A DNA stretch of 64,000 nt, taken from contig NZ_CP017267.1 in the NCBI RefSeq assembly GCF_001870205.1, forward strand, positions 1,724,501 to 1,788,500, in the 5' to 3' direction. Below, one piece after another: positions 1 to 64,000 of the stretch; position 1 is the stretch's first letter, and every line of letters begins with the position of its first letter. Position numbers and translations under genes: made by a program. Source of the DNA: Vagococcus teuberi (lineage in GTDB: Bacteria > Bacillota > Bacilli > Lactobacillales > Vagococcaceae). The notes under the pieces are model-generated. The model searched no databases, was not told where the DNA came from, and saw only the letters and a list, made by a program, of their open reading frames with translations.

Positions 1-3
1 ACG

Positions 4-2610
4 TTATATCCATTCATGATATTTTTTAATGTATATTTTTTTGATTAATTGTTGTAAAACAAGATATGAAAAACTAATTCCTATTAACCATATCCAGTAT
101 TCACTAGGTAGTGCTCCAAAATCAAATGCTTGTCTGAGTGGTTCAAATAAAATAATAAATAATCCTGAACCAATTGCTAAACTACTCATAATTAACATAG
201 GCGGACTGGCTATACTTTGAATGAATGGAATTTTTTCCGTACGAATGACATGCACAACCAGTGTTTGCGTAAATAATCCAACTAAGAACCAACCAGATTG
301 GAAAACACTTTGCTGTGCAACTGTATTAGCTCCAATCACAAACCACATTACAGCAAACGTGATAATATCAAAAATACTACTGATTGGGCCAATAAAAAGA
401 GTGAAATGCAACAGATTTTTTATATCAAATCTTACTGGTTTCATAATTTGCTCTTCATCGACATTATCCCACGGCATAGCAAGTTGTGAAATATCATAAA
501 CTAAATTCTGTATTAATAATTGAATTGATAACATTGGTAAGAATGGTAAAAAAGCACTCGCAACTAAAACAGAAAAGACATTCCCAAAGTTTGAACTAAT
601 CGTAATCATGATGTATTTCATCATATTTTTAAATACTTTACGTCCTTCTAACACACCATCTTCCAATACAACTAAACTTTTTTCAAGAAGAATGATGGAA
701 CTTGCTTCTTTTGTAATATCAGCCGCAGTATCAACTGAAATCCCAACATCTGCCGCTCTTAACGCTGGAGCATCATTAATCCCATCTCCCATAAACCCGA
801 CTGTTTCACCTTGATCTTTTAACGTATTAATAATTCGTGCTTTTTGCATGGGGTTTAACTTCGCAAATAGTTGCACTTCATTCACTGCTTGTTTTAATTC
901 GTCATCATCCATAGTGTCTATGTCTGTTCCAATATATGATTTATCAACTTCAATGCCAACATCACGACACACTTTTCGAGACACAATTTCATTGTCTCCG
1001 GTTAAGACTTTTACATTGACTCCATGTTGATGCAATGAAGAAATCGCTGTAACTGCTGATTGTTTTGCTGGGTCTAAGAATCCAACAAACCCAACCAGTA
1101 TCATATCTGACTCATCACTAACAGCATAAGTTGGCGTGTTATGGACATCTCGTTTATAAGCAACAGTAATCACACGCATCCCTTGTTCATTCATTCGTCT
1201 GTTTACATCTGACATTTGTTCAATCAACTCATCAGTGAGCGGAACAATTTCATCATCAATTTCAACAGATGAACAAATTGCCGCCATCTCTTCAACGGCT
1301 CCTTTTGTTATCATCAGTTGATGGCCGTCTCTTTTTAGCGCAACTGTCAAACGACGTCTAGAAAAATCAAATGGAATCTCATCTATTTTTTCAATTTTAT
1401 CTGTTATCATTTTATCTGGATTGGTTTCATAATAATTAATAATGGCGTGATCCATTAAGTTTTTCCAACCTGTTTGATAGTTTGAATTGAGATAGGCCAT
1501 ATCTAATACTTTTTGATTTGAATCACCTAAAGGACTAACATGTTCTACTAATACCACTCTATCTTCTGTAATAGTTCCTGTCTTATCAGTACAAAGAACG
1601 GTCATAGACCCTAAGTTTTGAATAGCATTTAATTCTTTTACAATTACTTTTTTCTTAGCTAGTGTTTGTGACCCTTTAGCTAAGTTACTAGTCACAATCA
1701 TTGGCAACATTTCTGGTGTTAACCCAACTGCAACTGCTATCGCAAAGAAGAACGCTTGTGTCCAATCCCCTTTTGATAAACCATTTATCAAAAATACGAC
1801 CGGGAACAATACTGTGACCATCTTTAGTAATAATTTACTGATACGATTTAAATCACGGTCAAAACTTGTTAACGCACGGGCTGTACTAGCAGATTTCGCA
1901 ATATCCCCAAAGAATGTATCTTGACCTGTTCTTAAAATAATGACTTCACCTTGACCACTCAAGATATCTGTCCCCATAAATACTAAATTATTTAAATCAA
2001 TCGCTGAAGTATCTTCATCAACTTTTACATCGACTTTATCTGACTCAAATTTTTCAACTGGCATTGACTCCCCTGTTAAAGAAGACTGATTAACGAACAA
2101 GTCTTTCGTCCAAATAAGAACCCCATCTGCTGGTATCATATCTCCAGCTGATAAATACACAATATCTCCAGGTACCACATCTTCCATTGGACGTTCTTTT
2201 ATCTCGCCATCTCTTTTAACCGCACTAGTATGTTTCACCAAATTTTGTAATGACAGTGACTCTTTTTGTGCTTTAAAGTCTTGCGTAAAACGAATAAAAG
2301 CACTGATTAAAATCATCGTAGTCATCACAAGAACCGCTTCAAAATCTTTTGTTAAAGCTGAAACGATTAATAATGCTGCTAAAACATAAATAAATGGATC
2401 CATGAATGATTCAAATAACACTCTATACCAAGGTTTAGGTTTTTGCACATTCACTTTGTTCTCACCAAATTCATCTAGCCGTTTTTCAGCATCTTCTGAA
2501 CTAAGTCCATCAGGTGAGGTTCGAAACTCCATCATCAACTCTCGAACACTTAGATTAGACAGTTTTTTTAGTTCATCATTTTTTTTATTAACTGCTTCTT
2601 CTTTTGCCAT
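4..2610 (-). CDS. mgtA: Magnesium-translocating P-type ATPase (MgtA type)
   Basis: Membrane ATPase that imports Mg2+ using ATP (P-type IIIB). The 868-aa product has the phosphorylation motif DKTGT with Asp at about residue 342, the actuator motif LTGES, the hinge GDGINDAP, and paired membrane helices before the phosphorylation domain and at the C-terminus. Length fits the family (about 850-900 aa). I chose the ATG at 2610 (MAKEEAVN) because AGGAGG lies 7 bases upstream; an ATG six bases further up touches that site. The preceding 260 bases hold the aquaporin terminator and AT-rich DNA; I saw no M-box-like leader. Two further Mg2+ transporters (mgtE, corA) lie near 32-34 kb. Confidence 0.93.
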   Translation of the reverse strand: MAKEEAVNKKNDELKKLSNLSVRELMMEFRTSPDGLSSEDAEKRLDEFGENKVNVQKPKPWYRVLFESFMDPFIYVLAALLIVSALTKDFEAVLVMTTMILISAFIRFTQDFKAQKESLSLQNLVKHTSAVKRDGEIKERPMEDVVPGDIVYLSAGDMIPADGVLIWTKDLFVNQSSLTGESMPVEKFESDKVDVKVDEDTSAIDLNNLVFMGTDILSGQGEVIILRTGQDTFFGDIAKSASTARALTSFDRDLNRISKLLLKMVTVLFPVVFLINGLSKGDWTQAFFFAIAVAVGLTPEMLPMIVTSNLAKGSQTLAKKKVIVKELNAIQNLGSMTVLCTDKTGTITEDRVVLVEHVSPLGDSNQKVLDMAYLNSNYQTGWKNLMDHAIINYYETNPDKMITDKIEKIDEIPFDFSRRRLTVALKRDGHQLMITKGAVEEMAAICSSVEIDDEIVPLTDELIEQMSDVNRRMNEQGMRVITVAYKRDVHNTPTYAVSDESDMILVGFVGFLDPAKQSAVTAISSLHQHGVNVKVLTGDNEIVSRKVCRDVGIEVDKSYIGTDIDTMDDDELKQAVNEVQLFAKLNPMQKARIINTLKDQGETVGFMGDGINDAPALRAADVGISVDTAADITKEASSIILLEKSLVVLEDGVLEGRKVFKNMMKYIMITISSNFGNVFSVLVASAFLPFLPMLSIQLLIQNLVYDISQLAMPWDNVDEEQIMKPVRFDIKNLLHFTLFIGPISSIFDIITFAVMWFVIGANTVAQQSVFQSGWFLVGLFTQTLVVHVIRTEKIPFIQSIASPPMLIMSSLAIGSGLFIILFEPLRQAFDFGALPSEYWIWLIGISFSYLVLQQLIKKIYIKKYHEWI

Positions 2611-2830
2611 GTGCATTCCTCCTACAACTAAATTCTCCTCCTTATCATAACATGCATCAGTATTCTTTTCATTTAATCTGAGTTTTTATAAATAAAGTGT
2701 ACATTTTTTGTAAAAAACTAGATAAAAACCTTAATTATCCAACTTATAAAACAAACCATTGCGTTTACTAATCATTTTATAACAGACTAATAGATTTATT
2801 AACTAATACTTAACCTCTAGATGAAAACAA

Positions 2831-2864
2831 AAAACAACCACAGCCTATTGACCATGATTGTTTT
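2831..2864 (-). terminator. Rho-independent terminator of the acyl-CoA operon
   Basis: On the minus strand a 13-bp stem with three G-U pairs (arm AAAACAATCATGG), an 8-base loop, then a U-rich tail. It lies just past the aquaporin stop codon, at the end of the seven-gene operon. Confidence 0.75.
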
Positions 2865-2870
2865 AAGATA

Positions 2871-3530
2871 TTATTCTTCTGTTTGTAATAATGTTTTTGC
2901 AATTACTGCCGCAATCAATCCACCAACTAATGGTGCTAAGATGTATAACCATAATTGACTCATAGCATCGCCACCTACAAATAAGGCTGGTGACATACTT
3001 CTAACTGGGTTAACTGACATACCTGTTAATGGTACACCGATAAAATGTAGCATTGTTAAAGTTAAACCAATTGCTAAACCATTATATGATGTTTCACCTT
3101 TTTTACTTGTTACAGACATAATCACAAATACCAAAATGGCTGTTAGTGTCATTTCAATGATGAATGCACCAGCTGTTGAAATATCTTGATAAGTTGTTTG
3201 AGCTAAGTTCTCTACACCTAAATCAGTCATTCCTAAAATTAATCTTAATAGACCAGTACCGAGTATTGCGCCAATCATTTGTCCAACAACATAAACAACA
3301 AATTCTTTGACATCCATACGTTTGTTCACTAAAAATGCTAATGTCACAGCTGGGTTTAAATGTGCCCCAGAAATTTGACCGATTGTATTAGCCGCAACCA
3401 TAATAGCTAAACCAAAACCTAATCCAATACCTAATGTTCCAACGACATTACCACTTAAGACTGCTGTACCTGTACCAATAAAGACTAAAAAGAATGTCCC
3501 TATTACTTCTGCTAAACCTTTTTTTACCAA
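2871..3530 (-). CDS. MIP-family aquaporin / glycerol facilitator
   Basis: Six-helix channel of the major intrinsic protein family, 219 aa, moving water and possibly small neutral solutes. The first pore loop has the canonical NPA (SGAHLNPAVT); the second reads NPVRS instead of NPARS, so one NPA box is altered. The start is TTG at 3528-3530, with GGGGGA six bases upstream. It is the last gene of the minus-strand operon, 22 bp after the lactonase gene and followed by a terminator. Water versus glycerol or another solute cannot be settled from sequence alone. Confidence 0.88.
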   Translation of the reverse strand: MVKKGLAEVIGTFFLVFIGTGTAVLSGNVVGTLGIGLGFGLAIMVAANTIGQISGAHLNPAVTLAFLVNKRMDVKEFVVYVVGQMIGAILGTGLLRLILGMTDLGVENLAQTTYQDISTAGAFIIEMTLTAILVFVIMSVTSKKGETSYNGLAIGLTLTMLHFIGVPLTGMSVNPVRSMSPALFVGGDAMSQLWLYILAPLVGGLIAAVIAKTLLQTEE

Positions 3531-3552
3531 AATACTTCCCCCTATTTTACAT

Positions 3553-4416
3553 TTACCTTATAATTCTTTCTCTAGAACGCTCTAGAGTGTCTACCTTTTC
3601 TTTACCCTCTTGGTCCCACTGAATCATACGATAAAAGGCATCATGATAGAAAATAAATTTATAATTGTTTTCATATGCTTCTTTTAACCATTTTTCTTTA
3701 TTTGCTATGGATGTCATTGGGTAATCATCATAAGCGAGTACCCATAAAGAATTTTGATGAGCGTGAGTTGGCATGATATCTGCCATATGAATCATCGTCT
3801 CACCATTTTGTTCAAGTTTAATGACAGAGTGTCCATTACTATGTCCACCTGTATGTATCATTGTAATTCCTGGAGCCACTTCAATTTCGTCGTCATAAAT
3901 CGCTACTTGATCTACGATTGGTTCCCAATTATAGGCCCAATAAGTACTCTTCGAGCGTATATTAGGATGTTGCATTTCTTCCCACTCAATGGCTTGAACA
4001 TATATTTTTGCATTTGGAAAGACAGATACATAACCACCATCGTCAGTTGGTTTAGTTAATCCAGTTGCATGGTCAAAGTGCATGTGAGTCATTAACAGAA
4101 AGTCAATGTCTTCAAAAGTCAATCCTAATTCTTTTAAAGATGACTCAACTTCAGACTCCCAAGCAACACCGAAAATCTTCTTTTGTTTATCCGTAAATTT
4201 TCCATTTCCTACACCAGCGTCAATCAAGTAATTTTTACCTTGATATTGAATTAATATAGGGTCTGTCGGTAACTCAATCTGATTTTTTTCGTTCACTGGA
4301 TATTTTCTTATCCAGACTGGTTTTGGTACAACGCCAAACATCGCTCCACCATCCAAACAAGTCATTCCACCTTCTAACCAGGTTAATGTCATATCATGAA
4401 ACGTTAATGTATCCAT
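3553..4416 (-). CDS. ytnP: Metallo-beta-lactamase-fold hydrolase, YtnP-like lactonase
   Basis: A 287-aa dinuclear-metal hydrolase closely resembling Bacillus YtnP, a lactonase able to open acyl-homoserine-lactone rings. The N-terminal [12 protein letters not shown] block is typical of that family. Metal ligands are visible: H111-x-H113-x-D115-H116, H188 and D213. GGAGG lies upstream of the ATG. It sits 22 bp after the CoA-transferase and 22 bp before the aquaporin in one operon. Family and fold are clear; a quorum-quenching role is not shown, and within this operon a lactone or ester from acyl-CoA metabolism is an equally plausible substrate. Confidence 0.85.
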
Positions 4417-4438
4417 CTGATTTCCTCCTAGTAGTTGA

Positions 4439-5725
4439 TTACATATAGTTCATTTCTTTAGCTTTTGCTTTTAATTCATCTCTAAATTTAGGATGAGCAA
4501 TATTGATTAATCTTTCCGTTCGTTCAAAAATTGTACTACCCTTTAATTCTGCACTCCCATACTCAGTCACTACAGTATCAATATCATTTTTTGATGTTGC
4601 AACAGGAGCACCTTCGAATAAAGTTGGTACGATTGTCGAAATCTCATCATTTTTAGCTGTCGAGTATAAACAAATAATTCCAGTACCACTCTCTGTTAAA
4701 CGTACCCCTTTCATAAAATCAGATTGGCCGCCTGTCGACGAATAGTAAAGCCCTTTCACTCTTTCTGAATTACATTGACCAAGGAAATCAACTTCAATAG
4801 CAGAATTAATCGCAAATAAGTGTTTCATCTGACTAATTGTGTCAAAACTATTTGTGTAGTCACACGGTAACATTAAAATGTCTGGGTTATTATTCATGAA
4901 TTCATAAAGTCGCTTGCTTCCGATGGCAAAAGTCGCAACTGACTTACCATTATGAATTTCTTTTTTACTATTATCAATAACGCCTTTTTCAGTTAAGTCA
5001 ACTAATTTTTCAGGAAGCATTTCTGTATGCAATCCTAAATGTTTTTTCTCTGTCAAATATTCCATTACAGCATTAGGCATTGCACCAAAACCAATTTGCA
5101 ATGTGTCACCATCTTTTACTTTTTTCGCAATTTCACGACCAACAGCTAAATCTTTTTCATTTGGTGTTGGACTAACAAGTTCTGGTAACTCAACATTATT
5201 TTCAATTAAAGCATCGACTTGGCTGATGTGAATTGTATTTTTTTCACCAAATGTTCTTGGCATATTTTCGTTCACTTCTAAAACAATTCGTTTAGCACCT
5301 TCGACTAATGAGGCAACGTAAGATGGACTAGTACCTAATGAAAAGTTTCCATCTTCATCCATTGGCGATACTGTTGCCATAATGATTAATTTGTCACCTT
5401 CACGTTTTTTCAAAATAGAAGGGATGTCAGAAAAATGATTTGGTAGCAAATCAATGTTCCCTGCATTCATTCCTTTTCTATCCATGCCTGATAAAAAGAT
5501 TGAAATTTGGCGTAATTTTGATTTTTCTACATCAACGGTTGGAAAACTAGGTAGCATACGATATAAAGAGTTACCCTCTAATGTATCCATTTCACGAATA
5601 GCATCTAATAATGCGGGTGGTTCACCCGGCATTATAGGGAAAACAATAGCGTCTCCTGGTTCAACGACGCTGACTGCATCTTTTGCTGACTTTATTTTTT
5701 CATTATATAAGTTATCGTAATTCAT
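4439..5725 (-). CDS. Acetyl-CoA hydrolase/transferase family (butyryl- or 4-hydroxybutyrate-type CoA-transferase)
   Basis: Moves CoA between short-chain acids, for example butyryl-CoA + acetate to butyrate + acetyl-CoA. The 428-aa length fits the butyryl/4-hydroxybutyrate CoA-transferase group. The [11 protein letters not shown] block (150-160) and GLHTEMLPE with the likely catalytic Glu235 are characteristic. I chose the ATG at 5725 ([10 protein letters not shown]), with AAGGAGAG seven bases upstream; the reading frame stays open upstream into the crotonase gene, but that part is not credible protein. It lies 40 bp after the crotonase gene. Substrate choice among acetate, propionate, butyrate and 4-hydroxybutyrate is inference. 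Confidence 0.87.
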
Positions 5726-5765
5726 GGTTAAACTCTCCTTATTATTGTCAGTTTTTTCTGAATTT

Positions 5766-6551
5766 TCAGTTTTTTTCAAATTTAGGTTTACGTTTGTTAA
5801 TGAAAGCGTCCATGCCTTCTGTTTGATCTTTCGTTGAAAACAGCGAGCCAAATACTTCTGCTTCAAGTCTTAATCCATTTGATAAGCTCATTTCAATTCC
5901 TGCATCAATGACTTCTTTGCTTAATTCTACTGCAAGTGGTGCATTCTTTTTAACTTGGTTTGCTAATTCTATTGCTTCGTTTTGCAAACTATCAAAACTA
6001 ACCACTTTATTAACTAATCCCATAATTAGTGCATCTTCAGCTGAAACAATTTTTCCAGTAAAGATTAATTCTTTTGCTATACCTGTACCAACTAAACGAG
6101 ATAAACGTTGTGTTCCACCAAATCCTGGAATAATTCCTAAACCAACTTCTGGTTGACCGAATTTTGCATTATCTGAAGCAATTCTCATATCACATGCTAA
6201 AGCTAATTCACATCCACCACCAAGTGCAAAACCATTGACACAAGCAATTGTCGGTTGTCTTAATGTACCTAATTTCATAAATACATCATTTCCAATTTCT
6301 GAAAACGCACGTCCTTCAAAAACTGTTTTGTCTTTCATCTCAGCAATATCTGCTCCTGCAACAAATGCTCTATCACCTGTTCCTGTAACAAGTAAGACAT
6401 CAATATCTTGACGAGAGCTGACTTCATCAATTGCTTTACTAATTTCTTCTAAAACACCTGTACTTAATGCGTTTAACATTTTAGGGCGTTCAATTTTTAA
6501 CGTTCCAACACCGTTTTCGACAGATAAACTTAGATATTTATATGATTTCAT
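5766..6551 (-). CDS. crt: Enoyl-CoA hydratase (crotonase)
   Basis: Adds water across the double bond of crotonyl-CoA, or the reverse, in C4 acyl-CoA metabolism; cytosolic. The 261-aa protein has the oxyanion-hole motif AGADI (65-69), the GGGCELALACD block with Glu115 and QPEVGLGIIPGFGG with Glu135, so both catalytic glutamates are present. It lies 15 bp after hbd in the operon. The crotonase fold also covers isomerases, but the Glu pair and the neighbours favour hydratase. Confidence 0.92.
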   Translation of the reverse strand: MKSYKYLSLSVENGVGTLKIERPKMLNALSTGVLEEISKAIDEVSSRQDIDVLLVTGTGDRAFVAGADIAEMKDKTVFEGRAFSEIGNDVFMKLGTLRQPTIACVNGFALGGGCELALACDMRIASDNAKFGQPEVGLGIIPGFGGTQRLSRLVGTGIAKELIFTGKIVSAEDALIMGLVNKVVSFDSLQNEAIELANQVKKNAPLAVELSKEVIDAGIEMSLSNGLRLEAEVFGSLFSTKDQTEGMDAFINKRKPKFEKN

Positions 6552-6566
6552 AACTGATTCCTCCCA

Positions 6567-7421
6567 TTATTTTTTATAGTCGTAAAAGCCTTTTCTAGTT
6601 TTGTTACCTAACCATCCTGCTTCAACATATTTTTTAAGTAATGGAGCTGGACGATATTTAGAATCATTAAATCCATCATATAATACGTTCATGATAGCTA
6701 AACATGTATCTAAACCAATGTAGTCAGCTAGAGCTAAAGGCCCCATTGGGTGATTTGCACCTAATGTCATTGATTCATCAATTTCTGCTGCTGTTGCAAT
6801 GCCTTCACCTAGTACAAAAATGGCTTCATTGATCATAGGAATTAAAATACGGTTTACCGCAAATCCTGGTGAATCTTTAATATCGATTGATACTTTTCTC
6901 ATTTTGCTCGCTACATCTAAAATAGAGTTTGCTGTTTCATCACTTGTTGCCAGACCATGGTTAATCTCAACTAATTTCATCAGTGGTACTGGATTAAAGA
7001 AATGCATTCCGACTATTTTTTCTGGTCTACTTGTTACTGAAGCGATTTCAGTAATTGATAAAGAAGATGTGTTTGTGGCTAAAATTATATGTTCTGGTAC
7101 AATCGCGTCTAACTGTCTAAAAATATCTAATTTGATTTTTTTATTTTCAGTAGCTGCTTCAATTACTAAATCAACATTTTTTGCATCTTCATAAGATGTT
7201 GATAGGGTAATTCTATCTAAAATTTCTTTTACTTCGTCTTCTGTTTTAGATCCGCGTTTAACTGACTTTTCTAGAAACCTTTTAATTTTATCCAATCCGT
7301 TTTGTGTTGCAGTATCGTTAATGTCGTTCATATAAACGTTGTATCCAACTGTTGCTAATACTTGAACAATCCCATTACCCATTTGTCCTGCTCCAACAAC
7401 CATTACATTTTTAATATCCAT
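6567..7421 (-). CDS. hbd: 3-hydroxybutyryl-CoA dehydrogenase
   Basis: NAD(P)-dependent interconversion of acetoacetyl-CoA and 3-hydroxybutyryl-CoA. The 284-aa protein has the N-terminal dinucleotide motif GAGQMG (10-15), then [15 protein letters not shown] carrying catalytic His140 and Glu152, and the C-terminal dimerisation region. Length is that of stand-alone bacterial Hbd, without a fused crotonase. One base separates it from the preceding acyl-CoA dehydrogenase gene, which implies tight co-translation. Confidence 0.94.
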
Positions 7422-7422
7422 T

Positions 7423-8556
7423 TTATTCTTCCTTTACTTTACATTTTTTATTTACCCATGGTTTTGCTATGATACTTCTTAATCTATCTGAAGATGAACC
7501 GTAGATGGCTGTGATTTTAGCATCACGCACGAAACGTTCAATGTCGTTATTTCGCATATACCCATAACCACCACTCATATTAATAATGCTCTCAGTTGTT
7601 TCTATAGCGAGATTTGACGCTGTCAGTTTCGTCATCGCAACCATTCTCTCGTCTTGTTCTTGCCTTGAATTGATGACTTGCATCAATAATGATCTGGCAG
7701 AATAAATCCCTGTTTCAATATCAGCTAGTTTATATTGAATCGAAGCCATATCGATTAAGCGTTTTCCTAAATTTCTATTATAAGAAACATATTTCAACCC
7801 TCTATCTAATGCCCCACCAGCAATACCTAGCGATTGAGCTGCAACTGCTAAGCGGTTTCTATTTAAAATTGAGTCGATTTGTGGTAAGCCATTTACCACC
7901 CCACCAAGTAGATTATCATCAGTCAATTGAACCTTATCAAGTTGAACGCTTGCTACTGGAAGAGCCTTAATACCCATTTTCTCTTCAAGTTCGCCAACTT
8001 TTAAGCCATTTGTTTTTTTGTCTATAACAAAGATGGCATATCCTTGTGTTCCATCCAATGCAATTGTTTTTGCAGCAATTAATAAAACACTCGCTATTGG
8101 TGAGTTGGAGATATAATCTTTATTACCAGATAACACCCATCCTGTTTCAGTTTGGTGTGCAACTGTTTTCATTTCTTCAATCTCACTACCTGTAATTGGC
8201 TCATTTAGAGCAAAGCATCCATAGATTTCTCCATGTAATGCTTTTTCTAAATAGCGTTCTTTTTGTTGTGTTGTTCCAAATGTTGAAATAGGCCAAACAC
8301 AATGGCTTTCTTGAGTTAACAAAATACTTCCAAGTGCGGGGAAATTCTTTGAGACTAGGCGAATGACACTTAAGTAATCATGGTACGTTAAGTCATTTAG
8401 ATTTTTATACAAACTAGGGAGAATCGCCAGACTAAACAAATGAATCATTTGTTCTTCTGGAAATTTGTCCACGGTGTCGTAATATCTTGCTGCTTTAGCA
8501 AGCTCTTGATGAGAGTAATCAGTCACTTGTAATACCAACTCATGTCTTTTATCCAT
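7423..8556 (-). CDS. Acyl-CoA dehydrogenase-like protein lacking the usual catalytic Glu
   Basis: A 377-aa flavoprotein-like member of the acyl-CoA dehydrogenase family, third step of the C4 route if active. The FAD region [11 protein letters not shown] and the C-terminal helical domain are recognisable. The catalytic base normally sits in YEGTxEIQR near the C-terminus; here that stretch reads [12 protein letters not shown], with Gly353 in place of Glu. The alternative position used by isovaleryl-type enzymes also lacks Glu ([10 protein letters not shown]). The start ATG follows AAGGAG. No etfAB partner is in the window. It may use another base, act as a non-dehydrogenase, or be impaired. Confidence 0.82.
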
Positions 8557-8581
8557 TGTGTTGACTCCTTTACTTCAATAA

Positions 8582-9763
8582 TTAGCCACGTTTAACAACT
8601 AAAGCAATACCTTGTCCGCCACCAATACATAGTGTTGCTAAACCATTTTTCGCATCACGTTTTTTCATTTCATGTAGTAATGTTACTAAGATACGTGCAC
8701 CACTTGCTCCGATTGGATGTCCTAGAGCAATTGCGCCACCATTAACGTTTGTAATGTCTTCATTTAATCCTAATTCTTGCGCTACGCTCATTGCTTGAGA
8801 CGCAAATGCTTCATTTGATTCAACTAAATCTAAATCATCAACTGTTAAACCAGCTTTTTCCAATGCTTTTTTAGTTGCAGGAATTGGTCCAGTTCCCATA
8901 ATCGTTGGATCCACACCAGCAGAAGCATATGATTCAATTGATGCTAAAACTTCTAGACCTAACTCATCTGCTTTTTCACGTGACATTAATACTAAGATTG
9001 CTGCACCGTCATTTACGCCTGAAGCATTACCTGCTGTAACTGTCCCGTCTTTTTTAAATGCTGGACGTAAGTTTGATAATTTTTCTGCTGTAGAACCAAA
9101 ACGTGGAAATTCATCATCTTTAAAGATGACTGGTTCACCTTTACGTTGTGGAATTTCGATTTCAACGATTTCTTCTTTGAAACGACCTGATGTTACGGCT
9201 GCTTCAGCTTTGTTTTGGCTTTTAGCTGCAAATTCATCTTGCTGTTCTCTTGTGAAACCAAATTTTTCTGCAATGTTCTCTGCTGTGATTCCCATATGAA
9301 TTCCGTGGAAAGCATCTACTAAACCATCTGATAACATTGTATCGATTACTTTAGCATCTCCCATACGTTTACCCCAGCGTTCACTTTCTAAAATGTAAGG
9401 TGCTTGACTCATACTTTCAGTTCCGCCAGCAACAACAATCTCATTGTCACCTAACATGATAGATTGAGCAGCAAGAACGACTGTTTTTAATCCTGAACCA
9501 CAGACTTTATTAATTGTAAAAGCCGATTTTTCTTGAGGAATGCCAGCATTAATCGCCACTTGACGAGAAACGTTTTGACCTAATCCACTTGATAAAACAT
9601 TTCCTAAAATAACTTCATCAACTAATGATGGATCAAGGTTAATATCTTTAAGTGATGCTTCCAAAACTTTTTTGCCTAATTCAACTGCGTTCATGTTTTT
9701 TAGGCTTCCACCAAAACTTCCGATTGGACTTCTTCTTGCTGATACGATTACTACTTCTTTCAC
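8582..9763 (-). CDS. thlA: Acetyl-CoA C-acetyltransferase (thiolase)
   Basis: Condenses two acetyl-CoA to acetoacetyl-CoA, or cleaves it; first gene of the seven-gene operon. The 393-aa protein has nucleophile Cys88 (INKVCGSG), His349 in [10 protein letters not shown] and Cys379 in LCIGGGQG, the complete type II thiolase triad. GGAGG precedes the ATG. Its upstream region holds a possible cre-like site and a perfect palindrome, pointing to control by CcpA and a specific regulator. Confidence 0.94.
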
Positions 9764-9789
9764 TTATGTTTCCTCCTATAGCGTCAATT

Positions 9790-9803
9790 AATAAAGCGCT
9801 TCA
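9790..9803 (-). promoter_or_regulatory. Possible cre (CcpA) site before thiolase
   Basis: The minus strand reads TGAAGCGCTTTATT between a TAAAAT -10-like box and the thiolase ribosome site. The core AGCGCT and right half fit the cre consensus; the left half is one base short, so this is a weak candidate. Position inside the transcribed leader would suit repression by a roadblock. Confidence 0.4.
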
Positions 9804-9861
9804 TTTACACTTATTATTTTATCCTTAATTCTAGTAAAAATCTAACAAGTAAATATAATTT

Positions 9862-9886
9862 CAACTATTAGTTAAACTAATAGTTG
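9862..9886. promoter_or_regulatory. Perfect palindrome in the thiolase-operon promoter
   Basis: Arms CAACTATTAG and CTAATAGTTG, 10 bp each and perfect, flank TTAAA. It lies about 100 bp upstream of the thiolase start. A near copy lies in the promoter of the glutaryl-CoA-dehydrogenase-like gene (12516-12538), so it is likely an operator for a shared regulator. Confidence 0.65.
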
Positions 9887-9992
9887 TTTTATACTTTTAA
9901 AAATCAAGGTTTTATCACATACTTTTACCAAACAGTACCATTTTATCTATAAATTTTTTTTAATAATTGATTAACTGTTTCTTTTAAAAATA

Positions 9993-10029
9993 AAAAGAAC
10001 AAAAGACTAATCTCGTCTCATGTCCTTTT
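9993..10029 (-). terminator. Terminator of the LysR gene
   Basis: Minus-strand 15-bp stem with one mismatch and two G-U pairs (arm ending TGAGAC, loop GAGATTA, return arm GTCTTTTGTTCTTTT), then a U-rich run. It starts 8 bp past the ancestral LysR stop at 10038. Confidence 0.65.
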
Positions 10030-10037
10030 ATTATACT

Positions 10038-11037
10038 TTAAATTATTGGTTGATAGAAATAACTTAATATTGATTCATACACTTTACTCTCAACTTCTGA
10101 ATAATTTGATTTTATCGGGCGACATAATAAGACGTTAAACGGAATGGGATCTTTAAACGGAATCTCTTTAAATAGCGATTTGTCCATCGTGCGTTCAATA
10201 GGTGATGGCAATACTGTTACTATTTAGAATAAGATCGTATAAAGAATGGATATTTAAACTGGAATTCTTTTACATTTTAGTTGCTATGTAGTGTAGAGAG
10301 GTAAGTAATACTGTTACTATTTTAGATTCTTGTGTTGCTTCAACTAGATAATCCCACGAAGATGATTGGAACATAATTTTCGCCTTACTTTGTATCTCTG
10401 CTAATTTATTTCTTACTAATTCATTTGTAGTAAAGCTGTCATTGAAGGTACCGATTGGATAAGGCTCTAAATCTTCCCAATTCAACATTTTTTTATAAGC
10501 CAGTGGATGATCATGGTAAACAAATGCTGTCATTTCATCAATTTGAATGACATGTTCTTCAAATGCTTTCGGATCTAAACTTGTCGGCTCAATTAAAATA
10601 GCATAGTCTAAATCATTTTGAAACAACATTTTTCTTAGCTGATTACTACCACCCTCGATAATTTCAATTTGAATATCTGGGTTGGCTAGAGTGAATTTCG
10701 GGAAAAATGAAGAAAAGAAAATACGTAAAATCAGCGAAGGAAGTCCTATACGAATCGTTCCTTTTTGCTTTGCCGCCTCTTTTCTTACCATATCATTCAT
10801 CTGTTCATGTAGTTTTGTTATTTGTTGGGCGTAAGCATATAGCTTTTCCCCACTTGGTGTCAAAGAATCCAAACGTCCATTCTTCCTGTAAAATAACACT
10901 AACTCTTCATTTGCTTCAAAATTTATTATCAACTGACTCAAAGCTGATTGTGTAATATGTATTTTTTTTGCAGCTAACGACAAATTACATCCACACTCGA
11001 CAATATTCATAAAATAATACAACTGTTGAATATCCAT
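10038..11037 (-). pseudogene. LysR-family regulator, frameshifted by a 97-bp insertion
   Basis: The 5' part encodes 255 aa: an N-terminal LysR helix-turn-helix (LAAKKIHITQSALSQLI) and most of the substrate-binding domain. The frame then runs into unrelated residues (LTSLHYIATKM) and stops at 10270. The missing C-terminus is still encoded in another frame (about 10216-10038), reading TVLPSPIERTMDKSLF onward to a stop just before a terminator. Removing positions 10210-10306 (97 bp) rejoins the two frames at the repeated motif AATACTGTTACTATTT. It lies between the thiolase operon and the glutaryl-type gene, so it was probably their regulator. The truncated protein would keep its DNA-binding domain; loss of function is inferred. 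Confidence 0.85.
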
Positions 11038-11121
11038 ACCTTTATCCCCTTTACTTTCCTATGTTTTAAGAATACTCATACACTCAAAAAAAGGCAACAC
11101 AAACGCGTTTTTTACATAAAA

Positions 11122-11154
11122 AAGCTGCTAAATCCATGACTAATTTAGCAGCTT
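11122..11154 (-). terminator. Terminator of the glutaryl-CoA-dehydrogenase-like gene
   Basis: Perfect 12-bp arms AAGCTGCTAAAT and ATTTAGCAGCTT flank a 9-base loop. On the minus strand they are followed by a U run. It lies 60 bp past the stop. Confidence 0.85.
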
Positions 11155-11215
11155 ATACTCTTATTTAATTCAAAATTTTATTGATAATTGGAAAATTTAA
11201 TTTAATGATTAAAGA

Positions 11216-12418
11216 TTAAACAAATGCACCTTGTCCAGTTAAGTAACGTCCAACAATTAGTGCGTTGATTTCGTGAGTTCCTTCGTAAGAGTAAATTGCT
11301 TCACCATCAGCGAAGAAACGAGCTACGTCCGTTTCTAATGTAATTCCGTTACCACCACATACTTCACGACCTAAAGCAACTGTTTCTCTCATTCTTAATG
11401 CATTATGCATTTTAGCTAATGCAGAGTTTTCTTCTAAGAATTCACCTTTTTCTTGCAAGTTAGCTAATTGTACAGAGTATGCTAATGTTGCAACAACGTT
11501 TGCTTCCATACGGGCTAATTTTTCTTGAACTAATTGGAATGAAGAAACTTTTTTACCAAATTGGTCACGCTCTTTAACATATTTAAGTGCAGCTTCTAAA
11601 GAACCATAAGTCATACCCATTGCTAAATGAGCGATGTCAGCACGTGTTGCGCGTAAAATACGGGCAACATCTTTAAATCCATTAACATTTGCTAAGCGAG
11701 TGCTGTCGTCAACTTCAACGTTATCTAAGTAGATATGTCCGTTTTGAACTTCTCTTAACGCTACTTTATTTTGGATAACATCAACTCTAAGTCCTTTTGA
11801 ACCACCAGGTACGATGAAACACTTAATTTTATTATCAGTTTTATCACGAGCAAAAATTGGTAAGATATCAGCAGTGTTTGCTCCACCAATCCAACGTTTT
11901 TCTCCGTTAATAACCCATTTATCGCCTTTTTTCTCAGCAGTTGTTGCAAGTCCACCCGCAATATCTGATCCATGATCTGGTTCAGTTAAACCAAAACATC
12001 CTTGCCATTCAAATGACGCCACTTTTGGTGCGTAATGATCGATTTGTTCTTCACTACCACCTATTAAGATTGTATTGTAGCATAATCCACCATGAACTGT
12101 ATAAAATGTTGCGATTGAAGCATCTAATTTAGCAAGTTCTAAATATAAAAAGGCATTATATAATTCACTTGGTTTACGTTTTCCTTCGCGTCCTTCAAAT
12201 AATAATGAACTGTTCATTACACCAACTTTGGCAATTTCACCGAACGCTTCAAATGGGAATTCAGCTTTTTCCCAGTGCTCATTAATAACCGGTTTTACTT
12301 TTTCTTCTAGAACTTTTCGTAAATTTTTAAGAACAGTGAATTCACCTTCAGTTAACCTTCTTGAAAAGGTATACAAATCTAACGGATAAAACTCTTTCAA
12401 TTCTTCTAAATAGGACAT
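11216..12418 (-). CDS. Acyl-CoA dehydrogenase, glutaryl-CoA dehydrogenase-like
   Basis: FAD-dependent acyl-CoA dehydrogenase, 400 aa. Its C-terminal YSYEGTHEINALIVGR carries the catalytic Glu (about residue 379) and resembles the YEGTHDIHALILGR of glutaryl-CoA dehydrogenases. GCFGLTEPDHGSD (FAD/substrate loop) is intact. I chose ATG 12418 (MSYLEELKEF), with GGAGG eight bases upstream. It is a single gene with its own promoter, which carries a near copy of the thiolase-operon palindrome, and its own terminator. Possible roles are glutaryl-CoA decarboxylation/oxidation or supply of crotonyl-CoA to the neighbouring C4 genes; the substrate is inferred. Confidence 0.88.
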   Translation of the reverse strand: MSYLEELKEFYPLDLYTFSRRLTEGEFTVLKNLRKVLEEKVKPVINEHWEKAEFPFEAFGEIAKVGVMNSSLLFEGREGKRKPSELYNAFLYLELAKLDASIATFYTVHGGLCYNTILIGGSEEQIDHYAPKVASFEWQGCFGLTEPDHGSDIAGGLATTAEKKGDKWVINGEKRWIGGANTADILPIFARDKTDNKIKCFIVPGGSKGLRVDVIQNKVALREVQNGHIYLDNVEVDDSTRLANVNGFKDVARILRATRADIAHLAMGMTYGSLEAALKYVKERDQFGKKVSSFQLVQEKLARMEANVVATLAYSVQLANLQEKGEFLEENSALAKMHNALRMRETVALGREVCGGNGITLETDVARFFADGEAIYSYEGTHEINALIVGRYLTGQGAFV

Positions 12419-12515
12419 GTTATGTTCCTCCAAAAATTTATTTTTTGTTATTTCCTGCTTACAACCAAATAATAATCCGTTTTCATGAACATTGCTACTT
12501 AACAAAAATTATGTA

Positions 12516-12538
12516 AACTATTAGTTTTATTAATACTT
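12516..12538. promoter_or_regulatory. Near copy of the thiolase-operon palindrome
   Basis: AACTATTAG-TTTTA-TTAATACTT: the left arm is identical to that at 9862-9886 and the right arm has two mismatches. It lies about 100 bp upstream of the glutaryl-type gene, the same distance as in the thiolase operon. A further half site TAACTATTAG lies near 12580. Confidence 0.55.
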
Positions 12539-12628
12539 TTATAAACCCCTTTCATATAAAGCCTTTCTTCTATAGAAGTCTAACTATTAGGGGGTTAAAA
12601 ATATTACACATTTAAATTAGAATTATTA

Positions 12629-12650
12629 TCAAGTGATACTAATCACTTGA
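12629..12650. promoter_or_regulatory. Palindromic operator before the cupin gene
   Basis: Perfect 9-bp arms TCAAGTGAT and ATCACTTGA around ACTA. The right arm overlaps the -35 box of the predicted cupin promoter, the expected place for a repressor. Confidence 0.6.
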
Positions 12651-12674
12651 AAACGGATAAATTTATGATATGAT
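12647..12674 (+). promoter_or_regulatory. Promoter of the cupin gene
   Basis: -35 TTGAAA (12647-12652) and -10 TATGAT (12669-12674) are separated by 16 bp, 32 bp before the start codon. Confidence 0.55.
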
Positions 12675-12706
12675 TGAGATATAAAATAAGATTGGAGGAA
12701 TAAAAA

Positions 12707-13129
12707 ATGACGTTTGATTTTACTGATAGAGGACAAAAACCTGTTGTAGAAAATGTTGAAGAATGGACTTTGGCTAATGATAATTACCGCACAACTGTAT
12801 GGACTGGTCAGAAAATGCAAATGACATTGATGTCTATCCAACCAGGTGATGATATTGGCCTTGAAGTTCATCATGGCATTGATCAATTTTTACGTATTGA
12901 AGAAGGTAAAGGACTTTGTAAAATGGGAGATGCGGAAGATAATTTAACTTTTGTTAAAGAAGTGTCAGATGATGATGCGATTTTCGTTCCTGCTGATATG
13001 TGGCATAATGTAGAAAATATCGGTGACAAACCTTTAAAACTGTATACATTGTATGCTGGTCCTGATCATGTTCCTGGAACAGTTCATAAAACTCATCAAG
13101 ATGCTATTGATGACCCTAATGAAGACTAA
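12707..13129 (+). CDS. Cupin-domain protein
   Basis: A 140-aa single-domain cupin. Motif 1 is visible as EVHHGIDQFLRIEEGKG and motif 2 as PADMWHNVENIG, giving the metal-binding His residues of the beta barrel. GGAGG lies upstream of the ATG and a strong terminator follows, so it is a one-gene unit. A palindrome overlaps its promoter. Small cupins of this type can be isomerases, oxygenases or sensors; I cannot assign a reaction. Confidence 0.85.
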   Translation: MTFDFTDRGQKPVVENVEEWTLANDNYRTTVWTGQKMQMTLMSIQPGDDIGLEVHHGIDQFLRIEEGKGLCKMGDAEDNLTFVKEVSDDDAIFVPADMWHNVENIGDKPLKLYTLYAGPDHVPGTVHKTHQDAIDDPNED

Positions 13130-13140
13130 ATAAATAACAA

Positions 13141-13171
13141 AATCCCACAGAAAAAATTTATCTGTGGGATT
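13141..13171 (+). terminator. Terminator of the cupin gene
   Basis: Perfect 11-bp arms AATCCCACAGA and TCTGTGGGATT, then TATTTTTATTT. Confidence 0.9.
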
Positions 13172-13225
13172 ATTTTTATTTATATTTTTAAGGCAAAAAA
13201 AATAAGCTCAAGGCTTATATTAAAT

Positions 13226-13312
13226 TCAGACACATGGCGGCACCAACTTAGTGCTGCTTCCTTCCAGATCTGACACGCTTCATCGGCCCACCATTGTCCT
13301 AGCCATAACGGC
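13226..13312 (-). ncRNA. ffs: Signal recognition particle RNA, small bacterial type
   Basis: On the minus strand the SRP apical loop signature GTGTCAGATCTGGAAGGAAGC is present (13262-13282), followed by AGCACTAAGTTGGTGCC, with flanking helix strands GACAATGGTGG and CCGCCATGTGTC that pair. This is the Ffh-binding domain of the short 4.5S-like RNA. It lies just downstream of tadA. The core helix 13229-13298 is certain; exact ends are estimated. Confidence 0.88.
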
Positions 13313-13317
13313 AAGTA

Positions 13318-13848
13318 TTATTGTACAACATTTTGCGTTATATTGCTAGCCTTTTTTTCTTCTTTCTTTTTTTGACGAATTGTTCTAAAAAAATTGGTTA
13401 AAATAGACGAACATTCTTCTTCTAAAATCCCTTTCTCTACATAACAAAAATGATTAAATCGATTATCTTGTAACAAATTCATTAATGATCCTACTGTCCC
13501 ACCTTTAGGATCCATTGCACCAAAAAAAACTTGGTCAATTCTGGATAGTAAAATCGCACCACTACACATAGGGCAAGGTTCAAGCGTAACAAATATTTGC
13601 GCTTTTTCGAGTCGCCAACTCTCCACGTTTCGATTTGCTTCTCTAATTGCAACCATTTCTGCATGCGTCGTTGCGTCTTGTGAAAACTCACGGACATTAT
13701 GTCCTCTACCGATAACTTTACCATCTAATACCACAACAGCACCAATTGGAACTTCTCCCATTAATTCTGCTTTTTTTGCTTCTATTAGCGCTTCTTTCAT
13801 AAATTTTTCTTTGTCATCAGTTGACAGTACTACTTCTCTTAGAAACAT
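13318..13848 (-). CDS. tadA: tRNA-specific adenosine deaminase
   Basis: Converts adenosine-34 to inosine in the tRNA-Arg anticodon. The 176-aa zinc deaminase has HAE (His62, Glu64) and PCPMC (Cys92, Cys95), the full metal and proton-shuttle set. GAGGGG precedes the ATG by six bases. The SRP RNA gene follows on the same strand, an arrangement common in Firmicutes. Confidence 0.95.
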   Translation of the reverse strand: MFLREVVLSTDDKEKFMKEALIEAKKAELMGEVPIGAVVVLDGKVIGRGHNVREFSQDATTHAEMVAIREANRNVESWRLEKAQIFVTLEPCPMCSGAILLSRIDQVFFGAMDPKGGTVGSLMNLLQDNRFNHFCYVEKGILEEECSSILTNFFRTIRQKKKEEKKASNITQNVVQ

Positions 13849-13931
13849 GATTAACCCCTCTATAAAAAAATAATTTTGGTGCCCATATTTATGATAGAAT
13901 AGCTTTAACGAAAAATAAAGGGTGAGTTACT

Positions 13932-14792
13932 TTGGACAGTCAATCTCTTCAAGCCTTATTTCCAAACGGCACAGTTGAATCAGTCTATAGAGAGACAAAA
14001 ACACATTTAGTTATCCCTCTTGATAGTGGCTATTTTTATCTAAATAAAGATGATTTATCTCCTAGAGAGATTGTATTAATTACAGAATTACTGATAAACA
14101 AGCAACCCAAAAAACAAGTAAATAATCATGTTTGGTATAATATTTTATTTAATCATGGTGAGTTACCAAGTACACCTAAACATTACCGTATTATTCAAAT
14201 GAATTTAAGGAAAAATACGAGTAACAAAGATAGTTGGCTAGCCCATTTTTCTAGTTTATTTGACTGTGTAGTAGATTCCTTCTTTGTTGATGACACCACA
14301 GCCATTATTGTCGAAGAACAAACAAGTATCTTCTACTCAAAGGAAGACATTAAATCAATGATACTAACACTGGAAGCTGAGTTTTTAATTCAAGCAACTA
14401 TTTTTGTTGGAAAATACCAAGCTATATCTCATGATTTTATCGACTGCTTTAATGAAGAAACGACCATTTTCAAACTATATAATACTTCGTTTCATGCAAA
14501 TGATGTGTTTGAATTTCAAGATGTTGCTCTTAAGTATTTAACAAAAAAAGCCATCAAGGATAGTCCTTTGATGACTAGTTTATACAATACAACGAATTTC
14601 GATGAAGAAACGATACGAATGATAAAAACCTTATGGCAAGAGCAAGGTAACATCACTTCAAGTGCTAAAAAGCTCTATACTCACCGTAACACGTTACAAT
14701 ATAAGTTAGATAAATTTTCAGAGCAAACAGGTATTTCATTAAAAAATATGACTGATTTGACTCTTTATTATCTACTTATTCTCTCACTCTAG
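13932..14792 (+). CDS. PucR-type helix-turn-helix protein
   Basis: A 286-aa cytosolic protein. The C-terminal 55 residues (SSAKKLYTHRNTLQYKLDKF) are a PucR-family helix-turn-helix; the remainder has no domain I recognise. The start is TTG at 13932 with GGGTGAG five bases before it. Its stop overlaps the convergent yugP-like stop by 4 bp. Probably a transcription factor, but the ligand and targets are unknown. Confidence 0.75.
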   Translation: MDSQSLQALFPNGTVESVYRETKTHLVIPLDSGYFYLNKDDLSPREIVLITELLINKQPKKQVNNHVWYNILFNHGELPSTPKHYRIIQMNLRKNTSNKDSWLAHFSSLFDCVVDSFFVDDTTAIIVEEQTSIFYSKEDIKSMILTLEAEFLIQATIFVGKYQAISHDFIDCFNEETTIFKLYNTSFHANDVFEFQDVALKYLTKKAIKDSPLMTSLYNTTNFDEETIRMIKTLWQEQGNITSSAKKLYTHRNTLQYKLDKFSEQTGISLKNMTDLTLYYLLILSL

Positions 14793-15487
14793 TTTCTATT
14801 ATTGTTACCAAATAATAGAAATAGACGTAGTACTTGGAGTAATGAAGCAACTGCTGCTGCCACATAGGTTAAGGCTGCTGCAATAAGAACTTTTCTAGCC
14901 ATCGCTAACTCATCATCATCTAAGATATGATTATCACTTAAAATAGCTAGTGCTCGTTTAGATGCATTAAATTCAACTGGTAATGTCACGACTTGAAATA
15001 AAAATGTTAAGGCAAAACACCATAAACCAATTGTCACCAAAGCTGGTGTTGCGCTGAAGAAGATAGCACCAATCAAGATTAATGGAATCGATATTTTAGC
15101 ACCAAAATTCACGACAGGGACTAAAGCAATTCTTAACTTTAATGGTGCGTAATGTTTTTGGTCCTGTACCGCATGACCACACTCATGAGCTGCAACACCT
15201 ATTGCTGCAACAGATCTTGAATCTGCTACAGTTTGTGATAAACTCAGTATCTTCGTACTTGAATTGTAATTATCCGTCAAATCTCCTGATATTTGTTGCA
15301 CACCAACATTATGGATACCAGAGTCTTGTAAAATCAAACGAGCGACATCTGTTGCTGTGTAACCTTTTCTGTTCATTACTTTGTCAAATTTCCGATAAGT
15401 ACTGTTGACATAACTTGATGCCAACATCGAAATAAGCATCCCAATAATAACTAGAATATACGTACTATCAAAAAACGGGTAAAACAT
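14789..15487 (-). CDS. yugP: Membrane zinc metallopeptidase, YugP-like
   Basis: A 232-aa membrane protein of the neutral zinc metallopeptidase family. HECGH at 101-105 supplies the zinc His pair and catalytic Glu. An N-terminal helix (10-30) and further helices near 125-175 and 205-230 anchor it. I chose ATG 15487 (MFYPFFDS), with GAGGAGG eight bases upstream. It converges on the PucR-type gene with a 4-bp overlap of the stop codons. Physiological substrates are unknown. Confidence 0.88.
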   Translation of the reverse strand: MFYPFFDSTYILVIIGMLISMLASSYVNSTYRKFDKVMNRKGYTATDVARLILQDSGIHNVGVQQISGDLTDNYNSSTKILSLSQTVADSRSVAAIGVAAHECGHAVQDQKHYAPLKLRIALVPVVNFGAKISIPLILIGAIFFSATPALVTIGLWCFALTFLFQVVTLPVEFNASKRALAILSDNHILDDDELAMARKVLIAAALTYVAAAVASLLQVLRLFLLFGNNNRN

Positions 15488-15729
15488 TATATAAGCCTCC
15501 TCGCTATTAATCATACTGTCATTGTAACAGATTTTATAAAAAACGTTTATAAATTACAGTTGAAAAATAACCAAACATACATATTTAATGGTGTTTTAAT
15601 AAATTCTTAATATAAAGCCAACTCTTCTTTATTAAGTAGATTTCTTATACAAAATAAGGTATCTTAATAAGAGACGGATCTAGTAAAATGTTATAATATA
15701 TAAGCACTTATTATGAAAGGAATACATCT

Positions 15730-17235
15730 ATGCGCGAACTTCTTGATACACCCACTCAACGTAGAATTCATATTTTAGAACAATTAAATGAAGTCTCAGA
15801 TTGGATTAGTTCTAACGAATTGGCAAAAAGTAATAATGCTTCACTAAGAACAATAAATAACGACGTAAGCTACCTGAAAGAAAATTGGTATCCCCATCTA
15901 TTAATTGAAACGTCAAAAAAAAATGGGGTTAGGCTTCAAACACAACCCAGTAGCCATATTGAGGTTGTTTATCGCTATGTTTTAAAAAATTCTGAAGCAT
16001 TTCGCTTAATTGAATCAGTTTTCTTTGATACTACATTGAGCATTGAAAAATGGGGAGAAAAGCTCTTTATCAGTGAATCTTCTCTTTATAGAATTACTAG
16101 TGATATTTCTAAATCATTAAGTAAATATGGACTGACTTTAGAAAAAAAACCATGTCGAATTGTTGGAAAAGATGAATTTTTTGTACGGTTTTTCTATACT
16201 AGTTATTTTTTTGAAGCCTATCAAATAACCGAATGGCCTTTTCCTTCAAATAAAAAGAAAACAATTCAGTTTGTGAAAGATATTATCAATTACTATAATG
16301 AAGATGTTTCTGAAAAAGACATCCTATTAATAAGCTACATTTTATGTATTTCGCTTACTCGTCAAAGTCAAGAATATTTTATTGAAGGTTACGATAAAGG
16401 AATATTTACAAAAAAAATGTATCATTCTATTGATAGAAAATCAGATGATTTGGAAGAGATTGTGAAATATTATGGTTTAGTCGTCAATGACCAACTGATT
16501 TATGATTTAATGTTTTCTCTTTACTATCATTTAATTAATTGGCACTCGGAAGAAGAGTATCTTCACATAACAAAGGAAGTTAAACGCTTGATGAAAAACA
16601 TTCGTAATGTTTTTGATTTTACATTAACGAATAAATTATCTGATAAAATAGAAAATTCACTGAAACATATTTATTTACAACATACCATCTATCCTTTTCC
16701 AAACTATATTATTTTCAATAAAAATTTTTATAATGCTGTAGCTATTAAAAAATTATTCCCGACAATGTCTTTAGTGATTGAACAAGAACTAATTAAACTT
16801 GAAAAGTCGACTAATTTTCCTTGGCATACAGATTATTTTTATGAAGTTCTCTGTACTATGATGATCCAATGGACTGACTTGCCTACTCTTTTAGAAACAA
16901 AAAAACAAAAAGCTAAAATATTAGTCATGAGTAGTTTAGGGCAAGATCATTCAGACTTTTTATCGAAAATGATTCACAAGAACTTTGAAAACAAAGCAAT
17001 TATTGAACCATATATGAAATCAGTTATTTTTATTGAGGATATTCCTAAAGAGTATTTTTTAAGCTATGATATTATAGTGAGTACTTTTGACTCTGAATTA
17101 TTACCACAGGATAAATTAGTAGTCATTGATGATATTCCTTCAAATTCGGATTGGGGAACTATTCGTAGAGCTATAAACAATACACATCAATTAGATGAAA
17201 AAGTTATTACTTATTTAAACAATAATTATTATTAG
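15730..17235 (+). CDS. Mga-like transcriptional regulator
   Basis: A 501-aa protein with an N-terminal DeoR/Mga-type winged helix (residues 8-60, IHILEQLNEVSDWISSNELA) and a second helix-turn-helix near 105-135 (ISESSLYRITSDISKSL), as in the Mga/AtxA virulence-regulator family. The PRD-like middle and EIIB-like C-terminus are diverged. AAAGGA precedes the ATG. The GGDEF gene follows 11 bp after its stop, so the two are probably co-expressed. Family assignment is good; its regulon is unknown. Confidence 0.75.
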   Translation: MRELLDTPTQRRIHILEQLNEVSDWISSNELAKSNNASLRTINNDVSYLKENWYPHLLIETSKKNGVRLQTQPSSHIEVVYRYVLKNSEAFRLIESVFFDTTLSIEKWGEKLFISESSLYRITSDISKSLSKYGLTLEKKPCRIVGKDEFFVRFFYTSYFFEAYQITEWPFPSNKKKTIQFVKDIINYYNEDVSEKDILLISYILCISLTRQSQEYFIEGYDKGIFTKKMYHSIDRKSDDLEEIVKYYGLVVNDQLIYDLMFSLYYHLINWHSEEEYLHITKEVKRLMKNIRNVFDFTLTNKLSDKIENSLKHIYLQHTIYPFPNYIIFNKNFYNAVAIKKLFPTMSLVIEQELIKLEKSTNFPWHTDYFYEVLCTMMIQWTDLPTLLETKKQKAKILVMSSLGQDHSDFLSKMIHKNFENKAIIEPYMKSVIFIEDIPKEYFLSYDIIVSTFDSELLPQDKLVVIDDIPSNSDWGTIRRAINNTHQLDEKVITYLNNNYY

Positions 17236-17246
17236 GGAGCTTTAAT

Positions 17247-18425
17247 ATGCTTAATTTTGTTAATGCAATATTGGTAAATTTGTCTATTATCGTCAGTATT
17301 TCTTTGACACTCTACTTTCTATCCATCAGACAATCCTTAAAGGACAGCCAGCTCGAGACTGGTTTTATTAATACTTCGGGTATGCTTTCATTAACTAAGA
17401 CACATCAACTTATTTTAGGAGTAATCGTTGGTATTTTATGCTTTTTTATTTCTTTAAATAAAATACCGGTTCCTTTATATAGGGGTATTTCAGTAGATGT
17501 AAGATATCTTCCTATTTTCTTTTCTATCTATTATGGTTCTATTTTAATTGGCGTTACGAATGGTACCACTTTAATAATTCTTAAATTGATACAATACTCT
17601 CTTAGGGGTGCTTTTGCGTATGAGTATTTTAATAATGTTTTTCTAACGTTATCACTTGTAATATTAGCCTCTATTATTAAAAAACAGCTTCTACCTCAAA
17701 AAAGGGCTGTTTTTACATTTTTAATAGTTGCGCTAACTATTCGATTTATTATATTTTCTATTATTTTTTATCCAATTTGGCAGTTAGACAAATTCATGAA
17801 CTTAGTCGTATACATGACCATTTTTTCCCTCGTTTTTCTTTTTACAGCTTGGTTAATTGACTCTTCTATTTCTATTTCAAAGAGGGTACATATTTACAGA
17901 ACTGCTTCTATCTATGATCATCTCACAAAATTATATAATAAAGAATCCTTTTATTTTTTCTTAGATCATGCTTATAATGACTTGATTATAAACCAATCAT
18001 CTTGCGGTGTAGCTGTTATAGATATCGACAACTTTAAATCTATAAATGATAAATATGGGCATCTAGCCGGAGATCAGGCATTAACTCATGTAGCGAATTT
18101 TTTGACTAAAGATAAAGCACCAACTGAATCTCCTAGAATATGTCGTATTGGAGGAGATGAATTTGCAATGGTCTTTAAAGCACCAATTGACGATCCTGAA
18201 AGTTACCTTAAAAAAAAGTTATCTAGCATTCATCATGTGGAATTTAGTTTTAATAATCAGTCAATTGATATTAATCTATCATGTGGTCTAGCTATTATTA
18301 ATAAAGACCCCTATTCTGAGAGTAAAATTAGTACAGATGATTTATTTACTCTAGCAGATACAGCTCTATATGATGCAAAACGAAATGGAAAAAATCAGTT
18401 AATTGTTACTCATCATAATATATAA
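17247..18425 (+). CDS. Membrane diguanylate cyclase (5TM-GGDEF)
   Basis: A 392-aa protein: six or so membrane helices (5-25, 52-72, 85-115, 128-148, 155-175, 185-207) resembling the 5TM LytS-type sensor, then a GGDEF domain (220-390). The active-site loop is intact: RIGGDEFAMVF with GGDEF at 302-306, and DIDNFKSINDKYGH for metal and base binding. There is no RxxD inhibitory site before GGDEF. Predicted to make cyclic-di-GMP in response to a membrane signal. It sits 11 bp after the Mga-like gene. No PilZ or EAL partner is in the window. Confidence 0.9.
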   Translation: MLNFVNAILVNLSIIVSISLTLYFLSIRQSLKDSQLETGFINTSGMLSLTKTHQLILGVIVGILCFFISLNKIPVPLYRGISVDVRYLPIFFSIYYGSILIGVTNGTTLIILKLIQYSLRGAFAYEYFNNVFLTLSLVILASIIKKQLLPQKRAVFTFLIVALTIRFIIFSIIFYPIWQLDKFMNLVVYMTIFSLVFLFTAWLIDSSISISKRVHIYRTASIYDHLTKLYNKESFYFFLDHAYNDLIINQSSCGVAVIDIDNFKSINDKYGHLAGDQALTHVANFLTKDKAPTESPRICRIGGDEFAMVFKAPIDDPESYLKKKLSSIHHVEFSFNNQSIDINLSCGLAIINKDPYSESKISTDDLFTLADTALYDAKRNGKNQLIVTHHNI

Positions 18426-18467
18426 AAAGCTTTAAAACTGGAATGAATCCAATTTTAAAGCTTTTTT
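18424..18467 (+). terminator. Terminator of the Mga-like/GGDEF pair
   Basis: Arms AAAAGCTTTAAAACTGGA and TCCAATTTTAAAGCTTTT (one mismatch) around a short loop, then a T run. It overlaps the GGDEF stop codon. Confidence 0.88.
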
Positions 18468-18493
18468 ATAAATACAGACTATGGAGGCTTTTT

Positions 18494-19276
18494 ATGAACT
18501 ACTACGATCAACACTTGCACACACACCATTCGTTTGATTCAAACGAAACTTTTGAAAACTATTTAAAAACTTATTCTCCTACTTACTTCGTTTCGACAGA
18601 ACATTTAGATTTTGATAATCCATATGTCAAAGGTACTGATAGCATCCCGGAATTCGAGGCATATAAAAAGGAGATTGAGTCATTAGATAAAAAACATGAG
18701 ACAACGTTACTTAAAGGAATTGAAGTAGGTTATGTTGACTATCAGCATGATAGAATTACTTCTTTTTTAAATGAAAAGGACTATGATATTATTTTACTTA
18801 GCATTCATCAAAATGGCAGATTTGATTATATGGATGATGATGTTCTAGCACTAGAGGTTGTCGATTTAATTGATGATTATTATTCTCGTATGTTAGATGC
18901 CGTGAAAAAAGCAGATTTCGCTAACGTGTTAACCCATTTTGATTACGGAATGAGACGATTAGACTTATCTGTTGATGAATTTAAAAAATATGCTGAACCG
19001 TATTTGATTGATATTTTTAAAATAATCATTGAGAAAGATATGGCGTTTGAATTAAATGCTAAAAGTTTTATCAAATATGGAAATAAAGCACTGTATGAAT
19101 ATGCCATCCCTTTATACATTTCATTAGGTGGAAAGTTGTTTACACTAGGGTCTGATGCTCATGTTGTGGAAGATTATGAACTGGGATTTGAAAAGATGGG
19201 TTCCTTACTAAAGAAACACGGTATAAATAAGTTAGCTATTTACCAAAAACAAAAATTAAATAGTGTTGAATTATAA
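18494..19276 (+). CDS. PHP-domain phosphatase (histidinol-phosphatase family)
   Basis: A 260-aa PHP-superfamily metal phosphoesterase. The N-terminal YYDQHLHTHHSFDS contains the HxH pair (His7, His9); later metal-site motifs include STEHLDFDNP, LTHFDYG and LGSDAHVVEDY. I chose ATG 18494, with GGAGG six bases upstream; the frame is open further upstream but through a terminator. No his genes are nearby, so the substrate may not be histidinol phosphate. Confidence 0.82.
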   Translation: MNYYDQHLHTHHSFDSNETFENYLKTYSPTYFVSTEHLDFDNPYVKGTDSIPEFEAYKKEIESLDKKHETTLLKGIEVGYVDYQHDRITSFLNEKDYDIILLSIHQNGRFDYMDDDVLALEVVDLIDDYYSRMLDAVKKADFANVLTHFDYGMRRLDLSVDEFKKYAEPYLIDIFKIIIEKDMAFELNAKSFIKYGNKALYEYAIPLYISLGGKLFTLGSDAHVVEDYELGFEKMGSLLKKHGINKLAIYQKQKLNSVEL

Positions 19277-19409
19277 AAGAGCAGAGTTTTTTCTTTCCTT
19301 TTATAATTAAAACCACACACAATATATATAGAAATTTCTTATAATGTTAACCAATATGTTTCATCTCTAAGTTAAACTATTAATTGACTATCATAAGGAG
19401 ATGACTTCT

Positions 19410-20360
19410 ATGTTAACCAGCTATTCAACGATTCTTGTTTTGTTTATTATTATTGCACTGGGTTATATCTTAGCGAAAAGAGGAATTTTCACAAATGACG
19501 TCAGTTCTGCCCTTTCATTCTTTGTGATTAACTTTGCCCTACCTTTAGAAATATTCCTTCGAATTATGCGTGATTTTAACAAACAAAAACTAGAAAACTT
19601 ATTTAAAGAATCTTTTTTTCCAATCCTCGTTATTTGTTTCGTGCTTATCATTGGTTACTTTAGTTCCTCACTTTTTAAAGTATCTAAAGAACAAAAAGGA
19701 GCGTTCACCTTATGCTTTGCTTCACCAAGTGCCGCTTTTATTGGGATGCCGATTATTTTAGGTCTATATGGTGATAAAGGACTTCCTTATGCTTTACTCG
19801 TTTATGTGGTGACTAGTTTATCTACATGGACAATCGGTATTACTCTTCTCAACCGAGATAGTGAACTGAGCACTCATACACACACACCGTTTGATTTATC
19901 ACGAACTATCAAAGAATTACTTAGTCCACCAATTGCTGCATTTATCGTTGCTAGTTTACTCGTTGTACTAAATATCCCTCTACCTTTTTTTGTTAAATCA
20001 TTATTTGGCTATATTGGAAACACCACATCAGCTTTAGCCATGCTGTTTATTGGAACAACCATTTTTCGCACTGGAATTAAAAATCTGACGTTTTCAAAAG
20101 AAGTATTGGGGATTCTTTTTGGTAGATTTTTCATTACACCTTTAATCGTTCTTTTATTCGCTCATCTATTTCATATTTCAAATATTATGGGCGCTGTATG
20201 TTTACTTCAATTTAGTATTCCTGTTTCGAATACAGTAGCCATCCTAGCTGGCGAAAAACATGTAGATGTTGGTTTTACGGATTCTTCACTAACCTACTCA
20301 TTATTAGCCTATCTTTTTCTTTTCCCTATCATGATGAAACTTGTTACAGTCTTTTTTTAA
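19410..20360 (+). CDS. AEC-family transporter
   Basis: A 316-aa membrane transporter of the auxin-efflux-carrier family, which in lactic acid bacteria includes malate permeases. Ten hydrophobic helices in two halves are visible, with the SPSAAFIGMPI and SIPVSNTVAI segments marking each half. I chose ATG 19410 (MLTSYST), with AAGGAG nine bases upstream. It is a single gene with a terminator; no malolactic gene is adjacent. The substrate, an organic acid or amino acid derivative, is inferred from the family. Confidence 0.85.
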   Translation: MLTSYSTILVLFIIIALGYILAKRGIFTNDVSSALSFFVINFALPLEIFLRIMRDFNKQKLENLFKESFFPILVICFVLIIGYFSSSLFKVSKEQKGAFTLCFASPSAAFIGMPIILGLYGDKGLPYALLVYVVTSLSTWTIGITLLNRDSELSTHTHTPFDLSRTIKELLSPPIAAFIVASLLVVLNIPLPFFVKSLFGYIGNTTSALAMLFIGTTIFRTGIKNLTFSKEVLGILFGRFFITPLIVLLFAHLFHISNIMGAVCLLQFSIPVSNTVAILAGEKHVDVGFTDSSLTYSLLAYLFLFPIMMKLVTVFF

Positions 20361-20364
20361 ATAC

Positions 20365-20398
20365 AAAAAACCAACGACTATAACTGTCGCTGGTTTTT
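20365..20398. terminator. Bidirectional terminator between AEC transporter and treC
   Basis: Arms AAAACCAACGAC and GTCGCTGGTTTT (one mismatch) with U runs on both strands. Confidence 0.82.
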
Positions 20399-20401
20399 CT
20401 A

Positions 20402-22024
20402 TTATTTAGTATAAATTCCTATTGTCTGATAAGGCTCTAAGGTCAGTTTTTTCGTTAAAGAAATAGTATCGATATTACTTATTAAAACTTCACCATTTAA
20501 AAACTCATCTGGAATATCGATTGTTACGGATTCATGTGAAAAGTTGTTTAAGACAAGTAACGCTTCGTCATCAAATCGTCTCACGTAACCAAATATTCTA
20601 GTATTAGGAACGTCAAAAGGTGTATAATCTCCTTCTGATATGACTTCTTTTTCTTTTCTTAATTGGATTAGCTTTTGATAAAAAGTGAAAATAGTTCCTT
20701 GTTCTAATTCCTTTTCTACCGTAATGTCAGTATACTTCCCTGTAGATAACCAAGGTGTACTTGTACTAAATCCAGAGTGTTCCGTCGAATCCCACTGCAT
20801 TGGTGTACGGGAGTTATCTCTCGATTTTGCTTGGATGATTTCCATTGCCTTCTGATGATTTAACCCTTCACTAATTAAAATATCATAAGCATTATGTGTC
20901 TCAACATCTTGATACATTTCTAGTTCAGAAAATTCAGGGTCTAACATGCCAATCTCTTCTCCCATATAAACATAAGGCGTTCCTCGGTTTAAATGAATGG
21001 ATGCAGCTAACATCTTAGCGCCACGCTCTCGATAGTCTTTCCAATCAATAAACCGATTAAGTGCTCGTGGTTGGTCATGATTATTCCAAAACAGGGCATT
21101 CCATCCATTTCCATCACTCATACCCTCTCCCCAAGCATGTAAAATAAATTTCAATGCTTCAAAATCATAAGGCATTTTAGTCCACTTTTCACCATTTCTA
21201 TAATCCACTTTCAAATGATGAAAATTAAAAATCATACTCAGTTCTTCTCTATCAGGTGCGGTATAAAGAATGCCATTTTCGATAGTAGTTGAACTCATTT
21301 CCCCCACTGTGACAATCGATTTGTCTTTTCCAAACGTTTTTTGGTTCATCTCATGAATAAATTCATGGGCAATTGGTTTATCAGTATATTCAAACTTACC
21401 AACCTGATCTTCTGCGTCTTTTAAGACCTCATCTTTTCCAATGACATTAATCACATCAAAACGCAGTCCTTTTACACCTAAAGCTGTCCAAAAATCAACT
21501 ACCTTATATAATTCCTTTCGAACATTTGGATTACGCCAATTCAGATCAGCTTGCGTTTTATCAAATAAATGTAAAAAATATTTAGATGTATCACCAAATT
21601 GAGACCATGCATTTCCACCAAATTTTGATTCCCAGTTAGTTGGTTCATTTCTTAATATAAAGAAGTCTTGATAATAAGAATCACCTGCCAATGCTTTTTT
21701 AAACCATTCATGTTCAATTGATACATGATTTAACACCATATCTAGCATAATATCAATCTTTTTTTCATGTGCTTTTTCTACTAGTTCTTTAAAATCTGCT
21801 TCTGTGCCAAATATTGGGTCAATCGCTGTATAGTTTGAGATATCATAGCCATTATCTTTTTGTGGACTTGGATAAATTGGATTTAACCAAATCATATCAA
21901 CACCTAACGTTTCTAAATAGGGTAATTTTTCAATAATACCTTGTATGTCTCCTACACCATCCCCATTTTTATCATAAAATGATTTTGGATAAACCTGATA
22001 GATTACTTTGTCCTTAAAACTCAA
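20402..22024 (-). CDS. treC: Alpha,alpha-phosphotrehalase
   Basis: Hydrolyses trehalose-6-phosphate to glucose and glucose-6-phosphate in the cytosol. A GH13 enzyme of about 540 aa: YQVYPKSFYDKNGDGVGD at the N-terminus, DMVLNHVS, GLRFDVINVIGK with the nucleophile Asp, VGEMSS with the acid Glu, and FWNNHDQPRALNRF. The start is probably TTG at 22024 (MSFKDKVIYQ), since TTAGGAG lies eight bases upstream; a GTG nine bases further up overlaps that site. It lies 15 bp after treP in the trehalose operon. Confidence 0.94.
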   Translation of the reverse strand: MSFKDKVIYQVYPKSFYDKNGDGVGDIQGIIEKLPYLETLGVDMIWLNPIYPSPQKDNGYDISNYTAIDPIFGTEADFKELVEKAHEKKIDIMLDMVLNHVSIEHEWFKKALAGDSYYQDFFILRNEPTNWESKFGGNAWSQFGDTSKYFLHLFDKTQADLNWRNPNVRKELYKVVDFWTALGVKGLRFDVINVIGKDEVLKDAEDQVGKFEYTDKPIAHEFIHEMNQKTFGKDKSIVTVGEMSSTTIENGILYTAPDREELSMIFNFHHLKVDYRNGEKWTKMPYDFEALKFILHAWGEGMSDGNGWNALFWNNHDQPRALNRFIDWKDYRERGAKMLAASIHLNRGTPYVYMGEEIGMLDPEFSELEMYQDVETHNAYDILISEGLNHQKAMEIIQAKSRDNSRTPMQWDSTEHSGFSTSTPWLSTGKYTDITVEKELEQGTIFTFYQKLIQLRKEKEVISEGDYTPFDVPNTRIFGYVRRFDDEALLVLNNFSHESVTIDIPDEFLNGEVLISNIDTISLTKKLTLEPYQTIGIYTK

Positions 22025-22039
22025 TGACGTCACTCCTAA

Positions 22040-24001
22040 CTAAATTGTTTTAACTTGCAAAATTCCTGTATCATTTGTCACGTTACCATCTTTGATTATC
22101 GGGTCTACTTGATAACTATCTGAATTAGTAATGACCACTTGTGTTTGAGTTAAAAATCCTGACTCTCTAATACCATCTATATCAAAATCTAGTAATAAAT
22201 CACCAATCATCACTTTATCGCCTTGTTTGACATGTGTTTCAAAATACTGTCCATTTAAATTAACTGTATCTAGACCAACATGTATCAACATTTCAATTCC
22301 ATGATCATCTACAATACCTATTGCATGTTTACTAGGAAATACTAAACTTATCGTTCCGTTCATCGGTGCGTAAACATGACCTTCCATCGGCTCAATGACC
22401 ACTCCTTGTCCCATTGTTCCTTGAGAAAATACTGGATCTTTTGAATCAGTAATTGGTGATAACTCTCCAACTAATGGTGCATAGACCGAAACAACTTCAC
22501 TAGCAACATTTTCAGATGTCACAGGTATGCTTAAGCTATCATCAATAGGTGAAATAGCTTCACCAACTCTGTCTAGCTGATTGAAAATACCTGCTCTTCT
22601 AAAGAATAATGTTAAAATAAATGGGACTATAACTGCAATAATCATCCCTATAAAGAATACCCCGTAATATTTTGGCATGATAGCTAAAATACCTGGTAAG
22701 CCACCAACACCAATTGATAAGGCTCTAACACCAAATAATGTCACAAATAAACCAGCTATCCCACTACCAATCATAGCTGCAACAAATGGATACATATATT
22801 TTAAATTAATCCCAAACATTGCAGGTTCTGTTACACCTAACCAAGCTGAAATAACGGATGGAACAGACACTTGTTCTTCTTTTTTATTTCCTCTATGAGC
22901 ATATACAACAGCTAAAACAGCTGCTCCTTGAGCAATGTTTGATAAACAAATCATTGGCCAAAGATTCGTTGAGCCAAAATCTGCTACTAATTGTTGGTCA
23001 ATAGCTAACGTTGTATGATGTAAACCTGTAATAACAAGTGGTGCATAAAAAGTACCAAATACAGCAGCAAATAGCCAATTAAGAGATGATGTTAATCCAG
23101 TATTTACAACTGTTGAAATAGCAGAACCTATTTTCCAACCAATTGGTCCTAATATTAAATGAGCAGCTAAAATAGTTGGTAATAAAGCAAAAAACGGAAC
23201 AAATATCATTGAAACAGCTTCTGGAATATGTTTTCTTAAAAATCTTTCTAGATATACTAACATAAAACCTGCTAACATAGCTGGTATAACTTGTGCTTGA
23301 TAGCCAATTTTATCCATGGTAAAGAATCCAAAATCCCAACTCCAGTTAGCTGCAATATCTGCTGCACTAGTTGAGTTGACTGAATAAGCATTCAAAAGCT
23401 GTGGAGAAACTAGTGTAATCCCTAAGACAATTCCTAGTATTTCTGTTCCTCTCATTTTTTTAGCGATACTCCAAGTAATCCCTACTGGAAGGAAGTGAAA
23501 AATAGCCTCACCTGGTAACCATAAAAAGCCATTCACACCGTTCCAAAAAGTCGATGATTCTGTTATCGTTTTTCCATCTAAAAATCCCATTGGTACCGCT
23601 TCTAAAATATTTCTAAATCCTAATATTAATCCCCCAACAATAATTGCTGGTAATAAAGGCGTAAAAATTTCTGCAAGCATAGTGACTGCTCGTTGTAACA
23701 TGTTTTGATTTTGTTTTGCCGCTGATTTTATTTCTTCTTTTGTTCCACCTTGAATTCCTGCTACTGACATAAATTCTTCGTAGAACGTTGGTACTTCATT
23801 TCCAATAATAACTTGAAACTGTCCAGCATTGGTAAAAATACCTCTCACACAAGATATTTCTTCTATTTTATCTTCTTGTGCTTTAGATGGATCATTTAGT
23901 ACAAACCTCATACGTGTTGCACAGTGCGTAACTGCCGCAATATTTTCTTTTCCACCGACATAGTCTAGTAATAGCAATGCATCTTGATTAAATTTTCCCA
24001 T
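22040..24001 (-). CDS. treP: Trehalose PTS permease EIIBCA
   Basis: Imports and phosphorylates trehalose. The 653-aa fusion has EIIB at the N-terminus (phospho-Cys27 in THCATRMRF), a ten-helix EIIC from about 105 to 465 (with ITGLHHTTLAID), and EIIA at the C-terminus (phospho-His574 in LIHVGLDTVNL). AAAGGAG precedes the ATG. It is divergent from treR, with TreR operators and a cre between them. Confidence 0.94.
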   Translation of the reverse strand: MGKFNQDALLLLDYVGGKENIAAVTHCATRMRFVLNDPSKAQEDKIEEISCVRGIFTNAGQFQVIIGNEVPTFYEEFMSVAGIQGGTKEEIKSAAKQNQNMLQRAVTMLAEIFTPLLPAIIVGGLILGFRNILEAVPMGFLDGKTITESSTFWNGVNGFLWLPGEAIFHFLPVGITWSIAKKMRGTEILGIVLGITLVSPQLLNAYSVNSTSAADIAANWSWDFGFFTMDKIGYQAQVIPAMLAGFMLVYLERFLRKHIPEAVSMIFVPFFALLPTILAAHLILGPIGWKIGSAISTVVNTGLTSSLNWLFAAVFGTFYAPLVITGLHHTTLAIDQQLVADFGSTNLWPMICLSNIAQGAAVLAVVYAHRGNKKEEQVSVPSVISAWLGVTEPAMFGINLKYMYPFVAAMIGSGIAGLFVTLFGVRALSIGVGGLPGILAIMPKYYGVFFIGMIIAVIVPFILTLFFRRAGIFNQLDRVGEAISPIDDSLSIPVTSENVASEVVSVYAPLVGELSPITDSKDPVFSQGTMGQGVVIEPMEGHVYAPMNGTISLVFPSKHAIGIVDDHGIEMLIHVGLDTVNLNGQYFETHVKQGDKVMIGDLLLDFDIDGIRESGFLTQTQVVITNSDSYQVDPIIKDGNVTNDTGILQVKTI

Positions 24002-24016
24002 CTTCTTTCTCCTTTC

Positions 24017-24032
24017 ACTTGTATATACAAGT
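24017..24032. promoter_or_regulatory. TreR operator 1
   Basis: Perfect palindrome ACTTGTATATACAAGT, matching the known TreR-type site, placed just before the treP ribosome site. Confidence 0.82.
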
Positions 24033-24067
24033 TATGTTAAATAAAATATACACCCTATTTTTTTATT

Positions 24068-24082
24068 TGTAAAGCGCTAACA
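24068..24082 (-). promoter_or_regulatory. cre site of the treP promoter
   Basis: TGTAAAGCGCTAACA fits the catabolite-responsive element apart from one extra A in the left half. Consistent with CcpA repression of trehalose use. Confidence 0.68.
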
Positions 24083-24140
24083 TTATATTTGCACTTCATA
24101 TTAATTTTCTTTCACATTTTTATTTAATTAATGACTTAAT

Positions 24141-24162
24141 TTGTTGGTTTATTTACCAACAA
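24141..24162. promoter_or_regulatory. Inverted repeat in the treP-treR region
   Basis: Perfect 8-bp arms TTGTTGGT and ACCAACAA around TTATTT. It is not a TreR or cre motif and has no U run after it; operator or RNA hairpin of unknown role. Confidence 0.4.
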
Positions 24163-24169
24163 AACGTTC

Positions 24170-24185
24170 ACTTGTATATAAAAAC
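24170..24185. promoter_or_regulatory. TreR operator 2 (half-degenerate)
   Basis: ACTTGTATATAAAAAC matches operator 1 at 12 of 16 positions; the left half is intact. With operator 1 it would bracket the treP promoter. The rest of the 305-bp treP-treR gap is AT-rich with no other gene. Confidence 0.6.
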
Positions 24186-24306
24186 CAATACAACACAACT
24201 TTTGAACAGATGTTTTATTAAAATTTTCTCATTTGAATAAAAAGAAGTATCACCTATTTTATACTTACTATAAGTTGTTCGAACAAGTTAAAAAGGAGTT
24301 AGTTAT

Positions 24307-25029
24307 ATGAAAGCTTATGAAGTAATTTATCAAACAATTGAAAACAGCATTTTAAAAGGTGAGTACGGTCCGGGAGATTTTTTACCCAGTGAAAATCAAT
24401 ATGTGAAACAGTTTAAAGTATCAAGAGATACTGTCAGAAAGGCATTGAATTTATTAATGACAAATGGGCATATCCAAAAAATACATGGCAAAGGATCCAT
24501 GGTTTTAAAAAGAGAACAACTAAGATTCCCTATCTCAGGTTTAACAAGTTACAAAGAATTACAACAAGCATATGGATATGATAGTATCACTGATGTCGTC
24601 TCATTAGAAACAATAAAAATTTCTGAAGATTTAAGTCGTCTCACAGGATTCGAAAAAGATGAAGATGTCTGGAAAATAATAAGAACAAGAGAAATTGATC
24701 ATCAAAAAGTAATTCGTGACACAGATTATTTGTTATGTCGATTAATTCCTAATTTAACACGCGAGATTGGAGAGGATTCCATTTACAAATATATCGAAAA
24801 AGAGTTAAATTTACAGATCTCTTTTGCCGAAAAAGAAATCAGGGTTGTTCCTTTAAATCAATTAGATAAAGACCATTTAGATTTAAATTCACAAGATAAT
24901 AATATTGTGTCAATTCAAAGCCGTGTCTTTTTAGCTAATGCTGAACAGTTTCAATACACAGAAAGTAGACACCGTGTTGACAAATTTTTGTTTTACGATT
25001 TTGCAAGAAGAAACCCTTCAACTATCTAA
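24307..25029 (+). CDS. treR: Trehalose operon repressor (GntR/UTRA)
   Basis: A 240-aa GntR-family regulator that senses trehalose-6-phosphate. The N-terminal winged helix (residues 5-65, SENQYVKQFKVSRDTVRKAL) is followed by a UTRA effector domain (90-235). It is divergent from treP-treC and two palindromes of TreR type lie between them. AAAAGGAG lies seven bases before the ATG. Confidence 0.93.
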   Translation: MKAYEVIYQTIENSILKGEYGPGDFLPSENQYVKQFKVSRDTVRKALNLLMTNGHIQKIHGKGSMVLKREQLRFPISGLTSYKELQQAYGYDSITDVVSLETIKISEDLSRLTGFEKDEDVWKIIRTREIDHQKVIRDTDYLLCRLIPNLTREIGEDSIYKYIEKELNLQISFAEKEIRVVPLNQLDKDHLDLNSQDNNIVSIQSRVFLANAEQFQYTESRHRVDKFLFYDFARRNPSTI

Positions 25030-25039
25030 TATACTAAGA

Positions 25040-25077
25040 AAAAATCACCCAATAGATAACTCTAATGGGTGATTTTT
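25040..25077. terminator. Bidirectional terminator between treR and pnp
   Basis: Arms AAAAATCACCCA and TGGGTGATTTTT with a short inner stem; U runs on both strands. Confidence 0.85.
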
Positions 25078-25081
25078 GATT

Positions 25082-27238
25082 TTATTCAGATTTTTCTTTT
25101 GTTTCTTCTTTTTTCTCTTCTTTTTTCTCTTCTTTTGGTTTTTCAATCATCGCTTTACGAGAAGCATTGACACGTCCCTGACGATCAATTTCAGTTACTT
25201 TAACAAGGATTTCATCACCTAATTTAACTACATCTTCTACTTTATTCACACGCTCATGTGAGAATTGAGAGATATGTACTAAGGCATCTTTTCCTTTAAA
25301 TAAGTTAACAAAGGCCCCAAATTTTTCAATTCTAACAACTTTTGCTAAGTAAACTTCTCCAACTTCAACTTCACGAACCAAATCTTTAATGATTTCAATC
25401 GCACGGTTGATTTTATCTTGATCTTGATGGGCAATACTTACATTACCATCTTGATCGATATCAATTTTAACATCAGTTTCTTCGATAATTTTATTGATGG
25501 TTTCGCCACCTTTACCGATAACATCTTTAATTTTTTCAGATTTGATTTGAATCATTTCAATCTTAGGAGCATATTTACTTAACTCTTTACGAGGTTCAGC
25601 GATTGTTGATGTCAATTCAGTTAGAATTTCCATACGTGCTTTTTTCGCTTGAGTTAGAGCTTCTGTTAAGATAGCTTCTGTAATTCCTTCGATTTTAATA
25701 TCCATTTGTAATGCTGTAATACCATCTTTTGTTCCGGCAACTTTAAAGTCCATGTCACCCAAGTGGTCTTCCATACCTTGTATATCTGTTAGGATAGTGT
25801 AGTTATCCCCATCCATTACAAGTCCCATTGCAATACCCGCAACAGGTGCTTTGATTGGAACACCAGCATCCATTAAGGCCAAGATTCCTGCACAGATACT
25901 TGCTTGAGAAGAAGAACCATTTGATTCTAATACTTCTGAAACCACACGAATCATGTATGGAAACTCTTGTTCATTTGGAATGACTTGTGCCATCGCACGT
26001 TCACCTAATGCACCATGTCCGATTTCACGACGACCTGGTGATCTCATTGGACCAGTTGAACCAACTGAGTATTGTGGGAAGTTATAATGGTGGATGAATC
26101 GTTTGCTTTCTTCCACACCTAAACCATCAATAATTTGATGTTCGCCAAGTGGTGCTAATGTACAAACTGATAAAGCTTGTGTTTGCCCACGAGTAAATAA
26201 GCCAGATCCATGTACACGTGGTAAAATTCCTACTTCAGATGATAAAGGACGAATTTCGTCAATTTTACGACCATCAGGACGAACTTTTTCAACTGTAATC
26301 AGGCGACGAACTTCATTTTTTTCCATGTCTTCTAAGATTTGACGAACTTCTTTCATCCATTTAGCAGACTCTTCATCTTCAGCAAATTTTTCTTCGTAAA
26401 CAGCAATCACTTCATCTTTTAAAGCTGAAATATTGTCTTCACGAGCTAATTTTTCTTCTGTTTGAATGGCTTGAGTCATACGAGGCATATAAGTATCATT
26501 GATTTCTTTTTCTAAATCAGCATCAACTTGTAATAACTCGATTTCCATTTTTTCTTTGCCGATTTCATTGGCAATTTCTTCTTGGAAAGCAACCAAACGT
26601 TTAATTTCTTCATGACCGAATAAAAGGGCACCTAACATATCTTCTTCAGATACTTCTTTTGCACCACTTTCAACCATGTTGATGGCATCTTTTGTTCCAG
26701 CTACTGATAATTCAATCGTTGTTTGCTCTGCTTGTTCAACAGTTGGGTTGATGACATACTCACCGTCAACAAAACCAACTTCGACGCCAGCAATTGGGCC
26801 ATTAAATGGAATATCAGATACACATAGAGCTAAAGATGAACCTAACATTGCTGCCATTTCAGGTGAGCAATCTTGTTCCACACTCATCACTGTGTTCGTA
26901 ATTTGAACTTCATTACGAAATCCTTCAGCAAACATTGGACGGATTGGTCTATCAATCAAACGAGCAGTTAATGTTGCTGTTTCACTTGGACGTCCTTCAC
27001 GTTTAATGAATCCTCCTGGTACTTTCCCAACAGCATACATTTTTTCTTCGTAGTTAACTGTTAATGGGAAAAAATCAACATCTTTCGCTTGTTTTGAAGC
27101 CACTGCGACACTTAATACCACTGTGTCACCATATCTTACTAACACTGCTCCATTTGCTTGTTTGGCTAATTGCCCGATTTCAACTGATAGCGGACGACCG
27201 CCCCAAGTTGTTTCAAATACACGTTTTTCACTATGCAT
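25082..27238 (-). CDS. pnp: Polyribonucleotide nucleotidyltransferase
   Basis: Phosphorolytic 3'-5' exoribonuclease of the RNA degradosome, 718 aa. Two RNase PH domains (about 1-215 and 310-540), a KH domain near 550-610 ([14 protein letters not shown]) and an S1 domain near 620-690, ending in a Lys/Glu-rich tail. I chose ATG 27238 ([10 protein letters not shown]), with AAGGAG seven bases upstream. It follows rpsO on the same strand, the usual order. Confidence 0.96.
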
Positions 27239-27365
27239 TATTTTTCTCCTTTGCATACTCGAGGTGAACAGACTACTAAACAAATATCAATCTTCTCAAA
27301 AAAATAAGAAAACTCATATTTGCATAGTAGACAATCAGCTCATCCTCGGTTTTTTATTAAAAGAA

Positions 27366-27390
27366 AAGCGAGATCAAAACGACCTCACTT
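27366..27390 (-). terminator. Terminator or attenuator between rpsO and pnp
   Basis: The minus strand forms a 10-bp stem with two G-U pairs (AAGTGAGGTC / GATCTCGCTT), loop GTTTT, then TTCTTTT. Partial read-through would supply pnp. Confidence 0.68.
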
Positions 27391-27415
27391 ATCCTCTTAT
27401 TTTTGGCTAAATTGA

Positions 27416-27685
27416 TTAACGGCGTAAGCCTAAACGTTTGATTAATTCACGGTAACGTTGAACATCATTTTTACGTAAGTAAGCTAATAAGTTACGACGG
27501 TGACCAACTTTTTTCATTAATCCACGGTATGAATGGTGGTCTTTTTTATGCACGTGTGCATGCTCGTTTAATGCATTAATTTCTGCAGTTAAAACAGCGA
27601 TTTGTACTTCTGGAGAACCAGTATCTCCTTCGTGACGTGCGTATTCTTTAATGATTTCGTTCTTGCGTTCTTTTGAAATTGCCAT
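27416..27685 (-). CDS. rpsO: 30S ribosomal protein S15
   Basis: Small-subunit protein binding 16S rRNA helices 20-22. The 89-aa product [11 protein letters not shown]...LGLRR is full length. I chose ATG 27685 with GAGGTG six bases upstream, which gives the canonical N-terminus. A structured leader lies upstream and pnp downstream. Confidence 0.97.
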
Positions 27686-27743
27686 GTCTTTCACCTCTTC
27701 TATATTATTTCCCCAAAACTGAGTATATCGTTGGTGATTCGAT

Positions 27744-27786
27744 GTACCAAGTAATAGGCATGTGACGATTTATCACACAATGGTAC
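27744..27786 (-). promoter_or_regulatory. Structured 5' leader of rpsO
   Basis: On the minus strand nested helices GTACCA/TGGTAC and TGTGA/TCACA lie about 60-100 bases before the S15 start. S15 commonly represses its own mRNA through such leaders. No terminator is formed, so control would be at translation; this role is inferred. Confidence 0.42.
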
Positions 27787-27838
27787 TTTACATGATTTTT
27801 AGCATAAAAGCAACTGTTTCATACACTTAATTCTCGTT

Positions 27839-29260
27839 TTATTTATCTTTTTTGTACCAATCATAATGAAATATTCCTTCTCGGTCTTTTCGCTCATAAG
27901 TATGTGCACCAAAGTAATCTCTTTGTGCTTGAATAATATTGGCTGGTAAGTCTTTTGAGCGGTATGAATCATAATAAGAAATCGCCGAAGACAGACTTGG
28001 TACTGGTACGCCTAGTTTAACTGCTAAAGAAACAACTTCTCTAATGTCACTTTGGTATTCTGAAACAATACTTAAAAAGTAGTCATCTAACATTAGATTT
28101 TTTAGTGTTGGATTCTTTTCATAAGCATCTGTGATTTTTTGTAAAAATTGTGCACGTATAATACAGCCTTCACGAAATATTTGAGCGAGTTCTCCATAGT
28201 TTAATGACCAATTGTATTCATTACTTGCCATCATCATTTGTGAAAAGCCTTGCGCGTAACTCATAATCTTACTAAAGTATAAGGCTCTTCTGACTTTTTC
28301 TATCATGACGTTTTTATCTATGTCTATAGTAGCATCTGGTCCTGGTAAAATACGACTTGCCTCGCATCGTTCTTCTTTTAAAGCTGACATAAATCTAGCA
28401 AAAACTGCTTCTGTTACAAGAGGTAATGGCACACCTAAATCAAGTGCATTTTGACTGGTCCATTTCCCAGTCCCTTTATTGCCTGCTTTATCTAATATGT
28501 GTGTGACGATGTAATCTTGCGTGTCTAAATCATCTTTCTTCATTAATAATTCTGATGTAATCGTCATTAAATAGCTGTTTAGTTCGCCATCATTCCAAGA
28601 ATTAAAGATTTGAGATATTTCTTCTATACTAATATCCAATCCTTTAGATAAAATATCATAACTCTCGGCGATCAACTGCATGTCACCATACTCAATACCG
28701 TTATGAACCATTTTAACAAAATGTCCAGCTCCGTCTGGTCCAATGTAAGACACACAAGGTTTTCCATCATGAGCTTTAGCTGCAATATCTTCAAACAAAG
28801 GTTTAATTAAATCATATGCTTCACGTTGACCACCTGGCATGAGTGATGGACCGTTTAGTGCACCTTCTTCCCCACCAGACACACCTGAACCCACAAAGTT
28901 AATTCCAAATTCTTTTAAGTAGTTACTTCGTCTAAGTGTATCAGTGTAATGAGTATTTCCTCCATCAATCAACACATCATTTTCATCTAAATAAGGGACT
29001 AACTGTTCAATCATAGTATCTGTTATCTTTCCAGCAGTTACCATCAGCATTATTTTTCGAGGTGTTTCAATTGATTCAACAAAAGAGTCAATTGTTTCAA
29101 ATCCTTTAATGTTTTTTTCTGGATGATTCTTTAAAAACTCATCTGTTTCATGATAAAAATGACTGTAAACGGACACGCTGTATCCTTTGCTTTCACTATT
29201 TAAAGCCAAATTTTTTCCCATAACACCTAATCCTACCATACCAAACTGCTGCTTACTCAT
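27839..29260 (-). CDS. gnd: 6-phosphogluconate dehydrogenase, decarboxylating
   Basis: Oxidative pentose-phosphate enzyme making ribulose-5-phosphate, CO2 and NADPH. The 473-aa protein has N-terminal [12 protein letters not shown] for cofactor binding, the signature [12 protein letters not shown], the substrate motif [13 protein letters not shown] and GNKGTGKWT, all intact. AGGAGG lies 11 bases before the ATG. Single gene. Confidence 0.96.
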
Positions 29261-29433
29261 TTAATCAATTGCCTCCTGTAACTTTTTTCATTAGTTATAA
29301 ATCCTTTAGAATAATAACATAACTGATTTAGTTTCTTAGAAAAATATGAAAGTTTTCATCGTTCTATTACCAAAATAAAATAAGTAAAAATAACATTTAT
29401 TAAGGGTTTAAGCGATTTATTTATTTCTCAATG

Positions 29434-29458
29434 TTTTCATTTTATGGTAAAATGAAAA
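29434..29458. promoter_or_regulatory. Palindrome overlapping the def promoter
   Basis: Perfect 11-bp arms TTTTCATTTTA and TAAAATGAAAA around TGG. The right arm contains an extended -10 (TGGTAAAAT) with a weak -35 TTCTCA 17 bp upstream, so a bound repressor would occlude the promoter. Confidence 0.45.
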
Positions 29459-29491
29459 GTACTATATTAGAATAGAAAGGAAGGGATATTG

Positions 29492-30055
29492 ATGATTACA
29501 ATGGATGATATTATCCGTGAGGGGCATCCTACCCTTCGTGAAGTTGCCAAAGAAGTTGAGTTACCTTTATCAGAAGAAGATATTGAACTAGGTAAACGTA
29601 TGCAAGAGTTTCTAAAAAACAGTCAAGACCCAGAACTTGCAGAAAAGTACAAACTGCGTGGTGGTGTTGGACTTGCCGCACCACAATTAAATATTTCAAA
29701 ACGCATTATTGCAATTGAAATTCCTAGTCAGTCAGAAGAAGATACTGAACCACTTTTAAGCACTGTCATGTATAATCCCAAAATAGTAAGTCACTCAGTT
29801 CAACAAGCCGCTCTTGAAGAAGGAGAAGGTTGTTTATCTGTTGACAGACCCGTACCAGGTTACGTTATTAGGAACGCACGAATTACAGTTACTTATCATG
29901 ATATAAATGGTGAAGAACATAAAATTCGTTTGAAAAATTATATGGCCATTGTGGTACAACATGAGATTGATCATATCAATGGTATTATGTTCTACGATCA
30001 TATTAATGAAGAACATCCAAATTATGCACCAGATGATGTTATTTTTATCCAATAA
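29492..30055 (+). CDS. def: Peptide deformylase
   Basis: Removes the N-formyl group from nascent proteins. The 187-aa protein has all three motifs: GVGLAAPQ (58-65), EGCLS (112-116, metal Cys114) and HEIDH (157-161). Length and insertions are those of the Gram-positive type 2 enzyme. I chose ATG 29492 with AAGGAAGGG upstream; a TTG one codon earlier is also in frame. Confidence 0.96.
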
Positions 30056-30090
30056 AAAGCTTGTCATACAAATTGTATGACAAGCTTTTT
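30054..30090. terminator. Terminator of def (bidirectional)
   Basis: Perfect arms AAAAAGCTTGTCATACAA and TTGTATGACAAGCTTTTT, U runs both ways; also serves the convergent FNT gene. Confidence 0.92.
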
Positions 30091-30103
30091 TTGTTCTACT
30101 CGA

Positions 30104-30898
30104 TTAATCTAAATAGTCAACAGATTCATCTTTGTTCAACCAAGAATAAGTTAACCCAATAACCAATCCTCCACCAATAAAGTTACCAATGAAAGTAAAA
30201 ATCAAATTGGTCGCTACTGCACCAACCGTCATTCCAGCAATTACCCCGCCTGATGAAAAATATGCTAATGGGAAGTAAATAAAATTGGCGATAACGTGCT
30301 CGAATCCTAAGAAGGTAAAAATAAAAATAACTAGAATGATACCAAATAATCGACCCACATCATCTTTTAATTTCATCGACATCAAAACAGCCAGGTTAAC
30401 AATCACATTGGCAAAAATCCCTTCTATTAATGTTTGAAGGATTCCCTTTTCAAATTTCCCCTCAACCAGATGCGTTAAAAAATTATCTGCTGGTAATCCT
30501 TTAAAAGATCCTGTAAGAGATAACATATAAGCAATAACGAGTGCACCGATTAAATTAAACAGCACACAAACTAGCAATATTTTTAACGCACGACTTGGTG
30601 CTAATTTCTTTCGGTAAGTCGCAACTGTCATATACATCATGTTAGATGTTCCAAGTTCTGCATTAAGAAAAATGATTAAAGCTAATCCCAAACCAAATGC
30701 CATCGCGTATAAAGCTTTTCCCGCTGCTGGGTCTGTAAATTTCAATCCTAATCCTATTGCAATCGCTGATCCTAAGCTCAGATATAGTGTTGCTAATATC
30801 GAACGCATCGCGTATTTCCCAAAATGTTTTTGGATTAATTCATCTTTTTTTTCGATGGACGCATCTAGTTTGGCCATCAATTCTGAATGTTGTGCCAT
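30104..30898 (-). CDS. Formate/nitrite transporter family channel
   Basis: A 264-aa FNT-family membrane channel for small monovalent anions such as formate or nitrite. Six helices are visible; the signature LNAELGTSNMMYMTVATYRKK and the later NLIFTFIGNFIGGG match the family. AAGGAAGGAA precedes the ATG. Single gene. In a fermentative coccus formate or lactate/acetate export is plausible; the substrate is inferred. The 5' region (30899-31067) is AT-rich and holds TTGTT-N8-AACAA at 30924-30941, a weak inverted repeat. Confidence 0.87.
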   Translation of the reverse strand: MAQHSELMAKLDASIEKKDELIQKHFGKYAMRSILATLYLSLGSAIAIGLGLKFTDPAAGKALYAMAFGLGLALIIFLNAELGTSNMMYMTVATYRKKLAPSRALKILLVCVLFNLIGALVIAYMLSLTGSFKGLPADNFLTHLVEGKFEKGILQTLIEGIFANVIVNLAVLMSMKLKDDVGRLFGIILVIFIFTFLGFEHVIANFIYFPLAYFSSGGVIAGMTVGAVATNLIFTFIGNFIGGGLVIGLTYSWLNKDESVDYLD

Positions 30899-31067
30899 TG
30901 TCTTATTCCTTCCTTTGATAACATTGTTATTTTTTGAACAAACTTTTATTTACAGTAGATACTATATCTTAAAAACTCGTCCAAATCTACTAAAAGTTTA
31001 ATAAAAATGTGGATAAAATACGTCAAATTTTTCTATTTAAACTTTTCTACAAAATATCAATTAATTC

Positions 31068-31096
31068 TTGTCTTTTCAAAATTGATAAAGTATAAT
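31068..31096 (+). promoter_or_regulatory. rpsD promoter
   Basis: -35 TTGTCT (31068-31073), 17-bp spacer, consensus -10 TATAAT (31091-31096). The transcript would have a leader of about 175 nt before rpsD. Confidence 0.8.
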
Positions 31097-31142
31097 GGAA
31101 TTTGTGTAAAATAATGCAGCTAGAAAATAAGTAGCACGTTTA

Positions 31143-31213
31143 TTAGTTTATTGCCTTTATGGGTTCAATTGCGTAACCGCGGCTGCAAAGGTGAAGATTG
31201 AAGAATAAACTAA
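31143..31213 (+). promoter_or_regulatory. Structured rpsD leader (probable S4 autoregulation)
   Basis: Outer helix TTAGTTTATT (31143-31152) with AATAAACTAA (31204-31213). Inside, GCCTTT (31153) pairs with AAAGGT (31187) and TTCAAT (31164) with ATTGAA (31197); these two helices cross, giving a pseudoknot. ACCGCGGCTGC (31176-31186) is complementary to the 16S 530-loop region. S4 is known to repress rpsD through its leader in Bacillus; extension of that to this RNA is inference. Confidence 0.7.
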
Positions 31214-31279
31214 GCGTCTATTAATATTTTCAAGAAATTATTTTACTCCAAATAAAAAATTATATTGGAGGATTTTTAA

Positions 31280-31891
31280 ATGTCTCGTTATACAGGACCA
31301 AGTTGGAAAATTTCTCGTCGTTTAGGCGTATCTTTATCAGGAACTGGTAAAGAATTGGCTCGTCGTCCATATGCACCAGGACAACACGGACCAAACCAAA
31401 GAAGAAACAAATCAGAATATGGTATGCAATTAACTGAAAAACAAAAATTACGCCATATGTACGGTTTAAATGAACGTCAATTCCGTAATCTTTTCATGAG
31501 AGCCGGAAAAATTAAAGAAGGTAAACACGGTGTTAACTTTATGGTTCTTTTAGAACAACGTTTAGACAACGTAGTATACCGTCTAGGTTTAGCTACAACT
31601 CGTCGTCAAGCACGTCAGTTAGTTAACCATGGTCACGTTTTAGTTGATGGCAAACGTGTTAACATCCCTTCATACGAAGTGGCTGTTGGACAAGTTATCT
31701 CTATCCGTGAAAAATCTAAAGAATTAACAATCATTAAAGATGCTGTTGAATCAACTTTAGGTCGTCCTTCATTTGTAAGCTTTGACGCTGAAAAATTAGA
31801 AGGTAGTATCACTCGTTTACCAGAACGTGATGAATTACCACAAGAAGTTGACGAGTCTTACGTAGTTGAGTTCTACAACAAATTACTATAA
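31280..31891 (+). CDS. rpsD: 30S ribosomal protein S4
   Basis: Primary 16S rRNA-binding protein nucleating the 5' domain, 203 aa. [16 protein letters not shown]-terminus, [13 protein letters not shown] and the S4 RNA-binding domain [20 protein letters not shown] are all intact. It is the cysteine-free form of the N-terminal domain. GGAGG lies upstream of the ATG. Monocistronic with a structured leader and a perfect terminator. Confidence 0.97.
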
Positions 31892-31912
31892 GATTATCAA
31901 TTATCTTTATAC

Positions 31913-31942
31913 AAAAAAGAGATGGCATGCCATCTCTTTTTT
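31913..31942. terminator. Terminator of rpsD
   Basis: Palindromic stem AAAAAAGAGATGG / CCATCTCTTTTTT with T runs; bidirectional with corA. Confidence 0.92.
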
Positions 31943-32844
31943 TATTTCCTCTTATGATTGATAAACATAATTAACCAGATAATTAGAATCACGGATAAGA
32001 TGACCACATAAATCCATTCATAATCTGACGACAAGCGTGGCAAGTCAATATTCATCCCATAAAACCCTGTAATTAACGTTGGGATAGCTAATGCTAACGA
32101 CCAAACTGTTAAAAATTTCATCGTATCATTTAAGTTATTATTCATAATACTATCGAAAATCCGAGCAATTCGGTCTACAATGTCTGATTCAAGTTCAGTC
32201 ATATGCGCTACCTGATTGGCTTCAATAATCGCATCTTCAAGGCGTTCCATCGTTTGTTCATCAAAACTTCTTCCTAATTTTGATCGTTTTATTTGTTCCA
32301 ATATTTCTAAATTATTTTCTGACGCACTAAGTAAGAATGTCAGAGTTTGTTGTAAGTAAGATAGGCGAACCAAATCTTTATTCTTCACTCTTTCTGTTAA
32401 CAAGTCATCTAACTGATGACGCTCTTTAGAAATCTCTCTTAATATCGGTAAATTACGGTCGATTAATTCACGAATTAATTCAAACAAAAAAATCATTGGC
32501 GTTGCTGAACTCACCTGCTCGATACTTTCTTTCACACCCTCATAACTAATCGTACTTTCCGCTTCATTAAACGAAAATAACATGTCATCTTTTACTAAAA
32601 AACTAACTGGTCTTGACACATAGCGAATGTCTTTAGGTTGCTTTGTCGGAACATGAATCACAACCAACTCTATGTCATTGACAGAATCAGTAATATAATT
32701 ACTTCGTTCATAAATATCCATGACATATTCAAGCGTTTCCTCTGGTATTTGAAACTCGTTTCTTAATATCTTCTTTTCACTCGTTGATAAATGATGGGTT
32801 TCAATCCATTTAAAAGACGGATTTATCTGATGTTCTACCAACAT
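31942..32844 (-). CDS. corA: CorA-family magnesium/divalent cation channel
   Basis: A 300-aa CorA-type pentameric channel: a long cytosolic N-terminal domain and two C-terminal helices, with the pore signature YGMNIDLP (Gly263-Met-Asn). I favour ATG 32844 (MLVEHQIN), eight bases after AAGGGG; an ATG two codons earlier is too close. It follows mgtE but a terminator lies between them. Transport of Mg2+ versus Co2+/Zn2+ is not resolved by sequence. Confidence 0.9.
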   Translation of the reverse strand: MLVEHQINPSFKWIETHHLSTSEKKILRNEFQIPEETLEYVMDIYERSNYITDSVNDIELVVIHVPTKQPKDIRYVSRPVSFLVKDDMLFSFNEAESTISYEGVKESIEQVSSATPMIFLFELIRELIDRNLPILREISKERHQLDDLLTERVKNKDLVRLSYLQQTLTFLLSASENNLEILEQIKRSKLGRSFDEQTMERLEDAIIEANQVAHMTELESDIVDRIARIFDSIMNNNLNDTMKFLTVWSLALAIPTLITGFYGMNIDLPRLSSDYEWIYVVILSVILIIWLIMFINHKRK

Positions 32845-32876
32845 TGTCATTGCCCCTTTTTTCTTTGTTAACTAAT

Positions 32877-32908
32877 AAAAAAGAAGTCATCAATCATGAC
32901 CTCTTTTT
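32877..32908 (-). terminator. Terminator of mgtE
   Basis: Minus-strand arms AAAAAGAGGTCAT and ATGACTTCTTTTTT (one G-U), loop GATTG, U run. It separates mgtE from corA. Confidence 0.83.
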
Positions 32909-32921
32909 ACTTTCTATTTTA

Positions 32922-34292
32922 TTATACACTACCTACGATTAAAGGCATAAACAAACCTGCTATATTAAAGTAAATCAACACACTGGTCAAATCACTAAGG
33001 GTCGTGATAAACGGACCACTTGCTACTGCAGGGTCAAAACCAATTTTTTCCATCAATATTGGAATTAAACTACCAGCTAAGTTGGCGATTGTTATCGCAC
33101 AAAGCATTGCAATACCAATAACCATTCCTAGCGGGAAATTTTGTTTCCAAAAACCAACAACTAAGAAAATAACCACACCCGTTACTGCTCCTGTGATAAT
33201 CCCTGTTAATATCTCACTCATAATTAATGAGAAAAAGTTCAGTTCTTTATCATCAGAGACGGCCAGTTTTCTAACTGCAACGGCTAATGATTGCGTTCCT
33301 GCATTTCCAGCAGTACCGGTTATTAACGAAATAAATACGGCTAAAATACTCGCTTCACTAATCAGCACTTCATAGTGACTTATCAATGATGCTGTCGACA
33401 TACCTAAAAACAAAAGTGTCACAAGCCACGGCAATCGCTTCAATGCAGCTTGAAAAGAACTTTCAGTGGTCGCTTCAACATCGACCCCGGCCAAACCAGA
33501 GTAATCACTTGCTGCCTCATCATCAATAACGTCAATGATATCATCAACGGTAATAATCCCTAATAAGTGATTATTATCATCAACAACTGGAATAGCAAGA
33601 AAGTCATAATCACGAATCATTTTTGCGACTTCTTCTTGGTCTTCATTTACACCAACACTAATCACACGCTCGCCCATCATCTCTTCAATCATCATGTCAT
33701 CATCACTCACAATTAAATCTCTTAGCGAAATAACACCTACTAATTGATTTGTTAAGCTGACAACATACACATAGTAGATAATTTCAGCTTCTTGTGCTTT
33801 TTTCTTTAAAAGCGTTAAAGCAGAACGTACTGTTTGATTGGCTACAATCGATACATATTCTGTTGCCATAATTGAACCAGCTGTTTTATCTTCATAATGA
33901 AGCAGTCGTTTCATATTAACCGATGTTTCAGGTTTCATACGATCTAGATACGTTCTAGCAGTTTCTTCTTCTAACTGACTCAAAATATCAACCGCATTAT
34001 CGGTATACATGTTTTCTAAAATGGCCACGACATAATTAGGTGACATCTCTGTAATATAATCTGTTAATCCTTCATGGTCTTCCTCGATGACATCAAGCAT
34101 ATCAGCCATCTCTTTGGGTGACAAATAAGCATACATCAGATGACGTTCTTTTTTATCTAAAGATAAATAAAATTGTCCCTGTTCATACAAATGCCAATCA
34201 AGAAACTTTTCCCTAAAAACATCCATATTCTGACTTTGTAATAACTTTAGTAATTCTTTTTCTTGTTCTTCTTTGTTTAACACTTCTGTCAT
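32922..34292 (-). CDS. mgtE: Magnesium transporter MgtE
   Basis: A 456-aa Mg2+-gated Mg2+ channel. N-terminal helical MgtE domain (about 30-130), two CBS domains (about 135-260, with VSLTNQLVGVISLRDLI and VDDNNHLLGIITVDDII), then five membrane helices (290-455). GGGGAG precedes the ATG. It begins 15 bp after rluA in the relQ-nadK-rluA-mgtE run. Confidence 0.94.
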   Translation of the reverse strand: MTEVLNKEEQEKELLKLLQSQNMDVFREKFLDWHLYEQGQFYLSLDKKERHLMYAYLSPKEMADMLDVIEEDHEGLTDYITEMSPNYVVAILENMYTDNAVDILSQLEEETARTYLDRMKPETSVNMKRLLHYEDKTAGSIMATEYVSIVANQTVRSALTLLKKKAQEAEIIYYVYVVSLTNQLVGVISLRDLIVSDDDMMIEEMMGERVISVGVNEDQEEVAKMIRDYDFLAIPVVDDNNHLLGIITVDDIIDVIDDEAASDYSGLAGVDVEATTESSFQAALKRLPWLVTLLFLGMSTASLISHYEVLISEASILAVFISLITGTAGNAGTQSLAVAVRKLAVSDDKELNFFSLIMSEILTGIITGAVTGVVIFLVVGFWKQNFPLGMVIGIAMLCAITIANLAGSLIPILMEKIGFDPAVASGPFITTLSDLTSVLIYFNIAGLFMPLIVGSV

Positions 34293-34307
34293 ACCAACGA
34301 ACTCCCC

Positions 34308-35192
34308 TTACTCTATTAACTCTTTCATATCATTTGGTAATGGCAACTCAAATGTTAACTCCTCTCTTGTAAATGGATGTAGGAAAACTAACTTCTGACA
34401 ATGAAGTGCTTGCCTATTCAATCCTTTTGTTAAGTCCCCACCATACAATTCATCTCCAATTAACGGACATCCAATCTCTGAAAAATGCACGCGAATTTGA
34501 TGTGTTCTTCCTGTGTGTAACTGTACCGAAACTTGTGCGATATCTTGATTTTTTTCGACTAATGTATATTCAGTTAATGCTTGTTGTCCACCTTCTATGA
34601 CGCATCGTTTAATAATCGATGTTTCATCTCGCCCTATAGGTAAGTCAATCATCTCATGTTCGCTTAAACGAGATAAATCGCCACCAACTAACGCATGATA
34701 ATATTTCTTTAATTCACCCGACTGAAGTTGTTTATCCATCATGGCATGTGCAAATCCATGTTTAGCAAACATCATTAACCCAGTTGTGTCTCGATCAAGA
34801 CGCGTCACTACATGTATTACACGATTGACATAATTTTGCTGATTATAGTAATATTTGACGTAATTCGCCATTGTACCATTTTTATGATATTGAGATGGAA
34901 TAGATGCCACTTCTGTTGGTTTGTTGACAATCAACAAATGATCATCTTCATACACAATATCTAAACTAGATTCAAAAGGAAGCATCGTTTCGTGCTCCCC
35001 TTCATCTGGAATGATGATGGTAACAATATCGCCTAATTTTACTTCAAATTTTGTATTTCTCACTTGTTTATTTACTAAAAGTGTTCCACCTTGAAACTTA
35101 ATTTTAGCTAATAATCGTCTTGAAACGCCTTGATTATTTAAAAAACGTTTTAACGTAATCTTATCTTCATCTACTGTCCAGCTAAATCTCAT
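34308..35192 (-). CDS. RluA-family pseudouridine synthase
   Basis: Converts specific uridines of rRNA (or tRNA) to pseudouridine. The 294-aa protein has an S4-like N-terminal part (residues 15-60) and a catalytic domain with RLDRDTTG (131-138, catalytic Asp134) and the HTGRTHQIRVH box. Its ATG overlaps the nadK stop by 4 bp (ATGA), so the two are translationally coupled. Equivalent to Bacillus yjbO by position; the target site is not assignable from sequence. Confidence 0.92.
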   Translation of the reverse strand: MRFSWTVDEDKITLKRFLNNQGVSRRLLAKIKFQGGTLLVNKQVRNTKFEVKLGDIVTIIIPDEGEHETMLPFESSLDIVYEDDHLLIVNKPTEVASIPSQYHKNGTMANYVKYYYNQQNYVNRVIHVVTRLDRDTTGLMMFAKHGFAHAMMDKQLQSGELKKYYHALVGGDLSRLSEHEMIDLPIGRDETSIIKRCVIEGGQQALTEYTLVEKNQDIAQVSVQLHTGRTHQIRVHFSEIGCPLIGDELYGGDLTKGLNRQALHCQKLVFLHPFTREELTFELPLPNDMKELIE

Positions 35193-36007
35193 AATCTCTC
35201 GCTACTTTCTTTTGAAGTTCCTATAAAGGCGTTATTCACACGACGCCAAAAATGTGTATGTCGATACAAAGCAAAATGAATTCTTTTTTCTGATAAGCAG
35301 AATTTTACATGTTTGATGTTTGAATTTGTTAAAGATAAATTATCTACATGCAAACTATATGTTTCTCTTTTTTTCATATCTAATCTGATCCATTCATCTG
35401 GTGCAATAATCATAGGAGACCCTAACGACCGATATACTCGGTTGTTTAGCGAAGCTATCTCATTTAATTGTAAAGTGTTAACACGAGGATGTACCACCGC
35501 ACCACCTAAACTTTTACTATACGCTGTTGAACCAGTTGGGGTTGAAACTGATAATCCATCTCCCCTATAGCACTCAAACAGCTCATCCTTGATGAAAACA
35601 TTGGCTACCATCGTACGATCCACATTTTTAATTGTCGCTTCATTAAGTGCTAAAAAATGTCTATCTGGCATATTATTGGTGTATGTCAAACAGACATCTA
35701 ACAAAGGATAACTCACACTATTTTGCTTTTCTTCTTTTAAACTTCGAACAAGTTCATCAATTTCATAATCACGCCAATCAGTATAAAACCCTAAATGACC
35801 TGTATGAACACCAATAAAACGCACAGTATCCAACTGACTTTCATACGCATGAAACGCACTCAATAAAGTCCCGTCACCACCGATTGTAATAACCACATCT
35901 GGGGTTTTTTTATCTAAAATAAACCCAGCTTTGCGTAACTTTTCCAATAATTCTTGAGTTACCTTTCTAGATGTTGGCTTTCGATTGGAATACACTCTAA
36001 TCCTCAT
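35189..36007 (-). CDS. nadK: NAD kinase
   Basis: Phosphorylates NAD to NADP. The 272-aa protein has GGDGT (43-47), the LNEATIKN motif and SVSTPTGSTAYSKSLGG, the family hallmarks. I chose ATG 36007 (MRIRVYSN), with AGAGGTG six bases before it. It overlaps the relQ end by 11 bp and the rluA start by 4 bp. Confidence 0.96.
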   Translation of the reverse strand: MRIRVYSNRKPTSRKVTQELLEKLRKAGFILDKKTPDVVITIGGDGTLLSAFHAYESQLDTVRFIGVHTGHLGFYTDWRDYEIDELVRSLKEEKQNSVSYPLLDVCLTYTNNMPDRHFLALNEATIKNVDRTMVANVFIKDELFECYRGDGLSVSTPTGSTAYSKSLGGAVVHPRVNTLQLNEIASLNNRVYRSLGSPMIIAPDEWIRLDMKKRETYSLHVDNLSLTNSNIKHVKFCLSEKRIHFALYRHTHFWRRVNNAFIGTSKESSERL

Positions 36008-36671
36008 CGCTTTCACCTCTCTTTTCATTAACATATCGTTCTAAATGCTCTAAATCTCGGTAAGAAAAGAGATGTTGAGCTTCTTGTATCTCATCACGAA
36101 TTTTTGACATTTCTTCATCCAATAAATATGCTGCTTCAGCGGTTAACTCAAGGCGTTTATTTATTTCTTCTGGAAATTCACCATCATACTTATAATTTAA
36201 TGAATGTTCAATCGTTGCCCAGAAATTCATCGCAAGCGTCCTAATTTGTATCTCAACATAGATTTTTTTCTCACCCATGATGAGTTGCACTGGGTATTCA
36301 ATCACTAAATGATACGAGCGATACCCACTAGCTTTTTTATTGGTGATATAATCACGTTCATGAATAATTTTTATATCAGTCCTCTTACGTAGTAAAGAAA
36401 CCACTTCATATATGTCTTCTACGAATTGACACATAATTCTAAGACCTGCAATATCTTGCATATCGTCTTCTAACCGATTTAAATCAATTCCTCGCAATGT
36501 TGCTTTAGTTAAGATGCTATCTTTCGGTTTTACACGCCCAGTGACAAATTCAATTGGGGTATGTAAATTATTTTCTTTATATTGTGTTCTAATATTTCTG
36601 AGTTTCACTTTTAATTCTGAAACTGCCTGTTCGTATGGTGCCAAAAATAATTGCCAATTTCTATCTTCCAT
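35997..36671 (-). CDS. relQ: Small alarmone synthetase RelQ
   Basis: Makes (p)ppGpp from ATP and GDP/GTP without a hydrolase domain. The 224-aa protein matches Bacillus YjbM/SasB closely: PIEFVTGRVKPKDSI, MQDIAGLRIMCQFV, SGYRSYHLVIEYP and EIQIRTLAMNFWATIEHSLNYKY. I chose ATG 36671 (MEDRNWQLFL), eight bases after AAAGGTGG. First gene of relQ-nadK-rluA-mgtE, divergent from the CYTH gene. Confidence 0.95.
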   Translation of the reverse strand: MEDRNWQLFLAPYEQAVSELKVKLRNIRTQYKENNLHTPIEFVTGRVKPKDSILTKATLRGIDLNRLEDDMQDIAGLRIMCQFVEDIYEVVSLLRKRTDIKIIHERDYITNKKASGYRSYHLVIEYPVQLIMGEKKIYVEIQIRTLAMNFWATIEHSLNYKYDGEFPEEINKRLELTAEAAYLLDEEMSKIRDEIQEAQHLFSYRDLEHLERYVNEKRGESDED

Positions 36672-36805
36672 TTCATTCGCCACCTTTACTGTCAACATAC
36701 ATGCTATATTTTAACATAATTACCCATAAAAAGTTAGCACGCTAATAAGACAAGATAGTTGTTTTTTCATAACCAATTCATTACACTATTCGCGAGGTGA
36801 GGAAT

Positions 36806-37387
36806 GTGGAAAAAGAGATAGAAATCGAATTCAAAAACATGTTAACTAAAGATGAATTTCAGCAATTATTAACAACGTATTTTCCTGATACTCCTGCTTT
36901 TTCTCAGACAAATTGTTATTTTGATACACTTGATAACGCGTTGAAAAAAAAGGCAATGGGACTTAGACTAAGAAAAAGACAAGGAAAAAATGAATGTACT
37001 TTAAAAGTACCAACTTCTAATACAAATGCTTTTCAAGAAATTACAGATTCTCTAACTGAAAAAGAGATTAACACTTTAATCAAAGAAGAAAGAGTTCCAC
37101 TTGGTAGAGATGTAGCTAATTATCTAGAATCTATTGGTATATCTGTAACCGATTTAAAAGTGATTGGCTTTTTAACGACATATAGACGCGAAAAAAAATT
37201 AAATAACGAGTGTTTACTTGTTCTTGATGAAAGTCATTTTGGAAAAATAATTGATTATGAACTTGAAATGGAAGTCACCGACTCAAAAAAAGGAGAATTG
37301 TTTTTTAATGATTTTCTAATAAAAAAAGGGATAAAAAGACATCCTGCTAGCAAAAAAATAGCACGTATGATAAAATATCACGGTTGA
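36806..37387 (+). CDS. yjbK: CYTH-domain protein (YjbK-like)
   Basis: A 193-aa CYTH/triphosphate-tunnel protein. The N-terminal ExExK (residues 6-10) is present, with further charged strands lining the tunnel (LRLRKRQGKNECTLKVP). Likely an inorganic triphosphatase or nucleotide-binding enzyme. The start is GTG at 36806, six bases after GAGGTG. Divergent from relQ, as yjbK and yjbM are neighbours in Bacillus; a link to alarmone metabolism is only suggested by position. Confidence 0.87.
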   Translation: MEKEIEIEFKNMLTKDEFQQLLTTYFPDTPAFSQTNCYFDTLDNALKKKAMGLRLRKRQGKNECTLKVPTSNTNAFQEITDSLTEKEINTLIKEERVPLGRDVANYLESIGISVTDLKVIGFLTTYRREKKLNNECLLVLDESHFGKIIDYELEMEVTDSKKGELFFNDFLIKKGIKRHPASKKIARMIKYHG

Positions 37388-37440
37388 TTTGAATACTCTG
37401 AAACGAAAGGCTTTTCCCTTTTGTTTTTTACGAATTCTTG

Positions 37441-37455
37441 TTACGTTATACGTAA
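37441..37455. promoter_or_regulatory. Palindrome upstream of the SpxH-like gene
   Basis: TTACGT-TAT-ACGTAA, perfect arms, 36 bp before the start codon. No known operator comes to mind. Confidence 0.35.
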
Positions 37456-37490
37456 GAAGTAGAACAATTTTTAAGGTAAGGGGGGGCATA

Positions 37491-38090
37491 ATGGTCGAGA
37501 TATATTTATTTGTGAATCCGTTAGATGAACTTTGTTTGTTATCTGAAAAGCGTTTTTTAGAGGCAATAGAGAAAGAAAACAACAAAGTCTACTTAAAATT
37601 AATTCCAGTATTAAATCCCTTAATTATCCAACACTACCTGATTGATAATAATTATCCAACAAATGACCTGACTCATAGAAACCAGTTAGTTGAAACGATC
37701 TATTCTGCTTGTCTAGATGTTAAAGCTGCCCAACTACAAGGAAACAAAATGGGAAGAAAATTTCTTTTTCATTTGCAAGATTTAGTTGGGAAGAAAAAAA
37801 TGGCTTATTCTGAGGAACTAGTTGATACCATCTTAACCAAAATTAATGCTGACAAAGAAACATTTAAATTAGATAGACAATCAAAATTAATCAAAGATTT
37901 TTTCAAAATTGACCAACAAGTGGCTAATGAAATGGGTGTCAATCGTTTTGCAAAGGCCGTTATTTTTAACTATGACTCGACACGTAATTTTGGCGTCTTG
38001 ATCGATGCTTTTTCATCATCAGATTTAATCAAACAATTATTAAAATCAGAAGATACGCACAGTTGCCGTGCCAAAATACTTAAATACTAA
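37491..38090 (+). CDS. spxH: DsbA-like protein, SpxH/YjbH-type ClpXP adaptor
   Basis: A 199-aa thioredoxin/DsbA-fold protein. By position beside pepF and coiA it matches Bacillus YjbH/SpxH, which hands Spx to ClpXP. The N-terminal strand EIYLFVNPLDELCLLSEK carries D-E-L-C where a CxxC would sit, so it is unlikely to be a dithiol oxidoreductase. I chose ATG 37491, after a G-rich ribosome site; the frame is open upstream but unlike protein. Shorter than Bacillus YjbH (about 300 aa). The Spx adaptor role is inferred. Confidence 0.72.
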   Translation: MVEIYLFVNPLDELCLLSEKRFLEAIEKENNKVYLKLIPVLNPLIIQHYLIDNNYPTNDLTHRNQLVETIYSACLDVKAAQLQGNKMGRKFLFHLQDLVGKKKMAYSEELVDTILTKINADKETFKLDRQSKLIKDFFKIDQQVANEMGVNRFAKAVIFNYDSTRNFGVLIDAFSSSDLIKQLLKSEDTHSCRAKILKY

Positions 38091-38126
38091 AAAGGAATGC
38101 CCTCATCATTAAGAGCATTCCTTTTT
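38089..38126. terminator. Bidirectional terminator between spxH and pepF
   Basis: Arms AAAAAGGAATGC and GCATTCCTTTTT, 14-base loop, U runs both ways. Confidence 0.87.
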
Positions 38127-38133
38127 TATTTGA

Positions 38134-39945
38134 TTAAAATGAATCAATTAACGCTTCTAACTCATCTAAACGAGCTTCAAAGACTTTCATTGTTTCTTCA
38201 ATATAAGCAGATTGCGTCATATCAACTCCCGCGCGTTTCATCACTTCGATTGGATAATCACTACTTCCTGATTTCAAGAATGTTAAGTAGTTTTCTAACG
38301 CACCTTCTTCTTTACGGATAATTTTATCCGCTAAAGCTGTCGCTGCTGAAAATCCAGTTGAGTATTGATACACATAGTAGTTATAGTAGAAATGCGGAAT
38401 ACGGCTCCACTCATAAGCAATTTCAGAGTCACGTTCTACTGAATCACCGTAGTATTTAGCATTTAACTCACCATAATACTCGCTTAAGTAATCGCTTGTT
38501 AACGGTGTTCCTTTTGCATCTTCAGTGTGAATAAAATGTTCAAATTCAGCAAATTGTGTTTGTCTAAAGATTGTTCCTTTCACACCATCTAAATAATGAT
38601 TTAAGATAAAGGCTCTAACTTTAGGATCTTTTTCTGTTTTTAACAAATGATCTGTTAATAAGTTTTCATTCGTTGTTGAGGCAATTTCTGCTAAGAAAAT
38701 AGAATAATCACCATATACATAAGGTTGATTTTTTCGTGTGTAGTAACTGTGAACACTGTGTCCCATTTCATGAACTAACGTGAATAAATGATTTAAACTT
38801 TCATGCCAGTTTAATAAAATATAAGGTTTTGTATCATAACTTCCTGAAGAATAAGCACCACTGCGTTTGCCTTTATTTTCAACCACATCAATCCAGCGAT
38901 CGCTGTAAGCTTCTTGAACGATTTCTAAATATTCTTCACCTAATGGAGATAACCCTTCAAGTGATTTTAATTTTGCCTCGTCATAAGTATAACGAATTGG
39001 TGCATCTCCTAATATTGGTGTATACATATCATACATATGTAGTTCGTTAACATTTAATAGTCGTTTACGCAATGCCACGTAACGATGTAGCAATGGTAAG
39101 TTTTTATGTACCACATTAAGTAATGTATCGTAAACAGATTCAGGAATATGGTTAGCACTTAAAGCTGCTTCACGTGCTGAACTGTAATTTCTGATTTGAG
39201 CATTGAAATTATGTTTTTTTACATGAGACGATAATGTGCTAGCAAATGTATTTCTAAATTGTTTATAAACTTTATATAACCCTTCAAAGGCTTCTTTACG
39301 TACTTCACGATTTGTACTTTCCATTAATTGACCATACATACCTGAAGATAATTGCACCTTTTGTCCATCTTCATCAGTCACAATTGGAAACTCTAAATCA
39401 GCATTGTTTAATACAGAAAATGTATGACTTGATGCTGAGAATATTTCACTTGCTCCAGCTAATAGTGCTTCTTCTTTTTCAGATAACGTATGAGCTCTAT
39501 CTGCTGTAATTTGAGTAATAAAGTGACGATAGATTTCTAAACCTGCTTCTTCTTTAAAATATGAATCAATCGTATCATCAGATAACGTTAACACTTCTGG
39601 GCCAAACCATGAAACAGCTTCCCCTGCTTTAGCAGCAATAGTACTTGCTTTTGCATAAAGTCCTTGGTAAAGTGCATCACTTGTGTCTTGGTCATTTTTT
39701 AAATGTGAGTACACATAAATTTTTTCTGTCGTACGATGAATAGACAATACATATTCAATCGCTGATAGAAAAGCTTTCGCACCATTTTTTAATGTTCCTT
39801 GATACTCACTTGCTTTTTCTAATTCTGCAGTCAATGATGTTAACGCCTCATTAAACGCATCATCTGATGCAAAAATAGGAGTTAAATCCCATGTTAATTC
39901 CTCTGGTAATTCCGAACGATTTGGTAATTGTTTTGTTTCACTCAT
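38134..39945 (-). CDS. pepF: Oligoendopeptidase F
   Basis: Cytosolic M3 zinc metallopeptidase cleaving peptides of about 7-17 residues. The 603-aa protein has HEMGH at 392-396 and a downstream Glu in EIASTTNENLL. I chose ATG 39945 (MSETKQLPNR), with GGGAG upstream. It starts 23 bp after coiA, the same order as coiA-pepF in streptococci and yjbF-yjbG in Bacillus. Confidence 0.95.
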   Translation of the reverse strand: MSETKQLPNRSELPEELTWDLTPIFASDDAFNEALTSLTAELEKASEYQGTLKNGAKAFLSAIEYVLSIHRTTEKIYVYSHLKNDQDTSDALYQGLYAKASTIAAKAGEAVSWFGPEVLTLSDDTIDSYFKEEAGLEIYRHFITQITADRAHTLSEKEEALLAGASEIFSASSHTFSVLNNADLEFPIVTDEDGQKVQLSSGMYGQLMESTNREVRKEAFEGLYKVYKQFRNTFASTLSSHVKKHNFNAQIRNYSSAREAALSANHIPESVYDTLLNVVHKNLPLLHRYVALRKRLLNVNELHMYDMYTPILGDAPIRYTYDEAKLKSLEGLSPLGEEYLEIVQEAYSDRWIDVVENKGKRSGAYSSGSYDTKPYILLNWHESLNHLFTLVHEMGHSVHSYYTRKNQPYVYGDYSIFLAEIASTTNENLLTDHLLKTEKDPKVRAFILNHYLDGVKGTIFRQTQFAEFEHFIHTEDAKGTPLTSDYLSEYYGELNAKYYGDSVERDSEIAYEWSRIPHFYYNYYVYQYSTGFSAATALADKIIRKEEGALENYLTFLKSGSSDYPIEVMKRAGVDMTQSAYIEETMKVFEARLDELEALIDSF

Positions 39946-39968
39946 TTTAAATAACTCCCTTCTCATTA

Positions 39969-41114
39969 TCACTTAATAATCATATCATATTTTAACGGAA
40001 GAGTTAGTCTTTCACTTCTTTTTTTAAAGAATTTTTTGAATTGCTCGTTATTCATCACACTTTCCTCATTAAAACATAACATATTCGAGCCACTTAATTT
40101 CACTACTTTTATCTCCTGTAAAAAACTTACGTACAAAGATAAACAATAATCAAACACTTGATGTTTTCCTAAATTTGCATAGTCATCCATTGCCTCAGGT
40201 GGTAAATTTTCTAGCACATCTTGTTGCAACTCACGATATGTGAGCATTTTTTTATTTTGTAACACTTCAAAAGTAAGCCATCGAATCCGTATATCCTCTC
40301 CTCGTAGTAAAGGATGAAAAAAATTAGGGAAATAAAGATAAGGTGGTAAGTGAGCTAAATGAAGGTTGTGTTGATAAAAGTATTCCTGTAAATCTTTAAC
40401 AATATTATCTGAGCATAGTAGCTGGTCAGATAACTGTTTTCGTCTATTCAACATCTCTTCAAAAGGCTGTTGAATCAAATACTCTGTCTTTAAGCCACAC
40501 TCTGTCAATATATTAACTAATGATATCTCACCTAAAGAAAACTGTTTTTTTCTTGTTACTATTTTTTTGTTTTTTGAAAAAAGATAATAAGTTACGACTA
40601 AGAGATTATCTTCAACTAGTAAACAAAAATCAATATACCCTCTAAAGCAGTCAAAATAAATAAAATGCTTTTTTAATTCTGTTAGATGTTTTTGTGTTCC
40701 TAAACGACTACCTAAAACCCAAAATACTTGATAATCATGCTTTTTATATTGTGTTGTTCGTTCAATCAACCTTTCAATACTAAGAGAACTACATTGAAAT
40801 TCAATTGCTAATTTATTTTGTATCAAAACATCTGCTCGTTGATTAATTTCTGGAAGATATGCCTCTAGTTCATACGCTAAGCCAAAAGTTGCACAATTTC
40901 GTGCAATCAACGATTTTCCTTTTAAATGTTCTAATGTCTCCGGCTCACTCGTAGCCTCACAATTTGATAGAGTTTTATGAGCAAAATGTGGGAATTTTAT
41001 CTTTCCTTTCTTTAAAACCACTTCATTTTGACAACATGGACAATAATAGATTTCTGATTTTACTGCTTCATGACTACTAATCATTTGTTGTGCATCATTT
41101 TTTGCTATCAACAT
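39969..41114 (-). CDS. coiA: Competence protein CoiA family
   Basis: A 381-aa CoiA-like protein needed for DNA transformation in streptococci. An N-terminal zinc-ribbon-like segment (YYCPCCQNEVVLKKG with HFAH) is followed by a nuclease-like core containing AIEFQCSSLSIERL, the restriction-like E-x-Q strand, and a variable helical C-terminus. I chose ATG 41114, six bases after GAGGTG. It precedes pepF. Presence does not prove competence; other com genes are not in the window. Confidence 0.87.
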   Translation of the reverse strand: MLIAKNDAQQMISSHEAVKSEIYYCPCCQNEVVLKKGKIKFPHFAHKTLSNCEATSEPETLEHLKGKSLIARNCATFGLAYELEAYLPEINQRADVLIQNKLAIEFQCSSLSIERLIERTTQYKKHDYQVFWVLGSRLGTQKHLTELKKHFIYFDCFRGYIDFCLLVEDNLLVVTYYLFSKNKKIVTRKKQFSLGEISLVNILTECGLKTEYLIQQPFEEMLNRRKQLSDQLLCSDNIVKDLQEYFYQHNLHLAHLPPYLYFPNFFHPLLRGEDIRIRWLTFEVLQNKKMLTYRELQQDVLENLPPEAMDDYANLGKHQVFDYCLSLYVSFLQEIKVVKLSGSNMLCFNEESVMNNEQFKKFFKKRSERLTLPLKYDMIIK

Positions 41115-41217
41115 CCTTCTCACCTCTTTAACTCAATATTCGTAAAAATAAGAAAAAGGTTGAAAAAAAGAGAGGATTATCTGATACTTAAGAAAGAATT
41201 GACTGGAGGTATATCTT

Positions 41218-42366
41218 GTGGATACTGAATTATTGAAACAAAAAATAATTGAAGCAAGTAAAGATATAGGCATTGATAAAATTGGGTTCACAACGGCTGA
41301 GCCCTTTGACCATTTAAGAACAAGTTTAATAGAACAAAAAGAAAACAATCATACAACAGGATTTGAGCATGGAAATATTGATGAACGTCTCTACCCTGAT
41401 TTAATTTTTAATCAACCACAATCGATTATTTCCATTGCTCTTGCTTATCCGACTCGAATGAACGAGCGACTCAAATCAGTTCGTGGTGAAAAACGTGGTA
41501 AATTTGCTAGAGCATCTTGGGGAACGGATTATCATCATATTTTAAAAGATAGATTAGATAAATTAATCACATTTATTAAAGAAGAAACACCTAAAGAGCT
41601 AGAATTAGATTTTAAGCCAATGGTGGATACTGGTGAATTGATTGATGTCGTGGTAGCGCAACGTGCTGGTCTAGGTTTCATCGGAAAAAATGGCCTACTC
41701 ATTACAGAAGAATTTGGTTCATACGTTTATCTTGGTGAAATTATTACTAATATTCCTTTTGAACCAGATACACCTATGGAAAATCAGTGTGGTGAATGCA
41801 CGAAATGTATCGACCAATGCCCAACTTCGGCTCTTTTAGGAGATGGACGCATGAATGCTCAAAAGTGTTTATCTTACCAAACGCAAACAAAAGGCTTTAT
41901 GCCAGAAGAATATCGACCTAAGATTCGTTCAATTATTTATGGATGTGATATTTGTCAGGAAGTTTGCCCCTTCAATAAAGGAAAGAACTTCCATTTTCAC
42001 GAAGAAATGGAACCTGATCCAGAAGTTGTGACACCTTTGTTAAAACCTCTATTAACTATTTCAAATCGTGAATTTAAAGAACGTTTTGGTTATCTTGCAG
42101 GATCATGGCGAGGAAAAAAACCAATTCAACGAAATGCTATTATTGCTTTAGGAAATGTGAGAGATAAAACCAGCATTCCTCATTTATTAAGCTGCATTGA
42201 ACAAGATCCACGGCCGGTTATACGGGGAACTGCCGCTTGGTCTTTAAGTAAAATCGACCCAACCAATCCTGCTATTTATGACTTTTTAGTTGAATACCAT
42301 GAAAAAGAAACAGACGAAGAAGCAAAAGAAGAAATGAGAAACGCCATTGATAGAATGAGAATTTAA
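41218..42366 (+). CDS. queG: Epoxyqueuosine reductase
   Basis: Last step of queuosine synthesis: cobalamin- and Fe-S-dependent reduction of epoxyqueuosine in tRNA. The 382-aa protein has two [4Fe-4S] motifs, C191xxC194xxC197xxxC201 and C243xxC246xxxC250, and a C-terminal HEAT-like repeat region (about 305-380). The start is GTG at 41218, eight bases after GGAGG. Single gene with a perfect terminator. Confidence 0.94.
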
Positions 42367-42439
42367 AATAAAAATAAGATAGTTAACCTTTTTTGTTAAG
42401 AATTAGATAACAGATAAGTAACAATTTAATAAACATTTT

Positions 42440-42482
42440 AAAAGAACTGAGTAAATTTACTAACATTTTACTCAGTTCTTTT
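42440..42482 (+). terminator. Terminator of queG
   Basis: Arms AAAAGAACTGAGTAAA and TTTACTCAGTTCTTTT, perfect 16 bp. Confidence 0.9.
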
Positions 42483-42554
42483 AATCTTTTCTTAGAATGT
42501 TTGATACTATAGTTGTGGGGTATAATAGGGCATTTTAAATTAAGGAGGATTTTT

Positions 42555-44054
42555 ATGACAAAATCAACAAAAAAGGTAACCCTGTTCGGTTTAATCTTAA
42601 TGATTTTTACCTCAGTGTTCGGGTTTGGTAATGCTCCAGTCGCCTTTTATCGTATGGGATATGGTGCTATTATTTGGTATATTTTAGCAGCACTCTTTTT
42701 CTTTATACCATATGCACTAATGATGGCTGAATATGGGTCGACATTCAAACATGAAAGTGGTGGGATGTACACTTGGATGGAAAAATCTGTTGGACCAAAA
42801 TATGCGTTCATCGGGACATTCATGTGGTATACATCTTACATTATTTGGATGGTGAATGTTTCTACAAAAGTCTTTATCACCTTGTCTACAACTTATTCAG
42901 GGTCTGATAAAACAAATTATTGGAGTTTGTTTGGACTTGATTCCACTCAAACAATCGGGTTATTAGCTATTTTATTTATTATCGTTGTAACATTTTTTGC
43001 AGCAAGAGGATTAGATAAAATCACAAAAATTACTTCTGCCGGTGGGATTGCCGTTACATTTTTAAATGTGGTATTAATCATTGTCAGCTTGATTATCTTA
43101 ATCTTTAACAAAGGTCAAGTCGCTCAACCGATTGAAGGAATGAAAAGTTTTATTGATTCTCCAAATCCAGGTTTCAACTCTCCTCTAGCTATTATTTCAT
43201 TTTTAGTATTTGCTATTTTCGCTTATGGTGGACTAGAAGCTGTGGGTGGATTAGTAGATAAAACAGAAAATGCTGAGAAAAATTTCCCTAAAGGAGTTAT
43301 TCTTTCAGCTATCATCATCTCTATTGGGTATGCATTAACCATTCTTTTATGGGGTGTGTCAACAAACTGGAATTCTGTTTTAAGTGGTGATAATGTCAAT
43401 CTTGGCAATATCACTTATGTCTTAATGAATAATCTAGGATTTGAATTAGGTCGAGCAATTAATTTATCGACAGATACTGCTTTAGCCATTGGGCATGGAT
43501 TAGCTAGATTTACAGGTTTATCCATGTTTCTAGCTTACTTAGGTGCTTTCTTTACTTTAATCTATTCACCACTAAAAACGATTATCAAAGGAACACCAAA
43601 AGGACTTTGGCCTGAAAAAATGGTTAGAGAAAATGACAAAGGCATGCCAGCTTTTGCTATGTGGATTCAATGTGCGATTGTGGTTCTTATCTTAGCTTTA
43701 GTATCATTTGGTGGTAAAGACGCACAATCATTCTATAATGTTTTAACCTTAATGGTAAACGTCTCAATGACGATTCCTTATCTATTTTTAACAGGTGCTT
43801 TTCCAGCATTTAAACAAAAATCAGACATTGATCATTCAATCAATATTTTCAAAACCAAAACGCAATATATGGTGAGTACGATAGTCGTCATGGCTGTCAT
43901 TGGTTTTGCTAATATCTTTACCATTATCGAACCTTTATTTAGAGAAGGTGGTCCTGTTTGGGGAGATACACTATGGCAAATTGCCGGACCTGTATTATTC
44001 TCATTAATTGCCTTACTTTTATTCAATCGATATGAACGACGTACAAAAAAATGA
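42555..44054 (+). CDS. yjeM: APC-family amino-acid antiporter YjeM
   Basis: A 499-aa, 12-helix transporter of the glutamate/GABA antiporter branch. Long stretches match E. coli YjeM, including LILMIFTSVFGF, GGLVDKTENAEKNF and GVSTNWNSVLS. I chose ATG 42555 (MTKSTKKVTL), with AAGGAGG six bases upstream. Single gene with a terminator; no decarboxylase partner is adjacent, so the substrate is unknown. Confidence 0.9.
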   Translation: MTKSTKKVTLFGLILMIFTSVFGFGNAPVAFYRMGYGAIIWYILAALFFFIPYALMMAEYGSTFKHESGGMYTWMEKSVGPKYAFIGTFMWYTSYIIWMVNVSTKVFITLSTTYSGSDKTNYWSLFGLDSTQTIGLLAILFIIVVTFFAARGLDKITKITSAGGIAVTFLNVVLIIVSLIILIFNKGQVAQPIEGMKSFIDSPNPGFNSPLAIISFLVFAIFAYGGLEAVGGLVDKTENAEKNFPKGVILSAIIISIGYALTILLWGVSTNWNSVLSGDNVNLGNITYVLMNNLGFELGRAINLSTDTALAIGHGLARFTGLSMFLAYLGAFFTLIYSPLKTIIKGTPKGLWPEKMVRENDKGMPAFAMWIQCAIVVLILALVSFGGKDAQSFYNVLTLMVNVSMTIPYLFLTGAFPAFKQKSDIDHSINIFKTKTQYMVSTIVVMAVIGFANIFTIIEPLFREGGPVWGDTLWQIAGPVLFSLIALLLFNRYERRTKK

Positions 44055-44060
44055 ACTAAA

Positions 44061-44089
44061 AACAGCCAAGGCATGATGCTTTGGCTGTT
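44061..44089. terminator. Terminator of yjeM
   Basis: Arms AACAGCCAAGGCA and TGCTTTGGCTGTT (one G-U), tight loop. It overlaps the end of the small membrane gene on the other strand. Confidence 0.78.
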
Positions 44090-44297
44090 ATTCTTTGTAT
44101 ATTTTTTTATAAAAGATTAATTCATAAATCAACACAACTAATGAGATAAGTGCCACCACGACAAAGAATTTTAACATCACATATAAATTAGTTGAATACC
44201 TCAACCAAAGATAGAATAAAAAGAGAATCACTATCAATTTACCTCGAGCATTCAGTTTATTTTGTAAGAAATACTCTAATCCATCTTTCTTTCTCAT
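44088..44297 (-). CDS. Small two-helix membrane protein
   Basis: A 69-aa protein with two hydrophobic helices (about 17-33 and 38-62) and a basic C-terminus (YKKIYKE). AAGGTG lies six bases before ATG 44297. It follows the ABC-F gene by 29 bp and probably shares its transcript. I do not recognise a family. Confidence 0.6.
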   Translation of the reverse strand: MRKKDGLEYFLQNKLNARGKLIVILFLFYLWLRYSTNLYVMLKFFVVVALISLVVLIYELIFYKKIYKE

Positions 44298-44326
44298 AAG
44301 TGACACCTTCTTTCATTTACGTTTAA

Positions 44327-46264
44327 TTAAAACGCCTCTAACTCTAAGGAAGCATGTTCCCAAGATTCTAATAACGTTTCTTGTTTACTATAAGTTTCTT
44401 TCAATTCTTTATCTAAATTCAAGAGTTGCTCGTGATCTTCAAGCACTTCTGGTTGTTCCATCTCTTTTTGAATTGCTTCGATTTTTTCTTCCATCTCTTG
44501 CAGCTCAACTTCTAATGATTCAACCAATCTCTCTAATTTACGCTGTTCTTTTTGTCTTTCTTTTGATTCTTCGTAACTTAGTTTAACCTCTGTCATGTGT
44601 TTCGTTGGATTATCTTGTTCGCCATCAAGTAATGCGTTACGTTCCTCTTCTTCTTCTTTTTTCTCGATGTAGTAATCATAATTTCCATGATAATAAGTAC
44701 TACCCTCTTCTGACAACTCCAAAACACCTGTCGCGATTCGGTTAATAAAGTAGCGGTCATGAGAAACAAATAGCAATGTGCCATCATATTCGATTAAGGC
44801 ATTTTCTAATACTTCTTTGCTATCTATATCTAAGTGGTTAGTCGGCTCATCTAGAATTAAAAAGTTATCACGTTGCATCGCTAATTTTGCTAATGCGACA
44901 CGGGCTTTTTCTCCCCCACTTAATAAATTAATCGTTTTTTTAGCATCTTCTCCAGAAAATAAAAAGCTACCTAATAAAGTACGAATATCTTTTTCAGGTG
45001 TCGTTGGATGCTCACGCCATAATTCTTCCAACACGCTTTGACTTCCACTAAGTTTTCCTTGCTCTTGGTCATAGTAACCAATATCTACTTTATGGCCAAT
45101 ATCAGCTGTTCCTTTAATAAATGGAATATCTCCGATAATACTCTTTAATAATGTCGATTTACCAACTCCGTTTGGGCCAACTAAAGCAATGGCTTCTTGT
45201 TTACGCAAAGCTAGATTAATAGGTTCACTCAAAATAAGATCATCATACCCCACTGCCACATCATCCAGCGTTAGCACTTCTCTACCTGACGTGCGATTGA
45301 TTTTAAATAGAAAATGAGCTGATTTCTCGTCACCTAAGGGCTTCTCTAATTTTTCCATTTTTTCTAATTGTTTGCGGCGACTTTGTGCTCGTTTTGTTGT
45401 TGATGCGCGTACAATGTTTCGTGCCACAAAGTCCTCTAGTTTTGCAATTTTATCCTGCTGTTTTTCGTATTCTTTTTCTTCTTGTTCTAATCTCTCAGCT
45501 TTCATTTCTAAAAACTTCGAATAATTACCTTTATAATGACTAATTTTTCTTCGACTAATATCATATACTTCATTCACAATCTTATCTAAGAAATAACGGT
45601 CATGGGATACCATCAAAATAGCCCCACGATAGCCTTGTAAATACCCTTCTAACCAATTTAATGTATCAATATCTAAATGGTTAGTCGGCTCATCTAAAAT
45701 GAGTAGATTAGGTTTTTCCAATAACAAACGTGCCAATGCTAAACGAGTTTTTTGACCACCTGATAGATTTTGAATTGGTACATCAAAATAGCTTTCATCA
45801 AAACGAAATCCATGTAAAACAGATTTTATTTCAGACTCATAACCATAACCATTCATTTCATTAAACTCATGTTGTAATTTATCGTAATCTTTTAGTACTT
45901 GTTGATATTTTTCTTCATCATCATGGATATTTGGATCGGCGATGTCTTTTTCTAATTGTCGTAAGTTTTTTTCCATCTCTTGAACATAGTCAAAGACACT
46001 AACCATCTCTTCCCAAATTGTTTTATCTGATTCAAAACCAGTATGTTGATCTAAATAACCAATTGTTAAATCTCTTGTTTTCGTAACTAAACCTGTATCT
46101 GGCTCCTCAATGCCAGCTAACATTTTTAATAATGTCGATTTCCCTGCACCATTACGTCCAACAAGCGCAATTCGACTTTTATCTTGTATATCTAATTGAA
46201 TATTTTCAAATAATACGTCATCTCCAAATAATCTAGAGACATTGTTAGCTTGTAATAAAATCAT
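44327..46264 (-). CDS. ydiF: ABC-F family ATPase (YdiF-like)
   Basis: A cytosolic translation-type ABC-F ATPase, 645 aa, two ATP-binding domains without membrane helices. Walker A motifs GRNGAGKST and GPNGVGKST, signatures LSGGQKTR and LSGGEKAR, linker between, and a C-terminal coiled coil (about 555-640). It matches Bacillus YdiF and keeps its place beside rex. I chose ATG 46264 (MILLQANNV), with GGAGG upstream. Antibiotic protection is not implied. Confidence 0.93.
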   Translation of the reverse strand: MILLQANNVSRLFGDDVLFENIQLDIQDKSRIALVGRNGAGKSTLLKMLAGIEEPDTGLVTKTRDLTIGYLDQHTGFESDKTIWEEMVSVFDYVQEMEKNLRQLEKDIADPNIHDDEEKYQQVLKDYDKLQHEFNEMNGYGYESEIKSVLHGFRFDESYFDVPIQNLSGGQKTRLALARLLLEKPNLLILDEPTNHLDIDTLNWLEGYLQGYRGAILMVSHDRYFLDKIVNEVYDISRRKISHYKGNYSKFLEMKAERLEQEEKEYEKQQDKIAKLEDFVARNIVRASTTKRAQSRRKQLEKMEKLEKPLGDEKSAHFLFKINRTSGREVLTLDDVAVGYDDLILSEPINLALRKQEAIALVGPNGVGKSTLLKSIIGDIPFIKGTADIGHKVDIGYYDQEQGKLSGSQSVLEELWREHPTTPEKDIRTLLGSFLFSGEDAKKTINLLSGGEKARVALAKLAMQRDNFLILDEPTNHLDIDSKEVLENALIEYDGTLLFVSHDRYFINRIATGVLELSEEGSTYYHGNYDYYIEKKEEEEERNALLDGEQDNPTKHMTEVKLSYEESKERQKEQRKLERLVESLEVELQEMEEKIEAIQKEMEQPEVLEDHEQLLNLDKELKETYSKQETLLESWEHASLELEAF

Positions 46265-46447
46265 GACGTCCTCCATCTTTTAATTTCTAAAAACAGTTTA
46301 TCATAAAACACAAAATATGTTTGGTATATTTATCGTTCATAATTACTCAAGTATAAGCGTAAAAATTGCTTTTATCCCTTAGTAAAGGTATCCTATTAAC
46401 GTGAACTTTATAACAATGAGGGTATATGAAAAGTGAGGGGAATTATT

Positions 46448-47083
46448 ATGAAAGACACGACTATTCCAAAGGCAACTGCCAAAAGGTTACCTTTGTATTA
46501 TCGATATTTGAAATTTTTATTTGATTCAGGAAAGAAAAAAGTCTCTTCAACTGAGTTAAGTGAGGCTGTGAAAGTTGACAGTGCGACGATTCGACGTGAC
46601 TTTTCTTATTTTGGGGAATTAGGTAAACGTGGTTACGGGTATGACGTGGAAAGTTTAATGACTTTTTTTGCTAAAACGTTAAATGAAGATCGTTTAACAA
46701 ATGTAGCTCTTGTCGGTGTTGGTAATTTAGGACACGCATTATTGAACTACCGTTTCCATCAAAGTGATAGTATTCGTATCAGTGCTGCATTTGATGTTAA
46801 ACCTGATATTGTCGGTCGCATACTTGATGGCGTTCCTATCTATGATGCTAATGATATGGTTGAACAAATTCGTGCACAACATATTGATGTTGCCATTTTA
46901 ACTGTCCCACCAGCACATGCACAAGAAAATGCTGACCGTCTAGTTGAAGCCGGAATCAAAGGCATTATGAATTTCACACCAATTCGTATCAACGTTCCAA
47001 AGGATGTGCAAATTCAAAATGTTGACCTAACAAATGAAATGCAAACATTAATCTACTTCTTATCTAACTACAAAGAAGACTAA
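46448..47083 (+). CDS. rex: Redox-sensing transcriptional repressor Rex
   Basis: Senses the NADH/NAD ratio and represses fermentation and anaerobic genes. The 211-aa protein has an N-terminal winged helix (residues 15-65, [17 protein letters not shown]) and a Rossmann domain with GVGNLG (90-95). I chose ATG 46448 ([10 protein letters not shown]), seven bases after GTGAGGGG. Divergent from the ABC-F gene. Confidence 0.95.
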
Positions 47084-47085
47084 AT

Positions 47086-47119
47086 AAAAAGCTTATCGAC
47101 CGCTGTCGCTAAGCTTTTT
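47086..47119. terminator. Bidirectional terminator between rex and the CPBP gene
   Basis: Arms AAAAAGCTTA and TAAGCTTTTT with an inner GCGAC-type stem, U runs on both strands. Confidence 0.83.
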
Positions 47120-47709
47120 TAATTTAGCCAAATCACTATCCCATTCATCACCATATGTACCAGAATAGATGTTAAAATACTTCCACTTTTTTTATAAATA
47201 TATGAAAAAACCATACCCAAACCAAAGTAAATCATCAGGTTCCCACTTGTGTGCATCAACATAAAAATCAGCGAACTTACTACAATCCCCACCCAAATCG
47301 GTAATTTTTGTCCAATCCAATTGACAAAACTAAACCGAAAAACTAATTCTTCCATGATAGGATTAAATAAAATAGAGACAAGCAAAAATAAATAAGTTGA
47401 TTGACCTGATATATCTGTGTTGCGATTTAAACTTGGAGAAATCATATTAGTGATAAATAAAAATCCCCATTGGACCATAAAACTTAACAACAGACCTATA
47501 ACTCCCCACCATGCTATCTTTTTTATAGAAGAACTTGATTTTGTTAACGTATCTTTTTTTGACGTTTTAAAATAAATAACTAAAATTAACCATACTATGA
47601 CACTATAAAGCAACATAGTTTGATTGTTATTTAATGAAAAAAATAAATGACTGTTCAATAAAAATAAATATAGAAAACTTGTATAAATCATATTTTGATT
47701 CAATGTCAT
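47119..47709 (-). CDS. CPBP-family intramembrane protease (YdiL-like)
   Basis: A 196-aa membrane protein with about six helices and the glutamate protease motifs: EELVFRFSFVNW (motif 1, Glu-Glu), the FMLMHTSGN-type motif 2 and SILVHMVMN motif 3. Position next to groES matches Bacillus ydiL. AGGTG precedes the ATG by nine bases. Possibly processes peptides or prenylated proteins; the substrate is unknown. Confidence 0.85.
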   Translation of the reverse strand: MTLNQNMIYTSFLYLFLLNSHLFFSLNNNQTMLLYSVIVWLILVIYFKTSKKDTLTKSSSSIKKIAWWGVIGLLLSFMVQWGFLFITNMISPSLNRNTDISGQSTYLFLLVSILFNPIMEELVFRFSFVNWIGQKLPIWVGIVVSSLIFMLMHTSGNLMIYFGLGMVFSYIYKKSGSILTSILVHMVMNGIVIWLN

Positions 47710-47772
47710 CTGTGCTTACACCTATCTTTTCTACCGTTGATTTTGATATCTTTTCTTATTGTATCAAAATAC

Positions 47773-47801
47773 TTGCAAAAAAAAACATTTATCTGTATTA
47801 T
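47773..47801 (+). promoter_or_regulatory. groES: groESL promoter
   Basis: -35 TTGCAA (47773-47778), 17 bp, -10 TATTAT (47796-47801), with the CIRCE element just downstream. Confidence 0.82.
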
Positions 47802-47812
47802 AAAAGATGTGA

Positions 47813-47839
47813 TTAGCACTCATTGAATAAGAGTGCTAA
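47813..47839. promoter_or_regulatory. CIRCE element (HrcA operator)
   Basis: Perfect consensus TTAGCACTC-N9-GAGTGCTAA, placed at the start of the groESL transcript; heat-shock control by HrcA. Confidence 0.97.
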
Positions 47840-47865
47840 AAAATAAAATTATGGAGGGATACACA

Positions 47866-48150
47866 TTGTTAAAACCATTAGGAGATCGTGTTGTTATTAA
47901 AGTAAAAGAAGCGGAAGAAAAAACTGCCAGTGGACTAGTTTTAACATCAGCTTCAAAAGAAAAATCTCAAACTGGTGAGGTCGTTGCTGTTGGCGATGGT
48001 CGTACATTAGAAAATGGGACAAAATTATCCGTATCTGTAAGTGTTGGACAAACTGTCCTATTCGAAAAATACGCCGGACAAGAAGTAACTGACTCTGGTG
48101 AAGATTACTTAGTATTACACGACAAAGACATAATCGCAATTGTAGAATAA
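47866..48150 (+). CDS. groES: Co-chaperonin GroES
   Basis: Lid of the GroEL folding chamber, 94 aa, starting [12 protein letters not shown]. The mobile loop is [19 protein letters not shown]. The start is TTG at 47866, seven bases after GGAGGG; the nearby ATG at 47851 overlaps the ribosome site and would add residues not found in the family. Followed by groEL after 25 bp. Confidence 0.97.
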
Positions 48151-48172
48151 AAAAATAATATGAGGTGAATAA

Positions 48173-49804
<1,632 letters not shown>

Positions 49805-49836
49805 ACTCTTTAAAAGATTTACATTGATATAAAAGG

Positions 49837-49871
49837 AACCACATGAGGATTGAGTTCTCATGTGGTTTTTT
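49837..49871 (+). terminator. Terminator of groESL
   Basis: Arms AACCACATGAG and CTCATGTGGTT, then a T run. Confidence 0.9.
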
Positions 49872-50399
49872 GATGTGGACAGTGATGTATTTTCCTAAAC
49901 CAATTTATTGTTAAGAGGGATTTAAGATATTTTATTTTTTCAAAATCTTTGTTATTATTACCTTCTGCCCTATAACTATCTTTACTAGAAGCTAAATAGA
50001 TTTTAAGCAATGCTTCAGTCAATGACGTATGAAATTCAACACCATCCCAGTTGTTCCATTCTAAATCACTTAAAGATACGTTTGAAAAAATAGGTAACAT
50101 GTCAATGACACCGTACTCTACAGAAAAATCATCTTTGTTAAATTCATGTTCATGTAAATCTATTAAAGTATACCCTAAGTCTTTCATAACTAACTATATA
50201 TTTTCCCAATCGTCAATTTTTTCATCTTCAGGAGCTTCCCAACCATGTGAATCACCTTTCACATGAATATCAATACTCCTAGCAGACCAATCTTTTTTGT
50301 CATATATTCCAAACCCAATGAAGCTATTAGTAAAGGGATTATACTCAATTTATTTAAATATATAGTTATTTCTAAAAACTCTTGAAATCTATCACTCAT
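49858..50399 (-). pseudogene. Nucleotidyltransferase-like gene with a frameshift and a stop
   Basis: Three pieces read together: MSDRFQEFLEITIYLNKLS (start 50399, overlapping the MerR stop), a second frame DWSARSIDIHVKGDSHGWEA ending at an in-frame TAG (50194-50196), then the same frame from 50187 (MKDLGYTLIDLHEHEF to SKDSYRAEGNNNKDFEKIKYL). Adding one A to the six-A run at 50293-50298 joins the first two, and the TAG is the only break between the second and third. The result, about 180 codons, looks like a nucleotidyltransferase-fold protein with DIDI and KDxxKI motifs. A 109-aa fragment could still be translated from 50187. Its last residues lie in the groESL terminator. Confidence 0.65.
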
Positions 50400-50775
50400 T
50401 TTCTAGTTCTTTTTTACTACATTCATCTAGTACCAACTGCAACTGATTTGAAACAGCCTCTAGCGTTTTCTTTTGCTGGGCTAAGATTTCTAATTCCTTT
50501 TCTACTCTCTCTAATTCATCATTAATGATTTGAAAATTGTCCTCCCACTGTCTTTTACTGCCACAATCTTTTTTATTTTTCTTAATTTGCTTTAATACTC
50601 GAATCGATAATCCCATGTCGCGTAATTCTCGAATATTTTTAAAATCAGATATATCTAAATCCGTAAAAAAATAGTTTCCATTTACTTTTATTGGTGTGAG
50701 TAATCCTTCTTCAATATAATATCTTACTGTTTCTCTAGTTGTCTCAAATGTTTGGATAAACTCTCCAATGTACAT
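50392..50775 (-). CDS. MerR-family regulator
   Basis: A 127-aa protein: N-terminal MerR helix-turn-helix (residues 1-70, TTRETVRYYIEEGLLTP) and a C-terminal coiled coil (75-120) for dimerisation. Only one Cys lies in the effector region, so metal sensing is uncertain. AGGA lies nine bases before the ATG. Divergent from a membrane-protein gene through a promoter with a MerR-type 19-bp spacer and palindrome. The following pseudogene start overlaps its stop. Confidence 0.88.
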   Translation of the reverse strand: MYIGEFIQTFETTRETVRYYIEEGLLTPIKVNGNYFFTDLDISDFKNIRELRDMGLSIRVLKQIKKNKKDCGSKRQWEDNFQIINDELERVEKELEILAQQKKTLEAVSNQLQLVLDECSKKELENE

Positions 50776-50800
50776 AATGTAAAATCCTCCTTAAAAACTA

Positions 50801-50831
50801 TTGTCATGTGGTATACCACCTATGATTTAAT
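50801..50831 (+). promoter_or_regulatory. MerR-type promoter with operator
   Basis: -35 TTGTCA (50801-50806) and -10 TTTAAT (50826-50831) are 19 bp apart, and the spacer holds the perfect palindrome GTGGTATACCAC (50808-50819). This is the layout of promoters activated by MerR proteins through DNA untwisting. Confidence 0.7.
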
Positions 50832-50859
50832 AAACCATATAAAAAGGAGGTGTATTTTT

Positions 50860-51165
50860 ATGTTCTATATTTTATCAGTTATATCTATGCTATATGGTAT
50901 TTTAATGGCATTAGCTACTATTAAAATAATTCCGTTTTCAGAACACCCTATCATTTTTATTATCAATCTAGTAGGGGTCTTATGCCTTCTACTTTATGTT
51001 AAATACTATCGCCTATTATATGTGGGTGTTGTCATTCTTTTTATCGCAGCACTTCTCAATGGCATTTTTATTCTCAATAGGTTAACAACAACTCATATAA
51101 CTATTCGTCTAATATTTTCTCTTACTTTAATCAGCATTAACTATTTAACTAATCATCTTTATTAA
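50860..51165 (+). CDS. Small four-helix membrane protein
   Basis: A 101-aa protein with four hydrophobic helices (about 1-20, 26-44, 48-66, 75-98) and short loops. AAAAGGAGGTG lies seven bases before ATG 50860. Directly downstream of the MerR-type promoter, so it is the likely target. No family recognised. Confidence 0.72.
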   Translation: MFYILSVISMLYGILMALATIKIIPFSEHPIIFIINLVGVLCLLLYVKYYRLLYVGVVILFIAALLNGIFILNRLTTTHITIRLIFSLTLISINYLTNHLY

Positions 51166-51263
51166 CTTATAACGTATCATATGTTCGCATATTTAAAATA
51201 CTCCTTAAGCCCTATTTATAAAAACTAGTTAATTTGCTATTCTTTATAAAAGGGGTGTTAAAA

Positions 51264-51587
51264 ATGAAAAAGAATTGGTTTGCTTTAATAAGTTTAATTT
51301 TTTTTAATTTAGTTGTAGTAATGGGATTTGCGATAGCACTATATGCTATTATAGCTAGTTTTTGGATAATTATAGGAGCATTTATTATATCTCCTATCCT
51401 TTTAGTGATAGCCAATGTGACACAACTTCAAGATTTCTCTATGTTCCAATCTATTTCAAGTATTTTTCTTTGTGCAATAGGGTTAGGGCTTTTTCCTTTC
51501 ATGAGAAAATTTACTCGATTAATTATCACCTACTCTGTAAACTACATTAAATATAATAAAAAAATGATATATAGTGTGCCACTATGA
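51264..51587 (+). CDS. Membrane protein, unknown
   Basis: A 107-aa protein with three hydrophobic segments (5-45, 50-58, 64-85) and a basic C-terminal tail. AGGGGTG lies six bases before ATG 51264. Its stop overlaps the start of the hydrolase gene (ATGA), so the two are coupled. It loosely recalls the membrane part of PadR-associated DUF1700-like proteins, but I would not assign it. Confidence 0.65.
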   Translation: MKKNWFALISLIFFNLVVVMGFAIALYAIIASFWIIIGAFIISPILLVIANVTQLQDFSMFQSISSIFLCAIGLGLFPFMRKFTRLIITYSVNYIKYNKKMIYSVPL

Positions 51588-52222
51588 CAAAATTAGTTAT
51601 TTTACATGGCTTAGGTCAAAACGAGGATGACTGGGAAAAAGTTGTGGAACATATTGATGTAAATAGTCAGATTATCCCCCTATTTACAGCAATAAACAAA
51701 AATTCGGATGTGACTATTGAAACCATCTATCCCAAAATATCAAAAAAGCTTGACGAAATAACAGAACCTTACTATCTATGTGGGTTATCATTAGGAGGTT
51801 TACTGGCACTGATGTATACTTGTAAGTCAACTAATCGTTACTTAAAAGGTATTATTATTGCTAGTGCTATACATAAGCCAATTCCTAAGACAATCAATTT
51901 ATTCCAATCATTACTTTTTACGATTCTTCCAAAAAAAAATTTCGAAACAATTGGATTGTCTAAAAAACAAATGATTCAACTCACTTCATCTATTAATATT
52001 GACTTAACGGAGTCTTTAAAAAGAATTAACCTTCCTTCACTGATACTGTGTGGAGAAAAAGACACTGTTAATTTGAAATATGCTAAACAAATTCACGCAC
52101 TCATTCCATCTTCTGACTTAAGTATTGTCCCAAATGGAAAACATGAACTAAATAAAAACTCTTACTTAGAGTTATCAAAAGCCATAAACTATTTTATAAT
52201 TAAAAAAGAAAGCATCTATTAA
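51584..52222 (+). CDS. Alpha/beta hydrolase
   Basis: A 212-aa serine hydrolase. N-terminal LVILHGLGQNEDDW (oxyanion region), nucleophile elbow GLSLGG with Ser69, then Asp160 (CGEKD) and His187 (GKHEL), a full triad. Coupled to the upstream membrane-protein gene by a 4-bp overlap. Substrate unknown; small-ester hydrolysis is likely. Confidence 0.85.
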   Translation: MTKLVILHGLGQNEDDWEKVVEHIDVNSQIIPLFTAINKNSDVTIETIYPKISKKLDEITEPYYLCGLSLGGLLALMYTCKSTNRYLKGIIIASAIHKPIPKTINLFQSLLFTILPKKNFETIGLSKKQMIQLTSSINIDLTESLKRINLPSLILCGEKDTVNLKYAKQIHALIPSSDLSIVPNGKHELNKNSYLELSKAINYFIIKKESIY

Positions 52223-52237
52223 GATACTTTCCTTTTT
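52202..52237. terminator. Terminator after the hydrolase gene
   Basis: Arms AAAAAGAAAGCATCT and AGATACTTTCCTTTTT with one bulge and one mismatch; T runs both ways, shared with the convergent AIM24 gene. Confidence 0.68.
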
Positions 52238-52240
52238 AGT

Positions 52241-52998
52241 TTATCCAACTGGCGCTAACAATACTTTCCGACTTCCTCGGTAAACATTGACAAGTCCTTC
52301 ACCTGAAACGGCAGATCCCATCAAACTTTTTCCTGAACGCTCAACAGTAAAATCTAAAGAACCACTCCAAGCAATCGCCATATTACCATCTACTTTTAAT
52401 ACATCATCTTGTAATTCGATTTCAATCAATTCTTCATGAGGTGTTGGCGATTCTAAACAAAGAATTCCATTTCCTTTAATGTTTAAATTAAATAGTCCTT
52501 CATTCCCTGCAACAGCAGATGAAATATTTGAACGCATGATTGCCTTATGTTTTAATCCTGAGTCACAAGCTAAGAATAAGCCATCATCAAGTACAATTGA
52601 ATTATCCCACTGTGATACATCAAGTAATATAATATATTTATACGTTGGTTCAAGCACTAGTAATCCTTTACCTGTATATTCAGGTTTAATCGCAGATTCT
52701 TCCGTTACAGCACCTCTCACAGTTTTACTGAAAAGTCGCCTACACCTTTTACACTTGTCGTTGCACTGACATCTCCAACTGTCCACTGCATAGCACCAGC
52801 TTGTAATGTGATATCTGTTTGTTCCACGTCACAAATCACTTGGCGTTTTCTGACATTCATCTTACTTGAAAAATAGGCTATTTGTGCTTCTTGTGGTGTT
52901 AGACTCAATTCTTTCACATATTCTATTATTTTAAAAGTCTCTAACTCATTTTTGACTATAACATCATGATTACCCCAAAAATTTGATACTTTAAACAT
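52241..52998 (-). pseudogene. AIM24-family protein, single-base frameshift
   Basis: The first 93 codons (from 52998, MFKVSNFWGN) end ...VGDVSATTSVKGVGDFSVKL and stop at 52717. The rest continues in another frame from about 52732, FSKTVRGAVTEESAIKPEYTG to the stop at 52241, with no start of its own. Adding one T to the four-T run at 52731-52734 gives KGVGDFFSKTVRGAV and a complete AIM24 (DUF124) protein of about 252 aa. The family forms jelly-roll folds of unclear function. Either a recent mutation or a homopolymer sequencing error. Confidence 0.85.
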
Positions 52999-53101
52999 AA
53001 CAACACCCCTTTTTTTATTGGTGCTTTAATTGTCATATAAGGCTATAAAACAGAGTACACTATTTTTAGCAAAAGTATAATTTGAGAGGGCTGTTAACTT
53101 T

Positions 53102-53446
53102 ATGACAAAATTGATTCTTGCTGTTATCATTCTAATTCCTTTAATTCTTATTGCTTTGATAGTTTCAGGAGCATTAAAACTACTTGGTGCCACCTATTCA
53201 CATCCTGGTAACTTAATCTTATTTTTTGTTATTTATTTAGCCATTGATTTTTTGATAGATTCCATTTTTCATCTGGTGCCTAAAAAAGACTCTATCTTGT
53301 TGATGTTTTGTCAAAATGTCATCTCTTTAATGATCACTGATTATTTTGTCGCTTCTGTTTCTCTGCCAGTTCAGACGATTATGTTATTTTCTATTTTTTT
53401 AATTCTTTGTGAAAAATCCTTAGATTATATGGAGAAGAATAGTTAG
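53102..53446 (+). CDS. YrvL-like membrane protein
   Basis: A 114-aa protein with four hydrophobic helices (3-28, 36-57, 65-83, 88-105). The segment GATYSHPGNLILFFVIYLAI resembles YrvL, a Bacillus regulatory membrane protein. GAGAGGG precedes the ATG. Its stop overlaps the convergent HIT gene stop by 4 bp. Family assignment is tentative. Confidence 0.6.
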   Translation: MTKLILAVIILIPLILIALIVSGALKLLGATYSHPGNLILFFVIYLAIDFLIDSIFHLVPKKDSILLMFCQNVISLMITDYFVASVSLPVQTIMLFSIFLILCEKSLDYMEKNS

Positions 53447-53892
53447 CTTTCTTTATCTAAATAGTTTTTTATTCTTGAACGAATTTCTCCATGTTTTTCT
53501 TCTTGATAGGCTGTGTCTGGGTTACGCCAATTTGATTTATCATACAACCATACAGGCATTTTACGTCTTTCCTCTTCTTCCCAATCGTATCTAGGAAAAA
53601 TATGAGCATGCAGATAGTTATCTGTATTACCTAAAATATCGTAGTTTACTCTAGTAGCGCCACACACACTTAACAAGGCATCTCCTACTATCGACATATC
53701 TAATAAAAAAGATTCTCTTTCTTCTAATGACAAATTATTTAATGAATTTACTTCTCTTTTTGGTAATAACACACAATATCCAGGTAAAAACTGAACATCA
53801 CCAAACACTAAAAAGCCTCCTGTCATCTCTTTTATCAACATTGGATTTGTACCATTTTGCGCAGACTTAATTCGATTTTCTCTCCATTTCAT
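53443..53892 (-). CDS. HIT-like protein
   Basis: A 149-aa histidine-triad-type protein: GDVQFLPGYCVLLPKREV and NYLHAHIFPRY (His95, His97) form the nucleotide-phosphate site, though the third His of the classical triad is replaced. Probably a nucleotide hydrolase or transferase. GAGGAGGAG precedes the ATG, which overlaps the stop of the upstream LD-carboxypeptidase gene by 4 bp (ATGA); the two are co-translated. Confidence 0.82.
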   Translation of the reverse strand: MKWRENRIKSAQNGTNPMLIKEMTGGFLVFGDVQFLPGYCVLLPKREVNSLNNLSLEERESFLLDMSIVGDALLSVCGATRVNYDILGNTDNYLHAHIFPRYDWEEEERRKMPVWLYDKSNWRNPDTAYQEEKHGEIRSRIKNYLDKES

Positions 53893-54980
53893 TGTTTCTC
53901 CTCCTCATAAAATGCTGACTCTAACAATCTGATTTCTTGTTTCTCGCTATCAGCTTGTACACGAACCCCATATGGCAAAACACATCTGGGCGTAGCATGG
54001 CCAAAATTAACATTGCAAACTACTGGCAACTCTTTATTATCAATCACTTTAACTAAAGATTGTTTGTATTCTTCATAAAATACTTCGTCTTGTGGTTTAC
54101 CAAAAATAACACCATTCACCACATCAAATATACCTTTGTCTTTCAGTACTCCCAACATTTTTTCAACTGTTTCTGGTGACTCTTTCACTTCTGATGTTTC
54201 AATAAATAAAATCTTTCCTTGCCAAGTCGTTAAATCTGGAAAAATACCGTATCGTTCAATCACGTCTGGTTCATCGCTATTTGTAAATGGTGTTAACATA
54301 TCATACAAACTATCAATACAACCACCTAACAATTCTCCTTCAAATACCGACTTACCTTGTAGCAATTCATAGCCTTTTGTCTCAACATGGCTTATGCGTT
54401 GTTGCCCTAATGCTTTTTTAGAAAAGTCTAGTCGTTCATCATACCAAATTTCACTTGGCTTTATCACTTCATACAGTGGGCTCTCTTCAAAGTAATAACT
54501 AAAATAATTTTCAGTATATGACAACATGCTATCACTAATTTCACCTAAATCAGGAATAAAAGCCATCCCATAATAAGTTGTTAAACCAAGATGATAAAAC
54601 ATCAAATGATTAGTCGTGGAATCAGAAAATCCAGTGAATAATTTCGGTTTAGTTTTGACTAAATCCTTAAACTTATCATTCTCCATCAGATAAGGAAGCG
54701 TTCGATAGGTATCATCTCCTCCAATCGCACAAATAATCCCTTTGATAGAGTCATCTTCAAAAGCTTGAATCAAATCCTTTGCCCTTTTTTCTGGGTGTTT
54801 GTCAACAAAGTCTATCCCTTTTAAAGCATGGGGCATAAACACAACTTCTAACCCACAATCTTCCAATCTCTTTTTCCCTAAAATGAGATTATGTTCAACA
54901 AATTCTTCTCCCAGTAATCCTTTTGATAAGCTGACAACTGCAATCTTATCTCCACGTTTTAATCGTCTTGGTTTAATCAT
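53889..54980 (-). CDS. S66-family LD-carboxypeptidase / MccF-like
   Basis: A 363-aa serine peptidase of the S66 family. IGGDDTYRTLPYL and the nucleophile motif GFSDST (Ser119) mark the N-terminal domain; ELLGGCIDSLYDML and a later NFGHATPRCVLPYG supply the Glu/His partners. The length and GFSDSTTNHLMFYHLG wording are closer to MccF (microcin C self-immunity) than to LdcA. AGGAGG precedes the ATG. Could trim peptidoglycan tetrapeptides or cleave acyl-sulfamoyl adenylates. Confidence 0.87.
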   Translation of the reverse strand: MIKPRRLKRGDKIAVVSLSKGLLGEEFVEHNLILGKKRLEDCGLEVVFMPHALKGIDFVDKHPEKRAKDLIQAFEDDSIKGIICAIGGDDTYRTLPYLMENDKFKDLVKTKPKLFTGFSDSTTNHLMFYHLGLTTYYGMAFIPDLGEISDSMLSYTENYFSYYFEESPLYEVIKPSEIWYDERLDFSKKALGQQRISHVETKGYELLQGKSVFEGELLGGCIDSLYDMLTPFTNSDEPDVIERYGIFPDLTTWQGKILFIETSEVKESPETVEKMLGVLKDKGIFDVVNGVIFGKPQDEVFYEEYKQSLVKVIDNKELPVVCNVNFGHATPRCVLPYGVRVQADSEKQEIRLLESAFYEEEKQ

Positions 54981-55232
54981 ATTACTCCTCCTATCACTAG
55001 TAACTAATTTTACAAATTATACCATAAAAAAAGACGGTTCTATGATAATACATAAAATAGTCATCAATCATGTTGCAACCACAAAAACGGCTTGTTTAAC
55101 CTATATAACAACAAATATCTTATTAAATTTAGTTTAAAAATAATGAAAATAGTTATTTTTTTAATTAGAAAAACAGTAAATCTGTTATGATAATAAGAGA
55201 TTTACATGATTTATTAGAAGGGAGAGTATTGT

Positions 55233-55679
55233 ATGGCCAAAGATAAAAAAATCGTTGCTCCCTTTTTAAAGCCTATTGCTATTTTTAGTATTGCTTTAGG
55301 GATAAGTGCAACAACTGCTGTTGTGGACGGTAGTAATTATAAAACCAAAAAAACTGAAACGTCTACAACTGAAACGATAACTCATTCAACTCAAGACAAT
55401 ACAAATACTACAACCAATTACTCGGATACAACTTATAGCTCCGTCCAACAAACTGAACATTCTGTATCTGAACCGCAAGAGAAAACAAAAGACAGTAAAC
55501 AAAACAAATCAAATCACTCGTCATCAGAAGAAAATACCCATTCCTCTGAAAATCAACCATCAAGTAACACCCAAAATATGGAAGAAAAGACTGAAAATAC
55601 GGTAACTCCTGATGCACAAAATGCTACGGTGACCCCTAAAACAAATGAGAATAAAACTGTTATGGGGGGGAATAACTAA
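55233..55679 (+). CDS. Ser/Thr/Asn-rich membrane-anchored surface protein
   Basis: A 148-aa protein with a short basic N-terminus, one hydrophobic segment (residues 9-31) and then about 110 low-complexity residues rich in Thr, Ser, Asn, Glu and Lys. No LPXTG is seen. It looks like a signal-anchored, extended extracellular protein. GGGAG precedes the ATG. Its stop TAA overlaps the next start by one base (TAATG). No family recognised. Confidence 0.68.
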   Translation: MAKDKKIVAPFLKPIAIFSIALGISATTAVVDGSNYKTKKTETSTTETITHSTQDNTNTTTNYSDTTYSSVQQTEHSVSEPQEKTKDSKQNKSNHSSSEENTHSSENQPSSNTQNMEEKTENTVTPDAQNATVTPKTNENKTVMGGNN

Positions 55680-56455
55680 TGGATGCTTTACTAACTTTAA
55701 TCTTGAGTAATATAACCAAATTCTTAAACTACTTAAATATCAACCCAAGGTTACAAAATAAGATTTTGACTGTTGTTAGTGTTTTTCCAACACTATATAT
55801 CTTGCGTATTGTAAAAGGATACTTTCAAAACGGAAATTATCTCAGAATGATACTTTACCTACTGATTTTTATTGTTCTAGCTTACTTTATCGTTTTAAAC
55901 TTTATTTATTATTTTAAAAATCAGAAAGTAAAATGGGATGTCACTAATTTAATTGAAAATATCGTACCGGAAGATGCGACATTTGATGAAACTGTGCAAA
56001 CAAATTCAACCACTCCAAAAATTCAAGGAAAACTATTAACACTAACTTTAAATAATGATAGCGATCAAGTAATTGATACAGTTGTCCATGAATTATTGGA
56101 AAAAAACTATATCACAGCAAAAAAACTCAATGACTATGCTTACGAACTAAATAGCTATACTCTTATTCCTTTCTATAAAATTTCAAAAGGAAAATTGCTG
56201 ATTGGAAGTAGCTACAAAGATTTAAATGAAGTGGCTAGTATCAAAATAAATGATGATGCTGATTCTTTAGTTCCTCTTGGTGTCTTTGTTAATGGTGGAT
56301 CTTATGAAAAAGACGGAATTATTTATAAAGAACCTTATACATTAGAACTACGTGTCAAAGATACGGATGAAGCAAAAAACACTACAGAATCAGAAAACGA
56401 ATCTGTTAAAAAAACACGCATACTCGGTAAACGAAAAAAAAGTCAGAAGAATTAA
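55679..56455 (+). CDS. Membrane protein, DUF6681-like
   Basis: A 258-aa protein with helices at about 28-47 and 56-80, then a soluble part (85-240) and a Lys-rich tail. It resembles DUF6681 proteins of lactic acid bacteria, function unknown. Coupled to the Ser/Thr-rich gene by TAATG. The transposon is inserted 2 bp after its stop codon; the last codons form one arm of the original terminator, so the coding frame is intact. Confidence 0.72.
   Translation: MDALLTLILSNITKFLNYLNINPRLQNKILTVVSVFPTLYILRIVKGYFQNGNYLRMILYLLIFIVLAYFIVLNFIYYFKNQKVKWDVTNLIENIVPEDATFDETVQTNSTTPKIQGKLLTLTLNNDSDQVIDTVVHELLEKNYITAKKLNDYAYELNSYTLIPFYKISKGKLLIGSSYKDLNEVASIKINDDADSLVPLGVFVNGGSYEKDGIIYKEPYTLELRVKDTDEAKNTTESENESVKKTRILGKRKKSQKN
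56436..56449. terminator. Left arm of the disrupted bidirectional terminator
   Basis: AAAAAAGTCAGAAG. Its perfect complement CTTCTGACTTTTTT lies at 59742-59755, on the far side of the transposon. Before insertion these formed a 14-bp stem with loop AATTAAA serving both the DUF6681-like gene and yebC. Confidence 0.88.
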
Positions 56456-56457
56456 AC
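56449..56457. repeat. Target-site duplication, left copy
   Basis: GAATTAAAC, identical to 59734-59742. It equals the terminator loop plus its closing G-C pair. Confidence 0.9.
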
Positions 56458-56484
56458 TAAGTAGTTCAGTTTTGGAGTACAAAA
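56458..56484 (+). repeat. Left terminal inverted repeat
   Basis: 27 bp, TAAGTAGTTCAG...GTACAAAA, identical to the reverse complement of 59707-59733. Similarity continues inward more loosely (TGAAAATGTA versus GACAAAATGTA). Confidence 0.93.
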
Positions 56485-56503
56485 AGTGAAAATGTAAACC
56501 TAA

Positions 56504-56542
56504 ATGAGTATCAAATTGCAACTGAATTTGATACTCGTTTTT
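56504..56542 (+). terminator. Inward-reading terminator at the left end of the transposon
   Basis: Arms GAGTATCAAATT and AATTTGATACTC, then GTTTTTTATT. It would stop transcripts arriving from the DUF6681-like gene. Confidence 0.87.
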
Positions 56543-56694
56543 TATTGTTAAATCAACGTTTGTTGTTAATTTACACCACAAAATGTAAGTTAAAATGTAT
56601 ATAAAAATGCGAACGTGAAATAATTATTGTAGGAATGCAAATTGGTGTGTTAAAATGGTTACAATTTACTAAGCAAAAAGGGGTGCATTTTCCT

Positions 56695-56931
56695 ATGCAA
56701 TTTCTTGAGCCAAAAAATAAGAACGCTAAGTCTGTGGATTGGGAAATATCAGAGCAAGTAAGGGTGATAGTTAAGCAATACGCTGAATATGCAGAGCGTA
56801 CTGAAAGCGAAGCAGTGGATGAATTCTTATTGAACATTTTAGACGATAAGAAGTTTATTGAATGGATTGCCAACAAGCGAAGTAATAAGCGGATTGTTGA
56901 AAAAATGGGTATCAAAGATAGAGTGGGTTGA
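56695..56931 (+). CDS. Small transposon helper protein, possibly ribbon-helix-helix
   Basis: A 78-aa protein. SEQVRVIVKQYAEYAERTES followed by EAVDEFLLNIL is a strand-helix-helix pattern like ribbon-helix-helix DNA-binding proteins; a charged tail (IANKRSNKR) follows. ATG 56695 lies after AAAAAGGGG. Only 6 bp separate it from the transposase gene, so it is probably a regulator or accessory factor of transposition. Assignment by pattern only. Confidence 0.62.
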   Translation: MQFLEPKNKNAKSVDWEISEQVRVIVKQYAEYAERTESEAVDEFLLNILDDKKFIEWIANKRSNKRIVEKMGIKDRVG

Positions 56932-56937
56932 TAGACA

Positions 56938-58890
56938 ATGACCAAGCTTAAAAGATTAGCCACGAAGGAAGATGAAATTGTAGATGTTAAAATTCCGATT
57001 TCAAACGAAGAATTAAAAGATAGGGCTAAACAATATGATTTATTAACTCCAAAACGATTTGCAACAAGGTATAACAAAATGTTGTTCTTGCCAACGTCTT
57101 TTAAATGGAACGGTTCTGAATATCCCATTCAATATAATTACTGCATCAATCCGTTTTGTTGTAATTTTGGGAAAGAACAGCACAAATTCAAAGATGTAAA
57201 AGGGAAACCAAGTCGATATAAAATGACTGGTAGTTCCAAAGATAAAGGTCATAAAGGTATGTACTGCAATGACAATCCTATTGGCAGAGGTGTATCGCAA
57301 AACTGTACAGTAACCCCTTTATCTAATTGGTCTGTTGTTGAAGAAATTAAACGCCTTATAGAAATCAATAGCATCCAAGATGTTGAGCCAGATTATCAAT
57401 TTCATAAAGAAGGCTGCTCGGAAGAAGAATCAACCCCATTCAATGAGCCGAAGCAATTTTACAAAAGGGGGAAAAGTAGGGGCAAATCTCAACGCTATCA
57501 ATGTAAGGCGTGTAAGAAGTTCACTAATGTTCTACCAAAAAGAGAAGAAACCACTACTTATCACCAACAAAAGAACACCATTCTTCCAATGTTCGCTAAG
57601 ATGGTTGTTGGAAGGGTTTCAGTCAGTCGTACTTGTGATATTTTAGGAATTGGAGTTGGAACCTACTATCATAAGCTGGAGTGGCTGTATAGGCGTTGTT
57701 TGGAGTTTTTAGAACGATATGAGACACAACCCCTTCAAACAAAGAAATTTAACGAGATGTGGCTTAATACGGACAAGATGCACTACTACCTAAATAACGT
57801 CCGTAAGAAAGGACAAGGTTCAAAGAAATATACGGGGTTTGAAGACCTTAATATGCAAACGTATATAGTTGTATCTGCTGAGGTCTTATCAAGATATGTG
57901 TTCCGTTCTGATGTTGCCTATGATTGGAATATTTCAATGGATGAATTAAATGAAGATACAAGAAAATTCAAAGAAGACCATCTCAATACTTTTAGTCGTA
58001 AAAATGATAGGTTAGATTGGTCTTATTATCCACAAGAACCATCCGCTAACGATAGCGAAAATAGGAATGCTTATCTTCACGAATTAGGGAAAATTACTAA
58101 TAGGAGTAGATTTGTCGATGGTTTAAATGTTGATGCTCCTTATACTACAACTGCTCACTATTGGTTAATTAAACAAATGGTTAATGCCGACGAATGGCGA
58201 ATGATTAGTGATGATGACTTCTCTATTAGAAACGCCTTTTATAGAGTATTCACGAAAGAATTAAGGTTGAGCGATGCACATCATTTTATTTGCCAAGTTA
58301 ACAAGACGAAAAGCAGAAAACAATGCTTAAAAGAATTCGGACAAGCAAAAGCAGAACTGCTCGATTGGGGAGATATCAGAGGATTCAAAACAAAGTTTCT
58401 ACGGACTTTGGCATCTCATTATCTAACTGAATTACTAACAAGTCATCAATTCCACGAAGAGGCTATTAGTAAAGATGGAGAAAGATATCGCAAATATGCC
58501 GATAACCCTATCAAACATCCATTAGCCACTAAGGATAAAGGATTTTATTCAGTTGATTGTAGAACGGATTTATCTGCTCTGGAACCAAACGAAATCGCAA
58601 AGATGCTATTAAATGTTAATGACCATTCGACCAATAGCTTTATTCAACAGATAAGACGTTATATATCATCTCTTGAAAGACCATTAACAACAGCTCGTGG
58701 TGATAAGAAGAGCTATATTTACGCTAACTTCAATCCGAAGTATGCTCAATTTGCGATTACAATTCTAAGAACTTACTACAACTTTTGTCGCCCTTTTAAA
58801 TCAGCGGATAAAAAGGTTTTGACACCTGCTCAAAGATTAGGGATTACAGATAAACAATTTGATTGGAAAGATATAATTTATTTCAAATGA
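56938..58890 (+). CDS. Transposase-like protein of the dfrG element
   Basis: A 650-aa protein with a Cys-rich N-terminal part (Cys69, 74, 75, 110, 123), a second zinc-ribbon piece QRYQCKACKKFTN (Cys189, Cys192) like IS1-type insertion proteins, a helix-turn-helix (SVSRTCDILGIGVGTYYHKL) and a C-terminal YYNFCRPFKS...LTPAQRLGIT segment typical of DDE transposases. Acidic candidates include LNTDKMHYYL and MISDDDFSIR. It is the only large gene inside the inverted repeats. Called an insertion-element protein by resemblance; the exact family is unknown to me. Confidence 0.8.
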   Translation: MTKLKRLATKEDEIVDVKIPISNEELKDRAKQYDLLTPKRFATRYNKMLFLPTSFKWNGSEYPIQYNYCINPFCCNFGKEQHKFKDVKGKPSRYKMTGSSKDKGHKGMYCNDNPIGRGVSQNCTVTPLSNWSVVEEIKRLIEINSIQDVEPDYQFHKEGCSEEESTPFNEPKQFYKRGKSRGKSQRYQCKACKKFTNVLPKREETTTYHQQKNTILPMFAKMVVGRVSVSRTCDILGIGVGTYYHKLEWLYRRCLEFLERYETQPLQTKKFNEMWLNTDKMHYYLNNVRKKGQGSKKYTGFEDLNMQTYIVVSAEVLSRYVFRSDVAYDWNISMDELNEDTRKFKEDHLNTFSRKNDRLDWSYYPQEPSANDSENRNAYLHELGKITNRSRFVDGLNVDAPYTTTAHYWLIKQMVNADEWRMISDDDFSIRNAFYRVFTKELRLSDAHHFICQVNKTKSRKQCLKEFGQAKAELLDWGDIRGFKTKFLRTLASHYLTELLTSHQFHEEAISKDGERYRKYADNPIKHPLATKDKGFYSVDCRTDLSALEPNEIAKMLLNVNDHSTNSFIQQIRRYISSLERPLTTARGDKKSYIYANFNPKYAQFAITILRTYYNFCRPFKSADKKVLTPAQRLGITDKQFDWKDIIYFK

Positions 58891-58894
58891 CAAA

Positions 58895-58921
58895 AAGAGC
58901 TTGGAGTAATCCCAAGCTCTT
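58895..58921. terminator. Bidirectional terminator between transposase and dfrG
   Basis: Arms AAGAGCTTGG and CCAAGCTCTT, 7-base loop, A/T runs outside. Confidence 0.83.
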
Positions 58922-58961
58922 GTGCTTTATCTTTACTGTTCTTCTTCAATTAACGCACCCG

Positions 58962-59459
58962 TTAACTCAATAAGTTTTTTCTTTCATATACATGAAAATA
59001 GTAGTTATACGGATTTTTATCATTCTTTATCCCTTTTTGGGCAAATACCTCATTCCATTCCTCATAATTCACTTCTGGAAAAAAAGTATCTCCTTCGAAT
59101 TCATGATGTATTTTTGTGATGTACATTTTCTCAACATAAGGGAAAAACAAATTATAAATCTGTTCTCCTCCGAAAATAAAAATTTCTTCTTCGTTTTTAC
59201 ATAACTCAAAAACATCTTCTATTGAATGAACAATTTCACAACCATTAAAGGTAAACCCCTTATCTCTCGTCAGAATAATATTTCTTCTGTCAGGTAAGGC
59301 TCTTCCGATTGATTCAAGGTTCTTCCTACCTAATATTATCGGATGTCCCTTTGTAGTATTTTTAACATATTCCCAGTCCTTGGGAATCCTCCAAGGAATG
59401 TCATTCTCTTTGCCAATCACTCTATTCTTATCCATCGCAGCAATCAAAGAAACTTTCAT
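58962..59459 (-). CDS. dfrG: Trimethoprim-resistant dihydrofolate reductase DfrG
   Basis: Reduces dihydrofolate to tetrahydrofolate; a variant enzyme insensitive to trimethoprim. The 165-aa protein, MKVSLIAAMDKNRVIGKEND to NYYFHVYERKNLLS, matches the DfrG group as I remember it, in length and sequence, and is close to DfrK. NADPH motifs GRKNLESIG and IFGGEQIY are intact. It lies inside the transposon, opposite in direction to the transposase. AAAGG lies 11 bases before the ATG. An acquired resistance gene, not the housekeeping folA. Confidence 0.87.
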   Translation of the reverse strand: MKVSLIAAMDKNRVIGKENDIPWRIPKDWEYVKNTTKGHPIILGRKNLESIGRALPDRRNIILTRDKGFTFNGCEIVHSIEDVFELCKNEEEIFIFGGEQIYNLFFPYVEKMYITKIHHEFEGDTFFPEVNYEEWNEVFAQKGIKNDKNPYNYYFHVYERKNLLS

Positions 59460-59462
59460 TTA

Positions 59463-59567
59463 TAACACAGCCTTTTTAACTAATTTACCATCTAATTTCT
59501 TATTTCTATCAAAAAACCTTTTCTCATTATCCTGCCCGTTAGTTGAATAAGCAATTTTTTCTATAAG
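59463..59567 (-). other. Open 35-codon stretch ending at the dfrG start
   Basis: A frame reading EKIAYSTNGQDNEKRFFDRN and onward ends in TAA directly abutting the dfrG ATG. It has no good start codon and follows a stop, so it looks like the 3' remnant of a gene picked up with dfrG, or simply leader. The rest of 59568-59677 is AT-rich, with repeated AAAATG motifs and no gene. Confidence 0.42.
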
Positions 59568-59677
59568 TTATATTATCATAATACCACAAAATCACAAATT
59601 TTCATTCAATTATCATTTTCAATTGCATTTTATAAATCATTTTGTATGTAATTTGGTATGTAAGTTAAAATGAAAAA

Positions 59678-59731
59678 AGTAGTCCATTTTGAAGTACATT
59701 TTGTCATTTTGTACTCCAAAACTGAACTACT
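59678..59731 (-). terminator. Right-end terminator formed by the inverted repeat
   Basis: On the minus strand AGTAGTTCAGTTTTGGAGTA (inside the repeat) pairs with a nearby copy ending GGACTACT, about 21 bp with three imperfections, followed by TTTTTT. It reads inward and would stop yebC transcripts before dfrG. Confidence 0.75.
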
Positions 59732-59733
59732 TA
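59707..59733 (-). repeat. Right terminal inverted repeat
   Basis: 27 bp, exact inverse of 56458-56484. Confidence 0.93.
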
Positions 59734-59742
59734 GAATTAAAC
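59734..59742. repeat. Target-site duplication, right copy
   Basis: GAATTAAAC, identical to 56449-56457; followed by the right terminator arm (to 59755). Confidence 0.9.
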
Positions 59743-59763
59743 TTCTGACTTTTTTATTTACTA

Positions 59764-60480
59764 CTAATCCATATTTACATTATGGAAAATTTGTTGAACA
59801 TCTTCTAATTCGTCTAAAGCATCAATCATTTTTTCAAATTGAGCTAGGTCGTCTTCAGATAATTCGACTTCATTTTGAGCAATCATTTGAATTTCAGCTA
59901 CGGAAAATTCTGTAATTCCTTTTTCTTTTAATGCTTCTTGAATCGCGTGGAAATCACTTGATTCACCGTAAACGATGATTTGGTCTTCTTCTTCGAACAC
60001 ATCTTTGACTTCGATATCTTTTTCTAATAGATATTCAAAAATTTCATCCACGTCTTCGCCTTTAAAACCAAAAATCGCTGTGTTGTCAAACATGTATGCT
60101 ACAGCACCTGATACACCCATGTTCCCACCATTTTTACCAAAAGCTGCTCGAACGTCTGCTGCTGTACGATTAACATTGTTTGTTAACGTATCAACAATCA
60201 CCATCGAACCATTTGGCCCAAATCCTTCATAGCGTAATTCTGAATAATTTTCATCGCCGGATCCTTTTGCTTTTTCGATAGCACGATCAATAATATGTTT
60301 TGGTACATTGTATGTTTTTGCGCGATCAATAACGAAACGAAGTTTTTGATTAGAGTGCGGATCTGGATCACCTGATTTTGCTGCTGCATAAATTTCAATT
60401 CCAAATTTGGCATAAACTTTACTGTTATTTGCATCTTTAGCTGTTTTCTTAGCTACGATATTAGCCCATTTACGTCCCAT
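59764..60480 (-). CDS. yebC: YebC/PmpR-family protein
   Basis: A 238-aa member of the YebC family, known as a DNA-binding regulator and, in recent work, a translation factor for polyproline stretches. [19 protein letters not shown] and [20 protein letters not shown] are family hallmarks, with an acidic C-terminal domain. I chose ATG 60480. Its terminator was split by the transposon 8 bp past the stop codon. Confidence 0.93.
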
Positions 60481-60713
60481 TAGTCTCACTTCTCTTTCTT
60501 AATGTATTGTTTCAGTTGTAACACAAAAACGTCCTGTTTTATTATACTTGCTTATTAGCATTTCGCAAAGTTTTTTTTTCATGATTAATACAATTCATTG
60601 ATTCTAGTCCGTTTTTCATTTTTTTATCCTTAACACCTTTTAATTAATCTTGATATAAGCTATTCTAAAGTAGTAATAACTGTTCCTTACAGATAGAAAG
60701 AGGTTTATATTTT

Positions 60714-61232
60714 ATGAAACATTTTAATACTGTTGATTTTCCATCCATTCATATTCGATTATTAGATGGAGAAAACGAAGCTGATTTAGCCATCTTCAAA
60801 GAGTTTTTATTAAGAACAACAGATTACTTCACAGATTATGTTGCTGCTGAACCTACAAAAGAGCAAGTTAAAGAGTTCTTCACATCACTTCCACCAAAAA
60901 CATCACCATCACAAAAATACATGTATGGGATTTTTGATCGTGATAGATTGATGGGATTTATTGACTGGGTCGAAGACTTTCCACAAAAAGAAACTGGGAT
61001 GCTTGGTTATTTTGTATTAGAAAGTGAATATCGTGGCACAGAACTAGCGAAAGAATTATATACAGCCTTAGAGAAAACTGTCTCAGATACTGGTACGAAA
61101 ACCATAAGATTAACTTTTATCGACGATGATCAACGTGCGAGTCGTTTCTGGGAAAAACAGGGTTATAAAGCTATTTCTACACATGAGGGTGACTATGGCA
61201 AACAATTAGTCGTTGAAAAAATACTCGGATAA
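60714..61232 (+). CDS. GNAT-family N-acetyltransferase
   Basis: A 172-aa acetyl-CoA-dependent transferase. The acetyl-CoA loop region GYFVLESEYRGTELAKELY (about 101-120) and the C-terminal ASRFWEKQGYKAIST are typical. AGAAAGAGG precedes the ATG. Single gene with a perfect terminator. Substrate unknown. Confidence 0.88.
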   Translation: MKHFNTVDFPSIHIRLLDGENEADLAIFKEFLLRTTDYFTDYVAAEPTKEQVKEFFTSLPPKTSPSQKYMYGIFDRDRLMGFIDWVEDFPQKETGMLGYFVLESEYRGTELAKELYTALEKTVSDTGTKTIRLTFIDDDQRASRFWEKQGYKAISTHEGDYGKQLVVEKILG

Positions 61233-61237
61233 TATAA

Positions 61238-61277
61238 AAGCGTAAAAATAAGGTTAACTTATTTTTACGCTTTTTTA
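61238..61277. terminator. Terminator after the GNAT gene
   Basis: Perfect 17-bp arms AAAAGCGTAAAAATAAG and CTTATTTTTACGCTTTT, loop GTTAA; serves nrnA on the other strand too. Confidence 0.93.
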
Positions 61278-61278
61278 C

Positions 61279-62232
61279 TTATGATATTTTATATTCACTA
61301 ACAATTGTTTTGATTTCTTCAAATATTTCTTCCACTTCATCCATATCCTTAGCATTTGCTCCACTAGCCAATGGGTGACCACCACCATGATGTCGTTTTG
61401 CAATACCATTAATCACAGGACCTTTACTTCTCAAGCGAACTCTAAAAAATCCTTCAGGCTGCTCAACAAAAATTGCCCACGATAAAATCCCACGAATCTT
61501 TCCTGGTAAAGGAATAATAGCTGGTGTTTCCGAATCAACTACATCAAACTCTTTCAATACATCCTGTGTTAACAACACCATCGCTGCACCATTTTCATCC
61601 GAAACCATATTTTCGTAGATGTATCCTGACAAACGCGAAATTTTTTCATCTACTTCGTCCATATATCGACTTAATCTTGCCGCATCAAAGTCGTATGTTA
61701 GTAGTCGACTAGCTACCCACAATGTGTGAGACGTTGTTCCAGGGTATAAAAATCGTCCAGTATCTCCAATAATACCGGCATAAAGTAATCTAGCAGCATT
61801 ATCTGTCATAACAAGATTTTCTTTATTTTCTTCATAAAAATCATAAATCAATTCACTTGTACTACTTGCTTGTGTATTTACCCATGATAAATCACCATAA
61901 GGTTCATCATCCGGATGATGATCTATTTTAATTAATTTTTTTCCTAAGTAATACTGCTCTCCACTTATTCGTGGAGCATTCGCAGTATCTGTCACAATAA
62001 CTAAAGCATCTTGATACATCTCATCACTCACATCATCCATCGTGACAAGGTAGTCTAAATCATTCACAGGGCCACCAACTAAATAAATGGATTTCTTAGG
62101 AAAACTTTCTTTTAATATTTCTCCTAAACCACCTTGTGAGCCTAGTGCATCTGGGTCTGGGCTTTGGTGGCGATGGATCATGATGGTATCATGATGTTTT
62201 ATTTCTTTTAAAATTTCTTGACTAATAGTCAT
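61279..62232 (-). CDS. nrnA: Oligoribonuclease / pAp-phosphatase NrnA
   Basis: Degrades 2-5-nt RNA and 3'-phosphoadenosine-5'-phosphate; may also linearise cyclic-dinucleotide products. The 317-aa DHH/DHHA1 protein has MIHRHQSPDPDALGSQ, IKIDHHPDDE (the DHH motif) and GGGHPLASGA. It starts 10 bp after the CBS-HotDog regulator, matching Bacillus ytqI/ytoI order. Confidence 0.94.
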   Translation of the reverse strand: MTISQEILKEIKHHDTIMIHRHQSPDPDALGSQGGLGEILKESFPKKSIYLVGGPVNDLDYLVTMDDVSDEMYQDALVIVTDTANAPRISGEQYYLGKKLIKIDHHPDDEPYGDLSWVNTQASSTSELIYDFYEENKENLVMTDNAARLLYAGIIGDTGRFLYPGTTSHTLWVASRLLTYDFDAARLSRYMDEVDEKISRLSGYIYENMVSDENGAAMVLLTQDVLKEFDVVDSETPAIIPLPGKIRGILSWAIFVEQPEGFFRVRLRSKGPVINGIAKRHHGGGHPLASGANAKDMDEVEEIFEEIKTIVSEYKIS

Positions 62233-62242
62233 ACTTTTCCTC

Positions 62243-63565
62243 CTAAACTGGATCCATTAACTGACATACTGCAATCGCTTTTGCAGAAACGATATTATCT
62301 TTATATACACTTACTTCAACTTTTCCTGAACGTCTACCAACTTCTATCACTTGAGTTCTGATTTCTATTTCGCTGTCCATTTGGATTAATTTGAAATAAT
62401 ATAAGCTACTTTGCTCAATAACCGAATGAAAATTGTATCGTGATAACATCGTTGAACGAACAACACTTGAAATAATTTGATTTAATACACCAAAAGAGAG
62501 CGTTCCTAAATTATTAATCATCTGTGGCGTGACAACAAATGTAAAAATAGCATCTCCTTTTTCAGGCATTTCTTTTTCCACAATCTGGTTAGTAATATGA
62601 TCCGTCAATTTATGTGCAGCCTGTGGTTGCTTTTGTGCTAATTGAACAGTTCTCATCACATCTTGTCGTGATATAATTCCGACAAGCGTTAGATCATCTT
62701 CCACCACAGGAATAATCTCCAAACCATCCCAAATCATTTGATGTCCGATACTTGCTACACTCATATGTGATTTAGCATGTCGTGGATCTTTCGTCATAAC
62801 TTTTTCAATAGATTGTGTCAGTGATTTATCAGACACGTCTTTTGCTGTTACCATCCCCACTAAGCGATTAGATTTATTTACTACAGGAAAACGTGTGTAT
62901 CCAGTTTTCTCAACCAATTTAACATAATCCTCAACCGTATCTTTCGTTGTCATATAGCATGTTTCACTTTCAGGCGTTTGAATATCTTCTACCAACACGA
63001 TATCCTTTTTAATCATCTGATCACTAATAGCACGGTTAATTAGCATTCCAACAGTAAAGGTATCATGAGATGTACGTAAAATAGGCATTTTAACTTCATC
63101 TGCTAAGTCTATAATATCTTGACTGACTTCAAATCCACCAGTTAACAGAACAGCTGCACCATTATTTAATGCTAACCGCTGAACACCTTCTCTATCACCA
63201 ACAATCATTAAAGCTCCTGGCGTAATATAGCGTAACATGCTTTTTTCTGTCATCGCCCCAATAATAAATTTATCTAATGGTTTTTTTAATCCTTTTTTCC
63301 CCGCTAATACATCACCATCGATAATTTTAACAATTTCTTTGAAAGTTAGATTTTTTATGTTCTCTTTTGTTTTCGTTTCAATTCTTATCGTTCCAACTCG
63401 CTGTATAGTGGATACCAATCCCACATTTTCTGCCTCTTTAATGGCACGATAAGCCGTTCCTTCACTAACGCTTAACATTTTGGCAATGCCTCGAACAGAA
63501 ATTTTATCTCCTACAGGCAAGGACTCAATATGTGCTAATATTTGATCATGTTTTGTCATGCTCAT
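62243..63565 (-). CDS. spxR: CBS-HotDog regulator (SpxR/YtoI-like)
   Basis: A 440-aa multidomain protein: N-terminal winged helix (residues 10-65, MLSVSEGTAYRAIKEAENVG), a DRTGG domain (75-185), two CBS domains (190-310, TRFPVVNKSNRLVGMVTAKD and LEIIPVVEDDLTLVGIISRQ) and a C-terminal HotDog domain (about 325-440). The architecture is that of SpxR in streptococci and YtoI in Bacillus. I chose ATG 63565, six bases after AAGGTG. Likely senses an adenine nucleotide or acyl-CoA. Confidence 0.88.
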   Translation of the reverse strand: MSMTKHDQILAHIESLPVGDKISVRGIAKMLSVSEGTAYRAIKEAENVGLVSTIQRVGTIRIETKTKENIKNLTFKEIVKIIDGDVLAGKKGLKKPLDKFIIGAMTEKSMLRYITPGALMIVGDREGVQRLALNNGAAVLLTGGFEVSQDIIDLADEVKMPILRTSHDTFTVGMLINRAISDQMIKKDIVLVEDIQTPESETCYMTTKDTVEDYVKLVEKTGYTRFPVVNKSNRLVGMVTAKDVSDKSLTQSIEKVMTKDPRHAKSHMSVASIGHQMIWDGLEIIPVVEDDLTLVGIISRQDVMRTVQLAQKQPQAAHKLTDHITNQIVEKEMPEKGDAIFTFVVTPQMINNLGTLSFGVLNQIISSVVRSTMLSRYNFHSVIEQSSLYYFKLIQMDSEIEIRTQVIEVGRRSGKVEVSVYKDNIVSAKAIAVCQLMDPV

Positions 63566-63716
63566 ACGTGTCACCTTATTGCTTTCTTCTTGTTATAGTT
63601 AATTTAAAAAATCTGTATTAATACAAATCCTTTTGTAATGTTTATATTCTATCATAAAACACGTTAAAAATACATTTGAATCCTATAACAGAAAACAAAT
63701 AACTGATTCAAAAAAA

Positions 63717-63748
63717 CCACACGAAAACAATATGTTGTTTTCGTGTGG
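63717..63748 (-). terminator. Terminator of the ammonium transporter gene
   Basis: Arms CCACACGAAAACAA and TTGTTTTCGTGTGG, perfect 14 bp, U run on the minus strand. Confidence 0.9.
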
Positions 63749-63758
63749 GGTAGTGTTA

Positions 63759-64000
63759 TTATTCATCATAAGTTACTTGATGGAAGAAATAACTATCAAG
63801 TCCTTCTTCTTGTTCTTGCTCAGTTGTTTTAATTCTAGCAATTTTAGAAATAAGAATTAAAATAAGTCGTGTTACTAAGAATGAATAGATTGCAACTAAA
63901 CATACTCCTAGTACTTGTACCACTAAACCATGTGCTCCATTTGAACTAATTAAAGAATCTGTTGTACCAAAGATTCCTATCAGAATAGTACCAGTAAACC
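63759..64000 (-). CDS. amt: Ammonium transporter, C-terminal part
   Basis: The last 80 codons of a gene running off the window. The frame reads FTGTILIGIFGTTDSLISSN, HGLVVQVLGVCLVAIYSFLV, then a cytosolic tail EQEQEEGLDSYFFHQVTYDE. The final membrane helix and the EEEGLD-type tail are those of Amt/AmtB ammonium channels. A strong terminator follows. Confidence 0.82.
   Translation of the reverse strand, partial: FTGTILIGIFGTTDSLISSNGAHGLVVQVLGVCLVAIYSFLVTRLILILISKIARIKTTEQEQEEGLDSYFFHQVTYDE

Follow-up and report, generated by a model that had tools for sequence, protein, structure and literature searches.

A dfrG transposon inserted at the dyad of a terminator-like hairpin, and a strong preference for such targets among its relatives

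The window is the whole 64,000-nucleotide stretch of Vagococcus teuberi DNA analyzed here. At positions 56458 to 59733 it carries a 3,276-bp transposon with perfect 27-bp ends, TAAGTAGTTCAGTTTTGGAGTACAAAA (56458-56484 and 59707-59733), flanked by a 9-bp target duplication, GAATTAAAC (56449-56457 and 59734-59742). The element carries a 98-aa ORF and a 650-aa transposase on one strand and dfrG on the other; the genome has a single copy of it. A DUF6681 protein gene on the plus strand and yebC on the minus strand converge upon the insertion site, and the TAA stop codon of the DUF6681 gene falls within the left copy of the duplication, with the gene intact. A terminator-like hairpin between these two genes is split by the element exactly at its dyad. 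The features are as follows.

55679..56455, + strand: DUF6681 protein gene, left neighbor, intact (PF20386, E = 2.8e-52)
56436..56448, no strand: left arm of the split terminator hairpin (window sequence and the native empty site in L157)
56449..56457, no strand: left copy of the 9-bp duplication GAATTAAAC (end mapping)
56458..56484, + strand: left terminal inverted repeat, 27 bp (identical to the Tn7491 sequence printed in PMC10763498)
56502..56540, + strand: the element's own left-end terminator-like hairpin (16 pairs, T-tail)
56635..56931, + strand: small ORF, 98 aa (elsewhere annotated as 98, 78 or 76 aa), accessory gene (tblastn in relatives)
56938..58890, + strand: transposase, 650 aa, remotely IS1-like in a zinc-ribbon region (profile matches)
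58895..58921, no strand: terminator-like hairpin, reading on both strands, between transposase and dfrG (hairpin scan)
58962..59459, - strand: dfrG, trimethoprim-resistant dihydrofolate reductase, cargo (NF000143, 391.9 bits against a cut-off of 365)
59707..59733, - strand: right terminal inverted repeat, 27 bp (end mapping)
59734..59742, no strand: right copy of GAATTAAAC (end mapping)
59743..59755, no strand: right arm of the split terminator hairpin (window sequence and the native empty site in L157)
59764..60489, - strand: yebC, right neighbor, intact (family match)

The element is the known dfrG transposon Tn7491, first seen inside Tn6198 of Listeria. Its 27-bp ends match the sequence printed in PMC10763498, and it shares with the transposon of that report the length of about 3.3 kb, dfrG and the 9-bp duplication. 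The available part of PMC10763498 spells the name two ways, Tn4791 and Tn7491. It also places a second copy between the convergent genes csbB and saeS, a location that fits the target rule developed below.

The original prediction, made from the window alone, was that the flanks of the element are perfect 14-bp complements, and this is borne out by AAAAAAGTCAGAAG at 56436-56449 and CTTCTGACTTTTTT at 59742-59755. The true centre at this site outscores all 756 other positions that lie within 400 bp of it and more than 8 bp away. An empty site was expected to carry the hairpin with a single GAATTAAAC, and L157, an element-free genome of the same genus that is 97% identical across yebC, reads precisely that, as AAAAAAAAGTCAGAAGAATTAAACTTCTGACTTTTTT. 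Two more genomes of the genus, L158 and L159, have a diverged hairpin at the empty site, and the other 10 of the 13 have a different sequence there.

To collect other copies, translated searches were made with the transposase. It turned up in 114 plasmid records, of which 104 reach 99% identity or more, and in three from phages, one being partial. Seven species genomes contain it too, three with a protein of 100% identity and four with one of 56-64%. By taxonomic rank, the genome searches gave matches in 1 of 29 genomes of the same family, which is the window itself, 4 of 395 of the same order and 20 of 398 of the same class. A profile built from twelve family members, in which the relatives are 46-64% identical to the window's protein, matches 71 of 348, 43 of 261, 3 of 39 and 2 of 15 genomes in four orders of Bacilli, respectively, fragments counted. 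Among viral contigs there is only the phage-type copy, L009/L060, and one fragment, L061. The records L009 and L017 are Staphylococcus phage phiSa2wa-st1633, an S. aureus phage in whose genome Tn7491 has the gene for the major tail protein on one side and a DUF3168 gene on the other; no strong dyad marks this site. No ends were found for the copies from Acidovorax (L055) and Polaromonas (L056), the best pair in the latter scoring 16/27, which we take as chance. L054, from a Pseudomonas aeruginosa plasmid, is a 26%-identical relative with different ends.

For Tn7491 the sample was drawn from the 106 plasmid records of at least 95% identity, 20 of which were used, together with one of the three phage records. 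Ends of the relatives were found de novo, with no hairpin criterion, by requiring an inverted repeat of at least 22/27, a cut chosen after the scores were seen, and a duplication of at least 8/9; the nearest excluded pair, L126, has 20/27 and 8/9, with no family-type ends and no hairpin seen. Acceptable ends came from 20 of 68 loci in one set and 17 of 33 in another; of the others, many are fragments or truncated at contig ends. Rows were dropped where the contig ends within the element (L002/L029), where the right end is rearranged and the left flank is shared with a kept row (L011 and L023 with L019, L027 with L025), and where the insertion is the same as in a kept row (L001, L016, L017, L021, L028, L032, L060, L062, L152). 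After duplicate removal the set has 54 insertions, of which 19 belong to Tn7491 and 35 to relatives. The duplication is a perfect 9 bp at 51 of the 54, a length that was itself a search criterion for the relatives' ends; L086 and L107 have 8/9, and L013 has a 10-bp repeat that was scored in the 9-bp frame and scores more strongly, 28.0, when rescored at 10 bp. Elements across the family measure 2.0-7.7 kb, several with cargo. A protein scan of the cargo gave any match in 5 of 10, and in the larger relatives (L136 8141-10636, L135 3062-5020, L127 9270-10226) the types are an ABC-2 type transporter protein, an FtsX-like permease and a sub-threshold integrase-core match.

When the empty sites of these copies are rebuilt, a strong dyad, meaning a score of at least 20 in the scheme used here, is centred within 1.5 bp of the duplication at 42 of the 54 (13/19 for Tn7491, 29/35 for relatives). 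The Tn7491 figure counts homologous hairpins repeatedly, and collapsing L022/L024/L058 and L025/L059 makes it 10/16. Comparable centring occurs at 15 of 4,000 positions picked at random from similar DNA, a background that, as in the tract counts below, counts some stretches twice and retains some element DNA, and at 0 of 160 chance repeat/duplication pairs from the fetched loci. Thresholds of 16, 18, 22 and 25 return 43, 42, 41 and 35 of the 54. A strong hairpin lies within 20 bp at 43 sites; its centre coincides with that of the duplication at 22 and is no more than 1.5 bp away at 42, while among 1,500 random window positions a strong hairpin lies that close at 46 and is centred within 2 bp at 2. 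Ranked against its own flanking positions, the true centre is in the top 1% at 13/19 Tn7491 and 29/35 relative sites. The centring result leans on half-step offsets and small bulges, which the controls were equally allowed; in exact register without gaps, just 22 of the 54 sites have at least 6 of 8 inner pairs. Coincidence at a single site, which the window alone left in play, is rejected by the 54-site set.

Hairpin targeting is thus a strong preference with exceptions, and the original prediction that the transposase recognizes a hairpin is supported as such, but 12 of the 54 sites have no strong centred dyad. These are L003, L009, L012, L015, L018 and L019 for Tn7491 and L054, L091, L107, L142, L143 and L150 for relatives. 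L054 has a perfect terminator-like hairpin 3.5 bp off centre, the dyads at L107 and L150 are weaker or shifted, and L012, L018 and L143 have neither a dyad nor spaced tracts. Family-wide, what holds is that the duplication has its centre on the dyad; it is not strictly the loop plus its closing pair, the scored loops having 4-11 bases. At L026 (about 1980-2020) the target resembles a T-box-type leader terminator, with a GGGTGG motif, which we take to be a T-box-type leader feature, running into the duplication.

Native empty sites were sought for other copies as well. The empty form of the L010 site is present in L171 and carries the hairpin, and that of the L015 site is inside L024, where the dyad is weak. 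L025 and L059 share one hairpin of enterococcal plasmids, downstream of a zeta-toxin region, that was entered in opposite orientations; its empty form, with the T-run broken, is in pAMbeta1 (L172). Hence native, hairpin-bearing empty sites are at hand in three cases: the window, L010 and the L025/L059 hairpin. A homologous hairpin by an SOS-peptidase gene was likewise entered in opposite orientations in L024 and L058, and L022 resembles L058.

The question of what is being read, fold or bases, is approached with the sites oriented by transposase. The strongest base signals are A at -9 to -12, in 78-87% of the 54 sites, and T at +9 to +13, in 72-91%, forming tracts 9-12 bp outside the duplication on both sides. 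The duplication itself has a mild A/T bias of up to 0.45 bit, and the inner columns, -7 to -1 and +1 to +6, have a base preference of no more than 0.17 bit. Nevertheless the arms of a site pair with each other: 12-bp arms form 7.44 pairs with their own partners against 5.22 when arms are shuffled among sites, and G-C pairs alone number 2.44 against 1.20, neither being reached in 20,000 shuffles. A symmetric reading of bases would leave a column preference, so pairing without one indicates self-complementarity. The original prediction had left folded DNA and a palindromic target as alternatives; arms that pair without shared sequence favor recognition of folded or self-complementary DNA, and speak less for a fixed palindromic sequence.

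The tracts raise the possibility that the transposase reads the symmetric pair of A-tract and T-tract alone, as bent or narrow-groove DNA, and that hairpins are hit incidentally, terminators carrying tracts of this kind. Tracts with at least 3 of 4 bases on both sides are found at 41 of the 54 sites, and they persist at six of the twelve sites lacking a strong centred dyad (L003, L009, L015, L019, L091, L142). However, the same tracts are common in the background, at 5,409 of 421,992 positions, and only 1.1% of those have at least 6 of 8 inner pairs, against 19 of the 41 sites (p = 1.9e-26); with register shifts allowed the comparison is 4.3% against 30 of 41. Moreover, arms are paired at L004, L105 and L133 as well, where the A's number only 2 of 4. 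Tract spacing is therefore insufficient by itself, and we consider reading of tracts alone improbable. Coupling to transcription termination, by paused polymerase, nascent RNA hairpin or supercoiling and not by the DNA fold itself, draws on the fact that most hairpin targets are terminator-like, with an A-run and a T-run both of at least 4 at 44 of the 54 sites. The sites with a run on one side come in both senses, 4 with the right T-run only and 3 with the left A-run only, which in this small sample gives no sign of a transcription direction, and we regard such coupling as unlikely.

A third account is that insertion is random or merely AT-biased and the survivors are those that fell outside genes. 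Among the 20 plasmids and the single phage sampled for Tn7491, no junction is crossed by a listed CDS, apart from 3 bp at L015, although this is weak support as the gene table is incomplete and omits pseudogenes. Selection for safe positions cannot account for centring within 1.5 bp at 42 of the 43 hairpin sites, where the distribution of offsets contradicts random insertion, nor does it explain the repeated entry of the same or homologous hairpins in both orientations. We find this account scarcely credible. Most insertions hit dyads resembling intrinsic terminators, with the duplication centred on them, and very likely they do so by way of a self-complementary target that most likely has the form of a cruciform or incipient hairpin.

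The best reading of these sequence comparisons is symmetrical attack on both strands by a remotely IS1-like transposase, about a site that is self-complementary and probably a cruciform. Two transposase subunits would engage a two-fold-symmetric, self-complementary target between the A/T-tracts, its form most likely a cruciform or incipient hairpin. Each 3' end of the transposon would be joined at the 5' side of a loop, one per strand, and filling in of the 9-nt gaps would duplicate the loop. The element's left-end terminator would then take the place of the broken one. If this is true, it would explain how the dfrG transposon travels among staphylococci, enterococci, Listeria and environmental Bacilli while doing genes little harm, and the target rule predicts where to look for it. 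It would also offer a natural route to safe insertion of DNA at gene ends, and make cruciform formation at terminators in living cells testable, with each insertion recording one such event.

The left-end hairpin, usually terminator-like, recurs among the relatives. It (bases 36-95 within the element) is more stable than every one of 100 dinucleotide shuffles in 35 of the 36 distinct elements, the exception being L054 with 1 of 100 shuffles as low. It is usually followed by T's and can be aligned in 34 of 35 relatives. These hairpins lie about 43-84 bp inside the end, with an outer stem that varies between elements; the core, which is AATTCGCA-like, is more conserved. Under a strict filter for a stem plus a T-run, 24 of 36 left ends and 13 of 36 right ends pass, compared with 21 of 360 shuffled ends. 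The covariation is mixed, with 63 double-change cells against 33.7 in shuffles (0/500), but two of five measures are at or below shuffles, and partners slid by -1 beat the chosen register. Perhaps the left-end hairpin replaces the terminator broken by insertion, and it may also shield the transposase gene from read-in.

Next to the transposase gene in 34 of the 35 relatives, tblastn picks up the 98-aa ORF, and hence these look like two-gene elements. Pfam and NCBIfam scans gave it no convincing family match; by eye we presume a resemblance to ribbon-helix-helix proteins.

The transposase scores 28.4 bits against the NCBIfam IS1 model, below its cut-off of 100. The weak match spans residues 172-287, around the zinc-ribbon region, and is found at E = 0.01 or better in 9 of 12 family members. 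Conservation among the family proteins makes D279, D425/D427 and E580 candidates for the catalytic acidic residues. A sequence search against solved structures found no transposase relative, only two peroxiredoxin sequences at E = 1.2 that we take as chance. IS1 elements make target duplications of 8-9 bp, as the sites of the Tn7491 family do. They also have an insA-insB frameshift organization; the Tn7491 transposase differs in this, being a single 650-aa frame as against an IS1 model of 199 positions.

Other mobile elements with structured or palindromic intergenic targets, like those of the Tn7491 family, are the REP- or palindrome-targeting insertion sequences and the group IIC introns. 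Targets of the former are specific repeated sequences, and the latter move through RNA and insert beside a terminator. In the literature searched, of which coverage was partial, we found neither Tn7491 nor any IS1-like element reported to target terminators. The available part of PMC10763498 describes no target rule and has the word "terminator" 0 times, and that of PMC6496109 has nothing on terminator targeting. The target rule for Tn7491 thus appears new.

The closest precedent found for structure-directed insertion is IS1272, of the IS1182 family. As described in the available part of PMC5678879, it targets inverted repeats that vary in sequence and are proposed to be recognized as stem-loops, and it replaces the stem-loop with no duplication. 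Comparing the proteins via models alone, we find no IS1182-named model among the weak Pfam and NCBIfam matches of the Tn7491 transposase. We lean slightly toward a fuller picture in which a DDE-type transposase would read extruded cruciforms or self-complementarity in double-stranded DNA, attack both loops in a symmetrical way, duplicate the loop and bring a built-in replacement terminator, making this a terminator-swapping family across Bacilli with a remote Pseudomonas relative. The duplication step of that picture corresponds to a hypothetical "pathway c" in the legend to Fig. 13 of PMC5678879, drawn there as an alternative, in which both loops of a cruciform are attacked on their 5' side and the loop ends up duplicated. 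Like IS1272, the Tn7491 family uses inverted-repeat targets of varied sequence (42 of 54 sites), but where IS1272 removes the stem-loop, insertion in the Tn7491 family leaves both arms in place and the loop duplicated, which matches "pathway c".
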